Origin: Actinomadura sp. NAK00032
GTDB lineage: Bacteria; Actinomycetota; Actinomycetes; Streptosporangiales; Streptosporangiaceae
Direction of reading: 5' to 3'
DNA length: 64,000 bases
Assembly (NCBI RefSeq): GCF_013364275.1
Contig: NZ_CP054932.1
Coordinates: 7,750,001-7,814,000, forward strand
The notes below the pieces were generated by a model. That model ran no database searches, was not told where the DNA came from, and saw only the letters and a list, made by a program, of their open reading frames with translations. The translations under genes were made by a program, and so were the position numbers. Of the stretch, positions 1 through 64,000 are shown in pieces. Every line of letters starts with the position of its first letter. The first letter of the stretch is position 1.

Positions 1-1
1 C

Positions 2-184
2 GAAGTGCAGACACCGCTGCTCGGCCACGCCGCCGACCTGCTGTCGGTAGGCGACCGGGTGTGGTTCCGCCACACCAAGGCCGGCGAACTGTGCGAACGC
101 TTCGACGCCCTGCACCTGATCGAGGACGGCCGACACATCCGCACCGTCCCCACCTACAGAGGCGAGAACCGAACGTTTCTATGA
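2..184 (+). CDS. D-serine deaminase/D-threonine aldolase-like PLP enzyme, C-terminal end (partial)
   Basis: Only the last 60 codons are in the window; the 5' end lies upstream. The translation contains GDRVWFRHTKAGELCERF followed by a short LIEDG segment, the pattern I associate with the C-terminal beta domain of the alanine-racemase-fold D-amino-acid deaminase/aldolase family. There His and Cys bind a catalytic metal and the N-terminal barrel carries PLP. The metal-ligand-like His-Thr-Lys and Cys positions are present. Family assignment is fairly confident from the motif; substrate is not determinable from this fragment. Confidence 0.7.
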   Translation, partial: EVQTPLLGHAADLLSVGDRVWFRHTKAGELCERFDALHLIEDGRHIRTVPTYRGENRTFL

Positions 185-202
185 AGGGGGGCGACCCCCT
201 TC
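183..202. terminator. GC-rich hairpin at the stop codon of the first gene
   Basis: An 8-bp perfect stem (GAAGGGGG/CCCCCTTC) with a 4-nt loop begins inside the TGA of the preceding gene. No T-tract follows, as is common in high-GC actinobacteria. It separates this gene from the SIMPL gene 117 bp on. Confidence 0.5.
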
Positions 203-318
203 GATCCCCGCCCGGTCGGCGGACCGTTTCCCGATCCGCTGGCGCGTCTCGTGAAACAGCCCGCCGCCCGGTGGGCTGGGGGAGCCCTGGGAAGGCCGGT
301 AGCGCGTAGGTTGGGGGG

Positions 319-993
319 ATGAGCGACGCTCCCCTGATCAGTGTTCGCGGCGAGGCGGTGGTGGAGGCCGAGCCGGAGATCGCGCGGTTGTCGGTGCACG
401 TCCAGTCGCAGGAGTCCGACCGGCGCGCCGCGCTCGACCGGCTCACCGAGCGGAACCGGCGGTGCCTCGACCTGGTCGAGTCCTACGGCGACGCGGTGGA
501 GAAGGTCGAGACGGGCGGGCTGTCGATCGCGCCGCTGCTGAAGTACAAGCGGCGCGAGGGCGACATCCGGGCCTACCGCGGCACCGTCTGGATCAAGATC
601 ACGGTGGCCGACTTCGGGGTGCTCGGCGAGCTGGTCACGCGGCTCGGGGACCTGGACCGGACGTACGTCAACGGGCCCGAGTGGGAGCTGCGGCGCGACA
701 GCGAGGTCTACGGGCGGGCCGCGCGGCAGGCGGCGCACGAGGCCGTGGCACGCGCGCGCAGCTACGCCGAGGCGCTGGGGTCGCGGCTCACCGGGCTGGT
801 CGAGCTGTCGGACGAGGGGCTCGGCCGGACGATGCGCGAGGCGCCGGTCGCGCTGGCCGCCGCGTACGGGGGCGGGGTCGGCGGCGCCGCCGAGGAGCCC
901 GAGCCGATCGACCTGGAACCGGAGACGCAGGTCGTCCGCGCCGCCGTGGAGGCCCGGTTCACCGTGACGCAGCCCGACCTGGAGCCGCGGTGA
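319..993 (+). CDS. SIMPL (DUF541) domain protein
   Basis: 224 aa of SIMPL/DUF541 type: an N-terminal ISVRGEAVVEAEPEIARLSV segment resembles the family's usual opening, followed by alternating helices and strands and a late VVRAAVEARFTV strand. There is no signal peptide, so it is likely cytoplasmic, unlike many Gram-negative members. The ATG is preceded by a G-rich stretch (TTGGGGGG). The next gene starts with GTG overlapping this stop (GTGA), so the two are translationally coupled. Biochemical role of the family is poorly defined. Confidence 0.85.
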   Translation: MSDAPLISVRGEAVVEAEPEIARLSVHVQSQESDRRAALDRLTERNRRCLDLVESYGDAVEKVETGGLSIAPLLKYKRREGDIRAYRGTVWIKITVADFGVLGELVTRLGDLDRTYVNGPEWELRRDSEVYGRAARQAAHEAVARARSYAEALGSRLTGLVELSDEGLGRTMREAPVALAAAYGGGVGGAAEEPEPIDLEPETQVVRAAVEARFTVTQPDLEPR

Positions 994-2261
994 AGGTCGC
1001 GATCGTCGGCGCCGGCAGCGGCTACATGCCGGGCGTCGTCCGGGGGCTGCTGCACCGCGCCGACGACCTCGCCGGGACGGAGCTGGCCTGCTACGACATC
1101 GACGCCGCGCACCTGGACGTCATGACGCGGCTGGCGGGCAACATGTTCGCCGCGCGGGGCGCCGACTTCACCGTGTCGTCGCATACGGCTCTGAAGTCGG
1201 CGCTGGACGGCGCGTCCTACGTGTTCACGACGTTCCGTCCGGGCGGGCTGGCGGCGCGGCACCTGGACGAGTCGATCCCGCTGAAGCACGGCGTCGTGGG
1301 GCAGGAGACCGCGGGTCCCGGCGGGTTCTTGATGGCGCTGCGGTCGGTGCCCGTCCTGCTGGACATCGCCGCCAAGGCCGACCCGGGCGCGTGGATCGTC
1401 AACTACACCAACCCGACGAACGTGGTCACCGACGCCGTCGCCCGGCACACCGGCGCGCGGATCATCGGGCTGTGCGACCAGTTCATCGGCGACACCGAGA
1501 TGTGGGCCGACCTGCTGGGGCTGCCGTTCGACGGGCTGGAGGCCGACTGGATCGGCCTCAACCACGCGACCTGGGCGCAGCGGGTCCGGCTCGACGGCCG
1601 CGAACTCGACCTCCCGCTCCTGCTGGACGACCTGGAGGTCCCCGGCGGCGGCGCGACGCCGTGGCGCGACCCGTCCCGCATGGCGGAGCTCGCCAAGGCG
1701 CTCGGCTTCCTGCCGAACTCCTACGCCAAGTACTACTTCTTCCACGACCAGGTGGTGGACGAGCTGCGCGCGAAGGGCACGACCCGCGCGCAGGACATCC
1801 TCGCCATGCTGCCCGGCTACTACGAGCAGGTCGCCGCCGAGTCGCGCAGGCCCGACCCCGACCCGTCGCGGGAGCGCGGCGGCGGCGAGCACGGCGAGTT
1901 CGCGGTGGACGTCATCTGCGCCATGCACCGCGACGAGGGCCGCCGGATGATCGTCAACACCCGCAACAACGGGGCCGTCTCGTCGCTGGACGACGACGCG
2001 ATCGTGGAAGTCCCGGCCCTGGTCGGACGGTCCGGGCCCGTTCCGCTGACGATGGGGCCGCTGCCCGGCCCGGTGCGCGGCCTCACCCAGGCGATCCACG
2101 CCTACGAGCGGCTCGCCGCCGACGCCGCCGTCACCGGCGACCGCCGCACCGCGCTGCAGGCGCTCATGGCGCACCCGTTCGTCCGGAGCAAGCACACCGC
2201 CGAGAAGATCCTGGACGAGGGCCTCGCCGCCCACCGCGACCATCTGCCCCAGTTCGCCTGA
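990..2261 (+). CDS. Family-4 glycoside hydrolase (6-phospho-beta-glucosidase-like)
   Basis: 423 aa, normal length for GH4. These enzymes cleave (6-phospho)glycosides by an NAD+- and Mn2+-dependent oxidation-elimination route. Visible: an N-terminal Rossmann loop VAIVGAGSGY, the NYTNPTN motif near residue 137, GLCDQ (metal-binding Cys) and GLNHATW (metal-binding His). GTG start chosen because it overlaps the SIMPL stop by 4 bp; the reading frame stays open further upstream but that part is antisense/out-of-frame to SIMPL. No PTS or sugar transporter is adjacent, so whether the substrate is phosphorylated is open. Confidence 0.9.
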   Translation: MKVAIVGAGSGYMPGVVRGLLHRADDLAGTELACYDIDAAHLDVMTRLAGNMFAARGADFTVSSHTALKSALDGASYVFTTFRPGGLAARHLDESIPLKHGVVGQETAGPGGFLMALRSVPVLLDIAAKADPGAWIVNYTNPTNVVTDAVARHTGARIIGLCDQFIGDTEMWADLLGLPFDGLEADWIGLNHATWAQRVRLDGRELDLPLLLDDLEVPGGGATPWRDPSRMAELAKALGFLPNSYAKYYFFHDQVVDELRAKGTTRAQDILAMLPGYYEQVAAESRRPDPDPSRERGGGEHGEFAVDVICAMHRDEGRRMIVNTRNNGAVSSLDDDAIVEVPALVGRSGPVPLTMGPLPGPVRGLTQAIHAYERLAADAAVTGDRRTALQALMAHPFVRSKHTAEKILDEGLAAHRDHLPQFA

Positions 2262-2270
2262 ACGCGGCGG

Positions 2271-2570
2271 GTGCGCCGTCCCGTACTGCAGGACGTGGCA
2301 CGAACGGACTGCGGGGCGTACCGCCTCGGCCTCGGCGTCTACGCCCTCGGGCGGCTCGCCGGCGCCGAGGCCGCCGCGCTGTCGGCGCACCTGCGCGGCT
2401 GCCCGCCGTGCCGCGCCGAGCTGGCCGAGCTGCGCGACGTCGCGGAACTGCTCGCCCACTCGGCCCGGACGCGCGAAGGCGCCGGCCGCGGACCGCGGAC
2501 CGGCGCCTCCCGGATGGGTCTCAGCGGCGCTTGCGCCTACGGCGCCAGAGGACCAGGGCGGTCACGGTGA
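2271..2570 (+). CDS. Small zf-HC2-like (anti-sigma-type zinc finger) ORF
   Basis: About 70 residues resemble the anti-sigma zinc-finger fold: a Cys near residue 14, an LGVYALGRL helix, then AHLRGCPPCRAELAELRD with the usual CxxC at the start of the second helix. The normal first His is absent. The last 30 residues look non-coding: they run through a strong hairpin (2477-2508) and overlap the convergent DUF3618 gene by 50 bp. It starts 9 bp after the glycosidase with a poor ribosome site and no sigma factor is next to it. It may be a decayed or short solitary domain. Confidence 0.45.
   Translation: MRRPVLQDVARTDCGAYRLGLGVYALGRLAGAEAAALSAHLRGCPPCRAELAELRDVAELLAHSARTREGAGRGPRTGASRMGLSGACAYGARGPGRSR
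2477..2508. terminator. Hairpin between convergent genes
   Basis: A perfect 9-bp stem AGGCGCCGG/CCGGCGCCT encloses 14 nt that can pair further (CCGCGG repeats). It sits 12 bp beyond the stop of the DUF3618 gene and near the likely end of the zinc-finger ORF, so it can terminate transcription from both sides. Confidence 0.55.
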
Positions 2571-2835
2571 CCGCGGCCCCGACGCCCGCGAGCAGCACCC
2601 GCTTGTCGATCCCGCCGCCCTCGCCGTCCTCGTCGTCGCCGGCCGGCCGGACCATCGCGCCGACGGCTTTGGCGACGTTGTCCGCCTCCTGCTTCAGCCG
2701 CTCGACGCCGCGGTTCGCGACGTTCCTCGGATTGACCCGGTCGGCGAGCTCGTCGACGTTGCGCGCCAGCTCCCGGCGGGTGCGCTCGATGTAGCGTTCG
2801 ACCTCCTCCGGGTCGCTGCCGCTCCAGTCAGCCAT
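2521..2835 (-). CDS. DUF3618 domain protein
   Basis: 104 aa. The N-terminus DPEEVERYIERTRRELARNVDEL is the DUF3618 signature (Ile-Glu-x-Thr-Arg-x-x-Leu). After a charged linker there is one C-terminal membrane helix (VLLAGVGAAVTVTALVLW) ending in an Arg/Lys-rich tail, implying a tail-anchored orientation with the amphipathic helix in the cytoplasm. The family is actinobacterial and functionally uncharacterised. Confidence 0.9.
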   Translation of the reverse strand: MADWSGSDPEEVERYIERTRRELARNVDELADRVNPRNVANRGVERLKQEADNVAKAVGAMVRPAGDDEDGEGGGIDKRVLLAGVGAAVTVTALVLWRRRRKRR

Positions 2836-3009
2836 GCCGTGTCCTCATCCTGTCGGGCCATCCTGTCGGGCGAGCTCGCGGCGGGCGCGGCGGCGCGCGG
2901 CCGCGAGCGAAGCATGATCCGAACAGTGTGGCAGGTCCGGGCCGGGCGCGTCCGGCCAACCCCGGCCGGTACCGTGGGTTCCCACGATCCGAGCGAAAGG
3001 CGGGACAGG

Positions 3010-3477
3010 GTGTCCGAGCGGCTGCAGCCGGGCGACGTCGCCCCCGATTTCGAGCTTCCCGACGCCGACGGGGCCGCGGTCTCGCTGGCCTCGCTGCGCG
3101 GCAGGCGCGTGATCCTCTACTTCTACCCGGCCGCCATGACGCCCGGCTGCACCAAGGAGTCCGTGGACTTCGAGGGCAGCCTGGCCGAGCTGGAGGCCGG
3201 CGGCGTCACCGTGGTCGGCGTCTCCCCCGACAAGCCGGCGAAGCTCGCGAAGTTCCGCGAGAAGGAGGGGCTGACGTTCCCGCTCCTGTCCGACCCGGAC
3301 ACCGAGGTCCTGAAGGCGTACGGCGCGTACGGGGAGAAGAAGCTGTACGGCAAGGTCGTCGTCGGCGTCATCCGGTCGACGTTCGTCATCGACGCGGACG
3401 GCAAGGTCGAGAAGGCCTACTACAACGTGAAGGCCACGGGCCACGTCGAGCGCCTCCGCCGCGACCTGGGGGTCTAG
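3010..3477 (+). CDS. bcp: Thioredoxin-dependent thiol peroxidase (BCP/PrxQ family)
   Basis: 155 aa peroxiredoxin reducing hydrogen and organic peroxides with thioredoxin as electron donor. Opens with GDVAPDFELPDADG, then FYPAAMTPGCTKESVDF with the peroxidatic Cys; the usual resolving Cys five residues later (CxxxxC) is replaced, so it may act as a 1-Cys enzyme or use an external thiol. Ala-Ala-Met replaces the common Lys-Asp-Asn before TPGCT. GTG start chosen because of an AAAGGCGGGA ribosome site just upstream and because the family N-terminus begins here. tRNA-Leu follows in the opposite direction. Confidence 0.92.
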   Translation: MSERLQPGDVAPDFELPDADGAAVSLASLRGRRVILYFYPAAMTPGCTKESVDFEGSLAELEAGGVTVVGVSPDKPAKLAKFREKEGLTFPLLSDPDTEVLKAYGAYGEKKLYGKVVVGVIRSTFVIDADGKVEKAYYNVKATGHVERLRRDLGV

Positions 3478-3499
3478 CGGCGCATACGCGGCACTCCGG

Positions 3500-3584
3500 T
3501 GCGGGCGGGGGGATTCGAACCCCCACGGTGTCGCCACCAACAGGACCTAAACCTGCCGCGTATACCTGATTTCGCCACGCCCGC
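3500..3584 (-). tRNA. tRNA-Leu (anticodon UAG)
   Basis: On the minus strand the acceptor stem GCGGGCG pairs with CGCCCGC, the discriminator is A, the T arm GTGGGGGTTCGAATCCCCC is canonical, and a long variable arm (class II) is present. The anticodon loop TTTAGGT gives UAG, decoding CUA leucine codons, which are rare in this GC-rich genome. CCA is not encoded. Confidence 0.93.
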
Positions 3585-3660
3585 CGGGCCCCGATGGGGC
3601 GCGTTCAGCTTAGCGGCCTCCCCGCCCGGCGCGGCAACGGGAAAAGCGCGGCCGGTCATC

Positions 3661-3696
3661 TGACGGATTCGCGGTCCGTGCGCGCCTTCTAGCGTC
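3661..3696 (+). promoter_or_regulatory. lar regulon promoter upstream of larE
   Basis: TGACGGATTCGC (3661-3672), then 16 bp, then CTAGCGTC (3689-3696). TAGCGT fits the actinobacterial TAnnnT -10 and the 12-mer covers the -35 region (about -41 to -30). Exactly the same two blocks with the same 16-bp spacing occur upstream of the AraC-type gene at 14027-14063 (minus strand), while the spacer sequence is not conserved. This looks like a shared activator/sigma recognition unit. The larE start codon is 31 bp downstream. Confidence 0.65.
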
Positions 3697-3726
3697 CTGC
3701 GCAGACGACGCTGGAAGGAGATGCCC

Positions 3727-4545
3727 ATGGCCGACGACGCTCTGTCGCGCCTGCGCGGGGCGCTGGCCGCGCTGCCCGGCGCCGTGGTCGCCTACTCGGG
3801 CGGGGTGGACAGCTCCCTGCTGGCCTACGCGGCGCACCGCGAGCTCGGGGACGCCGCGCTGGCGGTGACCGCGGACTCGCCGTCGCTGGCCCGGTCGGAG
3901 CTGGCGGCGGCGCGGGCGGAGGCCCGGCGGCTGGGGATGCCGCACCGGGTGGTGACGACGCGGGAGCTGGAGGACGCCCGGTACGCCGCGAACGGCGCCG
4001 ACCGGTGCCGGTTCTGCAAAGAGGCCCTGATGCACGTGCTGTCCGCGGTGGCGGAGGCCGCCGGGGGCCGTCCGGTGCTGCTCGGGGTGAACCTGGACGA
4101 CCTGGACGACCACCGGCCGGGGCAGCGCGCCGCCCGCGAGCTGGGCGCCCGGTTCCCGCTGGTGGAGGCCGGGCTGGGCAAGGCGGCGGTGCGGGCGGCG
4201 GCGCAGCAGCTGGGGCTGCGCACGTGGGACAAGCCGGCGTCGGCGTGCCTGTCGTCGCGCCTGGCCTACGGGGTGCCGGTCACGCGGGACGCGCTGCGCC
4301 GCGTGGAGGACGCCGAGGAGGCGCTGCGCGGCGCCGGGTTCGGCGGGCGGGTGCGGGTGCGCGACCAGGGCGGCGGCCTCGCCCGGATCGAGGTGGAGCC
4401 GGTGGACGTCACGGCGGCGGCCGCGCGGGGCGCGGAGCTGGCCGGGCTGGTCAAGGAGGCCGGTTTCCGGTACGTGACGCTGGACCTGGAGGGCTACCGG
4501 CAGGGCAGCCACAACCTCGGCCTCACCCCGGTGCGGAACCGGTGA
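3727..4545 (+). CDS. larE: LarE, ATP-dependent sacrificial sulfur transferase of nickel-pincer cofactor synthesis
   Basis: 272 aa PP-loop enzyme that adenylates the cofactor precursor's carboxylates and donates sulfur. The SGGVDS PP-loop is at residues 24-29. Cysteines 94 and 97 (RCRFCK) and 174 (KPASACLSSR) are all present; in L. plantarum LarE the Cys of the last motif is the sacrificed sulfur donor, whereas LarE proteins with all three cysteines have been described to hold a [4Fe-4S] cluster that can carry catalytic sulfide. This protein therefore resembles the cluster type. Start at the second ATG (3727) because GGAAGGAG ends directly at 3720, leaving 6 nt; the ATG at 3721 would leave none. 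Its stop overlaps the next GTG by 4 bp (first gene of the larE-larB-larB-like-larC operon). Confidence 0.92.
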   Translation: MADDALSRLRGALAALPGAVVAYSGGVDSSLLAYAAHRELGDAALAVTADSPSLARSELAAARAEARRLGMPHRVVTTRELEDARYAANGADRCRFCKEALMHVLSAVAEAAGGRPVLLGVNLDDLDDHRPGQRAARELGARFPLVEAGLGKAAVRAAAQQLGLRTWDKPASACLSSRLAYGVPVTRDALRRVEDAEEALRGAGFGGRVRVRDQGGGLARIEVEPVDVTAAAARGAELAGLVKEAGFRYVTLDLEGYRQGSHNLGLTPVRNR

Positions 4546-5198
4546 GCGAACTGGGCTTCGCCCGCGTCGACCTCGACCGCGGCCGGCGGCGCGGGTACCC
4601 GGAGGCGGTGTTCTGCGAGGGCAAGACGGTGCCGGAGGTCGTCGCGATCGCGGCGAGCCTGGTCGGCGCGGGCACCGCGAACGTGCTGGCCACGCGGGCG
4701 TCCGCCGCGACACTGGCGGCCCTCGCCGACGCGTTCCCCGACGCGGTGGTGCACGAGCGGGCGCGGCTGGCCGTGCTGAACCCGGACAGCCGCTCCCGGA
4801 CGGGCAACGTCGCGGTGGTCTGCGGGCGTCCCGAGGACGAGCCCGCCGCCGAGGAGGCCGCGCTGGTCGCCGACGCGATGGGCAGCCGCGTGTCCCGCTG
4901 GTACGGGGCGCCGGTGGACGATCCCGCCGCCCTCCCCGGCTGGCTGGACGAGCACGAGCGCCCGCGCGCGTTCGTCGTCGCGGACGGGACGGGCGGCGCC
5001 CTCCCCACGCTCGTGTCCGGCCTGGTGGAGCAGACGGTCGTCGCGCTGCCGACCTCGTCCGGCGGGGACTTCGCCGGGCGCGCGGCGCTGCTGTCGGCGC
5101 TGAACTCCTGCTCGCCCGGCGTCGTCACGGTCAACATCGACAACGGGTTCGGCGCCGGGTACGCCGCCCATCTGATCAACGCGGGGGCGGGCGCATGA
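4542..5198 (+). CDS. larB: LarB-type enzyme keeping the catalytic cysteine but lacking the phosphate/AIR-loop motifs
   Basis: 218 aa. LarB carboxylates nicotinic acid adenine dinucleotide at C5 in the first step of NPN synthesis, using a PurE-like C-terminal domain. The N-terminal part (VDLDRGRRRGYPEAVFCEGKT) and the C-terminal NSCSPGVVTVNIDNGFGAGYAA block with Cys190 match LarB well. However the first PurE-domain loop, normally AGTSDxxVAEEA, here reads CGRPEDEPAAEEA; the DVGVAGLHRL motif is replaced by WYGAPVDDPAALPGWL; and the usual AGMEGALPS is ADGTGGALPT. The missing motifs are all intact in the next gene, which in turn lacks this Cys. GTG start overlaps larE (GTGA) and its end overlaps the next ATG (ATGA). 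Confidence 0.85.
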   Translation: MSELGFARVDLDRGRRRGYPEAVFCEGKTVPEVVAIAASLVGAGTANVLATRASAATLAALADAFPDAVVHERARLAVLNPDSRSRTGNVAVVCGRPEDEPAAEEAALVADAMGSRVSRWYGAPVDDPAALPGWLDEHERPRAFVVADGTGGALPTLVSGLVEQTVVALPTSSGGDFAGRAALLSALNSCSPGVVTVNIDNGFGAGYAAHLINAGAGA

Positions 5199-5794
5199 CG
5201 GTCGGGGTCGCCGAAGCGCGCGGTCTGCGTCCGGACGAGGTCCGCGCCCGTGTGAAAGAACTCCTGGCCCGCGGCCCGGAGACCGCGTTCCTGCGGCACG
5301 CCACCCCGGATCAGTTCGCGGCGGCCCGCGATGTGGCGCCGGAGGCGTCCCACAACGAACGGTCCGGGCTCGTCGTGCTCACCCGCCCACGCCCACGCCG
5401 CCCACTACCGGTAGCCGTGGTGTCGGCGGGAACCTCGGACCTGCCCGTCGCGGAGGAGGCGCTGACCGCCGCCGAGGCGCTCGGGCTCAGCCCGGCGCTC
5501 ACCGCCGACATCGGCGTCGCGGGACTGCACCGCCTGCTCGGCGTGCGCGCGGAGCTGAGCCGGGCGCGGGTGCTGATCGTCGCGGCGGGCATGGACGGCG
5601 CGCTGCCGTCGGCCGTGGCGCGGCTGGTGCCCCGGCCCGTGCTCGCGGTGCCGACCAGTGTCGGCTACGGCACCGCGTCCGGCGGGCTCGCCGCGCTGGC
5701 GGCGATGCTCGCCTCCGGCGCGCCGGGGCTGGCCGTGACCGGCATCGACGACGGCCTCGGAGCCGCGATCACCGCACGGAGGATGCTGACATGA
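5195..5794 (+). CDS. Second LarB-like protein with intact loop motifs but no cysteine
   Basis: 199 aa. The C-terminal 130 residues are clearly a LarB/PurE domain: VSAGTSDLPVAEEAL (77-90), DIGVAGLHRLLG (105-116), VAAGMDGALPSAVA (129-142) and AVPTSVGYGTASGGLAAL (151-168) are near consensus. The catalytic position reads LASGAPG: Gly175 replaces Cys and the following NIDNGFGAG is GIDDGLGAA; the protein contains no cysteine at all. Its N-terminal 65 residues are a degenerate version of the LarB N-domain. It overlaps both neighbours by 4 bp. PurE-type sites are built between subunits, so I infer a heteromer in which this chain supplies substrate-binding loops and the preceding chain supplies the nucleophile. 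Confidence 0.82.
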   Translation: MTVGVAEARGLRPDEVRARVKELLARGPETAFLRHATPDQFAAARDVAPEASHNERSGLVVLTRPRPRRPLPVAVVSAGTSDLPVAEEALTAAEALGLSPALTADIGVAGLHRLLGVRAELSRARVLIVAAGMDGALPSAVARLVPRPVLAVPTSVGYGTASGGLAALAAMLASGAPGLAVTGIDDGLGAAITARRMLT

Positions 5795-6516
5795 GGATCG
5801 CCTACTTCCACTGCTTCGCCGGCATCGCGGGCGACATGGCGCTGGGCGCTCTGCTCGACGCGGGCGCCGACCTGGAGGCGGTGCGCAAGATGCTGGCCGG
5901 GCTCGGCCTGCCCGGCTGGTCGCTGGACACCGAGCGCGTCACGCGGCGCGGCATCGCGGCGACCCGCGCGGTGGTGGGCGTCGAGGACGACGCGGTGTCG
6001 CGCACGCACGCGGTCATCGCCGCCCTGGTCGGGGAGGCGCCGCTGCCGGACCGGGTGCGGGAGCGGTCGCTCGCGGTGTTCCGGAACCTCGCCGAGGCGG
6101 AGGGCCGGGTGCACGGGATGCCCCCGGCCGACGTCCACTTCCACGAGGTCGGCGGCCACGACGCGATCGTGGACGTCGTCGGCACCTGCGCCGCGCTGGA
6201 GACCCTCGGCGTGGACGAGGTGGCCGCGCTGCCCATCCCCGTCGGGCAGGGCCTCATCACGACCCGGCACGGCCTGCTGCCCAACCCGGGCCCGGCGGTC
6301 GTGGAACTGCTCGCCCGCGCCCGCGCGCCGATCACCGGACGGGCCGTGAACGCCGAGATGAGCACGCCGACCGGCACCGCACTGCTGGTAACGCTGGCCG
6401 GCTCGTTCGGCCCCTTCCCGGACATGACGGTCACCGCGAACGGCTTCGGCGCAGGCACCAAGATCTTCGGCGACCTCCCGAACGTCACCCAGGTCGCCAT
6501 CGGCGAAGCCGGCTGA
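5791..6516 (+). CDS. larC: LarC N-terminal (LarC1) protein, LarC2 domain absent
   Basis: 241 aa. LarC is the CTP-dependent nickel insertase (cyclometallase) of NPN synthesis; full-length forms are roughly 400 aa, with a LarC1 part and a C-terminal LarC2 part that binds CTP. Here the LarC1 hallmarks are intact: YFHCFAGIAGDMALGALLDAGA at the start, VHFHEVGGHDAIVDVVG near residue 116, GLLPNPGPAVVELL and STPTGTALL. The protein ends at NGFGAGTKIFGDLPNVTQVAIG, exactly where LarC2 would begin. Only 73 bp separate it from the convergent operon, with a terminator in between, so no LarC2 reading frame or frameshift continuation exists here. Confidence 0.88.
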   Translation: MRIAYFHCFAGIAGDMALGALLDAGADLEAVRKMLAGLGLPGWSLDTERVTRRGIAATRAVVGVEDDAVSRTHAVIAALVGEAPLPDRVRERSLAVFRNLAEAEGRVHGMPPADVHFHEVGGHDAIVDVVGTCAALETLGVDEVAALPIPVGQGLITTRHGLLPNPGPAVVELLARARAPITGRAVNAEMSTPTGTALLVTLAGSFGPFPDMTVTANGFGAGTKIFGDLPNVTQVAIGEAG

Positions 6517-6540
6517 GGCCCGCTGAAAGCCCGGCGAAGC

Positions 6541-6585
6541 CGCTGAAACCCGCTGAGGTCGCGCCTGCCTCAGCGGGTTTCAGCG
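6541..6585. terminator. Bidirectional terminator between the two lar operons
   Basis: An 18-bp perfect inverted repeat (6541-6558 with 6568-6585; arm begins CGCTGAAACCCGCTGAGG) encloses a 9-nt loop. It lies 24 bp after the larC stop and 4 bp after the stop of the convergent acyltransferase gene, so it can end both operons. Confidence 0.85.
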
Positions 6586-6589
6586 TGTC

Positions 6590-7516
6590 CTAGCGGGGCC
6601 AGATGGTGCGGTTGGGTGGGCGGTCGGGGCGGGTGGCGGCCCAGATGCGGCGCCATTCGGCTACTTCGGGGCCGCGGGGGGCTTGGCGGCGGTCGCCGGC
6701 GCGCAGGGACGCCCACCAGCTCTCGTCGTGCTCGATCCACAGCCGGCCGACCGCGTCCTCCAGGCGGGCGTTGAAGGCGCTCGTCGTCTCGTCCGGGTCG
6801 GGGGCGAGCGGGCTGCCGTAGCGGACGGCCACGGGCGGGCGGCCCGGCTTCGGCCACATCCCGCCGCGCGGCATCGCCCGGTACGTGCCGCGCACCGCGA
6901 GCGGGACGGCGGGGACGCCCTGCTCGCGGCACAGCAGCGCCGCGCCCATCCGGAACCGGCGGGCCCAGCCGTCCTGGGAGCGGGTGCCCTCGGGGTAGAT
7001 GAGCAGGCTCCAGCCGTCCTGGAGCAGCTCGGCGGCCAGGTCGAGGGACCCGCCGGAGCCGTGCCGCTCGATCGGGAACGCGTTGAAGGCGAGCGCGGTG
7101 GCGACGGCGCGCCAGCGGGCGTCGAAGAAGTAGTCGGCCGCCGCCGCGACCGCGACGCGGCGGCGCAGCCGGACCGGCAGCGAGCCGAGGATCAGCGGCG
7201 TGTCCAGGTGGCTGGCGTGGTTGGCGACGAACACCACCGGCCCCTCCACGCCGTCGAGCAGGTCGGTGCCGTGGATCTCCGGGCGGGTCTGGGTCCAGGT
7301 CAGCGTGCGCAGGACGCCGTCGAGCGCGACCGTGCGGGCCGCGGCGGCGAGCGGCGTGCGCGCCCACGCGGTGGGGAACGGGCTCGCCTCCGGCACGCGC
7401 GCCCAGGGCGCGGCGGAGCGCGGGGCGGGCGCCCGGCCCCGCCAGTCGCGGCCCCGGCGCAGCAGCTTCACCTCCTGCGCGAGCGACAGCCGCCCGCTCT
7501 TGCGCCGCCCGCTCAT
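6590..7516 (-). CDS. PlsC-family acyltransferase of the LarA-like operon
   Basis: 308 aa, last gene of the minus-strand operon. The LPLAT/PlsC motifs are clear: NHASHLDT (HX4D catalytic motif), an FPIER segment and YPEGTRS (acceptor-phosphate binding), preceded by about 90 residues that are Arg/Ala/Pro-rich and not part of the domain. These enzymes usually transfer acyl groups to lysophosphatidic acid or related glycerol lipids. Here the gene begins with ATG overlapping the LarA-like stop by 4 bp (ATGA), so its substrate is probably made by the preceding enzymes rather than being a general phospholipid precursor. Another PlsC (21107) may serve housekeeping. Confidence 0.88.
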   Translation of the reverse strand: MSGRRKSGRLSLAQEVKLLRRGRDWRGRAPAPRSAAPWARVPEASPFPTAWARTPLAAAARTVALDGVLRTLTWTQTRPEIHGTDLLDGVEGPVVFVANHASHLDTPLILGSLPVRLRRRVAVAAAADYFFDARWRAVATALAFNAFPIERHGSGGSLDLAAELLQDGWSLLIYPEGTRSQDGWARRFRMGAALLCREQGVPAVPLAVRGTYRAMPRGGMWPKPGRPPVAVRYGSPLAPDPDETTSAFNARLEDAVGRLWIEHDESWWASLRAGDRRQAPRGPEVAEWRRIWAATRPDRPPNRTIWPR

Positions 7517-9090
7517 CGGACGTCCGCCATCGTCATCGGCGGGGTGTGCAGGTAGGTGAGGCTCGGGCTGTGCCCGACGGTCTCGCCCGCCATCTCCAGC
7601 GCGTCGGCCAGCGTGGTGGCGGCGCGGAAGCCGAGCCGCGCCGCGACCTTGCGGTCCGCGCCCACGCAGATGACGTCGCCCAGGTGCTCGCGCGCGTGGG
7701 CGCCCCAGTACCACATGTAGAACGGGTGGACGCCGTGGTAGGCGTAGCTGTTCCGGTACAGGTGGACGTACCAGGGGTCGGTGGCGTACTGCTCCTCGTA
7801 CTTGGTCTCGATCGTGGCCGGGTCCGTCGTCTGCGGGAGGACCTCGTCGTAGAAGTCGATGTAGCTGGGGTGGTGCAGCGAATGGAACTCCGCCGGCATC
7901 GGGTGGTACATGATGAGCGCCCCGCCCTCGCGCACCAGCGGACGGTTCCGGTACATGTTGAAGTAGTAGCCGAGCCCCAGGCACGCCACCAGGATCGGGT
8001 TCATCACCGAGTTGACGTTGTAGGGCGACAGGTACGGCAGGCCGAGCATCAGCACGTCCGACTGGCCCTGCACCTCGGTGAGCTGCTGCCGGTGGACGGC
8101 GGCGAGCGTCCGGCCGTGCACCTCGTCGGTGGCGCCCGCCTGCACGGACGTGACCTGGTACGGCGCGCGCAGGTTCTGCCACATGCGGCGGCGCGCCCCG
8201 GCGGGGGCGAGGTCGTTGGCGCGCTTGGCGGCCAGGAACGTCGCCTGGTCCCGCAGCGTCCACTCCCATTCGCGCCGGTTGAGGAAGCCGAACGGGGACG
8301 GGAACTGGTCGTTGTTGAGGGTGGCCTCGACGTGGAACACCCGCACCGACTCCGACAGCAGCGAGTGCATGCGGCCGTAGGAGTGGTGCATCGCCGAGTT
8401 CGGCGGGTCGTTGAACGACCGGGAGTTCTGCAGCGTGTGGACGTTGTGGTGGTGCCGCAGGCTCTTGTAGGACGCGAGGCCCACCGCGACGGACTTCGCG
8501 CCCCCGTTCATCGCGACCAGGTTGATGTTCACGTACACGATGAGGTCGCTCTCGGCGGCCCGCCGGTTGATCTCGACGTCCTCGCCGTGCCGGGTCTGCC
8601 CGAGCGCGACGAGGTTCTCGGGGTCCTCGGCGTCGTGGTTGCGGAGCCGGTCGGGCCAGAACGAGGCGAACACCCGCTCCCCGACGATGTGCCGGATCTC
8701 CGCCGGGGTCATCCGGCGGTGCAGCGCGTTCGCGGCGATCAGCTCGACGTCGTCCACGCCCGCCGCGGCGGCCAGCTCCAGGACCTGCTCGATGACCCGC
8801 TGCCGGACGTCGGGGGCGCGCATCGGCGGCAGCGGCAGCGACAGGTCGTCGAAGACGATCGTCAGCCGCATGCCCGCGCGCAGCAGCTCGGGCAGCGGCT
8901 CGCTGCCGAGCGGGTGCAGCAGGGCGTCCCGGATCCGGCCGGTCAGGTCGCGCACGCCGGGCAGCGAGTCCGGCGGGTAGACCACCCGGGTGCCGAGCGG
9001 GAACCGCTCCAGCCGGAACCCCTCCCCCTCGTGCACGAGAAGCGGCGGCGTCCGCTCGTCCACCTCCAGTACGAGGCCGGGTCTGCTCAT
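7513..9090 (-). CDS. Divergent LarA-superfamily (DUF2088) nickel-pincer enzyme
   Basis: 525 aa, about 100 longer than lactate racemase LarA. Against L. plantarum LarA (recalled from memory): the cofactor-binding Lys184 is kept as Lys199 in NGGAKS; the nickel ligand His200 is kept as His215, 16 residues on, within a well-matched GLASYKSLRHHHN; the acid/base His108 is kept as His124 (ANALHRRMT). But the second base His174 falls on Ile189, the DHTRP segment with Arg75 reads DDLSLP (81-86), and the substrate-carboxylate Lys298 region (YQAVKG) aligns with NSVMNP. So cofactor binding should be intact while the two-base lactate racemisation machinery is not. ATG start has GGAGGAG upstream and overlaps the dehydrogenase stop. 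Confidence 0.85.
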   Translation of the reverse strand: MSRPGLVLEVDERTPPLLVHEGEGFRLERFPLGTRVVYPPDSLPGVRDLTGRIRDALLHPLGSEPLPELLRAGMRLTIVFDDLSLPLPPMRAPDVRQRVIEQVLELAAAAGVDDVELIAANALHRRMTPAEIRHIVGERVFASFWPDRLRNHDAEDPENLVALGQTRHGEDVEINRRAAESDLIVYVNINLVAMNGGAKSVAVGLASYKSLRHHHNVHTLQNSRSFNDPPNSAMHHSYGRMHSLLSESVRVFHVEATLNNDQFPSPFGFLNRREWEWTLRDQATFLAAKRANDLAPAGARRRMWQNLRAPYQVTSVQAGATDEVHGRTLAAVHRQQLTEVQGQSDVLMLGLPYLSPYNVNSVMNPILVACLGLGYYFNMYRNRPLVREGGALIMYHPMPAEFHSLHHPSYIDFYDEVLPQTTDPATIETKYEEQYATDPWYVHLYRNSYAYHGVHPFYMWYWGAHAREHLGDVICVGADRKVAARLGFRAATTLADALEMAGETVGHSPSLTYLHTPPMTMADVR

Positions 9091-10304
9091 CCGTCGGCTC
9101 CTCCGTTCGGTTCGGCGGGCTCGTCCGCGCGCCGCTGCGGCGCGAACGCGATCTTGACGCTGCCCGAGCGCCCGGCGGCCAGCGCGTGCGACAGCGCGTC
9201 CCGCCAGCGGCTGAGGGGGTAGACCCCGTCGACGAAGCCCTCCAGGGCGTCGTGCGAGGCCAGGTCGAGCGCGGCGGCGAAGTCGGCGGCGCCGCGGCTG
9301 GCGTAGGAGCCGGCGATGGTCAGCTCCCGGTACCAGGCGGGGGTGAGGTCGGCGGGCTTGGACGGCATGCCCGACAGCAGCACGGTGCCGCCCGCCCGGA
9401 CGATCCGCAGCGCGGTGTCGAGGCCCTGCCCGCCGGTGCACTCGGCGACGATGTCGGCGCCGCCGAGCAGGTAGCCGGGGCCGAGTTCGGGCCGCACGAG
9501 GGAGCCGCCGGTGATGCGGCGCAGCCCGCGCAGCGCGTTCGCCGGGTCGATCGTCTCGGTGGCGCCGAGCGCGGTGGCGCGGCGCCGCTGCCCGGGGTGC
9601 CGGGCGATGACGGTGATCGGCCCGGCCGGGGTGAGCTCGCGCAGCGCGAGGACGGTCAGCAGCCCGACCGTGCCGGCGCCGACGACGGCGACGGACGCGC
9701 CGCGCGGCACGTCGATCCGCCGGACGGACCGGATCGCGCAGGCGAGCGGCTCGGCCAGCACCGCCCGCTCGGACGGCAGCGACGCGGGCACGGGGTGCAG
9801 CCGGTCGCGGTGCGCGACCAGCCGCTCGGACCAGCCCCCGCCGGTGTCGGCGCAGAACCCGGTCTGGAGGCCGGCGGAGACGCGGCCGGCGGTGACGCGG
9901 TCGCAGCGGTTCTCGTGGCCGTCCGCGCAGGACGCGCACAGGTCGAGGCCGCGCGTCCGGCACGACAGCACCGGGTCGGCGACGACGCGCGTCCCGGCGC
10001 GCAGGTCGCCGGCGTCGTCCATCAGCTCGGCGACGATCTCGTGCCCGGGGACGAACGGCGTCGACACCAGCGCCGACAGGTACGGCGACACCGTCCCGGC
10101 CGCCATCGACAGGTCGGACCCGCAGATGCCGGACAGGACGGGCTTCAGCCGCACCCAGTCCGGGCCGGGCGGCGGGGGCGGCTTGCGGTGCGACAGCCGC
10201 AGCGGCGCGAGCGAGGGGACGACGGCGGGGCGGAGCCGGCCGGGCAGCCGCCCGGCGGCGAGGTAGCGGGCGGGCGAGCGGTGGTATTCGAGGGCGAGGA
10301 TCAC
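9087..10304 (-). CDS. Zinc-dependent medium-chain alcohol dehydrogenase
   Basis: 405 aa MDR enzyme. Catalytic-zinc residues are seen in SGICGSDL (Cys) and PGHEIV (His-Glu); the structural-zinc lobe has four cysteines in the segment CRTRGLDLCASCADGHENRC. The Rossmann loop AVVGAGTVGLL follows. About 35 N-terminal residues and the PPPPPG linker are unusual. GTG start overlaps the preceding stop (GTGA) and is served by GGAGGAGG 5 nt upstream. In this operon it probably interconverts an alcohol with the aldehyde made by the neighbouring acyl reductase; the substrate is inferred only from context. Confidence 0.88.
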   Translation of the reverse strand: MILALEYHRSPARYLAAGRLPGRLRPAVVPSLAPLRLSHRKPPPPPGPDWVRLKPVLSGICGSDLSMAAGTVSPYLSALVSTPFVPGHEIVAELMDDAGDLRAGTRVVADPVLSCRTRGLDLCASCADGHENRCDRVTAGRVSAGLQTGFCADTGGGWSERLVAHRDRLHPVPASLPSERAVLAEPLACAIRSVRRIDVPRGASVAVVGAGTVGLLTVLALRELTPAGPITVIARHPGQRRRATALGATETIDPANALRGLRRITGGSLVRPELGPGYLLGGADIVAECTGGQGLDTALRIVRAGGTVLLSGMPSKPADLTPAWYRELTIAGSYASRGAADFAAALDLASHDALEGFVDGVYPLSRWRDALSHALAAGRSGSVKIAFAPQRRADEPAEPNGGADG

Positions 10305-12604
10305 CGGGCCTCCTCCAGGGCGGCGTCGAGCACGGCGGACACCTTGCCGCCGGCGCCGCCCCACTCGGCGACCGTCCAGCGGAGCCGCTTGGCGTGCCGG
10401 TAGAGGTGGGCGTCGGGGTTGACCGCGACGGGGTGGCCGACCTGCTCCAGCACGGGGCGGTCGGAGTAGTGGTCACCGTAGGCCCAGCTCCCGGCGAGGT
10501 CGACGCCCTCGTCGCGGGCCCATTCGCGCAGCCACGCGGCGCGCGCCTCGCCGATCAGCGGCGGCGCCTCGAAGTGGCCGGTGCAGCGCCCGTCGACCAC
10601 CCGCAGCCGCGCCGCCAGCACGTCGTCGAACAGGGTGCGCAGCGGCTCGACGAAGTAGTCGACGGTGCCGGTGAGCAGGACGGTGCGGTGCCCGGCGGCG
10701 CGGTGGGCGCGGATGCGGCGGATCGCCTGCGGCCAGGCGCGGCGCAGCAGCACGTCGCCGAGCCGCTCGCGGGCCAGCGCGCGCAGCTCCGCCTCGCCGG
10801 CGCCCTCGTAGCGGCGGACGAACTCGCGCAGGAACTCGCCGCGGTCGCGGTGCTCGGCGCGCAGGTAGCGCGGCGCGTTGCGCAGGACGGGCAGCAGCGC
10901 CCCCGGCCAGGACCGGACGGGCGCGTCGAGCAGCCGCGCCCACAGGTACGCCTCGACGACGTCGGACGCGACGATCGTCCCGTCCAGGTCGAAGACGGCG
11001 GCGACGTCGCCGCGCTCCTCGAAGGGGGCCGGGGCGGGCTTGGGCGCGCGGGGCAGCGGCGGGCCGTAGAAGGCGGCGGTCACGGCGGGGCAGTGCACGT
11101 CGCGGAGGTAGTGCGGCCAGTCGATGGCGGCCGAGTCGCAGCCCTCGCCGTCGGGGAGCGTCCGGTCCAGCGCGAGGGTGGCGCCGTCGGCGTAGACGAC
11201 CTCGGCGGCGCCGTAGGCCCCGTACAGGTCGCGGTAGCGGCGCAGCATCCGCACCTCGCGGCCCTTGCGGTGCAGGTCGCGCTGCCAGGCGCGGGTGCGC
11301 TCGCCGCCGGGGAGGGCGAGCAGGGCGCGCTCGGCGACGTCCATCGCGCGTTCGGCGGTGCCGAGGACGCGTTCGGCCTGCGACTCGCTGAGCAGCCTCA
11401 GGTCGCGGTTGCGGACGGCGCCGCGGCCGTCGGGGGCGGGCAGCGGGTGCTCGGCGAAGTGCTCCTGGACGAGTTCCACCAGCCGCTGCAGCGTCAGCGG
11501 GTTCCGGGCGCCGGAGCCGACGTGGTAGTAGGCGGGCCCGCCGGGTTCGGGCGGGACGACGGCGGCGGCGAGCAGCGCGTTCACCACCAGGTCGACCGGG
11601 ATGATGTCGACGATGCCGTCCGGGATCCCGGCGAGCGCGCGCAGCATCCCCTGCCCGTAGGCGAGGATCAGCGGGTCGGCCATCTTGAACCCGTCGATCC
11701 AGCCGGGGTAGGGGTGGCGCAGCGCGCTCTCCACGATCGCCGGGCGGACGACCGACAGCGGCACCCCGGCCTCGCGCGCGGTGTCCTCCGCCGCCCGCTC
11801 CCCGAGCGCCTTGGTGAAGGTGTAGACGTCCGGCCAGCCCAGGCTGCGGGCGCGCTCGCGGCCGTAGGCGACGAGCCGGTCGGCGACGGCGTCGCGGCGG
11901 CGGCGCTCGGTGTCGGCGGCGACCGCGCTCGGGCCCGCCTTGCCCTGCGCCTTGAGCGCGGCGGCGCGGAGCCGGGCGAGCACCTCGGGGCGGCGCGAGT
12001 CGCTCTCGGCGGCCCGGCGCGCCTCCAGCGCGCAGTCCAGCTCGGTGCGCCAGTCGATGGCGTGCTCCAGGGCGTCCTCGCGGACGACGCCCTTGCGGGA
12101 GCCCGCGACGTAGGCGGTGGAGACGTGCACCAGGTGCGGGCGGCGGCCGGTGCGGCGCGCGGCGGCCAGGACGCCCTCGTAGAGGTTGACGGTGCCGACG
12201 ACGTTGGTGCGGAACGCCTCGTCGATCGGCGGGTCGAACGACACGACGGACGCGCCGTGCACGACCACGTCCACGTCGTCCGGCACGTCGGGGGCGGCGT
12301 GGGACAGGTCGGCGGGGACGAGCCGCACCCGCTCGCGGACGATCTCGCGGGCCCGGTCCTCGCCGACCCGCTCCCGCCACGGCCCGAACACGGGCTTGGC
12401 GATCAGCTCGGCGAGCCGGTCGCCGGCGGTGGCGCCGGGCCGCTCCCGCACCAGCACGACGACGTTCGTGGACGGGTGCCCCGACAGCAGCCGCTCCAGC
12501 AGCGCCTGCCCGATGAAGCCGGTCGCCCCGGTGAGCAGGACGGTGCGTCCCGCGAGACCGGCGGGCTCCCCGCGCACACCGCGCCCGGCGGGCCCGGCGC
12601 TCAC
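10301..12604 (-). CDS. Fusion of fatty-acyl reductase (extended SDR) and HAD-IB phosphatase
   Basis: 767 aa. N-terminal half (about 20-400): male-sterility/NAD-binding-4 type reductase with TGATGFIGQALLERLL, HVSTAYVAGSRKG, and the active-site YTFTK (YxxxK); such domains reduce acyl-CoA or acyl-ACP to aldehyde or alcohol. A central sterile-C-like helical region follows. C-terminal part (about 545-767): HAD-IB hydrolase of the SerB type with motif I DLDGT, the TGT motif in VLLTGTVDYF, and YGDHYSD as motif IV. GTG start overlaps the di-iron gene by 4 bp. Combining reductase and phosphatase in one chain suggests a phosphorylated acyl- or glycerol-type intermediate, but this is inference. Confidence 0.87.
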   Translation of the reverse strand: MSAGPAGRGVRGEPAGLAGRTVLLTGATGFIGQALLERLLSGHPSTNVVVLVRERPGATAGDRLAELIAKPVFGPWRERVGEDRAREIVRERVRLVPADLSHAAPDVPDDVDVVVHGASVVSFDPPIDEAFRTNVVGTVNLYEGVLAAARRTGRRPHLVHVSTAYVAGSRKGVVREDALEHAIDWRTELDCALEARRAAESDSRRPEVLARLRAAALKAQGKAGPSAVAADTERRRRDAVADRLVAYGRERARSLGWPDVYTFTKALGERAAEDTAREAGVPLSVVRPAIVESALRHPYPGWIDGFKMADPLILAYGQGMLRALAGIPDGIVDIIPVDLVVNALLAAAVVPPEPGGPAYYHVGSGARNPLTLQRLVELVQEHFAEHPLPAPDGRGAVRNRDLRLLSESQAERVLGTAERAMDVAERALLALPGGERTRAWQRDLHRKGREVRMLRRYRDLYGAYGAAEVVYADGATLALDRTLPDGEGCDSAAIDWPHYLRDVHCPAVTAAFYGPPLPRAPKPAPAPFEERGDVAAVFDLDGTIVASDVVEAYLWARLLDAPVRSWPGALLPVLRNAPRYLRAEHRDRGEFLREFVRRYEGAGEAELRALARERLGDVLLRRAWPQAIRRIRAHRAAGHRTVLLTGTVDYFVEPLRTLFDDVLAARLRVVDGRCTGHFEAPPLIGEARAAWLREWARDEGVDLAGSWAYGDHYSDRPVLEQVGHPVAVNPDAHLYRHAKRLRWTVAEWGGAGGKVSAVLDAALEEAR

Positions 12605-13527
12605 GCCGCGGCCTCGCGGCGCTCGCGGTGGACGCCGGCGCGGGCCAGGGCCCCGTCGGTGGACAGCTCGGGGACGCGGCCCGGCGGCATGCGCTCCAGC
12701 GAGCGGCGCCGGGCGTCCTCGGCCAGCGTCGCGCCGGCGAAGCCGGGCAGCTCGGCGATCGTCGCGTCGATGCGGCGCATCCGGTCGAGCCCGGCGTCGT
12801 CGCCGAACAGCCACACCAGGGCGAAGTCGCTCTCCTCCTGGGGGCGCAGCCCCGTGCCGACCGGTGCCCACAGGCGGTGCATGGCCCAGCGCGCCAGCCG
12901 CCGCGCGCGGGCGCTCCGCGCGAGCCGCATCCGCGCCTGCGCCCGGTAGAAGGCGAAGTGGCGGCGCTCGTCCTTGATGACGCGCCGCAGGATGTCGCGC
13001 AGCACCGGGTTGGCGCTGCGCTCGATCATCGCCTGGTAGCTGTTGATCGCGCTGAGCTCGTTCATCGCGCCCCAGGTCATCTGGATCGCGACGAAGTCGC
13101 GGGTCAGCGCGGAGCCGAGCATCGAGACGAGGTGGCCGGTGTAGACGCTGCGGCCCAGCGCCCGCCGGATCCGCTCGTTGCGGACGGTCTTGGTCGGGTA
13201 CGGCGAGGCGGCGTTGACCTTCTCCCGGTCGGGGGCCAGCGTGAAGCCCGCCTCCCCGAGGAACCGGGAGAACGCCTCCCCGTGCCAGAACTCCTCGTAG
13301 ATCCAGCAGCTCATGAACGCCGTGATCTCCGGGTCGAACGCGGCCCGGGTGGCGAGGAGGTCGCGCGCGTACATCACGGTGTGGGTCTCGATGTCCATCA
13401 TGAACGTCAGGCAGCGCGCCTCCGCACCGGAGACCGGGTGGGCGGAGATCTGGTCCCACGCGACTCCCGACAGGTCCACCGCCCGCGAGTTCCGCACGTA
13501 GCGGTCGAGGTCGAAATCCTGCGTCAT
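12601..13527 (-). CDS. Ferritin-like di-iron protein (putative oxygenase/desaturase)
   Basis: 308 aa, all-helical. Two ExxH motifs are visible (EFWH inside YEEFWHGEAF and ERRH inside IKDERRHFAFY) plus acidic residues on the other two helices (DIETHT and MNELSAINSY), the arrangement of a four-helix-bundle di-iron site as in AurF and acyl-ACP desaturases. The specific reaction is unknown; activation of dioxygen on an acyl or amine substrate is the usual chemistry. ATG at 13527 chosen: a TAGCGT -10 ends 7 nt before it, suggesting a leaderless transcript; a GTG 9 bp upstream is possible. First of five genes joined by 4-bp overlaps. Confidence 0.8.
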   Translation of the reverse strand: MTQDFDLDRYVRNSRAVDLSGVAWDQISAHPVSGAEARCLTFMMDIETHTVMYARDLLATRAAFDPEITAFMSCWIYEEFWHGEAFSRFLGEAGFTLAPDREKVNAASPYPTKTVRNERIRRALGRSVYTGHLVSMLGSALTRDFVAIQMTWGAMNELSAINSYQAMIERSANPVLRDILRRVIKDERRHFAFYRAQARMRLARSARARRLARWAMHRLWAPVGTGLRPQEESDFALVWLFGDDAGLDRMRRIDATIAELPGFAGATLAEDARRRSLERMPPGRVPELSTDGALARAGVHRERREAAA

Positions 13528-13534
13528 GGTCACC

Positions 13535-13543
13535 ACGCTAGAA
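13535..13543 (-). promoter_or_regulatory. Candidate leaderless promoter of the di-iron/LarA-like operon
   Basis: On the minus strand TTCTAGCGT occurs here, the same 9-mer that forms the larE -10 (3687-3695). TAGCGT lies 7 nt before the ATG at 13527, the spacing of leaderless starts. The upstream 12-mer of the lar promoter is not conserved at this site, so this may be a secondary internal promoter. Confidence 0.45.
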
Positions 13544-13576
13544 AGGTCGGATGTGTCTGGATAAGGACGGAGTGCG

Positions 13577-13990
13577 TCATGCGGCGGACCCGGTGCGCCA
13601 ATCCCAGCGGCGCAGCGCGCGCCGCAGCGAGCGGGCGTCGGAGTAGCCGAGGCGGCGGGCCACCGCCTCGCGGGTCAGGGCGCCGTCCTCAAGCAGGAGC
13701 CGGGCGCTGCGGCCGCGCACGTACTCCAGTTCGTCGCGCCAGCTCGTGCCCGCGTCATGGAGCCGGCGCTGGAGGGTGCGGGAACTCACCGCCATCCGGG
13801 ACGCCACCCAGCCCACGGTGACGGGGCCGTCGGGCAGCGCGGTCGCGATGAGATGGCGCATGTCGTCCAGCCAGTCCGGGTCCGGGGCCGGGTCGGGGCA
13901 CGGCCGCAGGTCCGGATAGGCGCCTGCGGGCGGACGGCCCGGCTCCTGGTGCGCGCACCGCAGCACGCTGGCGAAGACGAGAACGGACAT
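13577..13990 (-). CDS. AraC-type DNA-binding protein lacking a sensor domain
   Basis: 137 aa. Residues about 50-130 form an AraC double helix-turn-helix: VTVGWVASRMAVSSRTLQRRL (first HTH) and REAVARRLGYSDARSLRRALRRW (second HTH). No cupin-like ligand domain precedes it; the first 45 residues are Pro/Asp-rich. It is encoded 49 bp upstream of, and on the same strand as, the LarA-like operon, and its own promoter carries the conserved box also found before larE. It is the obvious candidate regulator of both operons. ATG preceded by AAGGAG and GGGGG. Confidence 0.8.
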   Translation of the reverse strand: MSVLVFASVLRCAHQEPGRPPAGAYPDLRPCPDPAPDPDWLDDMRHLIATALPDGPVTVGWVASRMAVSSRTLQRRLHDAGTSWRDELEYVRGRSARLLLEDGALTREAVARRLGYSDARSLRRALRRWDWRTGSAA

Positions 13991-14026
13991 GGCGGCCCCC
14001 TTGCTCCTTAATCGGCCTACGCCGCC

Positions 14027-14063
14027 GACGCTAGGGAGCGGAGGGAGCGGGCGAATCCGTCAA
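14027..14063 (-). promoter_or_regulatory. lar regulon promoter upstream of the AraC-type gene
   Basis: Minus strand: TTGACGGATTCGC (14063-14051), 16 bp, CTAGCGTC (14034-14027). Identical blocks and spacing to the larE promoter (3661-3696); of the 16 spacer bases only about four agree, the random expectation. The box overlaps the stop codon of the upstream kinase gene. The AraC-type start codon is 37 bp further on. Confidence 0.65.
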
Positions 14064-16060
14064 GCGATCAGGCTTTCGCGCAGGAGCAGGGCGTCCCGCG
14101 CCGCCGCGCTCGTGGCGCTCGCCGGGACCTCGGCGACAAGGGCGAACCGGCCGTACCCGTCCGCCCCCGCCGAGAGCGAGCCGCCGACGGCGGTGGCCCG
14201 CGCGGTGAGGTTCGCCAGGCCCCGGCCCGACCCCTTCCCCAGGCCCGCCTCCCCCTGCCGGGCCGCGCCGTCGTTGCCGACCGTGAGCCGGAACGCCCCC
14301 TTGTGGACGGTGACCGCGATGTGGCAGCGCCGGGCCCGCGCGTGCCGCAGCACGTTCGTGACCGCCTCCCGGAGCACGGCGGCCAGCACGGCGTCCACGG
14401 CGGGCGGCGCGGTGGGCCAGCGCTCCGGGTCCATCCGCACCCGGGCGCCCGCCGCCGCCAGCGCGACGCGCGCCGCGTCCGCCTCCTCGCGCAGCACCAG
14501 GGCCGGCTCGTCCTTCGCGACGGCGTTCGCCTCCGCCCGGGACCGGTCGGCCAGCACGATCAGCTCGGCCAGCTCGCCGCGGGCGCGCACCGGGTCGCTG
14601 CCCGCGACCCGGCGGGCCAGCTCGGCCTTGACCGTGATCGTGGACAGCCCGAGCCCGAGCAGGTCGTGGACGTCCCGGGAGATGCGCAGCCGCTCGTGCA
14701 GCGCCGCCATCCGGGCCAGCCGCTCGCGCGCGGCGGCGACCTCCCGGGCGAGCCGCGGCAGCCGGTCCAGGGCGTACACGATCACGCCGATCTGCACCGA
14801 CACCGCGCAGGTGTAGAGGTGGAACAAGGTGCCGTGCGACGCCCACAGGGCGGGCGCGTACCAGGCCGCGACCGTCGCGCCGAACAGCCACCACGCGACG
14901 CGGCCGGGCGCGACCAGCACCGCCGAGGCGGTCACCAGGCACGCCATCGTCGCCCACTCCCAGCCGAGCAGCGCGAACGGGACGAAGACCAGCGCGAACT
15001 GGACGGCGAACGTCCAGGCCGCGCCCTTCGGCCGCCGCCCGCGCAGCACCGTGCCGGAGTGCCGGAGCTGGATCGCCGCGACCGCGCCGGCCACGACGAC
15101 CGCCGCGCCGATCGTCCACGGGTCCCCGTCCGCGCCCGCCAGCACGTACATGACCTGCTGGACGCCGAAGCCCGCGGTGATGATGGCGAGGATCGTCCAG
15201 GCCAGGCGCGGCTGCGTGACCACTCCCGGCCGCGCGGCCGGGGGCGGCGCGGCCTGCAGCGCGCCGATGATCGAGCGGACGTCGCCGAGCGCGCGGCGCG
15301 CGGTGCGAACCACCTCGTCCAGGTCGGCGCGGGACGGCGCGGCGCCCCGGGCGAGGGCGCGGCGGCTCGCCGCCTCAATGCGGGTGAGCGCCGCGTCCAG
15401 CACGGCGCGCAGGCTGCCGGACGCCGCGATCCGCTCCCGCGCCGCGGCCGCCGCCGCGAACTGCGCGCGGGTGAGGTGCAGCTCCCGGATCAGGCCCGCC
15501 AGCCGGGTGAGCGCGTACATCGACACCCCGACGTTGACGGTCGCCATCACGCAGAACGAGACGCTGTCGGGCGGCCACCCCTGCGCGTGCCGCAGCAGCC
15601 CCTCCGCGCCCGCGATGAGCCCCACCAGCAGCCATGACAGCGGCGGGCGCACCAGCAGCAGCACCGCCCCGGCGAGGAACCCGCCCGCCACCGGGTACCA
15701 GTCGTTGCCGAACACCAGCAGCGGCAGCGCCGCCAGCGCGGCCTGCGCCGCCAGCAGGATCACCGCCCTGCGGGCGCCGGGCCGGAAGGCGCGCGGCCCG
15801 TACAGCACGAACAGCAGCTGCACGCCGAAGACCAGGACGATCACGACCGTGGCCGACACCAGCAGCCGGGACGGGCCGGTCTCGGCCTGCTTGAGCAGCC
15901 GCGTCTGGAGGGTCAGCCCGAAGTAGAGGACGATGATCGCGCGGACGAGCAGGGGCGTGCGGTCGCCCCGGCCGGGCCCGCCGCCCCCGCCGTCGTCATC
16001 GCCGTCGTCGCCGCCGTCGCCGCCGTTCAGGACGCGTGCGACACGCCACGTCCGCACCAC
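14060..16060 (-). CDS. NarL-type sensor histidine kinase with a duplicated, partly inactive front half
   Basis: 666 aa. Two successive units of membrane helices plus HisKA_3-like helices. The first unit (helices about 35-185, helix region 190-270) has the EVVRTARRALGDVRSIIGAL helix but no phospho-acceptor His and no ATPase domain. The second unit (helices about 285-430) is complete: RISRDVHDLLGLG with His465, then HATPase with EAVTNVLRHARA and GKGSGRGLANL. N-terminus has a Gly/Asp-rich stretch. The likely partner response regulator is at 18531, separated by a LuxR gene. GTG start preceded by AGGGGGA. Confidence 0.88.
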   Translation of the reverse strand: MVRTWRVARVLNGGDGGDDGDDDGGGGGPGRGDRTPLLVRAIIVLYFGLTLQTRLLKQAETGPSRLLVSATVVIVLVFGVQLLFVLYGPRAFRPGARRAVILLAAQAALAALPLLVFGNDWYPVAGGFLAGAVLLLVRPPLSWLLVGLIAGAEGLLRHAQGWPPDSVSFCVMATVNVGVSMYALTRLAGLIRELHLTRAQFAAAAAARERIAASGSLRAVLDAALTRIEAASRRALARGAAPSRADLDEVVRTARRALGDVRSIIGALQAAPPPAARPGVVTQPRLAWTILAIITAGFGVQQVMYVLAGADGDPWTIGAAVVVAGAVAAIQLRHSGTVLRGRRPKGAAWTFAVQFALVFVPFALLGWEWATMACLVTASAVLVAPGRVAWWLFGATVAAWYAPALWASHGTLFHLYTCAVSVQIGVIVYALDRLPRLAREVAAARERLARMAALHERLRISRDVHDLLGLGLSTITVKAELARRVAGSDPVRARGELAELIVLADRSRAEANAVAKDEPALVLREEADAARVALAAAGARVRMDPERWPTAPPAVDAVLAAVLREAVTNVLRHARARRCHIAVTVHKGAFRLTVGNDGAARQGEAGLGKGSGRGLANLTARATAVGGSLSAGADGYGRFALVAEVPASATSAAARDALLLRESLIA

Positions 16061-16166
16061 CGGTCCCCCTCACCACCGCCTCTTCGATGATGAGTTGCCC
16101 GGACTCCTCGATCAAGGGAAATGATCGGACGAATGGCCATATGGCGCTGCAGATCAATCGTTTGCG

Positions 16167-18416
16167 TCAGGCGGACCGGTGCTCCCGGCCGCCGGCGGCG
16201 GGCAGGCACCGGTGCAGCTCCGCGCGGGACGCCACGCCGAGCTTCGGGAACGCCTTGTAGAGGTGGTAGGCGACGGTCCGGTGGCTCAGCCCCAGCCGGG
16301 CCGCGATCTGCCGGTTCGTCGCGCCGGTCGTCGCCATCCGGACGACCTGGAGCTCCTGCGCGGTGAGGCTGCCGGACGGGTGCCCGGCAGCGTCCGGCGG
16401 GGCGGTGCCCTCCCCCGCCGCGCGCAGCTCGCGGCGCGCCCGCTCCGCCCACGGGACCGCGCCGAGCCGCTCGAAGACCTCCAGCGCGGCGCGCAGCCGC
16501 GTCCTGGCCCGCGTGCGGCGCCGCGCGCGGCGCAGCCATTCGCCGTACAGCAGCTCCGTGCGGGCGCGCTCGAACGGGCGGTCGGCCCCGTGGTGCGCCC
16601 GCAGCGCGAGCGTGAAGTGCCGCTCCACGGCGGCGGGGTCGTTCGCCAGCAGCGCCCGGCATCGACGCGCGGCGCCGTCCGCCCAGGGCCGTCCGGTCTC
16701 CCGGGCGAAGGCCTCCAGCCGCTCCATCGGTCCGGCGGCGGCCTCGGGACGGCCCGCCGCGACCGCAGCCTCCACGTGGTCGGCGAGGGAAAGGAAGGCC
16801 GCAGGCGGAGACGCGGCCGGGTCCCGGTGCAGCTCGCGGAAACGCTCCAGCGCGTCGCCCGGACGGCCGAGGCCCAGGGAGAGGAGTGCGAGCGCGTCGC
16901 CGACGCACGCGCCGGCGGCCCCGTCGGCGGACAGCGCGCGGCAGCGCACCTCGTTGCCCTCGGTCGCCGCCTGCCGCGCCCGGACCGAGGCCGCCGCCGC
17001 GACCAGGCGGCGCGACCCGGACCGCTCGGCCGCCTCGCGCGCCTCGTCCGCCAGCGCCCGCGCCGCGCCGTGGTCGCCGAGGACGAGCCGGGCCCGCGCC
17101 TCGGCGATGAGCGCGCGGGGCAGCAGCGCGGCCGGCCCGCCCGTGCGGCAGTCGGCGGCGAGCGCGGCGGACAGCTCGGCGGCGGCCGCGTCGTCGCCGG
17201 TCAGCAGCGCGCCCTCGGCGGCCAGGAGGCGGCGGCGCGGATCGGCCGCGTCCCGGAAGTGAGGGGCGAGCCGCCCGGCGGTCGCCACGTCGCCGTCGAG
17301 CAGGGCCAGCGCCAGCCGCGCCCCGGCGGACGGCTCGTCCATCCCGGCGGACGCGTCGCGGGCCGTCGCCCGGTCGCCGGCCAGCCAGGCCAGGATCACG
17401 GCCTCGTCCAGGCCCACGGCGGCGAGCGCGCGGTGCGCCGCAGCGCGTCGCGCGGCCGGGACGCCCTGGTAGGCGGCGGCGCGGGCGAGCGGATGGGGGA
17501 AGCGGACCGCGTCCTCGGTGAGGTGGACGAGGCCCGCCTCTTCTGCCGCGTCCAGCGCGTCGAACGGCACGTCCAGGCTCCGCGCCGCCGCCGCGACGGC
17601 GCCGGGCGAGCCGGTGTCGTCGGCCGCCGCGACGGCCAGCAGCAGCCGCGCGGCCCGGGGCAGGCCCTCGACGGCCCGCGCGAACTCCGCCGGCACCCGC
17701 GCGAACCGGGCGGACCCGGCGGCCGGGAAGCCGAGCAGGGCCAGCGGGTTGCCGCCCGCCCAGCGGGCGGCGTCCGCGCGCCGCGCGGCGGGCAGCTCCG
17801 GCGCCCGCTCCGCGAGCAGGCGCTCGGCCGCGTCGTCGGCGAGACCCGCCAGCGGCAGCTCGGGCACGCCGGTGCGCGACCAGGCGTGCGGGGCCGCGCC
17901 CGCGATCCCGTCGCGGACCGCGATGACGATCGCGAGGCCGGACCCGGCCGCGCGGCGCGCGGCGAACAGCAGCGCGTCCGCCGACGCCCGGTCGAGCCAG
18001 TGCGCGTCGTCGACCAGGCACAGCAGCGGCTCGCCCGCCGCCAGTTCGGTGAGCAGCGCCAGCAGTGCGGGCCCGACGAGCAGGCGGGCCCGCGCGCGGG
18101 GCGGGACCGGGCCGAGCGCGGCCCGCACGGCCGCCGCGTGCGGGGCGGGCAGCCGCTCCACCAGGTCCGCGCGGCCGGCGAGGAGCAGCTGCAGCGCCGC
18201 GAACGGGAGGGCGGCCTCGGCCTCGATCCCGGTCCAGCGCAGGACGCGCATCCCTCCGGCGGCCGACTCCGCGTGGTCGAGCAGCGCGGACTTGCCGATC
18301 CCGGCCTCACCGCGCACGATCAGCGCGCCGCCGCCCGTCCCGGCGCGGGCGCGCTCCAGCAGCAGGCCGATCTCCTCCTGCTCGGCCGACCGCCCGTACA
18401 GCGTTTCCCCCAGCAT
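16167..18416 (-). CDS. Large LuxR-family ATP-binding transcriptional regulator (LAL type)
   Basis: 749 aa. An N-terminal AAA/NB-ARC-like ATPase (GRSAEQEEI, Walker A GEAGIGKSALL near residue 35, Walker B LLCLVDDAHWLD) is followed by a long Ala-rich TPR-like helical middle and a C-terminal LuxR HTH (SLTAQELQVVRMATTGATNRQIAARLGLS, split here for length: the HTH spans about residues 680-740). ATG at 18416 chosen because family members start with MLxxxLxGR; 16 further codons upstream are open. Placed between a kinase and a NarL regulator, all on the same strand. Confidence 0.87.
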   Translation of the reverse strand: MLGETLYGRSAEQEEIGLLLERARAGTGGGALIVRGEAGIGKSALLDHAESAAGGMRVLRWTGIEAEAALPFAALQLLLAGRADLVERLPAPHAAAVRAALGPVPPRARARLLVGPALLALLTELAAGEPLLCLVDDAHWLDRASADALLFAARRAAGSGLAIVIAVRDGIAGAAPHAWSRTGVPELPLAGLADDAAERLLAERAPELPAARRADAARWAGGNPLALLGFPAAGSARFARVPAEFARAVEGLPRAARLLLAVAAADDTGSPGAVAAAARSLDVPFDALDAAEEAGLVHLTEDAVRFPHPLARAAAYQGVPAARRAAAHRALAAVGLDEAVILAWLAGDRATARDASAGMDEPSAGARLALALLDGDVATAGRLAPHFRDAADPRRRLLAAEGALLTGDDAAAAELSAALAADCRTGGPAALLPRALIAEARARLVLGDHGAARALADEAREAAERSGSRRLVAAAASVRARQAATEGNEVRCRALSADGAAGACVGDALALLSLGLGRPGDALERFRELHRDPAASPPAAFLSLADHVEAAVAAGRPEAAAGPMERLEAFARETGRPWADGAARRCRALLANDPAAVERHFTLALRAHHGADRPFERARTELLYGEWLRRARRRTRARTRLRAALEVFERLGAVPWAERARRELRAAGEGTAPPDAAGHPSGSLTAQELQVVRMATTGATNRQIAARLGLSHRTVAYHLYKAFPKLGVASRAELHRCLPAAGGREHRSA

Positions 18417-18530
18417 GCTCAAATGCTCGCAAAGGGCCCGCCCCCGGCCCAGTGCGTGCGGCACCGATCCGTGTATGGATCGCGCAGGAGCCCGACTATG
18501 CGTTCCTCATATACGGCCTCATATACGGCC

Positions 18531-19190
18531 TCACACCCAGCCGAACTCGGCGGCGATGCGCACGGCGTCGATGCGGTTGCGCGCGTTGAGCTTGCTGATG
18601 CAGCTCGCCAGGTAGTTGCGGACGGTCCCGGTCGTCAGCGTGAGCACCAGCGCGATGTCGTCCACCCCGGCGCCCTCGGCCGCCAGCCGCAGCACCTCGG
18701 TCTCCCGGGCGGTGAGCGGGCTCGCGGGCTGCCGCAGCGCCACCAGCGCGAGCTGCGGGTCCACCACCTGCTCGCCCGCCGCCACCCGGCGGATCGCGTC
18801 GGCCAGGTCGGCGGGCGGGACGTCCTTGAGGACGAACCCGTGCACGTGGGCGTCCAGCGCCCGGCGCAGGTGCCCGGGACGGCCGAGACCGGTCAGGATC
18901 AGCACCCGGCACTCGGGCAGCCGGTCGTGCAGCTCCGCCGCCGCGGTCACCCCGTCCACCTCGGGCAGGTCGATGTCCAGCACCGCGACGTCCGGGCGGT
19001 GCGCGAGCGCGGCGGCGACGATCGCGTCGCCGCTGCCGACCTCGGCGACCACGTCGAGGTCGGGTTCCAGGCCGAGCAGCCCGGCGAGGGCGCCGCGCAG
19101 CAGCGCGACGTCCTCGGCGAGCAGGATCCGGACCGGCCCGGGCACCCTGCCCGCCGGCGGCCGGGTCAGATCAGTGTCCGCTCCTGTCAT
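18531..19190 (-). CDS. NarL/FixJ-family response regulator
   Basis: 219 aa. Receiver domain: LLAEDVALLRGALAGLL (acidic pocket), VAVLDIDLPEVDG (phospho-acceptor Asp), LILTGLG and FVLKD. C-terminal LuxR HTH: LTARETEVLRLAAEG...GTVRNYLASCISKLNARNR. It resembles DesR-type regulators and likely receives phosphate from the kinase at 14060. The ATG at 19190 lies inside the end of the TetR gene (20-bp overlap); a GTG at 19145 right before the receiver domain is a possible alternative. Confidence 0.87.
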   Translation of the reverse strand: MTGADTDLTRPPAGRVPGPVRILLAEDVALLRGALAGLLGLEPDLDVVAEVGSGDAIVAAALAHRPDVAVLDIDLPEVDGVTAAAELHDRLPECRVLILTGLGRPGHLRRALDAHVHGFVLKDVPPADLADAIRRVAAGEQVVDPQLALVALRQPASPLTARETEVLRLAAEGAGVDDIALVLTLTTGTVRNYLASCISKLNARNRIDAVRIAAEFGWV

Positions 19191-19869
19191 GGTCGACCAC
19201 ATCCTTCGGCTCCGGCGGCTCGCGGAAGACCGCCCGGATGAACAGCTCGGTGTGCCGCATGCACCGCTCCCGCGCCGCCCGCCGCGACTCGGTGTCGGCG
19301 TCGGCGTGCAGCCACAGCAGCCGGGCCTGCCCGACGGGCCCGAACAGCGCCCAGGCGAGGTCGGCGGGGCGGCCAAGGCCGGCGGGGATCCGCCCGGTGT
19401 CGATCCAGTGCTGGAACAGCCCGCCCGCCTCCTCCATCGACCTGGCGATCGTGCTGCCGAGGTCCATCTCGTGGACGAGGCCGTCGCGGACCATCAGGCT
19501 GATGAACAGCCGGCCGTTCGGCGAGTCCCAGGCGTCCAGCACGCTGGTCACCAGGGCGCGCAGGTACCGCGCCGGGTCCCGGTCGGCCAGCTCCGGGTCC
19601 AGGCCGTCGCGTCCGGCCATCAGCCGCTGCGGCCCGAGCCCGGACACCGCGGCGTCGAAGATGGCCTGCTTGCTGGGGAAGTGCGCGTACAGCACGCTCT
19701 CGCTGAGCCCGACCTCGCGGGCGATCGCGCGGATCGACGTGCCCGCGTAGCCCTTCTGCGCGAAGAGCCGCAGCGCGGCGTCGACCAGCGCCGCCTTGGT
19801 GTCGCCCGCCTCCGCCTTGGGCGGGCGGCCCGGCCGCCGCCGGACCGCCCGGTCCCCCGTCTTCGTCAC
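19171..19869 (-). CDS. TetR-family regulator
   Basis: 232 aa. The N-terminal HTH is textbook: AALVDAALRLFAQKGYAGTSIRAIAREVGLSESVLY (about residues 27-62, with the YxHFPSK recognition end). The C-terminal ligand domain has no recognisable specificity. GTG start preceded by AGGAGG. It is encoded 35 bp after the membrane-protein gene 19905-20915 and presumably represses it; a palindromic site is found upstream of that gene. Confidence 0.9.
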   Translation of the reverse strand: MTKTGDRAVRRRPGRPPKAEAGDTKAALVDAALRLFAQKGYAGTSIRAIAREVGLSESVLYAHFPSKQAIFDAAVSGLGPQRLMAGRDGLDPELADRDPARYLRALVTSVLDAWDSPNGRLFISLMVRDGLVHEMDLGSTIARSMEEAGGLFQHWIDTGRIPAGLGRPADLAWALFGPVGQARLLWLHADADTESRRAARERCMRHTELFIRAVFREPPEPKDVVDHDRSGH

Positions 19870-19904
19870 TCCGCACCTCCTGCTCCCATCAAAGCACCGG
19901 TCGG

Positions 19905-20915
19905 CTAGGCGCCGGCGGGGTGGGCGGCCTCCGTTTCCGCGCGCTCCCCGGCCGTCTCCTCCGCCGCGCGGGCCCCGTGCCGGACGACCTTCGGCGACAG
20001 GACGAGCGCGATCCCGGCGACCGCCCACAGCGTGAGCACCAGGAGCGGCCGGCCGATCGCGTTGCCGTCGAAGTAGACGACGTTGCGGACGGCCTCGGCG
20101 AACGCCCCGAGCGGCAGCCACTCGCCGACCGCCGCGTACCAGGTCGGGACGAACTCCGACCCGAGCGGGCCGCCGCTGGCGGGGGCCCCGACGGGGACGA
20201 ACAGGAGCACGGCGAGCGCCGCCGCGGGCGGGCCCACGACGCGCAGGAGGCCGCCGGTGACCGTCGCGACGGCGAACACCAGGAAGGAGGCGAGCCCCCA
20301 CAGCGCCCAGGGCGAGCCGACGAGCGCGCCCGTCATCCCGTCCGCGACCCAGGCGACGCCGCCGCCGACCAGCAGCGCCCCGGTCAGGGCCAGGCCGATG
20401 CGCCGGCCGGCGCCCGCCCGCGGCACCAGGAAGACCATCAGCGCGGCGAGGATCACGCCGGGGATGATGGCGCTGACCGCGAGGAAGAACGCGGAGATGC
20501 CGTTGCTGTCGCCCTCGGGCAGCGCCCGGATGTCCTGGACCTGGACCTGCTGGCCGGTCGCGGTCCCGACCTGGTGGAACACCTCGGTGATCAGGGTCGT
20601 CTCGATCTTCCCGGCCGAGCTGGCGACGATCAGCCGCGCGCCGCCCTGGCCGGGGACGAACACCCCGTCCACCTCGCGGTCCAGCAGCGCCTGGCGGGCG
20701 GCCTTCTCGTCGGTGTAGTGCTCGATGTCGAACGCGCCGTCCATGCGGGCGTCCAGGGTGGTGCCGACCTTGGCGGCGACGGCCTGCGGGCCGACGACCG
20801 CCACCGGCACCTCGTGCGGCTTCGGGCTGTGCAGGGCGCCGAGGAAGGACCCCGCGAACAGCATCCCGAGCAGTGTCGCCGCAACAAGCACGGCGATGGG
20901 CTTGCGTGCGTTCAT
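19905..20915 (-). CDS. ABC-2/YhgE-like membrane protein (putative exporter permease)
   Basis: 336 aa. One N-terminal membrane helix (IAVLVAATLLGMLFAGSFLGAL), a roughly 110-residue extracytoplasmic domain ending in VQDIRALPEGDSNGISAFFLAV, then about five more helices. This layout matches ABC-2-type or Pip/YhgE (DUF3533-like) export proteins. No ATPase gene is adjacent. Co-transcribed with the TetR gene. ATG preceded by AGGAGG with 7 nt spacing. Confidence 0.8.
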   Translation of the reverse strand: MNARKPIAVLVAATLLGMLFAGSFLGALHSPKPHEVPVAVVGPQAVAAKVGTTLDARMDGAFDIEHYTDEKAARQALLDREVDGVFVPGQGGARLIVASSAGKIETTLITEVFHQVGTATGQQVQVQDIRALPEGDSNGISAFFLAVSAIIPGVILAALMVFLVPRAGAGRRIGLALTGALLVGGGVAWVADGMTGALVGSPWALWGLASFLVFAVATVTGGLLRVVGPPAAALAVLLFVPVGAPASGGPLGSEFVPTWYAAVGEWLPLGAFAEAVRNVVYFDGNAIGRPLLVLTLWAVAGIALVLSPKVVRHGARAAEETAGERAETEAAHPAGA

Positions 20916-20971
20916 CACCAGACCTCCTGGTCTGTCGCGTACTGGTGTGTCGCGAACCGTTGCCTCAAAAC

Positions 20972-20989
20972 TAATCGCTCGTTCGTTTA
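20972..20989. promoter_or_regulatory. Candidate TetR operator
   Basis: TAATCGCTCGTTCGTTTA is an imperfect palindrome (12 of 18 positions symmetric, with CG dinucleotides spaced every 4 bp) located 57 bp upstream of the membrane-protein start, in an AT-rich pocket. Typical for a TetR-repressed promoter; not tested. Confidence 0.4.
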
Positions 20990-21106
20990 TTTTCCAGTCC
21001 GGGCCGGGATGACGCCCGTCACATGGCGGATCCGCCCCGCGCCGGGCGGCTCTAGAGTCGGCTTCGCCGCCCTCGATCAGGTGCGGCGAAGCTGCGAGGA
21101 GGCCGC

Positions 21107-21778
21107 GTGTTCTACGGTTTGGCGTCGCATACCGCGGGGCCCCTGCTCCGGTTGCTGCTCCGGCCGCGCGTCGAGGGGCGGGCCAACATCCCCGCCGAGG
21201 GCCGGATCATCCTGGCCTGCAACCACCTGTCGTTCGTCGACACGTTCGTGCTGTCGCCCGTCGTCAGCCGCCGCGTCGCCTACCTGGCCAAGGCCGAGTA
21301 CTTCGAGGTCCCCGGGCTGGGCGGGCGCCTGCTGCGGCGGGCGCTGCTCGCGCTCGGGAACGTGCCGATCAGGCGCGGCCCGACCCGCGAGGCCGTCCGC
21401 GCGCTGGAACGCGCCGGCGCCGTGCTGCTGGACGAGGGCGCGGTGGCGATCTTCCCGGAGGGCAGCCGCTCCCCCGACGGGCGGCTCTACCGCGGCCGCA
21501 CGGGCGTCGCGTGGCTGGCGCTGGCGACCGGCGCCCAGGTCGTCCCGGTGGCCATCGAGGGCGCCGAGCGGATCATCCCGCTCGGCACGTGGCGCCCCCG
21601 GCTCGGCACCCGCCCCCGGATCCGCTTCGGCGAGCCGATGGACTTCTCCCGCTACGCCGGCGCCGACCTCCCGCCGGGACGGCTGCGCCGCGTCGTCACC
21701 GACGAGATCATGAACGCCGTCCGCAAGCTCTCCGGGCAGGAGTACGCGGGCGAGTACAACCCGCGCGCCGAACCCTGA
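21107..21778 (+). CDS. 1-acyl-sn-glycerol-3-phosphate acyltransferase (PlsC)
   Basis: 223 aa, standard PlsC length. Motifs: NHLSFVDT (HX4D), VPIRRG, FPEGSRSPDG and VPVAIEGAERI. It should acylate lysophosphatidic acid at the membrane. GTG start with GAGGAGG upstream. Monocistronic. Compared with the PlsC at 6590 it has no N-terminal extension, consistent with a general phospholipid role. Confidence 0.9.
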   Translation: MFYGLASHTAGPLLRLLLRPRVEGRANIPAEGRIILACNHLSFVDTFVLSPVVSRRVAYLAKAEYFEVPGLGGRLLRRALLALGNVPIRRGPTREAVRALERAGAVLLDEGAVAIFPEGSRSPDGRLYRGRTGVAWLALATGAQVVPVAIEGAERIIPLGTWRPRLGTRPRIRFGEPMDFSRYAGADLPPGRLRRVVTDEIMNAVRKLSGQEYAGEYNPRAEP

Positions 21779-21961
21779 CCCCCGGCGCCCCTCGGACGCC
21801 GGTTAGGGACGTGACCTCGGCAAGGTTGCGGACAGACCGGTGTGCGGCGCGTGGTGACATTTGAAAAACGGCCCTCGGCAGGGCGGGGACGGGCGGCCTA
21901 GGCTGGTCGCGTCCGTCCCGCAGAACCCGACACCATGAGCACAGAACCGGCGGGGGCCGCC

Positions 21962-22933
21962 GTGAGCGACGAGTTGACGCACCGTGTGCTGCCCTACGAC
22001 GGGGTGGACGAGTACCTCGGCGGCGCCGTGCCGTTCCTGCGGGACGGCGTCGCGGCGGGCGACCGCGTCCTCGCCGTCTGCGGCACCGCGCGCGAGATGC
22101 TGCTGCGCGACGCCCTCGGCGACGCCGCGGGCGCGGTCCGGTTCACCGCCGCCGCCGACTGGTACGCCCACCCGTCCCGGACCCTCGCCGACTGCCTGGG
22201 CGACGCCGCCGAGAGCGCCCGCCAGGGCCGCCGGCTGCGGCTGCTCGGCGAGCCGGCGTGGGCGACGCGGCCGCCGCTGGAGGTCGTCGAATGGGAGCGG
22301 GCCGAAGCGCTGGTCAACATCGCGCTGCGCGGCACCGGCGCGTCCGTCCTGTGCCCGTACGCCGCCAGCCTGCCCGCCGCCGTCGTCGCGGCCGGCCGCA
22401 AGACCCACCCCGAGACGGTGCGCGGCACCAGCGCCCGGCCCAACCCCGGCTTCGTCGACCCGTGGACGTTCTGCGCCCGCTGCGACGCCGACCCGCTGCC
22501 CCCGCCGCCGCCCGAAGCCGACGCGCTGCCCCTCGACGACCACCCCGACCTGTACTGGCTGCGCGCCTGGGTCACCGACTGCGCGCGGCAGACGCCGCTG
22601 CCCGAGGAGGGCGTGCAGCGGCTGCTGGTCGCGGCCACCGAGGTCGTCACCAACGCGCTCCGGCACGGCGCGCCGCCCGTCGTCCTGCGGATGTGGGCCG
22701 ACGCCCCCGGCGGGGAGGCCTCCCTCGTCTGCGAGGTCGCCGACGCGGGGCGGTGGCCGCCCGGCACCGGGTACGGGCTGCTCCCGCCGCGCCCGGAGGG
22801 CACCCCCGCCGGCGGGCGGTTCGGCCTGTGGGCCGTGCGCCTGCTGTGCTCCACCGTCCAGATCCGGACAGGAGAGGAGGGCACCACCGTCCGGCTCCGG
22901 CTCGCGCTCCCCCGCGCGGGCGGCAGCGGGTAG
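21962..22933 (+). CDS. MEDS-domain protein with anti-sigma-type ATPase domain (RsbA-like)
   Basis: 323 aa. Residues about 1-165: MEDS domain (LPYDGVDEYLGGAVPFLRDGVAAGDRVL, LCPYAASLP). Residues about 190-320: HATPase_c_2 kinase domain of the RsbW/anti-sigma kind with EVVTNALRHGAPP and FGLWAVRLLC. Such proteins control sigma-factor partner switching. GTG at 21962 chosen for its GGGGG ribosome site; an in-frame ATG at 21935 is possible. Two further MEDS genes follow on the same strand. Confidence 0.83.
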   Translation: MSDELTHRVLPYDGVDEYLGGAVPFLRDGVAAGDRVLAVCGTAREMLLRDALGDAAGAVRFTAAADWYAHPSRTLADCLGDAAESARQGRRLRLLGEPAWATRPPLEVVEWERAEALVNIALRGTGASVLCPYAASLPAAVVAAGRKTHPETVRGTSARPNPGFVDPWTFCARCDADPLPPPPPEADALPLDDHPDLYWLRAWVTDCARQTPLPEEGVQRLLVAATEVVTNALRHGAPPVVLRMWADAPGGEASLVCEVADAGRWPPGTGYGLLPPRPEGTPAGGRFGLWAVRLLCSTVQIRTGEEGTTVRLRLALPRAGGSG

Positions 22934-23046
22934 CCGACCGGACGCCGCCTGATCAACGGAGCGTGAGGGATTCCCTGCGTTGGGCTTCCCAAAGCTCCCG
23001 GGCGGCGTACCCTGAACAGATCCGCCCCGAACCCGATGGGCAGGCC

Positions 23047-23961
23047 ATGACGACACCCTGGTTCGCCAAGCGCCCCGTCAGCGCCGTCCGGCCCGGAGAC
23101 CACGGCTGGCTGGCCTACAGCACTCCCGAGGAGCGCGACCGCGTCATCGGGCCCTTCCTCCGCGAGGGCCTGCTGACCGGAGAGAAGGTCGTGTACGTCA
23201 CCGACGTGCCCGCCGAGCGGCTGCCCGGCCTCGCCGGCGCCGACGGGATCGACGTGGCCGAGTGCGTGCGCAGGGGCGGCCTGCGGGTCCTCTCACGGCA
23301 GGACGCCTGCCTCGACCGCGGCGGCGCCTTCGCCCCCGCGATGATGCTCGACACCATCGGGCGGGAGGTCGACGGCGCGTTCGATCAGGGGTTCCGCGCG
23401 GTCCGCCTCACCACCGACTACAGCTGGCTGTTCCAGGAGCCGGAACCCGCCGGCCTCGGCCCGATGCTGGGCTGCGAGCACGAGGTCGACGGCGCCGTCG
23501 CGCCGAGCACGATGGCGATGGCGGTCTGCCAGCTCGACCGGCGCGCGTGCCCGCCCGACCAGCTCATCGCCCTCCGCGACACACACGAGGTCCTCGTGGA
23601 AGTGAACCCCGAGTTCGACGACGGGATCCTGAAGATCGTGCGCACCTTCGAACCGGCCGGGCTGCGGATCGAGGGCGAGCTGGACGCCGCCCGGCACACC
23701 GTGGTCGCCGAGAACCTGGCGCAGCTGGTCGCGCAGCGCGGCAGCGTCCACCTCGACCTGTCCCGGCTCGGCTTCATCGACATCGGCGGGCTCAACCTGC
23801 TGGCGCGGCACGCCACCCGGCTGCCCGCCGACCGGGCGCTCGTCCTGGACCACCTGCGGCCGAACGTGGAGGGCGTGATCGACGCCGTCGGCTGGAACCG
23901 GCTGCCCGGCCTGACCCGCGGCGCGCGGCAGGGCGTCCCCGAAACGGAGGACTTCGCCTGA
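23047..23961 (+). CDS. MEDS-domain protein with C-terminal STAS domain
   Basis: 304 aa. MEDS domain (GDHGWLAYSTPEERDRVIGPF; LTTDYSWLF) followed from about residue 200 by a STAS domain (LRIEGELDAARHTVVAENL; VHLDLSRLGFIDIGGLNLL). The canonical phospho-acceptor Ser of anti-sigma-factor antagonists would lie at the DIGGL site, normally D-S-(S/T)-G; here it is Ile-Gly, so it may not be phosphorylatable. It sits between two MEDS/ATPase proteins and its stop overlaps the next start (TGATG). Confidence 0.83.
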   Translation: MTTPWFAKRPVSAVRPGDHGWLAYSTPEERDRVIGPFLREGLLTGEKVVYVTDVPAERLPGLAGADGIDVAECVRRGGLRVLSRQDACLDRGGAFAPAMMLDTIGREVDGAFDQGFRAVRLTTDYSWLFQEPEPAGLGPMLGCEHEVDGAVAPSTMAMAVCQLDRRACPPDQLIALRDTHEVLVEVNPEFDDGILKIVRTFEPAGLRIEGELDAARHTVVAENLAQLVAQRGSVHLDLSRLGFIDIGGLNLLARHATRLPADRALVLDHLRPNVEGVIDAVGWNRLPGLTRGARQGVPETEDFA

Positions 23962-24896
23962 TGGCACTGGAGCACAGGGCCTTCCTGTACCGCGGCGCCG
24001 ACGACTTCCTGTCGGTCACGGTGCCGTACCTGAGAGCCGGACTGGAGCGCGGCCAGGCCGTCGTGGCGGTGGCGCGCGAGCCCAACCTCTCCGCGCTGCG
24101 CGACGCGCTCGGCGACGGCGAGATCAACTACGTCGACTCCGCCGGCTTCTACGAGCATCCCGTCCGGACCCTGCGGGACTACCAGGCCATCATGAAGGAC
24201 AGCGCGCCCCGCGGCGTCTGCGCGCTCGCCGAACCCGTCTGGGACGGCTGGGACGAGCGGCAGACCCTGGAGTGGATCCGCTACGAGTCCCTCATCAACG
24301 TGGTGTTCGAGGACGCCGACGCCAGCGCGCTGTGCCCGTACGACGCCGAGGGGCTGCCGCCGCGCGTCCTCGCGGAGGCGCGGCGCACCCACCCGCTGCT
24401 GCTCGCCCCCGGCCACGACGGCGCGAACGACGCCTACATCGACCCGGTGGCCTTCGGGTCCGACTGCGACCGCGACCTGCGCGCCGGCGGCGGGCTGCGC
24501 TCCGACCGCCCGAGCGACGCCGAGTACCTGCCGATCGACGGCGACGACCTGCACGGCCTCCGGTCGTTCGTCACCGTCCGGGCGCGCGCGTACGGCCTCG
24601 ACGAGCAGGCGGAGCAGAACCTCGTCACGGCCGTCAACGAGGTCGCGGCGAACGCGCTGCAGCACGGCACCCCGCCGATCGGCCTGTGGACGTGGCGGGA
24701 CGGCTCCGACCTGGTCTGCGAGGTCGGCGACCACGGGTTCTGGCGTCCCGGCCCCGGCCCGCTGACCGGTTTCGTCCCGCCCGACTCGGCCCTGCAGAGC
24801 GGGTTCGGCCTGTGGACCGTCCGCCTGCTGGTCGACCTGATGGAGCTGCGCGCCGGCTGGGACGGCACGTTCGTGCGCCTCCGCAAGCACGGCTAG
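23961..24896 (+). CDS. Second MEDS/ATPase anti-sigma-type protein
   Basis: 311 aa, same architecture as 21962-22933: MEDS (FLYRGADDFLSVTVPYLRAGLERG; LCPYDAEGLPP) plus HATPase_c_2 (AVNEVAANALQHGTPP; SGFGLWTVRLLVDL). ATG overlaps the preceding stop by one base. The three genes look like a paralogous kinase-antagonist-kinase set generated by duplication; the MEDS sequences have diverged, so they may sense different inputs. Confidence 0.85.
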   Translation: MALEHRAFLYRGADDFLSVTVPYLRAGLERGQAVVAVAREPNLSALRDALGDGEINYVDSAGFYEHPVRTLRDYQAIMKDSAPRGVCALAEPVWDGWDERQTLEWIRYESLINVVFEDADASALCPYDAEGLPPRVLAEARRTHPLLLAPGHDGANDAYIDPVAFGSDCDRDLRAGGGLRSDRPSDAEYLPIDGDDLHGLRSFVTVRARAYGLDEQAEQNLVTAVNEVAANALQHGTPPIGLWTWRDGSDLVCEVGDHGFWRPGPGPLTGFVPPDSALQSGFGLWTVRLLVDLMELRAGWDGTFVRLRKHG

Positions 24897-24916
24897 CCGC
24901 CCTGCCGGCCCCGCCG

Positions 24917-25393
24917 CTAGCCCGTGCGGCCTCCGGCGTCGGGCGTCGGGCTCGCCGTCGGCGCGGGGCTCGAAGGGACACCCGTGCTCCCCGGGCGAGT
25001 GCTTCCCGGACGCGTGGCCTCCGGCGCCGCGGTCTGGCCGGGCACGGGAGCGCTCGGCGTCGGCGTGGGCGGCTGCGCGGCGGGCCACGACTCGGACGGC
25101 TCGGGCGACGCCGGTGACACGGGCGACACCGGCGACACGGGCGGCGCCATCGGACGGGGCGGCTCCGGGTCCCGCGCGCCCGGCCAGAACAGCACCGCGA
25201 CCGCCACCAGCACGGCGGCGGTGACCGCGGCCGCCAGCGTCGGCAGCGTCCAGCGGCGCGCGGCACCCGCCCGCGCGGGCGCGGCGGCGCGGCCCGCGTC
25301 CTGGAACCGGCGGACGGCGGCGGGGTCCGGGCGGATCCCGTCGGCGGCGGCGCGGTAGTGCTCGCGCAGCAGGGCGTCCAGGTCGTCGTTCAC
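24917..25393 (-). CDS. Single-pass membrane protein with Pro/Ser/Thr-rich tail, partner of the SigE-type sigma
   Basis: 158 aa. Cytoplasmic N-terminus (DLDALLREHYRAAADGIRPDPAAVRRF), a membrane helix (LAAAVTAAVLVAVAVLFW, about residues 52-69) and an extracytoplasmic tail rich in Pro, Ser, Thr with SPVSPVSPASP. No zinc-finger motif is seen, but a GTG start overlapping the sigma gene by 4 bp and its topology suggest an anti-sigma-like role. Convergent with the MEDS cluster, 20 bp away. Confidence 0.75.
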   Translation of the reverse strand: MNDDLDALLREHYRAAADGIRPDPAAVRRFQDAGRAAAPARAGAARRWTLPTLAAAVTAAVLVAVAVLFWPGARDPEPPRPMAPPVSPVSPVSPASPEPSESWPAAQPPTPTPSAPVPGQTAAPEATRPGSTRPGSTGVPSSPAPTASPTPDAGGRTG

Positions 25394-25902
25394 GCCCGGT
25401 CCTCCCTCATGTGCTTCCGCAGCGCGGCCATGGCCCGCGCGGTGTGGCTCTTCACCGTTCCCCGGGAGATCCCGAGCGTCGCGGCGATCTCCTGCTCGCT
25501 CAGGTCGCACCAGTACCGCAGCACGACCACCGCGCGCTGCTTGGCCGGCAGCGCGCGGAGCACCTCGTCGAGGTCGCCCCCGGCGGCCCCCGCCGCCGGG
25601 GGCGCGCCCGCGAGCCGCTCCACGTCGGCGACGGACCCGACCGGGGTGTCGCGCCGCCGGGCCCACCGCCGCTTCTCGTCGATGGCGAGGTTCACCAGGA
25701 CCCGGCGCGCGTACGCCTCCGGGTCCCCGTCCGCGAGCCGCCCCCAGCGTCGCGCGACCCGCTCGTAGGCGGTCTGGAGCAGGTCCTCGGCGAGGTGCCG
25801 GTCGTAGACGAGGAACACGGCGGTGCGCAGGAGCCGGCCCGCGGTGGCGGCCACGAACTCATCGAACGCGGTCTCCGCCCCGCGGACCTGCCGGGCGCTC
25901 AA
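25390..25902 (-). CDS. SigE-family ECF RNA polymerase sigma factor
   Basis: 170 aa. Region 2: FDEFVAATAGRLLRTAVFLVYDRHLAEDLLQTAYERVARRW, here spanning about residues 13-53 (AEDLLQTAY is the region 2.2-2.3 signature). Region 4: LRALPAKQRAVVVLRYWCDLSEQEIAATLGISRGTVKSH. This is the SigE-70 family of actinobacteria. The only in-frame start before region 2 is TTG at 25902, so the start is uncertain. Flanked by two proline-rich membrane-anchored proteins on the same strand. Confidence 0.9.
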   Translation of the reverse strand: MSARQVRGAETAFDEFVAATAGRLLRTAVFLVYDRHLAEDLLQTAYERVARRWGRLADGDPEAYARRVLVNLAIDEKRRWARRRDTPVGSVADVERLAGAPPAAGAAGGDLDEVLRALPAKQRAVVVLRYWCDLSEQEIAATLGISRGTVKSHTARAMAALRKHMREDRA

Positions 25903-25918
25903 CGTGGACAGCCCGCAC

Positions 25919-26530
25919 CTACCCGCCGCTGGACGGCACGGGCACCGGCGTCTGCGCCGGCGCGCCCGGCGGCGCCTCCGCGCACTCCGACGGCACCGGA
26001 GAGGCCGAGACCGCGGGCTCCGCCTTCCCCGGCGGGACGGACGGCACCGGCGTCGGGGACGCCGTGGACTCCGCCGGCGGGGCCGGGGCGGGCGTCGCGC
26101 GCTGAGGCGGCGCAGACGGCACCGGCACCGGCCTCCCCGGAGGCGCCGTGGGCTCCGCCGGCGGGGCCGGGGCGGGCGTCGCGCGCTGAGGCGGCGCAGA
26201 CGGCACCGGCACCGGCCTCCCCGGAGGCGCCGTGGGCTCCGCCGGCGGGGCCGGGGCGGGCGTCGCGCGCTGGGGCGGCGCCGATGGGGACGGTACCGGC
26301 CTTTCCGGAGGTGGCGTGGGCTCCGTGGGCGCCGGCTCCGAGGGGCACGGCGTGACGGCGGCGGGGGACGGCGGTGACGCGTGGATCGTCGCCTCGTGGG
26401 CGGCGGGCGCCGCGGCCGGGGACGAGCCCGGCCCGGTGGCGAGCCAGGCGCCCGCGGCGACGACGGCCGCCGCGCCGACCCCGGCCAGCGCGAGCAGCGG
26501 CCCGCGGCGGATGCGACCCTTGTCGATCAT
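25919..26530 (-). CDS. Membrane-anchored proline-rich protein with 28-residue repeats
   Basis: 203 aa. Starts MIDKGRIRRG, then a signal-anchor helix (LLALAGVGAAAVVAAGAWLA), then an extracytoplasmic Pro/Ala/Thr/Ser-rich rod. The rod contains near-identical 28-residue repeats beginning APPQRATPAPAPPAEPTAPP. Two cysteines only (CPSEP and ECAEA) flank the repeat block and could form a disulfide. Ribosome site GGAG 6 nt before the ATG. Its stop is 16 bp before the sigma-factor start, implying co-transcription. Function unknown; probably a cell-envelope spacer or stress sensor. Confidence 0.75.
   Translation of the reverse strand: MIDKGRIRRGPLLALAGVGAAAVVAAGAWLATGPGSSPAAAPAAHEATIHASPPSPAAVTPCPSEPAPTEPTPPPERPVPSPSAPPQRATPAPAPPAEPTAPPGRPVPVPSAPPQRATPAPAPPAEPTAPPGRPVPVPSAPPQRATPAPAPPAESTASPTPVPSVPPGKAEPAVSASPVPSECAEAPPGAPAQTPVPVPSSGG
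26101..26268. repeat. Two exact 84-bp tandem repeats inside the proline-rich gene
   Basis: The unit 26101-26184 is repeated without change at 26185-26268; partial diverged copies flank it on both sides (about 26040-26100 and 26269-26330). 84 bp equals 28 codons, so copy changes keep the frame. Exact identity over two units points to recent duplication. Confidence 0.85.
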
Positions 26531-26648
26531 GTTGCTCCTCGGGGGAGATGTCCGTACACCCCCGAATAACCCCCGCCCGGCGCCGCCGGGTTGTCATGCC
26601 GCCGCGTTTTCTTTCCGGTTCTTCGCGGCGCCGGGCGCTCGGCGCGCG

Positions 26649-27269
26649 TCAGGCGAGGCCGGCGGCCGCCAGCGCGGGCGGGATGAGGCCCGCGAGTTCG
26701 CGGAACGCCCGGCCGCGGTGGCTGATCGCGTCCTTCTCGGCCGGGGACAGCTCGGCGGCGGTGCGGGTCTCGCCGTCCGGGACGAAGACCGGGTCGTAGC
26801 CGAAGCCGCCGGTGCCGCGCGGCTCGCGGATCACCGTGCCGCGCAGCCGGCCCTCCACGGCGTGCTCGGCGCCGCCCGGCACCACCAGCACGGCCGCGCA
26901 CACGAAGGCGCCGCCGCGCCGGTCGTCGGCGACGTCGGCGACCTGGTCGAGCAGCAGCTGGAGGTTGGCGGTGTCGCGGTCGCCGGTGGCCGCGCCGAAC
27001 CGGCCCGACCAGCGGGCCGACAGCACGCCCGGCATGCCGTTCAGCGCGTCCACCGACAGGCCGGAGTCATCGGCGACGGCGGGCAGGCCGGTGAACGCGG
27101 CGATCGCGCGGGCCTTCAGGAACGCGTTGCCCTCGAAGGTCGGCTCGGTCTCGGCGACGTCGGGCGCGCCCGGGAACTCGTCCAGGCCGACGACGTCGAG
27201 GTCGCCGAGGATGCGGTGCAGCTCGGCGATCTTGCCGCGGTTGTGGGTGGCGAGGACGATCCGGCTCAT
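26649..27269 (-). CDS. rdgB: XTP/dITP pyrophosphatase (Ham1/RdgB)
   Basis: 206 aa. Hydrolyses non-canonical purine triphosphates (ITP, XTP) to monophosphates. Motifs: [13 protein letters not shown] (substrate loop), [34 protein letters not shown] and SHRGRAF. ATG overlaps the rph stop by 4 bp. This rph-rdgB order is the actinobacterial norm (Rv1340-Rv1341). Confidence 0.95.
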
Positions 27270-27985
27270 CGGCCGAGCGCCTCCTTCTGGACGCGGGTGA
27301 GGTCGGCGCAGCCGCCGGCGGCGAGGTCGAGCAGCGCGTCCAGCTCGGCGCGGTCGAAGGGGGCGCCCTCGGCGGTCCCCTGCACCTCGACGAACCGGCC
27401 GTCGCCGGTGCAGACGACGTTCATGTCGGTGCCGGCCGCCGAGTCCTCCTCGTAGCAGAGGTCGAGGCGGGCCTCGCCGTCCACGACGCCGACGCTCACC
27501 GCCGACACCGAGGTGATCAGCGGGTCGCCCTTCAGCAGCTTGCGCTCGCGCATCCAGGACACCGCGTCGGCGAGCGCCACGTAGGCGCCGGTGATCGCGG
27601 CGGTGCGAGTGCCGCCGTCGGCCTGCAGCACGTCGCAGTCGAGCTGGACGGTGTTCTCGCCGAGCGCCTTCAGGTCCAGGCAGGCGCGGATCGAGCGGCC
27701 GATCAGCCGGGAGATCTCGTGGGTGCGCCCGCCGACCCGGCCCTTGATGGACTCGCGGTCGTTGCGGGTGTTGGTGGCGCGCGGCAGCATCGCGTACTCG
27801 GCGGTCACCCAGCCGAGGCCGCTGTCGCGCCGCCAGCGGGGCACCGACGCCTGCACGGACGCGGCGCACAGCACCCGCGTCCGGCCGAACTCGACGAGCA
27901 CCGAGCCCTCCGCGTGGTCGAGCCATCCGCGCTGGATGCGGACGGGGCGGAGCTGGTCTGATGCGCGATCATCGGGGCGGGCCAT
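27266..27985 (-). CDS. rph: Ribonuclease PH
   Basis: 239 aa phosphorolytic 3'-5' exoribonuclease for tRNA 3' maturation. Recognised by [65 protein letters not shown] and [13 protein letters not shown] at 27985. Third gene from the end of the murI-MBL-rph-rdgB run. Confidence 0.96.
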
Positions 27986-28059
27986 GGATCCAACCCTAGC
28001 GGCCGGGCGGCACCCGGCGGCCCGGCGGCACGGGCCCCGCACACCGGCGGCGCGTCCGG

Positions 28060-28809
28060 TCAGAGGTCGTAGACGGCGCCGACCTCGGCCAGTTCGATCG
28101 GGCCCTGGAAGCCGCTGGCCTTCGCCTCGGCGAGCGTCTCGGACGGGTCGTTCCACGGCAGCAGGTGGGTCAGGACGAGCCGGCCGGCCCCGGCGCGCTC
28201 GGCGTGCTCGCCCGCCTCGCGGCCCGTCAGGTGCATGTCCGGCGGCAGTTCGGGGCGGTCGGCGAACGCCGCCTCGCACAGGAACAGGTCGGAGCCCTCC
28301 GCGAGCCGCACCAGGGCGTCGCTGTGCCCGGTGTCACCGGAGTAGGTGAGGACGCCGCCGCCGTGCTCGATCCGCAGCGCGTACGCCTCCACCGGGTGGT
28401 TCACCAGCGTGGTGGTCACCGTGAACGGGCCGATGGCCACCGGCCCCGGCTCCAGCGTCCGGAAGTCGAAGGTGTCGGTCATCTCCGGGTTCGGATCGAG
28501 CTCGTACGCCTTGATCATGTGCTCGGCGGTGCCGTGCGGGCCGTAGACGGGGATGCGCGGGGCGGGCCCGCCCGGGCAGTACGTCCGCGCGATCCAGTAG
28601 ACCGTGAGGTCGAGGCAGTGGTCGGGATGCAGGTGCGAGATGCAGATGGCGTCGATGTCCAGCACGTCGTGGAACCGCTGGAGGCTGCCGATCGCACCGT
28701 TGCCGATGTCGAGGAGCAGGGAGAACCCGTCCGCCTCGACCAGGTAGCTGGACGCGGGGCTGTCCGGCCCAGGGAAACTGCCGGAGCAGCCGATCACAGT
28801 GACCCGCAC
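28060..28809 (-). CDS. MBL-fold phosphodiesterase (Rv1339-like)
   Basis: 249 aa. Metallo-beta-lactamase fold with SHLHPDH (HxHxDH), a distal [11 protein letters not shown] and [27 protein letters not shown]. The gene lies between murI and rph exactly as Rv1339 does in M. tuberculosis; Rv1339 has been reported to be an atypical cAMP phosphodiesterase, so cyclic-nucleotide hydrolysis is the likely role by orthology. GTG at 28809 preferred (GAGGAG 5 nt upstream); a GTG 6 bp earlier is possible. Confidence 0.88.
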
Positions 28810-28840
28810 GCTCACTCCTCCTCTTAGAGTCCCCGAGGAA

Positions 28841-29746
28841 TCAGGTGGCCAGAGCCTTGGTCGACGCCGTCCCCGCCGCCGCGTCCGGCGCCGTCCCGTC
28901 CGCCGTCGCGTCCGGTGCCGCCCCGGCCGGCGTGGTCTCCACCGAGCCGATCTCCGGCCCGAGGAAGCGGCGGCCGAGCTCGGCGAACACGGCGGGGTCC
29001 CCGGTGGCGCGGAACCGGTGCCGCGGCCGGGGCGAGTCCTCGGCGCGGGCCAGCCCCCGATCGTGCAGCACTCGGTACACGTCCTTGGCGGTCTCGTCGG
29101 CGCTTGACACCAGTGTGACCCCGTCCCCGACGACATACGAGATGACGCCCGTCAAAAGGGGGTAGTGCGTGCAGCCGAGGATGAGCGTGTCGCAGCCCTC
29201 GTCCACGATCGGCCGCAGGTAGCCGCGGGCGGCCTCCAGCAGCTCGCCGCCCATCGTCACGCCCGCCTCCACGAACTCGACGAAGCGCGGGCAGGCGGCG
29301 CTGACCAGCTCGATGTGCGGCGCGGCGGCGAACGCGTCCTCGTAGGCGCGGCTGGTCACGGTCGCCTGCGTGGCGATCAGCCCGACCCGGCCGTTGGACG
29401 TGGCGCGCGCGGCCCGCCGGGTGGCGGGGTTGATGACCTCGACCACCGGCACGTCGTAGCGCTCGCGGGCGTCCCGCAGCATCGCCGAGCTGGCGCTGTT
29501 GCAGGCGATCACCAGCATCTTCACGCCCTCGTCGACGAGCCGGTCCAGCATCTCCAGGGCGAAGGCGCGGACCTCGGCGATCGGCCGCGGGCCGTACGGC
29601 TGGCGGGCGGAGTCGCCCAGGTAGACGATCGGCTCGTTGGGCAGCTGGTCGAGGATGGCCCGTGCCACCGTCAGCCCACCGAAACCGCTGTCGAAGATCC
29701 CGATGGGAGCGTCTGGGAGGCGGTCCCCCCGGGATGGATCTGACAT
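28841..29746 (-). CDS. murI: Glutamate racemase
   Basis: 301 aa; converts L- to D-glutamate for peptidoglycan. Both catalytic cysteines are present in [12 protein letters not shown] and [28 protein letters not shown] marks the N-terminus. The last 35 residues are an Ala/Thr-rich tail ([18 protein letters not shown]) not seen in compact homologues. ATG 29746 taken; a TTG 9 bp upstream is unlikely. Confidence 0.95.
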
Positions 29747-29928
29747 GGTGCACAAGGCTAAGCGACACCGCCCCGCGCGAGTGCGTCATGCGTCGGACAT
29801 CACACCGTAACGCGCCGGAAAACCGTCCAGGTCAGAGGTCGCGCGCGCGATCCGGACGTCCGCGCGGACGAAACGCCGGGCTTTCTCCCCGCGCGGCGGC
29901 GACGGGACGGGTGGTCAGGGGCGGGTGG

Positions 29929-30720
29929 TCAGGAGCGGGTGCGGGGGACGCGGGCGATCTGCCGGCTCTGCGCGACGAGCCGGCCGGCGCCGTCCCACAC
30001 CTCGACCTCCTCGTCGAACCAGCCGTCGGCGAGGAGCCGGCCGGTGCCGTGCACGGCGAGCCAGCCCGGCTCGGGGACGGCCCGCATGTGCCAGGTCAGC
30101 TCGACGGTCGGCGCCCAGCCCTGCGCGCCGAGGTTCAGCGCGACGGGCGGCAGCGCGTCCACGGCCAGGGCGAGGGAGAACCCGTCGGCGGAGTAGCCGT
30201 CGCGGTGCCGGAACCAGGCGCGGATCTCGGGGTCGCCGCTCGGCTGGCCGTCGAGCCAGCCCATCGTCCGGCGGTCGAAGCGCATGTCGACCACGTCGGC
30301 GAAGCCCTCGCCGGTGGGCGGCCGGAAGTCGGTGCACTCCTCCACCGGCGGGACGGGCGCGGGCGCCGCGCCCGCGTAGACGGGCTCGGCGGCCGGGTCG
30401 ATGGTGCCGGTGGTGATCAGCGCGTCCACGATGGGACGGTCGTCCTGGACGAGGGTGACCAGCGCCGACGCCGCCGTCCTGCCCTGCTTGCGGGTGTCGA
30501 CGATGATCTGCGCCGGCCCCGGCTTGGCGACCCGGTGGAAGTTGGTCGCCGTCGAGACGGGGTGCGCGTGCGGGGAGGCGTCCACGGCGGCGCGGGCGAG
30601 CACGGCCATCAGGTAGCCGCCGTTGAGGGCCTCGGCGAACCCGTAGTCCCCGTCCAGGACGGCCTCGTACCGGCCGTCGCCGACCCGCGCGACGGCCGTC
30701 GCCTCGCCGAACCCGCTCAT
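29929..30720 (-). CDS. Acyl-CoA thioesterase-like double-hotdog protein
   Basis: 263 aa TesB-like/4HBT_3 protein. The first hotdog has LNGGYLMAVLARAA, STATNFHRVAKPGPAQIIV; the second has VALNLGAQGWAPTVELTWHMRA and a late GWFDEEVEVWDGAGRLVAQSRQ strand. Predicted to hydrolyse acyl-CoA thioesters in the cytoplasm. It interrupts the cysM-murI order seen in mycobacteria. ATG with GGGAG upstream; an inverted repeat lies 60 bp upstream. Confidence 0.85.
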   Translation of the reverse strand: MSGFGEATAVARVGDGRYEAVLDGDYGFAEALNGGYLMAVLARAAVDASPHAHPVSTATNFHRVAKPGPAQIIVDTRKQGRTAASALVTLVQDDRPIVDALITTGTIDPAAEPVYAGAAPAPVPPVEECTDFRPPTGEGFADVVDMRFDRRTMGWLDGQPSGDPEIRAWFRHRDGYSADGFSLALAVDALPPVALNLGAQGWAPTVELTWHMRAVPEPGWLAVHGTGRLLADGWFDEEVEVWDGAGRLVAQSRQIARVPRTRS

Positions 30721-30780
30721 CCGCACACTCCCGCGTCACCCGGGCCGGCGGACGTCCCGCCGGCCCGGTTCTAGAATCAC

Positions 30781-30794
30781 GTTCGAAAACGAAC
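30781..30794. promoter_or_regulatory. Inverted repeat upstream of the thioesterase
   Basis: GTTCG-AAAA-CGAAC is a perfect 5-bp-arm palindrome in an AT-rich stretch between cysM's 3' end and the thioesterase start. A TCTAGAAT -10-like sequence is directly downstream on the minus strand. Likely a repressor operator; the half-site order is the reverse of an actinobacterial LexA box. Confidence 0.4.
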
Positions 30795-30873
30795 TCTACC
30801 GTGCCGGACGGGATGCCACGCGGACCAGGTCACGCCCGGGGCCGCACCGGATCAGGCCCGGACCCGGCCCGCG

Positions 30874-31842
<969 letters not shown>

Positions 31843-32115
31843 TCAGCCGCCGGCCACGGCGGGCAGGATGGTGACGTTGTCGCCGTCGGCAACCTGCGTC
31901 TCCAGCCCGCTGAGGAAGCGCACGTCCTCGTCGTTCAGGTAGACGTTGACGAACTTGCGCAGGCCCTTGTCGTCCACCAGCCGGTCGCGCAGGCCGGCGT
32001 GCCGGCTGTCCAGGTCGCTGAACAGCTCGTCCAGCGTGGCGCCCTTGCCCTCCACGGCCTTCTCGCCGTCGGTCAGGTTGCGCAGGATCGTCGGGATCCG
32101 GACCTCGATCGCCAT
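31843..32115 (-). CDS. cysO: Sulfur-carrier protein CysO (MoaD/ThiS fold)
   Basis: 90 aa ubiquitin-like carrier with the required C-terminal Gly-Gly (PAVAGG). The C-terminal carboxylate is converted to a thiocarboxylate, which CysM uses to add cysteine that Mec then releases. Start has AAGGAG. The mycobacterial order mec-cysO-cysM is preserved. Confidence 0.95.
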   Translation of the reverse strand: MAIEVRIPTILRNLTDGEKAVEGKGATLDELFSDLDSRHAGLRDRLVDDKGLRKFVNVYLNDEDVRFLSGLETQVADGDNVTILPAVAGG

Positions 32116-32208
32116 CGCGGTGATCTCCTTCTACCTCGTACGGGGCTCCCCGCCCTCTCGCGTCTCAACCGGGCGGGCAGCGGGATGATTCCAGGCGTGA
32201 TCAGCGCG

Positions 32209-32340
32209 TCAGCGACAGTCGTAGACGACCTCGGCGCGCGAGTGCCCGAACAGGAAGCTCTGCACGGGTGGCACGGCGGCGGCAGCGGCGGAACCGGCCC
32301 GGCGCCGCGCGCCGCCCGTCTCGTGCCCGCTCGTCCACAT
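32209..32340 (-). CDS. Leaderless mini-ORF between mec and cysO (candidate cysteine attenuator peptide)
   Basis: 43 codons: starts MWTSGHETGGARRRAG, has an Ala run and PPVQSFLFGHSRAEVVYDCR before the stop. The ATG lies exactly 7 nt after a TAAACT -10 (32348-32353), the leaderless spacing. A single Cys codon (TGT, unusual where TGC dominates) is the penultimate sense codon. Position in front of the sulfur-transfer genes cysO-cysM suggests a regulatory uORF. No homology is known to me. Confidence 0.5.
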   Translation of the reverse strand: MWTSGHETGGARRRAGSAAAAAVPPVQSFLFGHSRAEVVYDCR

Positions 32341-32347
32341 GTCGACC

Positions 32348-32353
32348 AGTTTA
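32348..32353 (-). promoter_or_regulatory. -10 element for the leaderless mini-ORF/cysO-cysM
   Basis: TAAACT on the minus strand, 7 nt before the ATG at 32340. It gives cysO-cysM a promoter separate from mec, which ends 44 bp upstream. No clear -35 is seen. Confidence 0.5.
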
Positions 32354-32383
32354 CCGGCCGCGACCATCCCGATCAGCTCCGGC

Positions 32384-32803
32384 TCAGCCCGCGTAGGAGT
32401 CGACGACGGAGACCTCTTCTTCGGTCACTTCCCCGTCCACGATCCGGTACGACCGGAACTCGGTGTCGTCGTCCGCGCGGGTCGACACGAGCACGTAGTG
32501 GGCGTTCGGCTCGGACGCGTAGGAGATGTCCGTGCGGGACGGGTACGCCTCGGTGGAGGTGTGCGAGTGGTAGATCACCACCGGCTCCTCGTCCCGGTCG
32601 TCCATCTCCCGCCACACCTTCAGCTGCTCCTGGGAGTCGAACCGGTAGAACGTCGGCGACCGCTCGGCGTTGGCCATGGCGATGTACCGGACCGGGCGGT
32701 CCGAACCGGCCGGCCCGGCGATGACGCCGCACGCCTCGTCCGGGTGGTCGGCGCGCGCGTGCGCGATGATCTTCTCCACGAGGGCGCGCTCGATCGTCAG
32801 CAT
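32384..32803 (-). CDS. mec: Mec, JAMM-family CysO-cysteine hydrolase
   Basis: 139 aa zinc metallopeptidase (M67/JAMM) that cuts cysteine from the CysO-Cys adduct. The JAMM motif is complete: Glu in DEACGVIAG and YHSHTSTEAYPSRTD (HxH-x7-S-x2-D). ATG 32803. Overall pathway CysM + CysO + Mec gives an oxidation-resistant cysteine route. Confidence 0.94.
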   Translation of the reverse strand: MLTIERALVEKIIAHARADHPDEACGVIAGPAGSDRPVRYIAMANAERSPTFYRFDSQEQLKVWREMDDRDEEPVVIYHSHTSTEAYPSRTDISYASEPNAHYVLVSTRADDDTEFRSYRIVDGEVTEEEVSVVDSYAG

Positions 32804-32855
32804 GGCCCCGAGCCTATGGCAACGGCTCCCGGGCTTCTCGCAAGGGCTCCCGGGC

Positions 32856-33395
32856 TTACCGCAGCGGCTCCCACAGGACGCGGACGAGGCTCTCCTGGAG
32901 CATCGTCAGCCAGTCGTAGACGGCGAACAGCGAGGCGCGCGGGTCGAGCGGGTCCATCCGGTTCGCCTCCTCGTACCACTCCTCGGTCACGTCGAGCCGG
33001 GTGCCGAGCGCCAGCCGGATGTCGTTCAGCGCCCGCAGCCAGCACTGCGCCTGCTCCTCGTCGAGGACGGCGTCGGTGCCCTCCTCGCCGAGCGCCGCCA
33101 GCACCGCCCCGGCCGCCTCGCGCTTGCCGTCCCGCAGCCCCATCTCGGTGTAGCGGCGGAACTCCCCCGCGGCCTCGCCGTCGTCGCGGTAGGCGTCGGG
33201 GAACAGCCGCGCGAGGACGGGGTCGTCCGGCTTGGTGGCGTTCTCGGCGATGCCCATCGCGGCCAGCTCGTCGTCGCCGCCGGGGGCGTCGCCGATCAGC
33301 GCCAGCAGCTGCTCCATCAGGGCGCGCAGCAGCGCCGTCTCCTCGGCCTCCAGCCGCACCTCGACGCCGCCCCCGGACCTGCTCACATCGGTCAT
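32856..33395 (-). CDS. DUF2017 family protein
   Basis: 179 aa, matching the actinobacterial DUF2017 family (Rv1332-like): VEVRLEAEETALLRALMEQLLALIG, LFPDAYRDDGEAAGEFRRYTE, WLRALNDIRLALGTRLDV and YDWLTMLQESLV. Usually encoded right after clpS as here (4-bp gap), hinting at a link to N-end-rule proteolysis, but no activity is known. Soluble, acidic. Confidence 0.9.
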   Translation of the reverse strand: MTDVSRSGGGVEVRLEAEETALLRALMEQLLALIGDAPGGDDELAAMGIAENATKPDDPVLARLFPDAYRDDGEAAGEFRRYTEMGLRDGKREAAGAVLAALGEEGTDAVLDEEQAQCWLRALNDIRLALGTRLDVTEEWYEEANRMDPLDPRASLFAVYDWLTMLQESLVRVLWEPLR

Positions 33396-33399
33396 CGGC

Positions 33400-33705
33400 T
33401 CAGTCGTCCCGTTTCACGGTCGCCCACAGCCCGTAGGAGTGCAGGATCTCCACGTCCCGCTCCATCTCCTCGCGGGTGCCGTTCGCCACGACCGCGCGGC
33501 CCTTGTGGTGCACGTCGAGCATCAGCTTCTCCGCCTTGGTCTTCGGGTAGCCGAACACGGTCTGGAACACGTAGGTGACGTACGACATCAGATTGATCGG
33601 GTCGTTCCAGACGATCGCCAGCCAGGGCCGGTCTGCGCTCACGTCCTCCTCGGCGTCCGGCCGCTCCAGCTCGACCGGTGCGGGCGCCGTGCTCATGGCG
33701 CTCAT
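33400..33705 (-). CDS. clpS: ATP-dependent Clp protease adaptor ClpS
   Basis: 101 aa. Delivers N-degron substrates to ClpAP/ClpCP. Core: [25 protein letters not shown] and [26 protein letters not shown]. An acidic 25-residue extension precedes the core. ATG 33705 taken; ATG 33696 is in frame and equally plausible since no strong ribosome site is visible. Confidence 0.95.
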
Positions 33706-33836
33706 CTGCCCGGTTCGCCCCCTCTCTCTCCGTGACTCCTCGCGCGCTGTCCGTCCGCCCGCCGCACCCGATGCTATGCGCCGGTCCCCCCGCCGGGTGC
33801 GCGAGCCCGCACATCCATGGTGCCCGCAGTCGGGCT

Positions 33837-33842
33837 TAGGGT
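33837..33842 (+). promoter_or_regulatory. -10 element for leaderless pncB transcript
   Basis: TAGGGT ends 7 nt before GTG 33850, and no Shine-Dalgarno sequence precedes that codon. This is the classic leaderless arrangement and decides the start of pncB. Confidence 0.5.
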
Positions 33843-33849
33843 TCCACTT

Positions 33850-35163
33850 GTGGACCTTGGTGACGGCACCGCCCTGCTGACCGACCAGTACGAGCTGACC
33901 ATGCTGCAGGCCGCGCTCCGCAGCGGGACCGCGGACCGCCGCGCGGTCTTCGAGGTGTTCGCGCGGAGCCTGCCAGCCGGCCGCCGGTACGGGGTCGTCG
34001 CGGGCACCGGGCGGCTGCTGGACGCGATCGAGGCGTTCCGGTTCGACGCCGCCGAGCTGGACTTCCTCACGTCCAACGGCATCGTGGACGAGGCGACCGC
34101 GCAGTGGCTGGAGAAGTACCGCTTCAGCGGGAACGTCTGGGGTTACGCCGAGGGCGACTGCTACTTCCCCGACTCGCCGGTCCTGGTGGTCGAGGGGACG
34201 TTCGGCGAGGCGGTCCTGCTCGAAACGGTCGCGCTGTCGATCCTGAACCACGACTGCGCGATCGCGTCCGCCGCGTCCCGGATGGTGCAGGCCGCGCAGG
34301 GCCGCCCCATCATCGAGATGGGGTCGCGCCGCACCCACGAGCGCGCCGCCGTGGCCGCCGCCCGCGCCGCCTACATCTCCGGGTTCACCACCACGTCCAA
34401 CCTGGAGGCGGGCCGCCTGTACGGCGTGCCCACGGCCGGGACGAGCGCGCACTCGTTCACCCTCCTGCACGACAGCGAGCGGCACGCGTTCGAGGCGCAG
34501 CTCGCCTCGCTCGGCGGCGGCACCACGCTGCTGGTCGACACCTACGACGTGGAGCGGGCCGTCCGGACGGCGGTCGAGCTGGCCGGGCCGTCGCTCGGCG
34601 CCGTCCGCATCGACAGCGGCGACCTCGGCGTGATGGCGCGCCGCGTCCGCGACCAGCTCGACTCGCTCGGCGCGCACGACACCCGCGTCGTGGTGACCGG
34701 CGACCTCGACGAGTACGGCATCGCCGCCCTGGCCGCCGCCCCCGTGGACGGGTACGGGGTCGGGACGTCCCTCGTCACCGGCTCCGGCGCGCCGACCGCG
34801 TCCCTGGTCTACAAGCTCGTCGCGCGCTCGGACGGCCCGGCCGGCGACGCGCCCATGCGCCCGGTCGCCAAGCGCTCGGTCGGCAAGCCGAGCCGGGGCG
34901 GGCGCAAGTCCGCCGTCCGCCGCGTCGACGGGCACGGCGTCGCGTTCGCCGAGGCCGTGTCCACCGGCGAGCCGGCCCCCGGGCCGCGCGACCGGCTGCT
35001 GCACGTCCCGCTCGTCCGGGACGGCGAGATCGTCGGGCGCGAGGCGCTCCAGGAGGCCCGCGACCGCCACGCCCGCGCCGTCGCCGAGCTGCCCGCGACC
35101 GCGCTCCAGCTCTCCAAGGGCGAGCCCGCCGTCCCCACCGAGTTCGTCCACGGGGGCCCGTGA
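33850..35163 (+). CDS. pncB: Nicotinate phosphoribosyltransferase
   Basis: 437 aa. Makes nicotinate mononucleotide for NAD salvage. Motifs: [58 protein letters not shown] (catalytic His region), [14 protein letters not shown] and [12 protein letters not shown] 33850 from the leaderless promoter; the frame is open 11 codons upstream. Divergent from clpS as in mycobacteria, and followed by pncA. Relevant to region 2 because nicotinic acid adenine dinucleotide is the LarB substrate. Confidence 0.94.
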
Positions 35164-35225
35164 CGGTGCGCCGGCGCACGGCTGGGGTACGGTCGGTTCG
35201 GGGCAACCGGTAACAGGGAGCGGTC

Positions 35226-35807
35226 ATGGGCAAGAAGGCTCTGATCATCGTGGACGTGCAGAACGACTTCTGCGAGGGCGGGTCGCTGGCCGTGGCCGGC
35301 GGCGCGGACGTCGCCACCGCCATCTCCGCGCACGTGGCCGGGCACCGGTCCGAGTACGCGCACATCGTGGCGACCCGCGACTTCCATCTCGACCCCGGCG
35401 CCCACTTCTCCGCCGACCCCGACTTCGTCGACTCCTGGCCGCCGCACTGCGTGATCGGCACCCCCGGCGCCGACTTCCACCCCAACCTGGCGCTCGCCCC
35501 CATCGAGGCCGTGTTCAGCAAGGGCCGCGAGACCGCCGCCTACAGCGGCTTCGAGGGCGTCTCCGACGATGAGACGCCGCTCGCCGACTGGCTCGCCGCC
35601 CGCGGCGTCGACACCGTGGACGTCGCCGGCATCGCCACCGACCACTGCGTCCGCGCCACCGCCGTCGACGCCGTCCGCGCGGGCCTGCGCACCACCGTCC
35701 TCCTCGGCCTCACCGCGGGGGTCGGCAAGACGACCGTCGACCGAGCCCTCGACGAGCTGCGCGCCGAGGGCGCCGCCCTGATCGGAGACCCGGTGGTGAC
35801 CGCCTGA
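35226..35807 (+). CDS. pncA: Nicotinamidase
   Basis: 193 aa isochorismatase-fold amidase turning nicotinamide into nicotinate for PncB. Catalytic residues: Asp in IIVDVQNDFCEGGSLAV, Lys in VFSKGRE, Cys in ATDHCVRATA; metal ligands in RDFHLDPGAHF. Good ribosome site AGGGAG. 62 bp after pncB; likely same transcript. Confidence 0.95.
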   Translation: MGKKALIIVDVQNDFCEGGSLAVAGGADVATAISAHVAGHRSEYAHIVATRDFHLDPGAHFSADPDFVDSWPPHCVIGTPGADFHPNLALAPIEAVFSKGRETAAYSGFEGVSDDETPLADWLAARGVDTVDVAGIATDHCVRATAVDAVRAGLRTTVLLGLTAGVGKTTVDRALDELRAEGAALIGDPVVTA

Positions 35808-35809
35808 CC

Positions 35810-36337
35810 ATGAGCACCGCACCCCCCACTGTGATCGTCATCGCCGGTGTGTCCGGCAGCGGCAAGACCACCATCGGAACCCTCCTCGCCGAGCGCCTCG
35901 GCTGGGAGTACGCCGAGGCCGACGCCTTCCACTCCGAGGCCAACATCGCCAAGATGCGCGCGGGCCACCCCCTGACGGACGCCGACCGCGCCCCCTGGCT
36001 GCGCACCATCGCCGCCTGGATCACCGACCGCCTCGACACCGGCCGCCCCGGCGTCGTCACCTGCTCCGCCCTGAAGCGCAGGTACCGCGACGTGCTCACG
36101 GCCGGGAACCCCGACGTGGCGATGGTCCTGCTGGACGGCGACCGCGACCTCATCGCCGCCCGCATGAAGGCGCGCAAGGGCCACTTCTTCAAGGCGACCC
36201 TCCTCGACACACAGTTCGCCGACCTCGAACTCCCCGCTCCCGACGAGGACGTCTTCACTGCGCCGATCACCGGCACCCCGGAAGAAACGGTCGAGCACAT
36301 CATCAAGGCGCTGAGCCTGAACACCGCTCCCCGCTGA
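35810..36337 (+). CDS. gntK: Gluconokinase
   Basis: 175 aa. Phosphorylates gluconate to 6-phosphogluconate. P-loop GVSGSGKTTIG near residue 13, AEADAFHSEANIAKMRAGHPLTDADRAPWL (substrate/lid region), CSALKRRYRD. Starts 2 bp after the pncA stop, so co-translated. No gluconate permease is nearby. Confidence 0.93.
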   Translation: MSTAPPTVIVIAGVSGSGKTTIGTLLAERLGWEYAEADAFHSEANIAKMRAGHPLTDADRAPWLRTIAAWITDRLDTGRPGVVTCSALKRRYRDVLTAGNPDVAMVLLDGDRDLIAARMKARKGHFFKATLLDTQFADLELPAPDEDVFTAPITGTPEETVEHIIKALSLNTAPR

Positions 36338-36380
36338 CCCGGCCCGGGGACGTCCGCCGCCTCGGGCCGCCGCCCCAGGC

Positions 36381-37301
36381 TCAGTGCGGGCCCTCGAAGG
36401 CGCCGTCCCGCTCCAGCAGGGTGATGCCGAGGACGAGGCCGCGGAACGGGTCGCCGGCGGCGGGGGCGCGGGCGACGTCCGCCTCGTAGGCCAGGCACAG
36501 CGCGGCCAGCCGGATCGCCGTGATCCTGTTCGCCGTGGCGGGCGCCCGTTCGGTGAGGACCGGGACCGCCGTCTCCTCCAGGCGGCTCACCGCCTGCCGC
36601 GCCCACGCGCTCGGGGACGTGCCGTCGAGCACCCGGCGTCCTTCGCGGACGTTGCGGGTCAGGTCGCCGGTGGCGGCCGCGTTGCCGCGTGCGAGCCGGA
36701 CGCATGCCGCGCCGTGCAGGACGTCCGCGACCCTGCGGCGCCACGCGCGTTCAGGCTCGGCGCTCAACAGGTAGTGGCGGGCGTGGTAGTACAGCCCCCG
36801 TTTGAAGACACGGCTGAGGGCGCGGTCCAGCAGCCGCGATCCGGCCTCACCGCTGCCCAGGTCGGCGGGCAGCCCGATGGACGCGGCACGGGCGTTGCTC
36901 CGCTCCTCGTCCCACTCCGTGCTGAGCCTCCCGGCCCGCTCCTCGTCGATGGGGATGTCGGGGTCGGTGGCCATCGAGTACCGCGCGTACGCGTCGTTCT
37001 CGCGCCTGATGGCGACGCTCAGGCTCCTGGTCGCGTCGACGGCGTCGGTGAGGTCGCGGTCGGCGTCGTGGTCGGGGACCAGGGCGCGGGCCAGTTCCCG
37101 CGCGGCCACCCCGGCCTCCTCGATGTCCTCCCGGCAGTCGGCGGCCATGTCCTGCGCCACCCAGAGGGCATGGTCGCCGTAATGGTGGTGGAGGTTCCAG
37201 ACCGCGCGGACCAGCAGCATCCGTGCGAGCAGCGGCGCCGCCCGGTCGACGTCGGCGGCGATGTGCGCGGCGAGCGTCCTGCGGTCGATCGGCCGGTCCA
37301 T
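36381..37301 (-). CDS. Uncharacterised all-helical protein
   Basis: 306 aa, not recognised. Strongly helical and charged: DRPIDRRTLAAHIAADVDRAAPLLARMLL, VWNLHHHYGDHALWVAQDMAADC, and a middle segment RVFKRGLYYHARHYLLSAEPERAWRRRVADVL. The HHHYGDH and YYHARHYLL stretches could bind a metal but no known motif is evident. No signal peptide. Encoded divergently from the FtsX-like permease with the shared intergenic operator (37372-37397). Confidence 0.7.
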   Translation of the reverse strand: MDRPIDRRTLAAHIAADVDRAAPLLARMLLVRAVWNLHHHYGDHALWVAQDMAADCREDIEEAGVAARELARALVPDHDADRDLTDAVDATRSLSVAIRRENDAYARYSMATDPDIPIDEERAGRLSTEWDEERSNARAASIGLPADLGSGEAGSRLLDRALSRVFKRGLYYHARHYLLSAEPERAWRRRVADVLHGAACVRLARGNAAATGDLTRNVREGRRVLDGTSPSAWARQAVSRLEETAVPVLTERAPATANRITAIRLAALCLAYEADVARAPAAGDPFRGLVLGITLLERDGAFEGPH

Positions 37302-37371
37302 CAGGAGCTCCCGCCCGCCGGAGGCGTTCCGGCTTCCGGAGAAAGTCTAGGCAGAAGACCGCTCCCGGCAA

Positions 37372-37397
37372 GATATAGTCTCAGTTGAGATTATCTC
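37372..37397. promoter_or_regulatory. Operator-like inverted repeat over the permease -10
   Basis: GATATAGTCTCA-GT-TGAGATTATCTC: two 12-bp arms with 10 matching positions. The left arm contains TATAGT, a good -10 for the permease gene 43 bp downstream. It is the most AT-rich patch in the area. A regulator (GntR, PadR or MarR-like by site size) probably represses here, yet no regulator gene is adjacent. Confidence 0.55.
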
Positions 37398-37422
37398 GCC
37401 TGAACAAACGGGAGGAGGCGGC

Positions 37423-39999
37423 ATGTGGCTCATCGCGCGCCGTTCGCTCGCCGAGGGGCGGTTGCGGCTGGCCGCGACCCTGCTGGCGGCGCTGGGGTCG
37501 ATCGCGCTCATCGCGGGCTCGCTGCAGTTCGCGCTGCGCGCCCAGGAGGCGGTCGCGGGCAGCGACGCCAGCGAGTACTTCCGCGCCGACGTGCTCGTAC
37601 AGGGCGGGACGCCGGACCCCGGCGACCCGAACGCGCCGCCGGACGGCCGCGTCCGGCTGGACCGGGTCGCGTCCCGGCCCGGTGTGGCGGCCGCCGCGGG
37701 CGACGCCTCGGTGGCGGTCACTGCCACCGGTTCCGACGGACGGGCGATCGCAGCGGCGGCCGAGGGCCGGACGCTGCTGCGCCCCTGGGTGTCCGATCCG
37801 AAACTGGCCCCCTACAAGCTGGAGAAGGGGCGCGCTCCGACCACCGACGGCGAGGTGGCGGTCGTCCAGTACATGACCCGCGCAGGCAAGGCCGGCGTCG
37901 GCGACACCCTGACCCTGACGCTGCCCCGCGAGACGCGCCGGGTGAAGGTCACCGGGGTCGTCACCGTCCAAGGCCGGGACGCGGTGGCGGCCGGGAACCT
38001 CGTGCTGGCCCCGCCCGAGACCGTGCGGCGCGCCGCGATGCTGCCTCCGGGCACGTGGCAGAGCGTCTGGCTGAAGGCCGCCCCGGGCATGTCCGGCGAG
38101 CGGCTGCGCGGCGAGCTGGCCCGGGACCTCGGCAACGGCGCCACCGTGCGCACCGCCGCGTCCGTCCGGGACGCGCAGGCCGCCGCCGCGGCGGGCGAGG
38201 GCGCCTCGGTCGCCGGCGTCATCGGCGGGCTCTCCCTGGTGGCGGTCTTCGTCGGCCTGTTCACGGTGGCCAACACGTTCGGCACGCTGGTGCGGCAGCG
38301 GACGCGGCGGCTGGCGCTGCTCGGCGCGATCGGCGCCACACCACGGCAACTCGGACTGCTGATCCGGCTGGAGGCGCTGGCGCTGGGCGCGGTCGCGGCG
38401 GTGGGCGGCGTGGCCGCGGGCTTCCCGCTGGCCGCGGTCATCATCCGGTTGTTCGCCCGGGACGGCTTCGACGTCTCCGCCACCGGTCCCCGGTTCGGCT
38501 GGGTCGCGCTGGGCGTCCCGGCCGCCGCCGGCCTCCTGGTCACCCAGCTGGCCGCGTGGCGGGCGGCGCGCCGCGCCGCCGGCGTCTCCCCCGTCCAGGC
38601 GCTGCGCGGCACCGCCACCGAGCCCCCGGAACGGCACCGGCCCCGCCTCCTCGCAGCGCTCGCCCTCTTCGCCGGCGCGGGCTTCTGGTGGGCGGTGGCG
38701 ACCGCGATCCGCGTCAGCGATCCCCCCGGCCAGGACCGCACGTTCGGCGTCGCCTTGATGGTCCTGTTCGGCTCGATGCTCGCCATGACCGCCCTGACCG
38801 TCCTCACCCCGCTCTTCGTCGCACCCCTGGGCGGGCTGGTCGGACGCGCCGGGAGGCTGCTCGGCGGCGAGACCGCGCGGCTCGCGCACGCCACCATCAC
38901 CCGCAGCCCCCGCCGGGTCTCGGCCGCCGCGTCGTCGCTGACGCTGGGCGTCGCGCTGGTCGCCTCGGTGGCGCTGGTCGCGCAGTCGGTGAACGACCGG
39001 TTCGCGGAGGCGGGACGGCAGGTCATGGCGGCCGAGCACGCCGTCACCGCCACCGCCAGGACGGCCGAGGGCGCGCCCGCGCCGCTCGCCCGCGACGTGG
39101 CGGACAAGGTGGCGGACGCACCAGGCGCGACCCGCGCGACCGCCCTCACCCAGACCGAGGTCGGTCTCGTGTCACCACCGTCCCCCGACGACGACCCCGA
39201 ACCGTTCCGCTTCCTGGTCAGCGGCGCCGAGCAGACCGGGCTGCGCGACCTGCTGCGCCTCGGCGGCGCCCCGCCCGCGCTGGGCCCCGGGGAGATCGCC
39301 GTCGCGTCGACCGTCATGAAGGAGCGGGGGCTGCGGCCCGGCCAGGAGATCACCGTGCGGGCCGCCCGCGGCCGGGTCGCGCTCACGGTGGCGGACGCCT
39401 ACCACGACCCCTCCCACCTGTTCGCCGAACAGGCGCTCGTCGCTCCGGCGACGATGGACGGGCTCGACCCCAACGCGGCGACCCGGGCCGTCCTGGTGCG
39501 GGGCGGCTCGTCCGAGGCACTGGCGCGGGCCGTGGCGGACGTGCCCGGCGTCCGGGTCCTCGACCGCGACGCGTACGTGGACGCCGCGTCGTCCTCCCTC
39601 ACCCGGCCGCTGCGGGCGACCTACACCTTCATCGGCATGGCCCTGCTGCTGGCGCTGTTCGGGATGGCGACCACGGTGTCGATGGGCGTCGCGGAACGCA
39701 CCCGCGAGTTCGGGCTGCTCGGCGCCGTCGGCGCCACGGTGCGGCAGATCCGCGCGATCGTCCGCTGGGAGGCGGCCACCGTCGTCGTCCTCGGGACCGC
39801 CCTCGGCCTCGCGATCGCCCTGGGCACGCTGACCCTGCTGCACGTGACCACCGGCAGCTCCTTCCTGCGCCCGGACCCGCCGTGGTGGCTGTTCCCGATC
39901 GTGGCGGCGGGCGCAACGGCGGCGACGCTGGCGACCTCGGCACTCCCCGCCCGCCGGGCCGCCGCGGTCCCCGTCCTGGAAGCCGCCAAGGCCGACTGA
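37423..39999 (+). CDS. FtsX-like ABC transporter permease without an adjacent ATPase
   Basis: 858 aa: helix 1 (LAATLLAALGSIALIAGSL), a large extracytoplasmic domain, three helices with FtsX signature (VVFVGLFTVANTFGTLVRQRTRRLALLGAIGATPRQL region), a second periplasmic-type domain, and a second FtsX trio (MALLLALFGMATTVSMGVAERTREFGLLGAVGATVRQIR). This is the MacB/LolE-like duplicated permease used for export or envelope control. Normally paired with a MacB-type ATPase; none is found on either side. Ribosome site GGGAGGAGG. Confidence 0.88.
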   Translation: MWLIARRSLAEGRLRLAATLLAALGSIALIAGSLQFALRAQEAVAGSDASEYFRADVLVQGGTPDPGDPNAPPDGRVRLDRVASRPGVAAAAGDASVAVTATGSDGRAIAAAAEGRTLLRPWVSDPKLAPYKLEKGRAPTTDGEVAVVQYMTRAGKAGVGDTLTLTLPRETRRVKVTGVVTVQGRDAVAAGNLVLAPPETVRRAAMLPPGTWQSVWLKAAPGMSGERLRGELARDLGNGATVRTAASVRDAQAAAAAGEGASVAGVIGGLSLVAVFVGLFTVANTFGTLVRQRTRRLALLGAIGATPRQLGLLIRLEALALGAVAAVGGVAAGFPLAAVIIRLFARDGFDVSATGPRFGWVALGVPAAAGLLVTQLAAWRAARRAAGVSPVQALRGTATEPPERHRPRLLAALALFAGAGFWWAVATAIRVSDPPGQDRTFGVALMVLFGSMLAMTALTVLTPLFVAPLGGLVGRAGRLLGGETARLAHATITRSPRRVSAAASSLTLGVALVASVALVAQSVNDRFAEAGRQVMAAEHAVTATARTAEGAPAPLARDVADKVADAPGATRATALTQTEVGLVSPPSPDDDPEPFRFLVSGAEQTGLRDLLRLGGAPPALGPGEIAVASTVMKERGLRPGQEITVRAARGRVALTVADAYHDPSHLFAEQALVAPATMDGLDPNAATRAVLVRGGSSEALARAVADVPGVRVLDRDAYVDAASSSLTRPLRATYTFIGMALLLALFGMATTVSMGVAERTREFGLLGAVGATVRQIRAIVRWEAATVVVLGTALGLAIALGTLTLLHVTTGSSFLRPDPPWWLFPIVAAGATAATLATSALPARRAAAVPVLEAAKAD

Positions 40000-40015
40000 C
40001 CCCCGCAGGCCCGGC

Positions 40016-41320
40016 TCAGCCGGAACGGACGGCGCGCGACCGGTGGCGCAGCACCAGCCACCGGCCCGCCAGGCCGGCGGCGAACATGGCCACGCCCGCG
40101 AGGACGGACGTCCACGGAAGGGTGGCGACCAAGGTCAGGCATCCGGCGGCGCCGAGCACGTTGAGGGCGCGCGGCCGGCGCCGGTCGGACGCGGGCTGGG
40201 TGAACGCGGAGACGTTCGCGATCGCGTAGTAGACCAGGACGCCGAACGAGGAGAACCCGATCACACCGCGCAGGTCGACGGTGGCGGCCAGGACGCCGAC
40301 CACGACCGCCAGCGCGACCTCGGCGCGGTGCGGAACCCGGTGCCGGGGGTGGACGGCGGCGAGCCCGCGCGGCAGGTCGCCCTGGCGGGCCATCGCCAGG
40401 GCGGTGCGTCCGACCCCGGCGATCAGGGCGAGCAGCGCGCCGAGCGCCGCCAGCGCTCCACCCGCTCGCACCACCGGCGCCAGCCCGCCGGCGCCCGCCG
40501 CCTCGACCGCGGCGGCCAGCGGCGCGGCCGCCCCGGCGAGCCGCTGCGGGCCGGCGGCCAGCAGCACGGCGGCCCCGACCGCCAGGTAGACCACGACGGC
40601 GATGAACAGCGCGATCAGGATCGCGCGCGGGATCGTGCGGCGGGGGTCGCGCACCTCCTCGCCCATGGTGGCGATGCGGGCGTACCCGGCGAACGCGAAG
40701 AACAGCAGCCCGGCGGCCTGAAGGATGCCGTAGGCGCCGCCCGACCCGAGATCCGTCCAGCCCTCGGTCCCCGCGCCGCCGCCGGACGCGACGCCCGCCA
40801 CGATGCCCGCGACGAGCACGGCCAGCGCGGTGAGGCTGGTGCCGACGAGCACGCGGGTGAGCAGGGCGGTCTTGGTGACGCCGCGGTAGTTGAGCGCGGC
40901 CGGCCCCAGCACGCCCGCGACCGCGACGAGGCGCTGCGCCCAGCCGGGGCCCGGCACGGCGTAGGTGGCGAAGGTGAGCGCCATCGCGGCGCAGGAGGCC
41001 GTCTTGCCCACCACGAAACCCCACCCGGCCGTGAAGCCCCACCACGGGCCGAGGCGCTCGCGGCCGTAGACGTAGGTACCGCCGGAGGTCGGGTAGGCCG
41101 CCGCGAGCTGCGCGGAGGCGACCGCGTTGCAGTACGCGATCACCGCGGCGATCACCAGCCCGACCAGCAGGCCCGCCCCGGCGGCGCGCGCGGCGGGGCC
41201 GAACGCGGCGAACACGCCCGCGCCGATCATCGACCCGAGCCCGATCATCACCGCGTCGCCGGTCCCGAGCCGCCGCGCGAGCCGTCCGGGCGCGTCCGCG
41301 GGGCCTGAACGAGGCGGCAC
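40016..41320 (-). CDS. APC-family amino-acid permease
   Basis: 434 aa with 12 predicted membrane helices. TM1 GDAVMIGLGSMIGAGVFAAFGPAA carries the unwound GSMIGAG substrate-binding motif; SGGTYVYGRERLGPWWGFTAGW and the FAFAGYARIATMGEEVRDPRRTIPRAI loop are characteristic. Substrate unknown. GTG with GGGAG 8 nt upstream. Divergent from an ArsR-ArsC fusion with a shared ArsR-type operator, so it may be metalloid- or redox-regulated. Confidence 0.9.
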   Translation of the reverse strand: MPPRSGPADAPGRLARRLGTGDAVMIGLGSMIGAGVFAAFGPAARAAGAGLLVGLVIAAVIAYCNAVASAQLAAAYPTSGGTYVYGRERLGPWWGFTAGWGFVVGKTASCAAMALTFATYAVPGPGWAQRLVAVAGVLGPAALNYRGVTKTALLTRVLVGTSLTALAVLVAGIVAGVASGGGAGTEGWTDLGSGGAYGILQAAGLLFFAFAGYARIATMGEEVRDPRRTIPRAILIALFIAVVVYLAVGAAVLLAAGPQRLAGAAAPLAAAVEAAGAGGLAPVVRAGGALAALGALLALIAGVGRTALAMARQGDLPRGLAAVHPRHRVPHRAEVALAVVVGVLAATVDLRGVIGFSSFGVLVYYAIANVSAFTQPASDRRRPRALNVLGAAGCLTLVATLPWTSVLAGVAMFAAGLAGRWLVLRHRSRAVRSG

Positions 41321-41344
41321 CGCTCATCTCCCGCCGCACTATTC

Positions 41345-41362
41345 CATCAAACTGTCTTGATG
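41345..41362. promoter_or_regulatory. ArsR-type operator between permease and ArsR-ArsC
   Basis: CATCAA-ACTGTC-TTGATG: perfect 6-bp arms separated by 6 bp, the ATCAA-N6-TTGAT form bound by ArsR/SmtB repressors. It lies 13 bp before the ArsR-ArsC start and 24 bp before the divergent permease start. Confidence 0.65.
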
Positions 41363-41375
41363 TATCGTGCGGGGC

Positions 41376-42137
41376 ATGGCCTCGCCGAGTCAAGCCACCC
41401 CGGCGTTCCTGCGCCTCGCCGCGCACCCGCTGCGGTGGCGGTTGCTGACCGAGCTCGCGATCGGGGATCTGCGGGTCCGCGAGCTCACGGCGCTGGTGCG
41501 GGCCCCGCAGAACCTCGTCTCCTACCACCTGCGGCTGCTGCGCGACGGCGGCCTGGTCACCGCCACTCGCAGCAGCTTCGACGGACGCGACAGCTACTAC
41601 CGGCTCGACCTCGACCGCTGCGCCCACGCCCTCGCCGACACCGGGACCGCCCTGCACCCGGCACTGCGCCGCACCGCAGCGCCGGACGCCCCGCAGGACT
41701 GGCCCCGGCTGGACGTGCTGTTCGTCTGCACCGGCAACAGTGCCCGCTCACCGATCGCCGAAGCGCTCCTGCGCCACCGCACCGCCGGACGCGTGACCGT
41801 GACCAGTGCGGGCAGCCGACCGAAGCCGGACCTCGACCCGCGGGCGGTGGACGTCCTGCGCGACCGCTACGGCATCGACCTCGCCGGCCGGCGCCCCCGC
41901 GACCTGAAGACCCTGCGCGGCCGACGGTTCGACTACGCGATCACGCTCTGCGACAAGGCCCGCGAGGTCTGCCCGGAGTTCGGCGACCGGTCCCGGCGCG
42001 TCCACTGGAGCGTCCCCGATCCGTCCGCGGCTCGCGACGGCGACCGCGGCGCGTTCGAGCGCGCGGCGGCCGACATCGACGCCCGCGTCCGCCAACTGCT
42101 CCCCGTCCTCGCTGAGACAACGGAGGCTCACCCATGA
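41376..42137 (+). CDS. Fusion of ArsR-type repressor and LMW-phosphatase-like arsenate reductase
   Basis: 253 aa. Residues about 5-95: winged HTH (FLRLAAHPLRWRLLTELAIGDLRVREL and NLVSYHLRLLRDGGLV). Residues about 112-250: low-molecular-weight protein phosphatase/ArsC fold with VLFVCTGNSARSPIAEALL (CX5R loop as CTGNSARS) and DYAITLCDKAREVCPEF, whose CxxxxxC pair is typical of arsenate reductases. The usual Cys metalloid site of ArsR (CVC) is absent. Domain fusion couples sensing with reduction. Overlaps the VOC gene by 4 bp. Confidence 0.87.
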   Translation: MASPSQATPAFLRLAAHPLRWRLLTELAIGDLRVRELTALVRAPQNLVSYHLRLLRDGGLVTATRSSFDGRDSYYRLDLDRCAHALADTGTALHPALRRTAAPDAPQDWPRLDVLFVCTGNSARSPIAEALLRHRTAGRVTVTSAGSRPKPDLDPRAVDVLRDRYGIDLAGRRPRDLKTLRGRRFDYAITLCDKAREVCPEFGDRSRRVHWSVPDPSAARDGDRGAFERAAADIDARVRQLLPVLAETTEAHP

Positions 42138-42532
42138 ACACGCCCGACCAGTACGCCGGCGTCCGCTACCTCGTCGACGACGTCCAGGCGGCCGTCGACT
42201 TCTACACCGCCCACCTCGGCTTCACCCTCGACACCGCCGCCGGCCCGGCCTTCGCCGACGTCCGGCGCGGGCCGCTGCGGCTGCTGCTGTCCGGCCCCGC
42301 CAGCTCCGGCGCCCGCGCCACTCCGGCCGACGCCGCCGCCCCGGGCCGCAACCGCGTCCACCTCACCGTCGACGACCTGGACGCCGAGATCGCGCGGCTG
42401 CGCGCCGCCGGCCTGGCGTTCCGCGGCGACGTGGTCAGCGGACCGGGCGGGCGGCAGATCCTGCTCACCGACCCGGCCGGCAACCTGATCGAACTCTTCC
42501 AGCCCGCGCAGCCCGCCCGAGAGCGCGCCTGA
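42134..42532 (+). CDS. VOC (glyoxalase/bleomycin-resistance) family protein
   Basis: 132 aa, two beta-alpha-beta-beta-beta modules: GVRYLVDDVQAAVDFYTAHLGF and VHLTVDDLDAEIARLRAAGLAF...DPAGNLIELFQP. It contains no cysteine, so it is not the arsenic lyase ArsI. Translationally coupled to the ArsR-ArsC fusion. Confidence 0.85.
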   Translation: MNTPDQYAGVRYLVDDVQAAVDFYTAHLGFTLDTAAGPAFADVRRGPLRLLLSGPASSGARATPADAAAPGRNRVHLTVDDLDAEIARLRAAGLAFRGDVVSGPGGRQILLTDPAGNLIELFQPAQPARERA

Positions 42533-42559
42533 CCTCGCCGCCCCCGGAGGCGGCCGAGG
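42533..42559. terminator. Hairpin between the VOC gene and the helicase
   Basis: CCTCGCCGCC pairs with GGCGGCCGAGG (one bulge), positioned between two convergent stops 43 bp apart. Confidence 0.5.
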
Positions 42560-42575
42560 AGGCGGGCGCCGGGCG

Positions 42576-44351
42576 TCAGTGGCGGCGCTTGGCGGCCCAG
42601 TCGCGGATCTTGGCGATGCGGTCGCGGATCTCGGCGGCGCTGGCCTGCGGGACGGGCGGGCCGCCGCAGGCGCGGCGCAGCTCGTTGTGGATGACGCCCT
42701 GGGGCTGGCCGGTGCGGTGGTTCCAGGCGTTGACGAGGCCGTTCAGCTCGCGGCGCAGGGCGGCGATGTCCTCGGCGGCGGTGCGATCGGCGCGGTCGGC
42801 GCGCGGGTCGCCGGTCTTGCGGCGGCGCTCGCCGGCGAGCTGGTCGGCCTGGCGCTTGCGCAGCAGCGCCGACACCTGGTCGGGCTCCAGCAGGCCGGGG
42901 ATGCCGAGGTACTCCTCCTCCTCGGCGGAGCCGGGCTGGGCGTGCATCCCGAACTCGCCGCCGTCGTAGAGGACGCGGTCGAACGTCGCGGACGCCTCGA
43001 CCGTCTCGAACGGCAGCTCCTCGCCGACGTCGGGGGTGTCCTCCTTGCGGTTGGCCTCGGCGATCAGGTCGTCGTCGAGGCCGTCCTCGCGGACGGGCCG
43101 GTCGAGGACGTGGTCGCGCTCCTCCTCCATCTCGGAGGCATGGCCCATCAGCGTCGGCACCGAGGGCAGGAACACCGACGCCGTCTCGCCGCGCTTGCGG
43201 GCGCGGACGAAGCGCCCGATCGCCTGCGCGAAGAACAGCGGCGTGCTCGTCGACGTGGCGTAGACCCCGACGGACAGGCGCGGGATGTCGACGCCCTCGG
43301 ACACCATCCGGACCGCGACCATCCAGCGGTCCTCGGTGCCGGCGAACTTCTTGATCTTCTTGGACGCGGTCGGGTCGTCCGACAGCACGATCGTGGCGCT
43401 CTGGCCGGTGACCGCCTTCAGCATCCCGGCGTAGGCGCGCGCGGTCTCGTGGTCGGTGGCGATCACCAGCCCGCCGGCGTCGGGGATGACGCGGCGCAGC
43501 TCGGTGAGCCGCCGGTCGGCGGCGGCCAGCACCTGCTTGATCCAGTCGCCCTTCGGGTCAAGCGCGGCGCGCCACGCCTGGGCCATCTGGTCCTGGGTGA
43601 GGGGCTCGCCGAGGGTCGCGGTGATCTCGTCGCCGGCGCGGGTGCGCCAGCGCATCTCCCCCGCGTACGCCAGGAAGATCACCGGGCGGACGACGCCGTC
43701 GGCGAGGGCGGGCCCGTAGCCGTAGGTGTAGTCGGCCTGGCTGCGCCGGACGCCGTCCGGCCCCTCCTCGTACTGGACGAACGGGATCGGGTTGATGTCG
43801 GTGCGGAACGGCGTGCCCGACAGCGCCAGCCGCCGCGTCGCGGGCTCGAACGCCTCCCGCACCGCGTCGCCCCAGGACAGGCCGTCGCCCGCGTGGTGCA
43901 CCTCGTCGAAGATGACGAGGTACTTGCGCGACTCGGTGCGGTTGCGGTGCAGCGCGGGCCGGGCCGCGACCGTGGCGTAGGTGACGGCGACGCCGTCGAA
44001 GTCCTTGCCGACGGGGCCGTCGCTGTTCTGCCACTCCGGGTCGATCTTGATGCCGACGCGGGCCGCGGACTCCGCCCACTGCCGCTTGAGGTGCTCGGTC
44101 GGGCACACCACCGTGATCGACTGCACGATCCGGCGCTCCATCAGCTCGCGGGCGAGGCGGAGCGCGAACGTGGTCTTCCCGGCGCCGGGCGTCGCGACGG
44201 TGAGGAAGTCGCGCGGGCCGGGCTGGGCGCCGTCCGTGCCGAAGTAGGCCTCCAGCGCCTGCTGCTGCCAGGCGCGCAGGGACGACGCCGTCCCCCAGGC
44301 GGCCCGTTCGGGGAACGCGGGGGGCATGCTCGATGCGGCGAAGGTGCTCAC
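42576..44351 (-). CDS. Superfamily 2 DEAD/DEAH-box helicase
   Basis: 591 aa. Motif I ATPGAGKTTFA (about residue 53), Ia CPTEHLKRQW, II DEVHHAG (DEVH), III LSGTPFRT, and motifs V/VI MVSEGVDIPRLSVGVYAT and QAIGRFVRARK. It resembles the actinobacterial helicase usually linked to DUF3039, which indeed is encoded nearby (45567). The C-terminal 200 residues are charged. DNA/RNA substrate not known. GTG start. Confidence 0.9.
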   Translation of the reverse strand: MSTFAASSMPPAFPERAAWGTASSLRAWQQQALEAYFGTDGAQPGPRDFLTVATPGAGKTTFALRLARELMERRIVQSITVVCPTEHLKRQWAESAARVGIKIDPEWQNSDGPVGKDFDGVAVTYATVAARPALHRNRTESRKYLVIFDEVHHAGDGLSWGDAVREAFEPATRRLALSGTPFRTDINPIPFVQYEEGPDGVRRSQADYTYGYGPALADGVVRPVIFLAYAGEMRWRTRAGDEITATLGEPLTQDQMAQAWRAALDPKGDWIKQVLAAADRRLTELRRVIPDAGGLVIATDHETARAYAGMLKAVTGQSATIVLSDDPTASKKIKKFAGTEDRWMVAVRMVSEGVDIPRLSVGVYATSTSTPLFFAQAIGRFVRARKRGETASVFLPSVPTLMGHASEMEEERDHVLDRPVREDGLDDDLIAEANRKEDTPDVGEELPFETVEASATFDRVLYDGGEFGMHAQPGSAEEEEYLGIPGLLEPDQVSALLRKRQADQLAGERRRKTGDPRADRADRTAAEDIAALRRELNGLVNAWNHRTGQPQGVIHNELRRACGGPPVPQASAAEIRDRIAKIRDWAAKRRH

Positions 44352-44363
44352 GGTCTCTGAAGG

Positions 44364-45440
44364 CTACCGAGGACCACCGACAGATCGTGCCGCGCCCGCC
44401 GCACGTGTGCCGAGATCCACACGGTGGCGGCCGTGCCGCTTCGACCGGTAGGCGGCCCACGAGGACCGGATACGGCGGCCCTGACCTGCGGTGAAGGCGC
44501 GCATGCAGGCGTCCTGGGCGTAGTCCATGAAATTGTGGACCGGATCGCGGCCGCGCTGCGGGCAGGTGTCGCGGTAGTGCGGGCAGCCGTTCGCCGGCTC
44601 CGCCTCGTACGGGGTGTCGGCCACCCCGTCGCCCGGCGGGACGCAGCCGCCCTCGAACGTGTGCAGCAGGCCGAGCCAGTGCCCGATCTCGTGGACGGCC
44701 GTGTACCCGCGGTCGAAGCCCTGGTACGACCCGCCGGGCATGCTGCGGTAGTCGATGACGACGCCGTCCATGCGCGGGGCGCGCCGGTACCACTGGGGGA
44801 ACGTCGAGAAGCCGAGGACCTCCGACCCGACGGCCGCCGTGTAGACGTTGAGGGTGCCGCGACCGCCCTTGTGCAGGCGCTTCTTCATCGGCTGCTCGTA
44901 GCGGTCGGGGTGCTGGAACCAGGCGGCGCTGTCGACGCGGTCGAAGGAGGCCAGGCGGAACCGCACGCGCGTGTCGGCGCCGCCCGTCTTGCCGCCGTAC
45001 GCGGCGTTCAGCGTCGCGACCTGCCGCCGGGCCGTGCTCTTCGAGAGCCGCCCGTACGGCCCGCTGTGGACGACGTGGAACCGCACCGGGACGACGAGCC
45101 GCTTCGCCGCGCGCCGGGACGCGTCGAGGCGCCGCTCGTCGGACGTCCCGAACCGGTCGAGGAGCGTGCGGCGCAGATCGGTGAGCATGGCCACCACCTG
45201 GTCGCGGCCGAGGTCGGCCCGGTCGCGGGGGCGCGCCGTCCGGGCGTTCGAGCGGCGGACGCACCCGTCATCGCGCGCCGCCGCCCCGTCATCGCGCGCC
45301 GCCGCCCCGTCGGCGCGTACCGTTCCCCCGCCGCCACGAGCGGCGACCGGCGCGGCCCGCCCCCGCTCACCCACCGCACCCGGAACGGCGCACACCGTAA
45401 TCGACAGTGCGCACAGCGAAACCCCGGCCATCCGCCGCAT
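44364..45440 (-). CDS. Secreted M43-family zinc metalloprotease (pappalysin/cytophagalysin-like)
   Basis: 358 aa. Signal peptide (RMAGVSLCALSITVCAVPGAVG), a low-complexity segment with DGAAARDDGAAARDDG duplicated at DNA level, then the catalytic domain: HEIGHWLGLLHTF (HExxHxxGxxH, ligands and Glu) and Met-turn NFMDYAQDACM. Paired cysteines in GGCVPPGDG, NGCPHYRDTC suggest disulfides. ATG 45440. 12 bp before the helicase start, same strand. Confidence 0.92.
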   Translation of the reverse strand: MRRMAGVSLCALSITVCAVPGAVGERGRAAPVAARGGGGTVRADGAAARDDGAAARDDGCVRRSNARTARPRDRADLGRDQVVAMLTDLRRTLLDRFGTSDERRLDASRRAAKRLVVPVRFHVVHSGPYGRLSKSTARRQVATLNAAYGGKTGGADTRVRFRLASFDRVDSAAWFQHPDRYEQPMKKRLHKGGRGTLNVYTAAVGSEVLGFSTFPQWYRRAPRMDGVVIDYRSMPGGSYQGFDRGYTAVHEIGHWLGLLHTFEGGCVPPGDGVADTPYEAEPANGCPHYRDTCPQRGRDPVHNFMDYAQDACMRAFTAGQGRRIRSSWAAYRSKRHGRHRVDLGTRAAGAARSVGGPR

Positions 45441-45566
45441 TCATCCCCCGTAGGTCGAAACCCCGTATGTCACATGCGTCGGGCCCCGCGGCATCCCCCG
45501 CCGCGGGACCCGGAAAGCGCGCAGCCCGGCATGGGCGGTGCGCGGCCGCCGCGTCTCAGCGGCGGG

Positions 45567-45833
45567 TCACTCGCCCTTGCCGCCCTCGCCGCCCGGCTTC
45601 ATCGACTCGTAGATCTCCTTGCACTCCGGGCAGACGGGGTACTTCTTCGGATCCCGGTTCGGCACCCAGACCTTGCCGCACAGCGCGATCACCGGCGTGC
45701 CGGTCACCGCGCTCTCGGTGATCTTCTGCTTCTTCACGTAGTGGGCGAACCGCTCGTGGTCGCCGTCACCGTGCGAGAGGTCCGGCCGTACGTCCTGCTG
45801 GGTGTCGCTCTCGGGAAGGATCTTCGTACTCAC
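45567..45833 (-). CDS. DUF3039 zinc-ribbon-like protein
   Basis: 88 aa, typical DUF3039: ERFAHYVKKQKITESAVTGTPVIALCGKVWVPNRDPKKYPVCPECKEIYE, where His, Cys, and CxxC form a likely metal site. GTG 45833 chosen since TAAGG lies 7 nt upstream; GTG 45842 is also in frame. Uncharacterised; conserved beside the helicase in actinobacteria. Confidence 0.88.
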   Translation of the reverse strand: MSTKILPESDTQQDVRPDLSHGDGDHERFAHYVKKQKITESAVTGTPVIALCGKVWVPNRDPKKYPVCPECKEIYESMKPGGEGGKGE

Positions 45834-45843
45834 GTCGTTCACC

Positions 45844-46431
45844 TTAGTTCAGTGTGGGGTCGTCGGGAAAAGTGGAGACGAACGCGAGATCGCCGCCCTG
45901 CCTGCGAAGAACGTCCTGCCAGAGCCGGTCGGGACGGCCGGCGAACACGTCCCCCGCCTCCGCCGGCACCAGGTACCAGGAGCCGTCCTCGACCTCCCCG
46001 CGCAGCTGCCCCGCCGACCACCCCGCGTAGCCGGCGAACACCCGCAGCTGCAGCAGCTCGGCCGCCAGCAGCCCGGGCGGGGCCTCCAGGTCGACCACCC
46101 CGACCCGCGCGACCTCGGTGCCGCCGTCGAGCGCCCGCCAGCCGAGCGGCTCGTCCTCACCGGGAAGACGGGCGAGGGCGAGCGGGTGCTCCAGCGCGAC
46201 GGGACCGCCCTGGAACACCACGGCGGGACCGGTGGCGAGCCCGGCCCACGGCGGGAGGACGCGGTCCAGGGGAACCTCGGTCGGCCGGTTGAGGACAACG
46301 CCGAGCGTACCTCCGCCGATGTCGTGCTCGACCAGCAGGACGACGCTCCGCCTGAAGTTCGGATCCTCCAGCTGAGGCGTCGCCACCAGCAGGAGCCCCA
46401 CCCTGATGCCGTCTTCCATGGGTTCCATCAT
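45844..46431 (-). CDS. YqgE/AlgH family (UPF0301) protein
   Basis: 195 aa. GLLLVATPQLEDPNFRRSVVLLVEHD is the family signature and GTLGVVLNRPTEV, FQGGPV, RVFAGYAGWSAGQLRGEVEDGSWYLVPA complete it. Cytoplasmic; role unclear. ATG 46431 used; two downstream ATGs (46428, 46419) are possible. Confidence 0.88.
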   Translation of the reverse strand: MMEPMEDGIRVGLLLVATPQLEDPNFRRSVVLLVEHDIGGGTLGVVLNRPTEVPLDRVLPPWAGLATGPAVVFQGGPVALEHPLALARLPGEDEPLGWRALDGGTEVARVGVVDLEAPPGLLAAELLQLRVFAGYAGWSAGQLRGEVEDGSWYLVPAEAGDVFAGRPDRLWQDVLRRQGGDLAFVSTFPDDPTLN

Positions 46432-46529
46432 GCGTTGCCCGGACCTCCGGCGGCACGCCTCCCCGCTCGTTAGCCTGTTACGCATTCCTATCGATGGGGA
46501 TATCGGCACCACAAGGTCCTGGGTTAAGA

Positions 46530-46544
46530 ATGATCTAGGATCAT
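46530..46544. promoter_or_regulatory. Inverted repeat over a -10 upstream of the LPxTG protein
   Basis: ATGATC-TAG-GATCAT is perfect and contains TAGGAT, a likely -10 for the gene 38 bp downstream. Candidate repressor site. Confidence 0.4.
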
Positions 46545-46581
46545 CGGCCATCCGCTTGGTGCGCGCCGGGAGGACAGCGAC

Positions 46582-47223
46582 ATGCAGTTGCCCAGGGTCA
46601 TCATCGCGGCCGTGTTCGCCGTCCTCGGAGCACTGATCACCATCCAGGCGGTGTTCAAGTCGGACGGCTCGGCGTCGCCCTCGGCGTCCAGCGCGTCCGC
46701 GAGCCCCAGCCCGTCCGCGTCGTCCTCGTCGTCGCCGGGCACGCCGAAGCCCACCAGGTCAGGGACGGCGAAGCAGCCCGCCCGGCCGGTGACCGCCGAC
46801 ATCGGCGCGGTCTCCTGCCCGGCGCGGACCGTGCACGTCAAGGTCCGCAACGCCGGGACGAAGACCGAGGACTTCTCCGTCGAGCGTGACGACGGCGGCG
46901 CCGCGGTCCCCGGCCAGATCGCGCCCGGCAACACCCGGACGATCTCGGTGAAGCTGCGCGAGGACCGCCGCACCGACCTCGCCGTCACCTGGGCCAACAA
47001 GCGCATCGAGACCAAGGCCGTGCGGGCGAACTGCAAGAAGGCGGGTGCCGCGCCGTCCGAGACGCCGCCGGGCAACCTGCCGCACACCGGCCCCGACACC
47101 GTGCTGTGGGCACGGGCCGCGACCGGCGTCGGCATCATCCTCACCGGCGCGATCATCTTCTGGTACGGCGGCATCTGGCCCCGCCGCCGGGAGCGGATCT
47201 TCGCCGGTAAGAAGGACTCCTGA
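46582..47223 (+). CDS. Sortase-anchored surface protein (LPHTG)
   Basis: 213 aa. N-terminal hydrophobic export helix (VIIAAVFAVLGALITIQAVF), a Ser/Pro/Ala-rich stalk, a beta-rich domain with two cysteines (Cys79, Cys151), and a C-terminal sorting signal: LPHTG at 166-170, a membrane helix (ATGVGIILTGAIIFWYGGIW) and a RRRER tail. Predicted to be covalently fixed to peptidoglycan. GGGAGGA ribosome site. No sortase gene in the window. Confidence 0.85.
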   Translation: MQLPRVIIAAVFAVLGALITIQAVFKSDGSASPSASSASASPSPSASSSSSPGTPKPTRSGTAKQPARPVTADIGAVSCPARTVHVKVRNAGTKTEDFSVERDDGGAAVPGQIAPGNTRTISVKLREDRRTDLAVTWANKRIETKAVRANCKKAGAAPSETPPGNLPHTGPDTVLWARAATGVGIILTGAIIFWYGGIWPRRRERIFAGKKDS

Positions 47224-47242
47224 CCCGGCGCCCGGCCGGGCC

Positions 47243-48646
47243 CTACGCCTCGGTGCGGGGACGGCCGCCGGCCGCCTCCCGGACGGCGCCCGCGACGCGG
47301 GTGGCCACGTCCGGGTGGAAGACGCTCGGCACGATGTAGTTGGGGCCGATCTCCTCCGGCGTGACGACCTCGGCGAGCGCCGCGGCCGCGGCGGCCAGCA
47401 TGTCGAGCGTGACGCCGTCGGCCTGGGCGTCCAGCAGGCCGCGGAAGACGCCGGGGAACGCCAGCACGTTGTTGATCTGGTTCGGGTAGTCGCTGCGCCC
47501 GGTCGCGACGACGGCGGCGTGCTCGCGCGCCTCGTCCGGGGAGACCTCGGGCTCGGGGTTGGCGAGCGCGAACACGATCGCGCCGTCGTTCATCGTGGCG
47601 ATGTCGTCGCCGGTCAGGATGCCGGGGGCGGAGACGCCGATGAAGACGTCGGCGTCCTTGACGGCGCCGCGCAGGTCGCCCGCGTAGCCCGCCGCGTTGG
47701 TGTGCTCGGCGATCCAGCGGAGCGAGTCGTCCAGGTCGTCGCGGCCCTTGTGGACGGCGCCGCGGTAGTCGCACACGATCAGGTCGCGGGCCCCCGCGTG
47801 CATCAGCAGTTTCAGGATCGCGGTGCCGGCCGCGCCCGCGCCCGCCATCGTGATGCGCACCGAGCCGATCTCCTTGCCGACGACGCGCAGCGCGTTGCGC
47901 AGCGCGGCCAGCACGCAGATCGCCGTGCCGTGCTGGTCGTCGTGGAAGACGGGGATGTCGAGCAGCTCGCGCAGCCGGGCCTCGACCTCGAAGCAGCGCG
48001 GCGCGGAGATGTCCTCCAGGTTGATGCCGCCGAACGCGGGGGCGAGGATCTGGACGGTCCGGACGATCTCGTCGGTGTCCTGCGTGTCGAGGCAGATCGG
48101 CCACGCGTCGATCCCGGCGAACCGCTTGAACAGCGCCGCCTTGCCCTCCATGACCGGCAGCGCGGCCTCCGGCCCGATGTTGCCGAGGCCGAGCACCGCC
48201 GACCCGTCGGTGACGACGGCGACGCTGTTGCGCTTTATGGTCAGCCGGCGGACGTCCTCGGGGTTGCGGGCGATGGCGAGCGACACCCGCGCGACGCCCG
48301 GCGTGTAGGCCATCGACAGCTCGTCGCGGTTGCGCAGCGGCACCTTCGACTGCATCTCTATCTTGCCGCCGAGGTGCATGAGGAAGGTCCGGTCGCTGAC
48401 CTTGTGGATCTTGACGGACTCGATGCCCTCCAGCGCCCCGGCGATCGCCTCGGCGTGCTGGGTGTCGCGGGTGGCGATCGTCACGTCGATGCGCAGCGTC
48501 TCGTGGCCGGCGGTGTTGACGTCGAGGGCCGTGACGATGCCGCCGGCGTTCTCGACCACGTGGGTGATCTGGCTGACGGCCCGGCCGCCGGCCGGGACCT
48601 CCAGCCGGACGGTGATGGAGTACGACACGCTCGGCACGCTCGCCAC
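47243..48646 (-). CDS. NAD-dependent malic enzyme with N-terminal ACT domain
   Basis: 467 aa. Residues 1-85 are an ACT domain (SITVRLEVPAGGRAVSQITHVVENAGG), a predicted allosteric amino-acid sensor. The catalytic part has YTPGVARVSLAIA (active-site Tyr), DGSAVLGLGNIGPEAALPVMEGKAALFK, PVFHDDQHGTA (metal/Lys-Asp) and a Rossmann loop MAGAGAAGTAIL. It converts malate to pyruvate and CO2. GTG with AGGGAG 9 nt upstream. Confidence 0.93.
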   Translation of the reverse strand: MASVPSVSYSITVRLEVPAGGRAVSQITHVVENAGGIVTALDVNTAGHETLRIDVTIATRDTQHAEAIAGALEGIESVKIHKVSDRTFLMHLGGKIEMQSKVPLRNRDELSMAYTPGVARVSLAIARNPEDVRRLTIKRNSVAVVTDGSAVLGLGNIGPEAALPVMEGKAALFKRFAGIDAWPICLDTQDTDEIVRTVQILAPAFGGINLEDISAPRCFEVEARLRELLDIPVFHDDQHGTAICVLAALRNALRVVGKEIGSVRITMAGAGAAGTAILKLLMHAGARDLIVCDYRGAVHKGRDDLDDSLRWIAEHTNAAGYAGDLRGAVKDADVFIGVSAPGILTGDDIATMNDGAIVFALANPEPEVSPDEAREHAAVVATGRSDYPNQINNVLAFPGVFRGLLDAQADGVTLDMLAAAAAALAEVVTPEEIGPNYIVPSVFHPDVATRVAGAVREAAGGRPRTEA

Positions 48647-48888
48647 GACGACTGCTCCCTAGCTGCTCTGGGTTGTTCTCGTCCCGCGCGCGCCGCCCGA
48701 TCGCCCGGGACGGCATGCCCGAGGGGGCGCGGATCGGCGGGGGCGGCCCGTGGAAGTGGTGCACCCGGGCCGTCCGGGCGCGGTCGACGCATCGAGCATA
48801 CGCGCAACATCACGGCGCGGTGTCCCGATCGCCCCGGCTCGTTCCCTCCCCGACCAGCACCCAACAGGGCTGCTCAGAACGGCACTAC

Positions 48889-49848
48889 CTAGAACAGGGC
48901 CGACTGGAGGCCGCGGCGGGCCTTGCCGATGCGCGGGTCCTCCGGCGGCAGCAGGTCGAACAGCGACAGCAGGTGCTTGCGCACCGCGTCGCGGTCGTCG
49001 CCCGCGCTGACGCGCACCGCGGCCACGAGCCGGTCGAACGCCGCGTCGATGCGGCCGGACATCATCTCCACGTCGGACGCGCTGATCTGGGCCTGGACGT
49101 CGCCGGGCTTCTCGGCGGCCTCCTGGAGGACGCGGTCGGGGTCCAGCGAGCCGACCCGCAGGCTCAGCTCGACCAGGGCGAGGCCCTGCTTGGCCTGGCC
49201 GTCCCTGGGGTCGTCGGCCAGGATCCGCTCGAACGCGGCCTTGGCGGTGGGCAGGTCGCCGCGCTGCAGGGCGTCCTCGGCCTCGGCGTACACCGGGTCG
49301 CCGGCCGGGGCCTCGCCCGCGTCGGCGGCGGGCTGCTGCTCGCCCTCCGGGGCGTCCGGCAGGATGCCCTCCTTGCGCAGCGCGTCGAAGAGCTGGTCGA
49401 TGGCCTGGCGCACCTGCGGCTCGGGCGCGGCGCCGTTCAGGAACGGCAGCAGCTGCCCGGCGACGACGGCCGCCACGAACGGGATGCCGCGCACGCCCAT
49501 CTGCTGCATGTAGGCGGCGAGCTGCGGGTTGGCGTCGATGTCGACCTTCGCGAGCACCCACGTGCCGGCCGCCTCGGCGGCGAGCTTCTCCAGGATCGGC
49601 CCGAGCTGCTTGCAGGGGCCGCACCACTCGGCCCAGAAGTCGACGAGGACGGGGACGGACTGCGACCGCTCCACGACCTCGGTGTTGAACGTCTGGTCGG
49701 TGACGTCCACGACGTACTGCCCGGCGGCGCCGCCCGGGTCCGCCGGCGCGCCGCCGCCCTGGGCGCGGCGTTCCTGCTGCTTCCTTGTGGCCGCCTGGCG
49801 CGCCCCCAGGTCGATGGCCCCGTGCAACGAAAAGTCCCGAGAAGGCAT
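48889..49848 (-). CDS. Thioredoxin-TPR protein (CnoX/YbbN-like)
   Basis: 319 aa. Thioredoxin domain about 40-150 with WAEWCGPCKQL (WCGPC active site, both cysteines), PVLVDFWAEWCG and GVRGIPFVAAV (cis-Pro). After an acidic linker the C-terminal 150 residues are TPR-like helices (AEDALQRGDLPTAKAAFERILADDPRDGQAKQGLAL). Related proteins act as redox-regulated holdases that feed chaperonins. ATG 49848 with AGGATGG upstream. Confidence 0.9.
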   Translation of the reverse strand: MPSRDFSLHGAIDLGARQAATRKQQERRAQGGGAPADPGGAAGQYVVDVTDQTFNTEVVERSQSVPVLVDFWAEWCGPCKQLGPILEKLAAEAAGTWVLAKVDIDANPQLAAYMQQMGVRGIPFVAAVVAGQLLPFLNGAAPEPQVRQAIDQLFDALRKEGILPDAPEGEQQPAADAGEAPAGDPVYAEAEDALQRGDLPTAKAAFERILADDPRDGQAKQGLALVELSLRVGSLDPDRVLQEAAEKPGDVQAQISASDVEMMSGRIDAAFDRLVAAVRVSAGDDRDAVRKHLLSLFDLLPPEDPRIGKARRGLQSALF

Positions 49849-50241
49849 GGGTCCATCCTGCCCCATGAGCGCACCCGGCTGTGCGCCCGTACGCCCTGAG
49901 CGGAGCGGCCCCCGCCGCGCGGCACCGCCCACGGCCGCCCCGCCCGTCCCGCCCGATGGGGTAAATCGGCAATTGTCCGCCTTTCTGGAATTCGCCAGTT
50001 CGACGCGGCGGGCAAAGAATCCAGGCGTGCTGCTGTAAAGGCAAAAAGATTGCTGACAGGCATCACCAAGCCCGGTTATAGTCACGATGTCGATGCATCG
50101 CGGCTCGGCAAAAGCGGCCGGACCCGCCGGACGGCGGGGCCGGTCTCGGCGGGCACCGCGTGGCGGGTTGGGGGACCCGTGGCCACCGGAGCGCCCGTGC
50201 CGCCGCCGCGACCGCATGGCGAGCTACGGGGGGAAACACTT
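49849..50241. other. 393-bp intergenic region before the ABC operon
   Basis: No credible coding region. It contains a promoter for the ABC genes on the plus strand: CTGACA (50053-50058), 18 bp, TATAGT (50077-50082), giving a leader of about 150 nt before the GTG at 50242. A local AT-rich patch (50020-50055) precedes the -35. No RNA structure was obvious by eye in the long leader. Confidence 0.55.
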
Positions 50242-51270
50242 GTGATCGCGGAGCATTCCGTGATCGTGGCCCGAGGAATGGGTGTCCGCCGCGGGGGGCG
50301 GTGGCTCCTGCGCCCGGTGACCTTCGGCGTGTCCGAAGGCGTGGTCGGCCTTGCCGGTCCACCTGGTGCCGGTAAATCCACTCTGCTGGCCACGTTCGCG
50401 ACCTTGCGCAGGCCGAATGCCGGCCTGCTGCGCATTCTGGGACATGACATATCGAACGCCGCCGGGCTGCGGGCCGCGCGGGCCGGGATCGGCTACCTGC
50501 CGGCCCGCTTCTCCCGCGCCGAGAACATGACGGCCGGCGAGTTCGTCGCCTACGCGGCGTACTACAAGCGCACGAGCGCGTCCGCCGCGCGCTCCATGCT
50601 GAAGCGGCTCGACCTCGCCGACGCCGCCGGGACGGAGCTGGCCCTGCTGCCGCCGGACGTCCGGCTGCGCGCCGGGCTCGCCGCCGCGTGCGTCCACGAG
50701 CCCCCGGTCGTGCTGCTGGACGACCCGTTCGGCACGCTGTGCGCCGCCGCCGAGCCGTGGCCCACCGGCGCCGACGGCCCCGGCCGGTCCGTGCTGACCG
50801 CCGCGATGGCCGAGCTGATCCCGGTGCTGCGCTCGCTGGCCCCGGCGGTGGTGGTCACCGCCGACGCCACCGACACGCTCAACGGCTGGTGCGACCGCCT
50901 CTTCACGCTGGCCCGCGGCCGGCTGACCGAGCACCCCACGCACTCGGCCGGCGCGCGGCGCGGCCGGTCCGCCGCCGACCGGCGCGCGGCCGGCCCGGCC
51001 GGCCCGGCCGGCCCGCAGGACGCGGCCGACCCGCAGGACGCGGGCGGCCCCGGGCGGCAGGGCGCCGACCGGCCGCCGCGCCCGGCGGTCGGCGCGATGA
51101 CCCGGCGCCGCGACGCCCGGCCCGCCCCGCGCGGCGCGCGGCCGGGCCCGCCGGCGCGCCGGCCCGGCCGGTCGCCGCTGCCGCGGCTCCCGCTGCCGCA
51201 GTTCACCGGCCTGCGGGCGCGGCGGCCGCCCGCCCCGTCACCGGCGGGAGGGAGCGCCACCGGTGTCTGA
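50242..51270 (+). CDS. ABC transporter ATPase with degenerate signature and a basic Pro/Arg tail
   Basis: 342 aa. Walker A GPPGAGKST (39-47) is intact and the Walker B is VVLLDDP (Asp161) with Asp162 where the catalytic Glu is normal. The LSGGQ signature is replaced by LLPPDVR (about 136-142). The last 110 residues are an Arg/Pro/Ala-rich disordered extension with PAGPAGPAGPQDAADPQDAG. It may bind ATP but hydrolyse poorly. GTG with GGGGGG 9 nt upstream. Its 3' end overlaps the permease by 8 bp. Confidence 0.82.
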   Translation: MIAEHSVIVARGMGVRRGGRWLLRPVTFGVSEGVVGLAGPPGAGKSTLLATFATLRRPNAGLLRILGHDISNAAGLRAARAGIGYLPARFSRAENMTAGEFVAYAAYYKRTSASAARSMLKRLDLADAAGTELALLPPDVRLRAGLAAACVHEPPVVLLDDPFGTLCAAAEPWPTGADGPGRSVLTAAMAELIPVLRSLAPAVVVTADATDTLNGWCDRLFTLARGRLTEHPTHSAGARRGRSAADRRAAGPAGPAGPQDAADPQDAGGPGRQGADRPPRPAVGAMTRRRDARPAPRGARPGPPARRPGRSPLPRLPLPQFTGLRARRPPAPSPAGGSATGV

Positions 51271-52564
51271 CCTCGGGCGGGTGCTCCGGCTGGACGCCCG
51301 TCGCACGGCACTGCTGGTCGCGGTGCCGGTCCTCACCCTGGTCGGGACGGCGGCGGCGCTTCCGGCGCTCCGGCCGTCCGCCGCGTACTGGGACAACACG
51401 GTCGTGGCACTGGTCAACGCCGTCCGCTTCCTCGGGCCCGTCGCCGCCGCGCTGGCGGCGTGGGCGGCGGTCCGCGAGCGCCCGCTCGACTACCTGCGCG
51501 ACCTCACCGCGCGCTCGCCCGCCACGGGCGTGCTGTTCGACCTGCTGCTGCTGTCCTCGGCGGCCCTCGTCTCCTACGCCGCGATCGCGGGCCTCGCCGC
51601 CGCCGTCACGCTGGCGCGGGACGGCGCCGGGCACCCGCAGCCGCTGGGCGTCGCCGCGGGCGCGACCGCGCTCGTCCTGCACGTCGTCGTCGGCTACCTG
51701 ACGGGCCGCGTCGTCCCGCACCGCGCGACGGCGCCGCTGGCGTTCGGCGCGACGGCGATGTGGGCGGCGCTGCGCATCCCCGGCGTGTCGTGGTGGAGCC
51801 TGCTCCCCCCGGCCGCGTTCCCCCGCATCGACCTGTTCACCGCCATGCGCCCCCGCGTGTTCGCCGACCAGGTCGGCTGGACGGCGGGGCTGACGGCCGC
51901 GCTGATCCTCGGCTACGTGCTGTGGGCGACGCGGCGCTACCTGCTCGTCCTGCCGCTGGCCGCCGCGCTCGCCGCGACCGGCGTCGCCACGCTCGGCCTG
52001 CACGACTCCGGGAGCGCGGCGGTCCGGGCGGCCCCCGCCGAGCCGGTGTGCCGGCGGTGGCCGCTGGTCGTCTGCGTGCACCCGGCGCTGCGGGACGCGC
52101 TTCCCCGGCTGACCGCGGAGGCCGTTCCCCTCGCCGCGCGGCTGAACGGGACCCCCGGCGCGTTCACGGCGGTCCGGCAGCGTCCCGGCTGGGCGCCGGT
52201 CGAGGTCGCGGGCGGCACGGCCTTCGTCCACCTCGACGAGGACCTCTCCCCCGGATACGCGGCGCGCGCCGTCCGCCAGATCAGCCACGCCCTCAGGGCC
52301 CCGGGCCTGTGCACGGCCGGCTCACCCGGCGGCTACCGGGCGCTGGTCGACGCGTGGCTGCTCGGCGACGATCTCCCGGCCATCGACGACACCGGCGCGG
52401 CCCGCCGGTTCGCGTCCTTGAGCGAGCGCGGGCGCCGCGCGTGGCTGCGCCGCCACTTCACCGAGTACCGGAACTGCGCCCTCGGCCCGGACGACTTCCG
52501 CCCGTCCCGGCCCAAGAAGCACCGCGCGCCGGAGATGTCCCGCCGCGCGCTCGACCGCACATGA
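51263..52564 (+). CDS. ABC-2-like membrane protein with extracytoplasmic C-terminal domain
   Basis: 433 aa. About six membrane helices (TALLVAVPVLTLVGTAAALPAL to YLLVLPLAAALAATGVATLGL) then a 190-residue soluble domain (PLVVCVHPALRDALPRLTAEAVPLA, VDAWLLGDDLPAID, HFTEYRNCAL) likely outside the cell. I recognise no family for this domain; four cysteines could pair. Co-translated with the degenerate ATPase, so it is its permease partner. Confidence 0.75.
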   Translation: MSDLGRVLRLDARRTALLVAVPVLTLVGTAAALPALRPSAAYWDNTVVALVNAVRFLGPVAAALAAWAAVRERPLDYLRDLTARSPATGVLFDLLLLSSAALVSYAAIAGLAAAVTLARDGAGHPQPLGVAAGATALVLHVVVGYLTGRVVPHRATAPLAFGATAMWAALRIPGVSWWSLLPPAAFPRIDLFTAMRPRVFADQVGWTAGLTAALILGYVLWATRRYLLVLPLAAALAATGVATLGLHDSGSAAVRAAPAEPVCRRWPLVVCVHPALRDALPRLTAEAVPLAARLNGTPGAFTAVRQRPGWAPVEVAGGTAFVHLDEDLSPGYAARAVRQISHALRAPGLCTAGSPGGYRALVDAWLLGDDLPAIDDTGAARRFASLSERGRRAWLRRHFTEYRNCALGPDDFRPSRPKKHRAPEMSRRALDRT

Positions 52565-52646
52565 AGCTCAACCGCACATGAAGGCGAGACGTCCCCTGCG
52601 TGACCGCGGCGGCCACCCCCAGCCTGCCGCGGCCACGCAGGAGCTT

Positions 52647-52961
52647 TCAGGCCCGCCCGGCCGGCTGCGGCTCGGCGGCGGGCGTCACGGGCCGGGCCCA
52701 GTGGCGTTCCACGAAGAACGGGGCGACCGGCAGTACGGCGGCGCCCAAGGCCAGGACCGTGCGCTTGATGTCCCACTGGAGCTGCTCCCGGACGAGGAAG
52801 ACCAGCCCCACGTAGGCGATGAACAGGACTCCGTGCAGCGGCCCCATCACCTGGACGCCCACCGGCGCGTCCGCGCCGTACTTCAGCGGCATCGCGACCA
52901 GCAGCAGGAGAAGGAACGAGATCGCCTCCGCGACGGAGACGAACCGGAAAACACGAATCAT
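52647..52961 (-). CDS. DUF3817 integral membrane protein
   Basis: 104 aa. Three to four membrane helices: MIRVFRFVSVAEAISFLLLLLVAMPLK, VMGPLHGVLFIAYVGLVFLV, and TVLALGAAVLPVAPFFVE; the MGPLHG motif is diagnostic of DUF3817. ATG 52961 taken, GTG two codons upstream possible. Function unknown. Confidence 0.88.
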   Translation of the reverse strand: MIRVFRFVSVAEAISFLLLLLVAMPLKYGADAPVGVQVMGPLHGVLFIAYVGLVFLVREQLQWDIKRTVLALGAAVLPVAPFFVERHWARPVTPAAEPQPAGRA

Positions 52962-53103
52962 GTCCACGCCCCGTCAACGGTCGATCGCGCCGCGGGGTTT
53001 CGGCCGCTCCTATGGCCTTGATCACACCCGCCGTCACAGGGGAGCACGCCGACGTCACCGCGCCGCCGGATAGGAGGGACGGAATGCCGGGAATGTGAGG
53101 GGC

Positions 53104-53793
53104 ATGGCCGACGCGGAACCGAAGAACGACGCACCCCCCACGCCGTCCCGCGCTCCCCGGCGCGGCCTGGTGACCCCCCTCGTGCTGGTCGTCGCGACCG
53201 TCGCCCTGGTGCTGCTGGCGCAGCAGGCGCTGCGCGGCCTGCCGGGGTGGCTGAACCCGTTCGGCACGGAGACGAAGGACCGCAGCGGGCCCGTCCTGCT
53301 GAAGTCGATCCGCGACCTGCACCGCTACGAGGCGGCGAGCGGGAGCTTCCAGGTCATCGTCGACCTGGAGAAGGACGCCAGGTTCCTGCCCGGCTCGCTG
53401 CGCGGCAAGCGGACGCTGTTCGTCGGGAACGGCACGGTCGACGCCTACGTCGACTTCTCCAAGCTCGCCTCGGGCGCCGTCAAGGTCAACGAGGACCGGA
53501 CGGCCGCCACCATCACGCTCCCGCGCGCGCAACTGGAGAAGACGAACCTCGACCCGAAGACCAGCTACGTCTACGCCACCGAACGCGGCCTCATCGACCG
53601 CTTCGGCGACTTCTTCAGCAGCAACCCGAACAACCAGCAGCAGCTCTACGTCCTCGCGGCCCAGAAGATCCAGACCGCCGCAGGCCAGAGCGGCCTGGCG
53701 CAGCGTGCGGACGCCAACACCAAGACCATGCTGGAGAACATGCTCAAGGCGCTGGGCTTCACGACGGTGACCGTCACGCCCGAAGCACAGTGA
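53104..53793 (+). CDS. DUF4230 membrane-anchored protein
   Basis: 229 aa. An N-terminal anchor helix (LVTPLVLVVATVALVLLAQQAL), then the DUF4230 extracytoplasmic domain: LHRYEAASGSFQVIVDLEKDARFLPG, GNGTVDAYVDFSKLASGAV and LPRAQLEKTNLDPKTSYVYATERGLIDRFGDFF. Function unknown. Start ambiguous: ATG 53104 chosen, GTG 53095 also in frame. Confidence 0.85.
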   Translation: MADAEPKNDAPPTPSRAPRRGLVTPLVLVVATVALVLLAQQALRGLPGWLNPFGTETKDRSGPVLLKSIRDLHRYEAASGSFQVIVDLEKDARFLPGSLRGKRTLFVGNGTVDAYVDFSKLASGAVKVNEDRTAATITLPRAQLEKTNLDPKTSYVYATERGLIDRFGDFFSSNPNNQQQLYVLAAQKIQTAAGQSGLAQRADANTKTMLENMLKALGFTTVTVTPEAQ

Positions 53794-53860
53794 GCGGAGC
53801 CAACATCAGCCACCGGCCTCGCCACGCAACAAGCCGGGCCATCGCGATCGCGTCCGAAGG

Positions 53861-53884
53861 CAGTTCCGAGCCTGCGAGGAACTG
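53861..53884. terminator. Hairpin between DUF4230 and thiolase genes
   Basis: CAGTTCC pairs with GGAACTG (7 bp) around a 10-nt loop. The stem could extend through flanking GCGATCGC-like halves. It lies between two convergent stops. Confidence 0.45.
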
Positions 53885-53956
53885 ATCGCGCAGTGAGCCG
53901 CCAGGCGAGCCGGAGCGATGCCAGCGATCGCCAGTGTTCCGACCGGTTCCGAGCCG

Positions 53957-55156
53957 CTAGGCGAGGGTTCGGGTCGGAACACGAATGAGCAGCGCGTCGC
54001 CCTGGCCGCCGCCGCCGCAGAGGCCCGCGGCGCCGGTGCCGCCGCCGCGCCGCTTCAGCTCGTAGGCGAGGTGCAGGACGATCCGGGCGCCGGACATGCC
54101 GACCGGGTGGCCGAGCGCGATGGCGCCGCCGTTGACGTTGACCTTCTCGGCGGAGACGCCGAGGTCGCGCATCGACTGGATGCCCACGGACGCGAACGCC
54201 TCGTTGATCTCGATGAGGTCGAGGTCGTCGACGGTGAGGCCCGCCTTGCCGAGCGCGTGCTTGATGGCGTTGGACGGCTGCGACTGGAGCGAGTTGTCGG
54301 GGCCCGCGACGTTGCCGTGCGCGCCGATCTCGGCGATCCAGGACAGGCCCAGCTCCTCGGCCTTGGCCTTGGACATCACGACGACGGCGGCGGCGCCGTC
54401 GGAGATCTGCGAGGACGAGCCGGCGGTGATCGTGCCGTCCTTGCTGAAGGCGGGGCGCAGCCGGGCCAGGCCCTCGGCGGTGGTGTCGGCGCGGACGCCC
54501 TCGTCCTTGGCGAACACGATCGGGTCGCCCTTGCGCTGCGGGATCTCGACCGGCGCGATCTCGTCGTCGAACACGCCGTTCTTGATGGCGGCGGCGGCGC
54601 GCTGGTGGGAGCGCGCGGAGAACTCGTCCTGCTCCTCGCGGGAGATGCCGAGCTTGGCGTTGTGGTGCTCGGTCGACTCGCCCATCGCGATGCCGTCGAA
54701 GGCGTCGGTGAGCGCGTCGTAGGCCATGTGGTCGAGGACCTCGACGGAGCCGTACTTGTAGCCGCCGCGCGACTTCGGCAGCAGGTGCGGGGCCTGGGTC
54801 ATCGACTCCATGCCGCCCGCGACGACGATGTCGAACTCGCCGGCCCGGATGAGCTGGTCGGCGAGCGCGATCGCGTCCAGCCCGGACAGGCACACCTTGT
54901 TGATCGTGATCGACGGGACGCTCATCGGGATGCCCGCCTTGACCGCCGCCTGCCGGGACGGGATCTGCCCCGCGCCGGCCTGGAGCACCTGGCCGAGGAT
55001 CACGTACTGCACCTGGTCGCCGGCCACCCCGGCCCGCTCCAGCGCCGCCTTGATCGCGTGCGCGCCGAGGTCGGCCGCGGAGAAGTCCTTCAGCGAGCCC
55101 AGCAGGCGCCCGACGGGGGTGCGCGCACCGGCGACGATCACGGACGTAGCGGTCAT
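53957..55156 (-). CDS. Acetyl-CoA C-acetyltransferase (thiolase)
   Basis: 399 aa. Cys89 in [11 protein letters not shown] is the acyl-enzyme nucleophile; [27 protein letters not shown] (His) and [13 protein letters not shown] (second Cys) complete the active site. Catalyses acetoacetyl-CoA/acetyl-CoA interconversion. Divergent from the methylmalonyl-CoA epimerase gene 107 bp away; acetoacetyl-CoA and methylmalonyl-CoA metabolism plausibly connected (ethylmalonyl or propionyl routes). Confidence 0.95.
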
Positions 55157-55263
55157 GTGGGGGCCCTCCAGGTGGTGCTGCGCCGACGTTTGCCACCATA
55201 CCCAGGGGAACGCCGACCGGTTCGGTTCGCCCCCGCCTGGCCGTCCTAGTAGGGAGAAAGCCC

Positions 55264-55698
55264 ATGCTGACCCGTATCGACCACATCGGTATCGCCTGTC
55301 ACGACCTGGACGCGACCGTGGAGTTCTACAAGGCCACCTACGGCTTCACCGACGCGCACTTCGAGGTGAACGAGGAGCAGGGCGTCCGGGAGTGCATGCT
55401 CAAGATCAACGAGACCGGCGACGGGGCGGCGAGCTACCTGCAGCTGATCGAGCCGATCCGGGAGGACTCGGCGGTCGCCAAGTGGCTGGCGAAGAACGGC
55501 GAGGGCGTCCACCACATCGCGTTCGGGACGGACGGGACCGTCGCCGACGAGGCGGCCGGCATCGCGGGCAAGGGCGTGCGCGTGCTGTACGACGCGCCGC
55601 GCAACGGTTCCATGGGATCCTTGATCAACTTTTTGCACCCGAAGGACTGCCACGGCGTGCTGACGGAGCTCGTGCAGAAGCGCCGCGACGCCGAATGA
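55264..55698 (+). CDS. mce: Methylmalonyl-CoA epimerase
   Basis: 144 aa VOC-fold enzyme interconverting (R)- and (S)-methylmalonyl-Co[47 protein letters not shown] and VLTELVQ motifs, with metal ligands His (HIGIA), Gln, His (VHHIAFG) and Glu (LTEL). AGGGAGA ribosome site. Confidence 0.95.
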
Positions 55699-56027
55699 TC
55701 ACGCGGGCCGGGCGCGGCGGGGGCGCGATCGGATCGTGACGTGTTCGATATCACCACGGGCGGCGGCGGGCCCTTGACCGCCGCTCTGTAGCCGTTCGGA
55801 CACATCTGGTGCATTTGCCCCCCAGGTACCTGGGCACCCTCGCCACGCCCGAACACAGCAACAAACCGGACATTCCACGCAGCGCGTCAAGATGAGCCCC
55901 CAACACGGCAGTGTCCGGAGTACGCTTCATTCGCCGGAAGAGGTCCTGGGGCACTGCGCCGTCCATGCCAGGCGTTCAACCGGTCCCCGGAACCACCCGT
56001 AGCCCCGTCACATCAGGATTGAGCCAC
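55699..56027. other. 329-bp intergenic region upstream of the coiled-coil protein
   Basis: No convincing gene. It contains a perfect 14-bp palindrome CCCAGGTACCTGGG at 55821-55834 and a TACGCT hexamer (about 55921) that could be a -10. The palindrome may be a regulator site or part of a weak terminator after the epimerase. Confidence 0.5.
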
Positions 56028-57353
56028 ATGCAGTCCGACATCGACGCCCAGCTCAGCAACTTCTTTGAAGACACGCCCCCGCGCGAGTTCGACGTGGTGC
56101 TTCGCGGCTACGACCGGCACCAGGTCGACGAGCACATCAAGCAGCTCGACAACGAGGTGCGGCAGACCCGCGAGCAGACCCAGGCCCTGCAGCGGGAGCT
56201 GTCGGACGCGCATCGCCAGCTGCAGGAGCAGGAACGTCCCACCTACTCCGGTCTCGGCGCCCGCATCGAGCAGCTGCTCCGGCTCGCCGAGGAGCAGGCC
56301 ACCGAGCTCGTGCAGGCCGCCCGCTCCGAGGCGAACGAGATCAAGGCCGCGGCCAAGGTCGACGCCGCCGAGCAGCGCGCCACCGCCGAGAACGACGCCG
56401 CCGAGCTGCGCGCCAACGCCCAGCGCGAGGGCGACGACATGCGCAACGCGGCCGAGCGCGAGGCCGAGGAGGTGCGCACCTCCGCCCACCGCGAGGCCGA
56501 CGAGCTGACCTCGACCACCGAGCGCGAGGTCGCCAAGCTGCGCGCCACCGCCGACCACGAGGTCGCCGAGAAGCGGGCGGGCGCCGAGCGCGAGATCGCC
56601 AAGCTGCGCACCACCACCGAGCGCGAGGTCGCGCAGCTGCGCGCGTCCACCAAGCGCGAGCGCGACGAGATCCTCACCACGGCCAAGCGGCAGGCCGACG
56701 AGATGCGCGCGCAGGCCCAGCGCATCCTGGAGGAGAGCGAGGCCCAGCGCGCCCAGGCCGAGGCCGAGTTCGAGATCCAGCTGGCCGCCCGCCGCGAGGA
56801 GGCCGACCGGCAGGACGCCGAGCGGCACTCCGCCGCGCAGGCCGCCACCCAGAAGCTGGTCGCCGAGGCCGAGCAGCGGGCCGCGTCCGCCGAGCAGCGG
56901 GCCGGGAAGGCGACCCAGCAGGCCGAGCAGACCCGGCGCGAGGCCGACTCGCACGCCAAGCAGCTGATGGCCAACGCGCGCAAGAACTCCGACAACGTGA
57001 TCGCCGAGGCCAAGGCGCAGGCCGAGCAGCTGCTCGCCGAGACCAAGGCCGAGGCCGACCGCGTCCGGACGGCGGCGCAGCGCCAGGTCGACGAGCTCAC
57101 CCGGCAGCGCGACAGCATCACCAGCCACCTCAACCAGCTGCGCCAGCTCATCGGCGGCGTCGCGCCGACGATGGGCGGCGAGCCCGAGCTGGCCGCGCCT
57201 CCGGAGAAGGCCGCGATCCCGGCGGCCGAGCCCAAGCCGGCCCCGGCGCAGCAGCCGAAGCAGCAGCAGCCGGCCGCCGCGAAGGCCGCGCCCGCCAAGC
57301 AGGCCCAGGCCAAGAAGTCCGAGGAGGACGACGAGGACTGGTGGCAGGAGTGA
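56028..57353 (+). CDS. DivIVA/FilP-like coiled-coil cytoskeletal protein
   Basis: 441 aa. N-terminal DivIVA-like segment (PREFDVVLRGYDRHQVDEHIKQL) then about 330 residues of nearly continuous heptad-rich coiled coil made of EREVAKLRA/EREIAKLRT-type repeats, ending in a Pro/Ala/Lys linker and an acidic DDEDWWQE tip. Such proteins in actinomycetes organise polar growth (DivIVA, Scy, FilP relatives). The repeated ERExAxLR units are internal duplications. ATG 56028 with AGGA upstream. Followed by a strong terminator. Confidence 0.86.
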   Translation: MQSDIDAQLSNFFEDTPPREFDVVLRGYDRHQVDEHIKQLDNEVRQTREQTQALQRELSDAHRQLQEQERPTYSGLGARIEQLLRLAEEQATELVQAARSEANEIKAAAKVDAAEQRATAENDAAELRANAQREGDDMRNAAEREAEEVRTSAHREADELTSTTEREVAKLRATADHEVAEKRAGAEREIAKLRTTTEREVAQLRASTKRERDEILTTAKRQADEMRAQAQRILEESEAQRAQAEAEFEIQLAARREEADRQDAERHSAAQAATQKLVAEAEQRAASAEQRAGKATQQAEQTRREADSHAKQLMANARKNSDNVIAEAKAQAEQLLAETKAEADRVRTAAQRQVDELTRQRDSITSHLNQLRQLIGGVAPTMGGEPELAAPPEKAAIPAAEPKPAPAQQPKQQQPAAAKAAPAKQAQAKKSEEDDEDWWQE

Positions 57354-57373
57354 GTTCCTGAGCACGGCGTCGA

Positions 57374-57412
57374 GGAAAGCCTAGAGGCGGAGAGAACGCC
57401 TCTAGGCTTTCC
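57374..57412 (+). terminator. Strong terminator after the coiled-coil gene
   Basis: A 16-bp perfect stem (GGAAAGCCTAGAGGCG with its complement) around a 7-nt loop, followed by TTCGTCTT. Located 21 bp after the stop. Confidence 0.85.
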
Positions 57413-57414
57413 TT

Positions 57415-57452
57415 CGTCTTACCACCGTGGGACCGTCTTACCACCGTGGGAC
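57415..57452. repeat. Two exact 19-bp tandem repeats
   Basis: CGTCTTACCACCGTGGGAC occurs at 57415-57433 and is repeated at 57434-57452. Each contains CCACCGTGG, a near-palindrome. Located between the terminator and the AI-2E gene, 80 bp before its start; could be a duplicated regulator site. Confidence 0.7.
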
Positions 57453-57531
57453 GTCGGTCCGACGGCCCTGAACCATGACCCCCGCGTGACCACGTCGCAT
57501 CGGCGAGGCAGAGGACAAAGAGGAGAGCGGC

Positions 57532-58962
57532 GTGCCCGACGAGACCTCCCGCGAAGACGAGCCGGAGGCGGCGCCCGGCACGGGACGGCCGGCGAGCGAC
57601 CCCCGCGTCCCCGCCCCCACCCCACCCCCCGACGACAGCGTCGACAGCGAAAGCGTCGACAGCGAGAGCGAGAACCGGGAGAGCGGGAACCGGGAGAGCG
57701 ACGACAGCGACAGCGTTGCCCCGAGTGGTGCGCTGACGCCCGAGGAGGCCGCGGAGCCCGTGGGTGAGCGCGACCCCGCGACCGGCGCCCCGGTCAACCT
57801 GCCCGCGCCGGTGACGGTCGCCGAGCAGGCCCCGGCCGGGCCGGACGCGCCCGACCCCGCGCACGACGTCGAGCAGCGCCGCCGCGAGGCCGGCGTCGAC
57901 CACCGGTTCCCGTTCGGCCGGCCCGGGGAGCCGCTCGGCCGCGCCCACCCGTTCGTGTTCGGGTTCACCGCCGCGCTCGGCGTCATCACCGCCTGGCTGC
58001 TGGTGCGGGCGGCCACGAACGTCAAGTCCACCCTCGTGATGCTCCTCGTCGCGATGTTCCTCGCGGTCGGCCTGAATCCGGCGGTCGAGCGGCTGCGCAA
58101 GTTCGGGTTCCCGCGCGGCGCCGCGGTCGCGACGGTGTTCCTCGTCGTGATCATGTTCGTCGCGGGGTTCGTCGCCTCGCTCGTCCAGCCGGTGTCGGAG
58201 CAGGTCACCGAGCTGCGCCACAACATCCCCGAGTACGTCGAGCAGCTCCAGGACAACAAGACCCTCGCCGAGTGGGACAAGCGCTACGGGCTGCTCGACC
58301 GGGCCGAGAAGGCGGTGAACAGCGAGGGCTTCCAGAAGGGCCTCACCGACACCGCCACCGGCATCGGCAAGGTCGCGATCAGCGGCATCTTCCAGACGAT
58401 CACGATCCTGATCCTGACGCTGTACTTCCTCAGCTCGCTGCCGCAGATCAAGACGTTCTTCTACAAGCTCGCGCCGCGCTCCCGCCGCGCCCGCGTCGCC
58501 CTGCTCGGCGACGAGATCCTGGACCGGATCGGCGGCTATGTCGCCGGGCAGTTCACGATCGCGTTCATCGCGGGCGTCTGCTCGTACATCTTCCTGTCGA
58601 TCCTCGGGGTGAAGTACGCGCTCGCGCTGGCGCTGATCGTCGCGGTGACCGACCTGATCCCGCTGATCGGCGCCACGATCGGCGCGGTGATCGTGTGCCT
58701 GGTCGCGTTCCTCACCGGGGACACCACCGACCTGATCGCCTGCGTGATCTTCTACGTGATCTACCAGCAGGTGGAGAACTACCTGGTCTACCCGCGCGTG
58801 ATGAAGCGGACGGTGGACGTGCAGCCGGCGGTGACGATCGTGGCGGCGCTGGTCGGCGCGGCGCTGCTCGGCGTGGTCGGCGCGCTGCTGGCGATCCCGA
58901 CGGCGGCGGCGATCTCGCTGCTGGTCCGCGAGGTCGTCATGCCGCGCCAGGAGACGCTGTAG
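57532..58962 (+). CDS. AI-2E/TqsA-family membrane transporter
   Basis: 476 aa. The first 140 residues are a long disordered acidic Ser/Asp/Glu/Pro segment (DSVDSESVDSESENRESGN). Then seven to eight helices of the UPF0118/AI-2E family: NVKSTLVMLLVAMFLAVGLNPAVERL, GIFQTITILILTLYFLSSLP, LIGATIGAVIVCLVAFLT and NYLVYPRVMKRTVDVQPAVTIVAAL (the PRVM motif). The cytosolic extension is unusual in length. GTG with AGGAGAG. Substrate not certain (signal, ion or proton antiport in some members). Confidence 0.9.
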   Translation: MPDETSREDEPEAAPGTGRPASDPRVPAPTPPPDDSVDSESVDSESENRESGNRESDDSDSVAPSGALTPEEAAEPVGERDPATGAPVNLPAPVTVAEQAPAGPDAPDPAHDVEQRRREAGVDHRFPFGRPGEPLGRAHPFVFGFTAALGVITAWLLVRAATNVKSTLVMLLVAMFLAVGLNPAVERLRKFGFPRGAAVATVFLVVIMFVAGFVASLVQPVSEQVTELRHNIPEYVEQLQDNKTLAEWDKRYGLLDRAEKAVNSEGFQKGLTDTATGIGKVAISGIFQTITILILTLYFLSSLPQIKTFFYKLAPRSRRARVALLGDEILDRIGGYVAGQFTIAFIAGVCSYIFLSILGVKYALALALIVAVTDLIPLIGATIGAVIVCLVAFLTGDTTDLIACVIFYVIYQQVENYLVYPRVMKRTVDVQPAVTIVAALVGAALLGVVGALLAIPTAAAISLLVREVVMPRQETL

Positions 58963-58999
58963 GGCCGCCGCAACGCGGCCGGGCCCGCGGCGGGACGGT

Positions 59000-59791
59000 T
59001 CAGCGGGCGGTGCGGGCCAGGGCGGCGGCGAACTCGGCCACCGCCTGGTTGAACAGGTCCGGCTGCTCGATCGCGCACAGGTGCCCGGCGCGCGGGACCA
59101 CCATCAGCTCGGCGTTCGGCAGCGCGTCCGCCATGGCGCGGGCCTCCGCCTCGGTGGCGAGCGCGTCCTCGTCCCCGATCATGACGAGGGCGGGCACCCG
59201 CACGCCGCGCAGCGTGTCGAACGCGTCGGGGCGTCCGGCCATGGCGCGCTGCGCCCACGCGGCGGCGCGCGGCGGCGTCGCCTGGACAAGGCCGCGCACC
59301 CGCCCGTAGACGAGGGCGCGCTGCCGGTAGGTGGTGGGCCCGACGAGGCCGGGGAGCACCTCGTCCACGAGCACCTGCGGGCCGCCGTCGAGGTCGAGCC
59401 GCTCGGCCTGCCGGAGCCGGTTCGCGCGGACCTGCTCGGTGTCGGCGGCGGCGCGGGTCGCGGCGAGCACCAGCCCGAGGACGAGGTCGGGGTAGCGGCG
59501 GCACAGCGCCATCGCGACGTACCCGCCCATGGACAGGCCGCCGATGACGGCGCGCCGCACGCCGGCGGCGCGGCAGGCGCGGGCGACGTCGTCGGCCATC
59601 GCGTCGACCGAGGGCTCGTCGTCGCCGAGCACGGACCCGCCGAAGCCGCGCAGGTCGGGGGTGATGACGCGGAAGCGGCCGGCGAGCCCCTCCCGCTGGG
59701 CGAGCCACATCGCCGACGAGAGCGGGAAGGCGTGCAGCAGGACGAGCGGGGTTCCGGTGCCGACGTCCCTGGCGTACAGCTGCACGGTCAC
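59000..59791 (-). CDS. Alpha/beta-fold hydrolase
   Basis: 263 aa. Oxyanion LLHAFPLS, nucleophile GGLSMGGYVAM (GxSxG), acid GDEDALAT and His PRAGHLCAIEQPD. Belongs to the alpha/beta hydrolases related to 3-oxoadipate enol-lactonase and esterases; substrate unknown. GTG start. Second hydrolase gene follows upstream. Confidence 0.92.
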   Translation of the reverse strand: MTVQLYARDVGTGTPLVLLHAFPLSSAMWLAQREGLAGRFRVITPDLRGFGGSVLGDDEPSVDAMADDVARACRAAGVRRAVIGGLSMGGYVAMALCRRYPDLVLGLVLAATRAAADTEQVRANRLRQAERLDLDGGPQVLVDEVLPGLVGPTTYRQRALVYGRVRGLVQATPPRAAAWAQRAMAGRPDAFDTLRGVRVPALVMIGDEDALATEAEARAMADALPNAELMVVPRAGHLCAIEQPDLFNQAVAEFAAALARTAR

Positions 59792-59881
59792 GGGCGGTCC
59801 TCCCGGTCGGCGTCCACGAAGGGAATCCTTACCCGCTCTGGAGCCGGTGGGACGGGAGTGGCCGCGACTGGCCGCATGTGG

Positions 59882-60604
59882 CTAACTGTCCGGTTCGTCC
59901 CATTCGGTGGGGAGCGGGTGAGCGGCCGGCGCGACCCGCTTGACGATCTCGTTCAGCACGACCCGGACGTACGGTTCGCCCACCCACAGGTGCTTGGCCT
60001 TGTCCACCGCGACGACCTCGGCCTGCGGGACGCGCTTGAACCGCTCCCGCGCCTCGGCCGGGCGCAGGTAGTCGTCGAACTCCGGCACGAGCGCGACCAG
60101 GGGCCGGCCGAACTCGGCCCAGGCGTCCAGGTCGGCGTCGTCCGCCCGCTTCAGCGGCGGGGACAGCAGGATCGCGCCCTCCACCAGCGGGTCGCGGCCC
60201 CACTTCAGCGCCAGCTCGGTGCCGAACGACCAGCCGAGCAGCCACGGCCGCGGCAGGTCGTGGTACTCGGTGTACTCCAGCGCCGCCGCGACGTCGAACC
60301 GCTCGGTCTCGCCCTCGCCGAACGCGCCCTCGCTCGTGCCGCGCGCCGACGTCGTCCCCCGCGTGTTGAACCGCAGCACGGCGAGGTCGGCGAGGGCGGG
60401 CAGCCGGTAGGACGCCTTGCGCAGGACGTGGCTGTCCATCATGCCCTCGGCCGTCGGCAGCGGGTGCAGGCACACCAGCGTCGCGACCGGCGGCCGCTCC
60501 GGCGGCAGCGCCAGCTCACCGACCAGTTCCAGCCCGTCGGACGTGTGCAGCACGATGTCCTCGCGCCGCGCCGGCAGCACCGTCGTCGCCCTGATCTCCG
60601 CCAT
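59882..60604 (-). CDS. Alpha/beta-hydrolase (dienelactone-type/short-chain)
   Basis: 240 aa. LVCLHPLPTAEGMMDS (oxyanion), LLGWSFGTELAL (GxSxG with Ser), and KHLWVGEP (His). Compact, no lid. ATG 60604 chosen (AAGGAG). Separated by 90 bp from the hydrolase at 59000, same strand. Confidence 0.88.
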   Translation of the reverse strand: MAEIRATTVLPARREDIVLHTSDGLELVGELALPPERPPVATLVCLHPLPTAEGMMDSHVLRKASYRLPALADLAVLRFNTRGTTSARGTSEGAFGEGETERFDVAAALEYTEYHDLPRPWLLGWSFGTELALKWGRDPLVEGAILLSPPLKRADDADLDAWAEFGRPLVALVPEFDDYLRPAEARERFKRVPQAEVVAVDKAKHLWVGEPYVRVVLNEIVKRVAPAAHPLPTEWDEPDS

Positions 60605-60653
60605 CGGTCTCCTTAGTCGCAAGGCTCGGTTACGCAAGGCAGTCGCGCAAGGC

Positions 60654-60965
60654 TCAGTAGCGCGGGGCGTTGCGCGACCGCTGGACGCGGGGGCCGCGCC
60701 GGGTGCGGGCCTGCCAGCACGGGCGGTGCCAGTGCCGCCGGTCGTCGCCGCCCTCGCCGGCCCGCCAGGCGACGAGATGCCCGACGCCCGGCGGGATCTC
60801 CTGGTCGCAGCCGGGGCACCGGTACGCCTTGCCCGAACCGGCACCCGCGATCGTCCGGACGATCCACTCGCCGTCCGGCCCCTCTTCGGTCTCCTGCGCC
60901 CACGACCCGCCGCCGCCCTTCTGGGAGGGTCCGGAAACGGCACGGCGGTTCTTGCGGGGGCTCAT
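60654..60965 (-). CDS. Small zinc-binding protein (often labelled ATP/GTP-binding)
   Basis: 103 aa. CPGCDQEIPPGVGHLV and DRRHWHRPCW give a CxxC...HxHxxC zinc-ribbon-like site. Termini are basic and disordered (SPRKNRRAVS, RTRRGPRVQRSR). Homologues are common in Streptomyces and relatives and lack a known role. Confidence 0.82.
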   Translation of the reverse strand: MSPRKNRRAVSGPSQKGGGGSWAQETEEGPDGEWIVRTIAGAGSGKAYRCPGCDQEIPPGVGHLVAWRAGEGGDDRRHWHRPCWQARTRRGPRVQRSRNAPRY

Positions 60966-61029
60966 GCTTCGAGGATATTCGGACGGGAGCCATTCCTTTG
61001 AATGGTGGCGGGCGGGGGCCGGAGGACGG

Positions 61030-62601
61030 TTACCGCAGCGGGCTGCCGGCCGTCACGTGCTCGACGAGGAGCGGTACCGGGGCCAGCGCCGGCTCGCGCG
61101 TCTCGGCGTGCAGGGCGCGCAGGACGGTCACGGCGCGGTCCAGGCCGAGGCGGTCGAGGTCGGCGATCGGGCCGGTCGGGTAGCCGCAGCCGAGCGTCAT
61201 CGCGGCGTCGATGGAGTCGGGGTCGGCGTATCCGGCGCCGAGCATGGCGGCGGCGTCGTTCAGGTACGGGAAGCGCAGCGCGTCCACGATGAACCCGGCG
61301 CGGTCGCGGCAGCGGACGGTCGTGAGCCCGAGGCCCGCGAGCAGGGCGGCGGCGCGGTCGGCGACGTCCGGGCCGGTCGCGACCGTCGCGGCGATCTCGG
61401 CGAGCGTCCCGGCGGGGTCGGGCAGGTGCACCCCGACGACGTCGGCGGGACGTCCGGTGGCCATGGCCTGCTCGATCACCGACCCGCCCACCGACGTGAC
61501 GACCAGCACGGCGTCCGGCTTGGCGGCCTGCGCGGCGGCGGACAGCAGCGCCCGCGCGGCCTCGGTGTCCTCCGCGGCCTCGATGACCAGGTCGCAGCCG
61601 GCGAGGTCGGCGGCGGAGTCGCGGACGGACGCGCCCGCCCGGTCGCACAGCGCGGCGAGCGCGTCGGCGAGCGGCCCGACGCCGACGATCCCGACGACCG
61701 GCGGCTCCCCGGCCGCCGCCGCGGGCTCCTCGCTCCCGGACGTGTCGTAGGAGTAGAAGCCGCGGCCGGTCTTGCGGCCGAGCAGCCCGGCGGTGACGAG
61801 TTCGCGCAGCACCGGGGACGCGGCGTGGCGGCGGTCGCGCGACTCGGCGTAGATCGCGTCGAGCACCTCCAGGCAGGTGTCGAGGCCGATCAGGTCCATG
61901 AGGGTGAAGGGGCCCATCGGCAGCCCGGCGCCGGCCGTCATCGCGGTGTCGATGTCGTCGCGGGTCGCGTGCCCGGACTCCAGCATCCCGGCGGCCTGGT
62001 TCAGGTATCCGAACAGCAGCCGGTTGGCGACGAACCCGGCCCGGTCGCCGATCGTCACCGGGGTCTTGCCGAGGCCCTTGACCAGGGCGGCGACGCGGGC
62101 GACGGCGTCCGGCTCGGTCAGCACGGTCGCGATGACCTCGACCAGCTTCATCACCGGCGCCGGGTTGAAGAAGTGCACGCCGACGATCTTGCTGGGCCGG
62201 CCGGTGGTGACCGCGATGTCGGTGACCGACAGCGAGGAGGTGTTCGTGGCGAGGACGGCGTCCTCGCGGCAGACCTTGTCCAGCTCGGCGAAGACCCTGC
62301 GCTTGAGGTCGAGCCGCTCCGGCACCGCCTCGATCACCAGGTCGCACGCGCCGAGGTCGGCGAAGTCGGTGGTCAGCGCGACCCGGCCGAGGATCTCGCG
62401 CTGCGCGTCCGCGGTGAGCTTGCCGCGCTTCACGGCCCGCCCGGTCGAGCGCTCCAGGTGCCCGCGCCCGCGTTCCAGCGCGTCCTGGTTCACCTCGACG
62501 CCCACGACCGCGAGGCCGCCGCGCGCCAGCACCTCGGCGATGCCCGCGCCCATCGTGCCCAGTCCGACGACCCCGACCCTGCTGAACGAACCCTCACTCA
62601 T
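61030..62601 (-). CDS. 3-hydroxyacyl-CoA dehydrogenase with duplicated domains
   Basis: 523 aa. First half (1-290) is complete: VGVVGLGTMGAGIAEVLARGG, NTSSLSVTDIA, HFFNPAPVMKLVEVI (catalytic His), NRLLFGYLNQAAGML. Second half (from about 305) repeats the fold: VVGIVGVGPLADALAALC in place of a Rossmann loop, HLPDPAGTLAEI for the His motif, FIVDALRFPYLNDAAAML. The second NAD loop is degenerate, so it probably works as a pseudo-domain. ATG 62601. Beta-oxidation or PHB role. Confidence 0.92.
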   Translation of the reverse strand: MSEGSFSRVGVVGLGTMGAGIAEVLARGGLAVVGVEVNQDALERGRGHLERSTGRAVKRGKLTADAQREILGRVALTTDFADLGACDLVIEAVPERLDLKRRVFAELDKVCREDAVLATNTSSLSVTDIAVTTGRPSKIVGVHFFNPAPVMKLVEVIATVLTEPDAVARVAALVKGLGKTPVTIGDRAGFVANRLLFGYLNQAAGMLESGHATRDDIDTAMTAGAGLPMGPFTLMDLIGLDTCLEVLDAIYAESRDRRHAASPVLRELVTAGLLGRKTGRGFYSYDTSGSEEPAAAAGEPPVVGIVGVGPLADALAALCDRAGASVRDSAADLAGCDLVIEAAEDTEAARALLSAAAQAAKPDAVLVVTSVGGSVIEQAMATGRPADVVGVHLPDPAGTLAEIAATVATGPDVADRAAALLAGLGLTTVRCRDRAGFIVDALRFPYLNDAAAMLGAGYADPDSIDAAMTLGCGYPTGPIADLDRLGLDRAVTVLRALHAETREPALAPVPLLVEHVTAGSPLR

Positions 62602-62657
62602 GATTCGCAGTCTTGCAGAGGGCGCGGGCGGCCGCGCTCCCGGGTACGACAGGGGAC

Positions 62658-63641
62658 GTGCGCCTAGGAATCTTCCTCCTCGCGACCCGTGCCCCCGGAC
62701 AGGACCACCACGCCGCGCTGACCCGTACCGTCGAAGCCGCCGTCGCCGCCGAACGCGCCGGTTTCGACGACGTGTGGCTGGCCGAGCACCACTTCATGTC
62801 GTACGGGGTCGTCCCGTCCGCGACGCTGCTGGCGGGCCATCTGCTGGCGGTCACCGAGCGGATCCACGTGGGGACGGCGGTGAGCGTGCTCTCCACCCGG
62901 CATCCGGTCGCGCTGGCGGAGGAGGCGGCGATGCTGGCACTGCTGTCGGACGGCCGCTTCCGCCTCGGCGTCGGGCGCGGCGGCCCTTGGCGGGACCTGG
63001 AGGTCTTCGGCACCGGGCTCCCCCGCTACGAGCACGGCTTCGCCGAGTCCCTGGACCTGCTCCTTACCTGGCTGCGATCCGACCGTGTCTCCTGGGAGGG
63101 GGAACACTTCCGCTTCCGTGAGGTACCGGTCGTCCCGCGCGCGCTTGCCCCGCCCCCGGTGACGGTCGCCTGCACGTCCCCCGAGACCGAGGCGCTCGCC
63201 GCCGAGCGCGGCCTGCCGATGCTCCTCGGCATGCACGTGGACGCGGATGAGAAGGCCGCCGCCGTCGCCCGGCACGGCGACCCCGGCCTCCCGCACATCT
63301 CCACCCATGTCGCCCAGGTGGCGGACACCCGCGAAGAGGCCGTCAGCACGCTCATGGCGGAGATGCCCCGCTGGCTCGGCCCCGGCCTGGCCGGATACGT
63401 CGCCGTGGACGACCGTCCGCGCCCCTCCCCCGACCCCGTCGGCTACGCGCGCCGCATGTGCGGCATCCACCCCGTCGGCTCGCCGGACGACTGCGTCGAG
63501 TCGCTCGTGACCACGGCCGAGAAGACGGGGATCGGGCACCTGATCATGCTGGTGGAGGCGACCGGTTCCCGCACCGCCACCTTGGAGAACATCGCCCGCC
63601 TGGGCACCGACGTCCTCCCCAAGGTCCGCGCGGCCCTATGA
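62658..63641 (+). CDS. Luciferase-like (LLM) flavin/F420-dependent oxidoreductase
   Basis: 327 aa. VRLGIFLLATRAPGQD start, WLAEHHFMSYGVVPSATLLAGHLLAVTERIHVGTAVSVLSTRHPVALAEEAAMLALLSDGRFRLGVGRGG spans the barrel core (AEHHF motif). Cofactor F420 or FMN cannot be told by eye. GTG 62658 with AGGGGA. Divergent from the 3HCDH gene, 56 bp away. Confidence 0.9.
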   Translation: MRLGIFLLATRAPGQDHHAALTRTVEAAVAAERAGFDDVWLAEHHFMSYGVVPSATLLAGHLLAVTERIHVGTAVSVLSTRHPVALAEEAAMLALLSDGRFRLGVGRGGPWRDLEVFGTGLPRYEHGFAESLDLLLTWLRSDRVSWEGEHFRFREVPVVPRALAPPPVTVACTSPETEALAAERGLPMLLGMHVDADEKAAAVARHGDPGLPHISTHVAQVADTREEAVSTLMAEMPRWLGPGLAGYVAVDDRPRPSPDPVGYARRMCGIHPVGSPDDCVESLVTTAEKTGIGHLIMLVEATGSRTATLENIARLGTDVLPKVRAAL

Positions 63642-63685
63642 GCCCCTATGAGCCGCTATGAGCAGGGTCCGCGCGGCCCTATGAG
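63623..63685. repeat. 20-bp direct repeat across the 3' end of the LLM gene
   Basis: GGTCCGCGCGGCCCTATGAG is at 63623-63642 (overlapping the gene's last codons and stop) and again at 63666-63685. Short copies of TATGAGC lie between. It looks like slippage duplication. Confidence 0.6.
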
Positions 63686-63686
63686 A

Positions 63687-63723
63687 ACGTGCGGCGCACC
63701 GAGAGGTTCGGCGCGCCGCACGT
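63687..63723. terminator. Bidirectional terminator
   Basis: An 11-bp perfect stem ACGTGCGGCGC/GCGCCGCACGT with a 15-nt loop between the convergent LLM gene and the gene at 63743. Confidence 0.75.
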
Positions 63724-63742
63724 CACGGCGGAGGCGGGCGGG

Positions 63743-64000
63743 TCAGCAGTCGCGGAGTTCGGGAGACTGGTTGAGGATCTGTTCGCGGGCCGTCACGAAC
63801 GTCCGGTAGGCGCTGGAGTCGCCGGTCGGGAAGACGGCGACCCGGTGGCAGTTCTGGAAGGCCAGCTTCATGCCGAAGTGGCGCTCCATCGCACCGCGCA
63901 TGGCGTCGCTCGCGAGGACGCGGAGCAGCTGGCCGCGGGCCTGCTCGTCCGGGGGCGGGGTGAGGTTGTCGGCGTAGTCGCCGCCGTCCACCTGGAGCCG
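63743..64000 (-). CDS. Unknown protein, C-terminal part (partial)
   Basis: The gene's 5' end is outside the window; 85 codons are present, ending FVTAREQILNQSPELRDC. The visible part has AFQNCHRVAVFPTGDSSAYRTFV and a preceding helix DAMRGAMERHFGMKLA. I do not recognise it. A GTG at 63991 could be the start but the frame stays open to the edge. Confidence 0.6.
   Translation of the reverse strand, partial: RLQVDGGDYADNLTPPPDEQARGQLLRVLASDAMRGAMERHFGMKLAFQNCHRVAVFPTGDSSAYRTFVTAREQILNQSPELRDC

Follow-up and report, generated by a model that had tools for sequence, protein, structure and literature searches.

A LarA homologue predicted to use the nickel-pincer nucleotide belongs to a conserved actinobacterial operon of putative lipid enzymes

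The locus described here occupies positions 3661 to 14063 of the window, the 64,000-nucleotide stretch of Actinomadura sp. NAK00032 DNA that was analysed (NZ_CP054932.1, positions 7,750,001 to 7,814,000). Profile searches and inspection of the sequence recovered all ten genes that an earlier note had claimed for it, larE-larB-larB2-larC on the plus strand and, on the minus strand, genes for an AraC-type protein, a di-iron protein, a fatty acyl-CoA reductase-like protein fused to a HAD phosphatase (FAR-HAD), a dehydrogenase (ADH), a LarA-like protein and PlsC (Table 1). Neighbouring genes share a 4-bp ATGA/GTGA overlap at seven junctions, three on the plus strand and four on the minus strand; the latter run from the di-iron gene through plsC, just as had been claimed for the last five minus-strand genes, and the AraC and di-iron genes do not overlap. 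The two convergent operons are separated by a stem of 17 Watson-Crick pairs and one G-U pair without mismatch, and the stretch 6517-6589 folds at -47.9 kcal/mol, a stability that none of 200 shuffles equalled. We presume that this hairpin is the shared terminator proposed earlier. It carries no T-run and was absent from the output of a simple terminator scan.

Table 1. Genes and features of the locus (positions in the window).
Feature	Position	Strand	Evidence
larE, ATP-dependent sulfur transferase for nickel-pincer nucleotide (NPN) synthesis	3721 (or 3727)..4545	+	TIGR00268 285.1 bits, cut-off 150
larB, nicotinate adenine dinucleotide carboxylase/hydrolase	4542..5198	+	NF033503 180.4 bits, cut-off 175; SCSPG Cys motif kept
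larB2, second LarB, N-terminus shorter	5195..5794	+	NF033503 186.9 bits; SGAPG (Cys to Gly)
larC, LarC1 half only, 241 aa	5791..6516	+	PF01969 match 1-234 of 375
Hairpin, 18-pair stem and 7-nt loop, bidirectional, presumed shared terminator	6542..6584	.	fold z -6.6; sequence
PlsC-type acyltransferase	6590..7516	-	PF01553 66.2 bits; NHxSxxD and PEGTR motifs
LarAH14-type LarA homologue, 525 aa, predicted NPN enzyme, one catalytic His	7513..9090	-	NF052592 918.7 bits
Zinc-dependent MDR dehydrogenase, polyol/ketose-reductase-like	9087..10304	-	PF08240 and PF00107
FAR-HAD, fatty acyl-CoA reductase-like part fused to HAD-IB phosphatase	10301..12604	-	PF07993 and PF12710
Soluble di-iron (ferritin-like) protein, accessory, lineage-specific	12601..13527 (or 13536)	-	PF02915 weak; ExxH pairs EFWH, ERRH
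AraC-type HTH protein, 137 aa, C-terminal HTH, lineage-specific	13577..13990	-	PF12833

Two of the lar genes are unusual. In LarB2 the cysteine of the SC.PG motif, which we take to be the cysteine of the cysteinyl-pyridine intermediate, is missing, and with it a residue expected of a LarB carboxylase/hydrolase; the SGAPG motif was found in 9 of 9 Actinomadura larB2 copies among the matches listed. The formation of such an intermediate by LarB is named in a reference title in PMC11851776. The larC product comprises LarC1 only, and not the LarC1 plus LarC2 by which the LarC cyclometallase is recognised. The LarC1 domain of the CTP-dependent cyclometallase LarC (12bi) aligns with it over 1-239, and no LarC2 was found in the 9.43-Mb genome, in which PF01969 was matched once and a LarC2 query gave a best E of 0.27. 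Among 20 LarC proteins from other genera, LarC1 is followed by a (V/I)DDL-type segment in 12 and by a different tail, 28-221 residues long, in 7; one (L098) likewise ends after LarC1.

The minus-strand partners have recognisable relatives. FAR-HAD scores 165.7 bits against PF07993 and carries TGxTGFxG and YxxxK motifs, which mark it as a putative fatty acyl-CoA reductase; its residues 14-508 match the fatty acyl-CoA reductase 7eoz, and Asp541 of the HAD part is replaced by Glu in 33 of 113 sequences. Solved relatives of the dehydrogenase are 4ej6 (putative), ketose reductase 1e3j, butanediol dehydrogenase 6ie0 and iditol dehydrogenase 4oh1, and the LPA acyltransferase 5kym was the only one found for PlsC. 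Ligand positions of the di-iron protein are invariant in 10 homologues; profile comparison with solved structures matched it to a designed helix bundle (1e-5) and marginally to R2-like oxidases and acyl-ACP desaturases (E 0.03-0.3).

The family of the LarA-like protein already has a name, LarAH14 (NF052592, NCBIfam LarAH14/15/16; groups of Desguin 2020). The protein matches this model over positions 2-520 of 520, well above the curated cut-off of 740 bits, and scores 70.8 bits against the lactate racemase model NF033504, below the cut-off of 460. Structure prediction gives it the two-domain LarA fold. By alignment, K199, H215, D82 and H124, invariant in 111 of 111 family sequences, correspond to the NPN-linking Lys184, the Ni-ligand His200, Asp72 and the first catalytic His108. 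In contrast, two residues of lactate racemase LarA (NF033504; PDB 5huq, 9eia) are missing, its second catalytic His and its Arg for the substrate carboxylate. The position of His174 holds Asn (91 of 111) or Thr (20), in line with an earlier report that LarAH groups 14 and 15 lack this residue, and that of Arg75 holds Leu (92), Ile (17), Val (1) or Cys (1). An invariant Asn stands two residues before the position aligned with His174; the exact equivalent is uncertain, and neither residue is His. The residues expected of an NPN-binding member of the LarA superfamily are present, and two expected of a 2-hydroxy-acid racemase/epimerase are not. Because the carboxylate-binding Arg of I. pallida LarA is Leu or Ile in 109 of 111 sequences, chemistry on 2-hydroxy acids is doubtful. 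The single-histidine LarA homologues LarASp and LarABw (PDB 9q2u/9q3k, 9q3j; PMC12611868) are about 26% identical to LarAH14; their Lys76 aligns with its Leu85, an Asn absolutely conserved in them is Asn or Thr in LarAH14, and they neighbour glycolytic or sugar genes, whereas LarAH14 neighbours lipid genes. The LarA superfamily includes groups without a catalytic His and with no known reaction, and Desguin et al. (PMC7583248) suggest for such members some other hydride-mediated reaction. The literature covered, outside which lies the gene context per LarAH group (Table S1 of PMC7583248), reports no reaction for LarAH14/15/16 and places no NPN enzyme in lipid metabolism, and we found in print no lipid or enzyme measurement for the operon pathway.

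Profile matches in 396 Actinomycetota genomes revealed that LarAH14 (86 genomes over its cut-off) and FAR-HAD (93) occur together in 83, and 5 more FAR-HAD genomes carry LarAH14 fragments; FAR-HAD was missing at E<=1e-40 from 3 of the 86 LarAH14 genomes (G216, G387, G394). The rarity of FAR-HAD without LarAH14 counts against the possibility, raised in the earlier note, that the minus-strand genes are routinely found without lar genes, yet 11 of the 93 FAR-HAD genomes had no LarC match. Of the named loci that could be scored, 68 of 70 kept the order FAR-ADH-LarA-PlsC, and the gene set was complete in 45 of 48 scorable sampled loci when either PlsC or PlsY was counted, which indicates that the arrangement is more than chance. 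ADH was not found in loci L105 and L140 or beside either half of a split locus (G065). In one family (f19) the unrelated acyltransferase PlsY replaces PlsC in 23 of 24 scored loci; it is the only PlsY match of the genome in 5 of 8 f19 genomes checked, and so may be a housekeeping gene. Several f19 loci also hold extra genes between ADH and LarA. When 57 loci were compared, the four core genes alone formed clusters present in more than 15, and the operon is spread over 18 actinobacterial family labels. Of 80 named loci, 9 have the di-iron gene and 27 show larB/larC within the stretch retrieved (16 of the 41 whose stretch extended 10 kb each side), so that adjacency of the two operons is confined to certain lineages; among the matches listed for the 80 loci, an AraC homologue came only from A. 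meyerae (L033). These counts rule out the ten genes as one co-occurring system, as they had been described. The conserved unit is four genes, FAR-HAD, the dehydrogenase, LarAH14 and a glycerophosphate acyltransferase, while AraC, the di-iron gene and the adjacent lar genes are lineage-specific. The Actinomadura locus is best explained as one instance of a lipid operon that is old and widespread in actinobacteria.

The analysis establishes gene content, order, co-occurrence, the acyltransferase swap, residue conservation and predicted fold. We favour, with a probability of roughly 0.55, a fatty-alcohol/glycerolipid operon in which LarAH14 would transfer hydride on one face of a hydroxy-lipid and would not racemise a 2-hydroxy acid. 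FAR-HAD would turn a fatty acyl thioester by reduction into a fatty alcohol, or an aldehyde, and also remove a phosphate, the zinc dehydrogenase would interconvert a ketone and a secondary alcohol, and PlsC, or PlsY in one family, would add an acyl chain to a glycerol-phosphate unit. LarE, LarB and LarC would make the NPN that charges LarAH14. With its single catalytic His, LarAH14 may remove hydride from a carbon that bears a hydroxyl group in some lipid or glycerol-phosphate intermediate, and then deliver it either back to that carbon on the same face or to an adjacent one; the outcome would be isomerisation or transient oxidation, not racemisation of a free 2-hydroxy acid. Cofactor loading, substrate, pathway direction and product are all inferred here. 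Several observations count against this reading: the LarAH14 genomes that lack both LarC and LarE (below), the three that lack FAR-HAD, the loci in which ADH was not found, the change of Asp541 to Glu in the HAD part, the possible housekeeping role of the f19 PlsY and a solute-binding protein near some f19 operons. The earlier placing of a LarA-like enzyme in an acyl or glycerolipid pathway agrees with the gene set; its 2-hydroxy-acid chemistry fits less well with the lost Arg. The analysis describes a fixed operon of LarAH14, which points to an undescribed step of lipid metabolism, with a predicted NPN enzyme among fatty-alcohol-making and glycerol-acylating enzymes. Four constant genes and two unrelated glycerol-phosphate acyltransferases in the same slot offer a guide to candidate substrates, namely fatty alcohols, acyl- and alkyl-glycerol phosphates and acyl-DHAP, and, if the reading is right, nickel-pincer chemistry extends to the lipid metabolism of common soil bacteria.

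LarAH14 might instead be a conventional racemase or epimerase acting on a carboxylated hydroxy compound destined for incorporation into lipid, for instance a glycerate derivative or 2-hydroxy fatty acid. In the literature covered, LarA homologues of known activity do such chemistry (PMC7583248, PMC11770544), and two homologues at about 44% identity adjoin CoA-transferase III genes. The replacement of both the carboxylate Arg and the second His in the 111 family members compared makes this unlikely, and a Frankia LarAH14 supplied with in-vitro-made NPN was negative for all seven racemase/epimerase activities assayed in 2020, although the accessible part of that report does not state whether the protein took up the cofactor.

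Somewhat less probable still is an operon that makes an ether glycerolipid, with LarAH14 helping to form or process the ether in place of animal AGPS. FAR-HAD would then stand for FAR1, PlsC for AGPAT, the zinc dehydrogenase for acyl/alkyl-DHAP reductase and HAD for the phosphatase, parts with counterparts both in animals and in the elb operon of M. xanthus. As far as the accessible part of PMC9131029 describes it, elb likewise unites FAR-like, PlsC-like acyltransferase, HAD phosphatase and NAD-type oxidoreductase functions (ElbD has FAR-like, ACS, ACP and acyltransferase domains; ElbB is a HAD protein), but acyl-CoA ligase and ACP are not among the conserved genes of the LarAH14 operon, which has a LarA homologue instead. 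Homologues of ElbD and Ger, reported from some Actinobacteriota MAGs, could offer another route to ethers (PMC11868695, accessible part), and literature searches brought up no ether lipids for any organism in which the operon has been demonstrated. Neither AGPS nor ElbD genes were among the conserved neighbour clusters listed. Of the 86 LarAH14 genomes, 24 carry AGPS-like genes at E<=1e-60, against 26.1 expected, and 10 at about 1e-85, against 17.4 expected (depletion p 0.03). This lack of linkage would leave the ether-forming slot empty in most LarAH14 genomes, as the ether reading supposes; it weakens the idea that an AGPS encoded elsewhere completes the pathway, and the Actinomadura genome itself encodes two AGPS-like proteins away from the operon, which speaks against LarAH14 as a substitute. 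We are aware of no ether-forming enzyme that uses NPN. A more specific version, LarAH14 as a nickel-pincer alkylglycerol (ether-lipid) synthase, is very improbable. The C2 of an acylated glycerol phosphate would be transiently oxidised with hydride transfer to NPN, the ester-bearing C1 would be labilised so that a FAR-made fatty alcohol could replace the acyl group, and the hydride would return to the same face; one catalytic His and no carboxylate Arg would suffice, which fits the residues found. With such an enzyme the AGPS reaction would have a second solution that needs no flavin, and NPN would, judging by the literature covered, have its first enzymatic role outside the isomerisation of hydroxy acids.

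Breakdown of host or environmental glycerolipid, with the PlsC protein in recycling, is improbable: zinc dehydrogenases and HAD phosphatases are common in catabolism, and a solute-binding protein near five f19 operons (PF00496 in L130) could point to uptake, but known FAR and PlsC/PlsY systems run biosynthetically and no other gene joins the core in more than 15 of the 57 loci. We give as little weight to a LarAH14 that has lost its dependence on NPN and lies near lar genes by coincidence. Both LarC and LarE were below cut-off in 7 of the 86 LarAH14 genomes (3 of the 7 being 95-98% complete drafts), so that by this measure not every LarAH14 would depend on NPN, and the truncated LarC and odd second LarB of Actinomadura point the same way. 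Against this stand the invariant Lys, Ni-ligand His, Asp and catalytic His of the family, and the single PF09861 and PF01969 matches in the Actinomadura genome, which make its LarA the only recognised client of its own lar operon.

The earlier note had described two operons of ten genes, all of which were found where it put them. Its 4-bp overlaps in the minus-strand operon also held, with ATGA or GTGA at each junction from the di-iron gene through plsC, and the plus-strand operon carries the same overlaps at each junction from larE through larC. An 18-pair stem (6542-6584, fold z -6.6) lies between the two operons. The genome is a single contig of 9.43 Mb, and Actinomadura meyerae was its nearest named relative among the matches returned (98% in LarA). 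A minus-strand tRNA-Leu gene, at 3498-3584, lies directly before the lar operon and is a possible integration site.

Genes of the two operons, in window coordinates. FAR-HAD, fatty acyl-CoA reductase-like part fused to a HAD phosphatase.
Gene	Position	Strand
larE	3721-4545	+
larB	4542-5198	+
larB2	5195-5794	+
larC	5791-6516	+
plsC	6590-7516	-
LarA-like (LarAH14)	7513-9090	-
Zn-dehydrogenase (ADH)	9087-10304	-
FAR-HAD	10301-12604	-
di-iron	12601-13527	-
AraC	13577-13990	-

Comparison across loci showed a LarA enzyme with a single catalytic histidine accompanied by a fixed set of partners, namely a fatty-acyl reductase/phosphatase, a polyol-type ADH and a glycerol-phosphate acyltransferase. Ten of the 80 named loci ended too near LarA for scoring; in 68 of the remaining 70, FAR, ADH, LarA and PlsC lie on one strand, the deviating loci being L105 (ADH not found) and L056 (PlsC not found). 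We also sampled 50 loci: 30 regions with family members, and 20 more that were picked deliberately, from 19 genomes sharing one family label, f19, as a test of absent PlsC. Among the 48 scored (L156, which has no LarA, and one region that was too short were left out), the acyltransferase was PlsC in 22 and PlsY, upstream of FAR, in 23, all of them f19 loci. The three deviants were L113 (a second handle for the L056 record), L140, where ADH was not found at the locus, and L155 (f19), where LarA stands alone; in that genome FAR and PlsY are on a different contig (L156), and ADH was found next to neither. A PF02660 match verified PlsY in three loci. In 5 of the 8 f19 genomes examined there was no PlsY match besides the operon copy, which may therefore be the housekeeping enzyme; the link of the operon to glycerol-phosphate acylation stands, and a dedicated role for f19 PlsY is only putative. 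When the neighbours of 57 loci were clustered without preselection, by single linkage on chosen frames, a procedure that undercounts ADH and PlsC, the four core genes gave the top clusters (57, 55, 38 and 32 loci). Judging by sequence, the next clusters (15, 10 and 10 loci) probably represent LarE, LarC and a TetR-type regulator. In five f19 loci (L130, L133, L134, L137, L141) the fetched 20 kb also contains a recurrent solute-binding protein, assigned to PF00496 in L130.

Co-occurrence was scored in 396 Actinomycetota genomes. LarAH14 exceeded its cut-off in 86 of them, spread over 23 family labels, and FAR-HAD was present at E<=1e-40 in 93, the two occurring together in 83; 3 of the 86 had no FAR-HAD at that threshold. 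Ten genomes have FAR-HAD without being among the 86; five of these contain LarAH14 fragments and five are drafts 62-94% complete. LarC was found in 248 of the 396 genomes, among them 76 of those with LarAH14. In the 10 LarAH14 genomes without LarC, LarE was over its cut-off in three and not in seven, which include drafts 95, 96 and 98% complete; no other result speaks as strongly against a strict dependence on NPN as these seven genomes. The LarE check also took in G095, which has only LarAH14 fragments. Among the genomes that have LarAH14 and no match over the cut-off for either LarC or LarE are the near-complete drafts G263, G294 and G106.

The Actinomadura genes predicted to make NPN have peculiarities. 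In each of the 10 Actinomadura loci compared, LarC has no domain besides LarC1 and ends 2-5 residues past the match; one locus from outside the genus (L098) likewise ends after LarC1. LarC2, which binds CTP, was not found elsewhere in the window's genome. LarC is described as CTP-dependent (PMC11796402). In larB2, glycine takes the place of the motif cysteine (SGAPG) in all 9 of the Actinomadura copies listed; in other genera, LarB retains this cysteine wherever the motif was listed. This Gly-type second gene, which overlaps the normal larB, was seen in Actinomadura loci only.

The active site was compared in 111 LarA sequences, comprising that of the window and 110 loci at >=50% identity (L056 and L113 being one record), with 10 more distant sequences counted apart and residues mapped to LarA from phmmer and profile alignments. 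D82, H124, K199 and H215, equivalents of Asp72, His108, Lys184 and His200, are invariant in 111/111. The Arg75 position holds Leu (92), Ile (17), Val (1) or Cys (1), and the His174 position Asn (91) or Thr (20), its structural equivalent being uncertain because an invariant Asn188 lies two residues ahead. In I. pallida LarA the equivalent Arg and both His bind the substrate carboxylate (PMC11851776). Since this Arg and the second His are replaced in LarAH14, an ordinary 2-hydroxy acid seems a doubtful substrate. Residues 259-313 form a helical segment that joins the domains and is 55-57 residues long in the family, compared with 48-52 in the distant group; Glu274, Glu276 and Trp277 of this segment, at least 97% conserved in the family, are gapped in 7-8 of the 10 distant sequences.

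Among the partner enzymes, the FAR part (residues 14-508) aligns with the fatty acyl-CoA reductase structure 7eoz. The SDR motifs and three HAD aspartates of FAR-HAD are retained by 109-113 of the 113 sequences in the alignment, which includes that of the window; the exception is Asp541, which is Glu in 33 of the 113. The Zn-dehydrogenase resembles ketose reductase and butanediol dehydrogenase, and PlsC resembles LPA acyltransferase. The di-iron protein conserves its E/ExxH/E/ExxH ligands; a clear family assignment was not found for it, and its gene is present in 9 of the 80 named loci. In six loci, two of Streptomyces type and four from Pseudonocardiales (L050, L051, L052, L053, L063, L108), a di-iron protein of 36-41% identity recurs close to FAR and the lar genes.

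The pathway predicted from the core genes would build a glycerolipid that contains, or derives from, a fatty alcohol, with LarAH14 as the putative catalyst of a one-face hydride transfer at a non-carboxylate hydroxyl. Transient oxidation is used, with NAD, by SAH hydrolase, and a bolder version would make LarAH14 an ether synthase acting in this way. Such a role fits the absence of the second His and the Arg, as well as the finding that alkyl-DHAP synthase (AGPS) is not associated with LarAH14; we nevertheless consider it very improbable, and counted against it are two AGPS-like flavoprotein genes in the window's genome (G000:C1:6212886-6214538 and 2165216-2166769; L179, L180), whose products match alkyl-DHAP synthase better than glycolate oxidase or D-lactate dehydrogenase. 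In the portion of the literature available to us, no connection of an NPN enzyme with lipid synthesis was found, and the neighbours of LarAH14 may already appear in the supplement that tabulates gene contexts of LarAH groups (PMC7583248).

Outside the family, none of ten sampled LarA homologues under the cut-off (25-43% identity) had such an operon; one, L144, had a weak FAR-like match 5 kb off on the opposite strand. Four of these neighbourhoods were annotated, two with CoA-transferase III and acyl-CoA-ligase-like genes, one with a glycyl-radical enzyme and one with a hydroxyisobutyrate-dehydrogenase-like gene. LarA homologues 42-44% identical adjoin CoA-transferase III genes in L143 and L145 and a glycyl-radical enzyme in L148.
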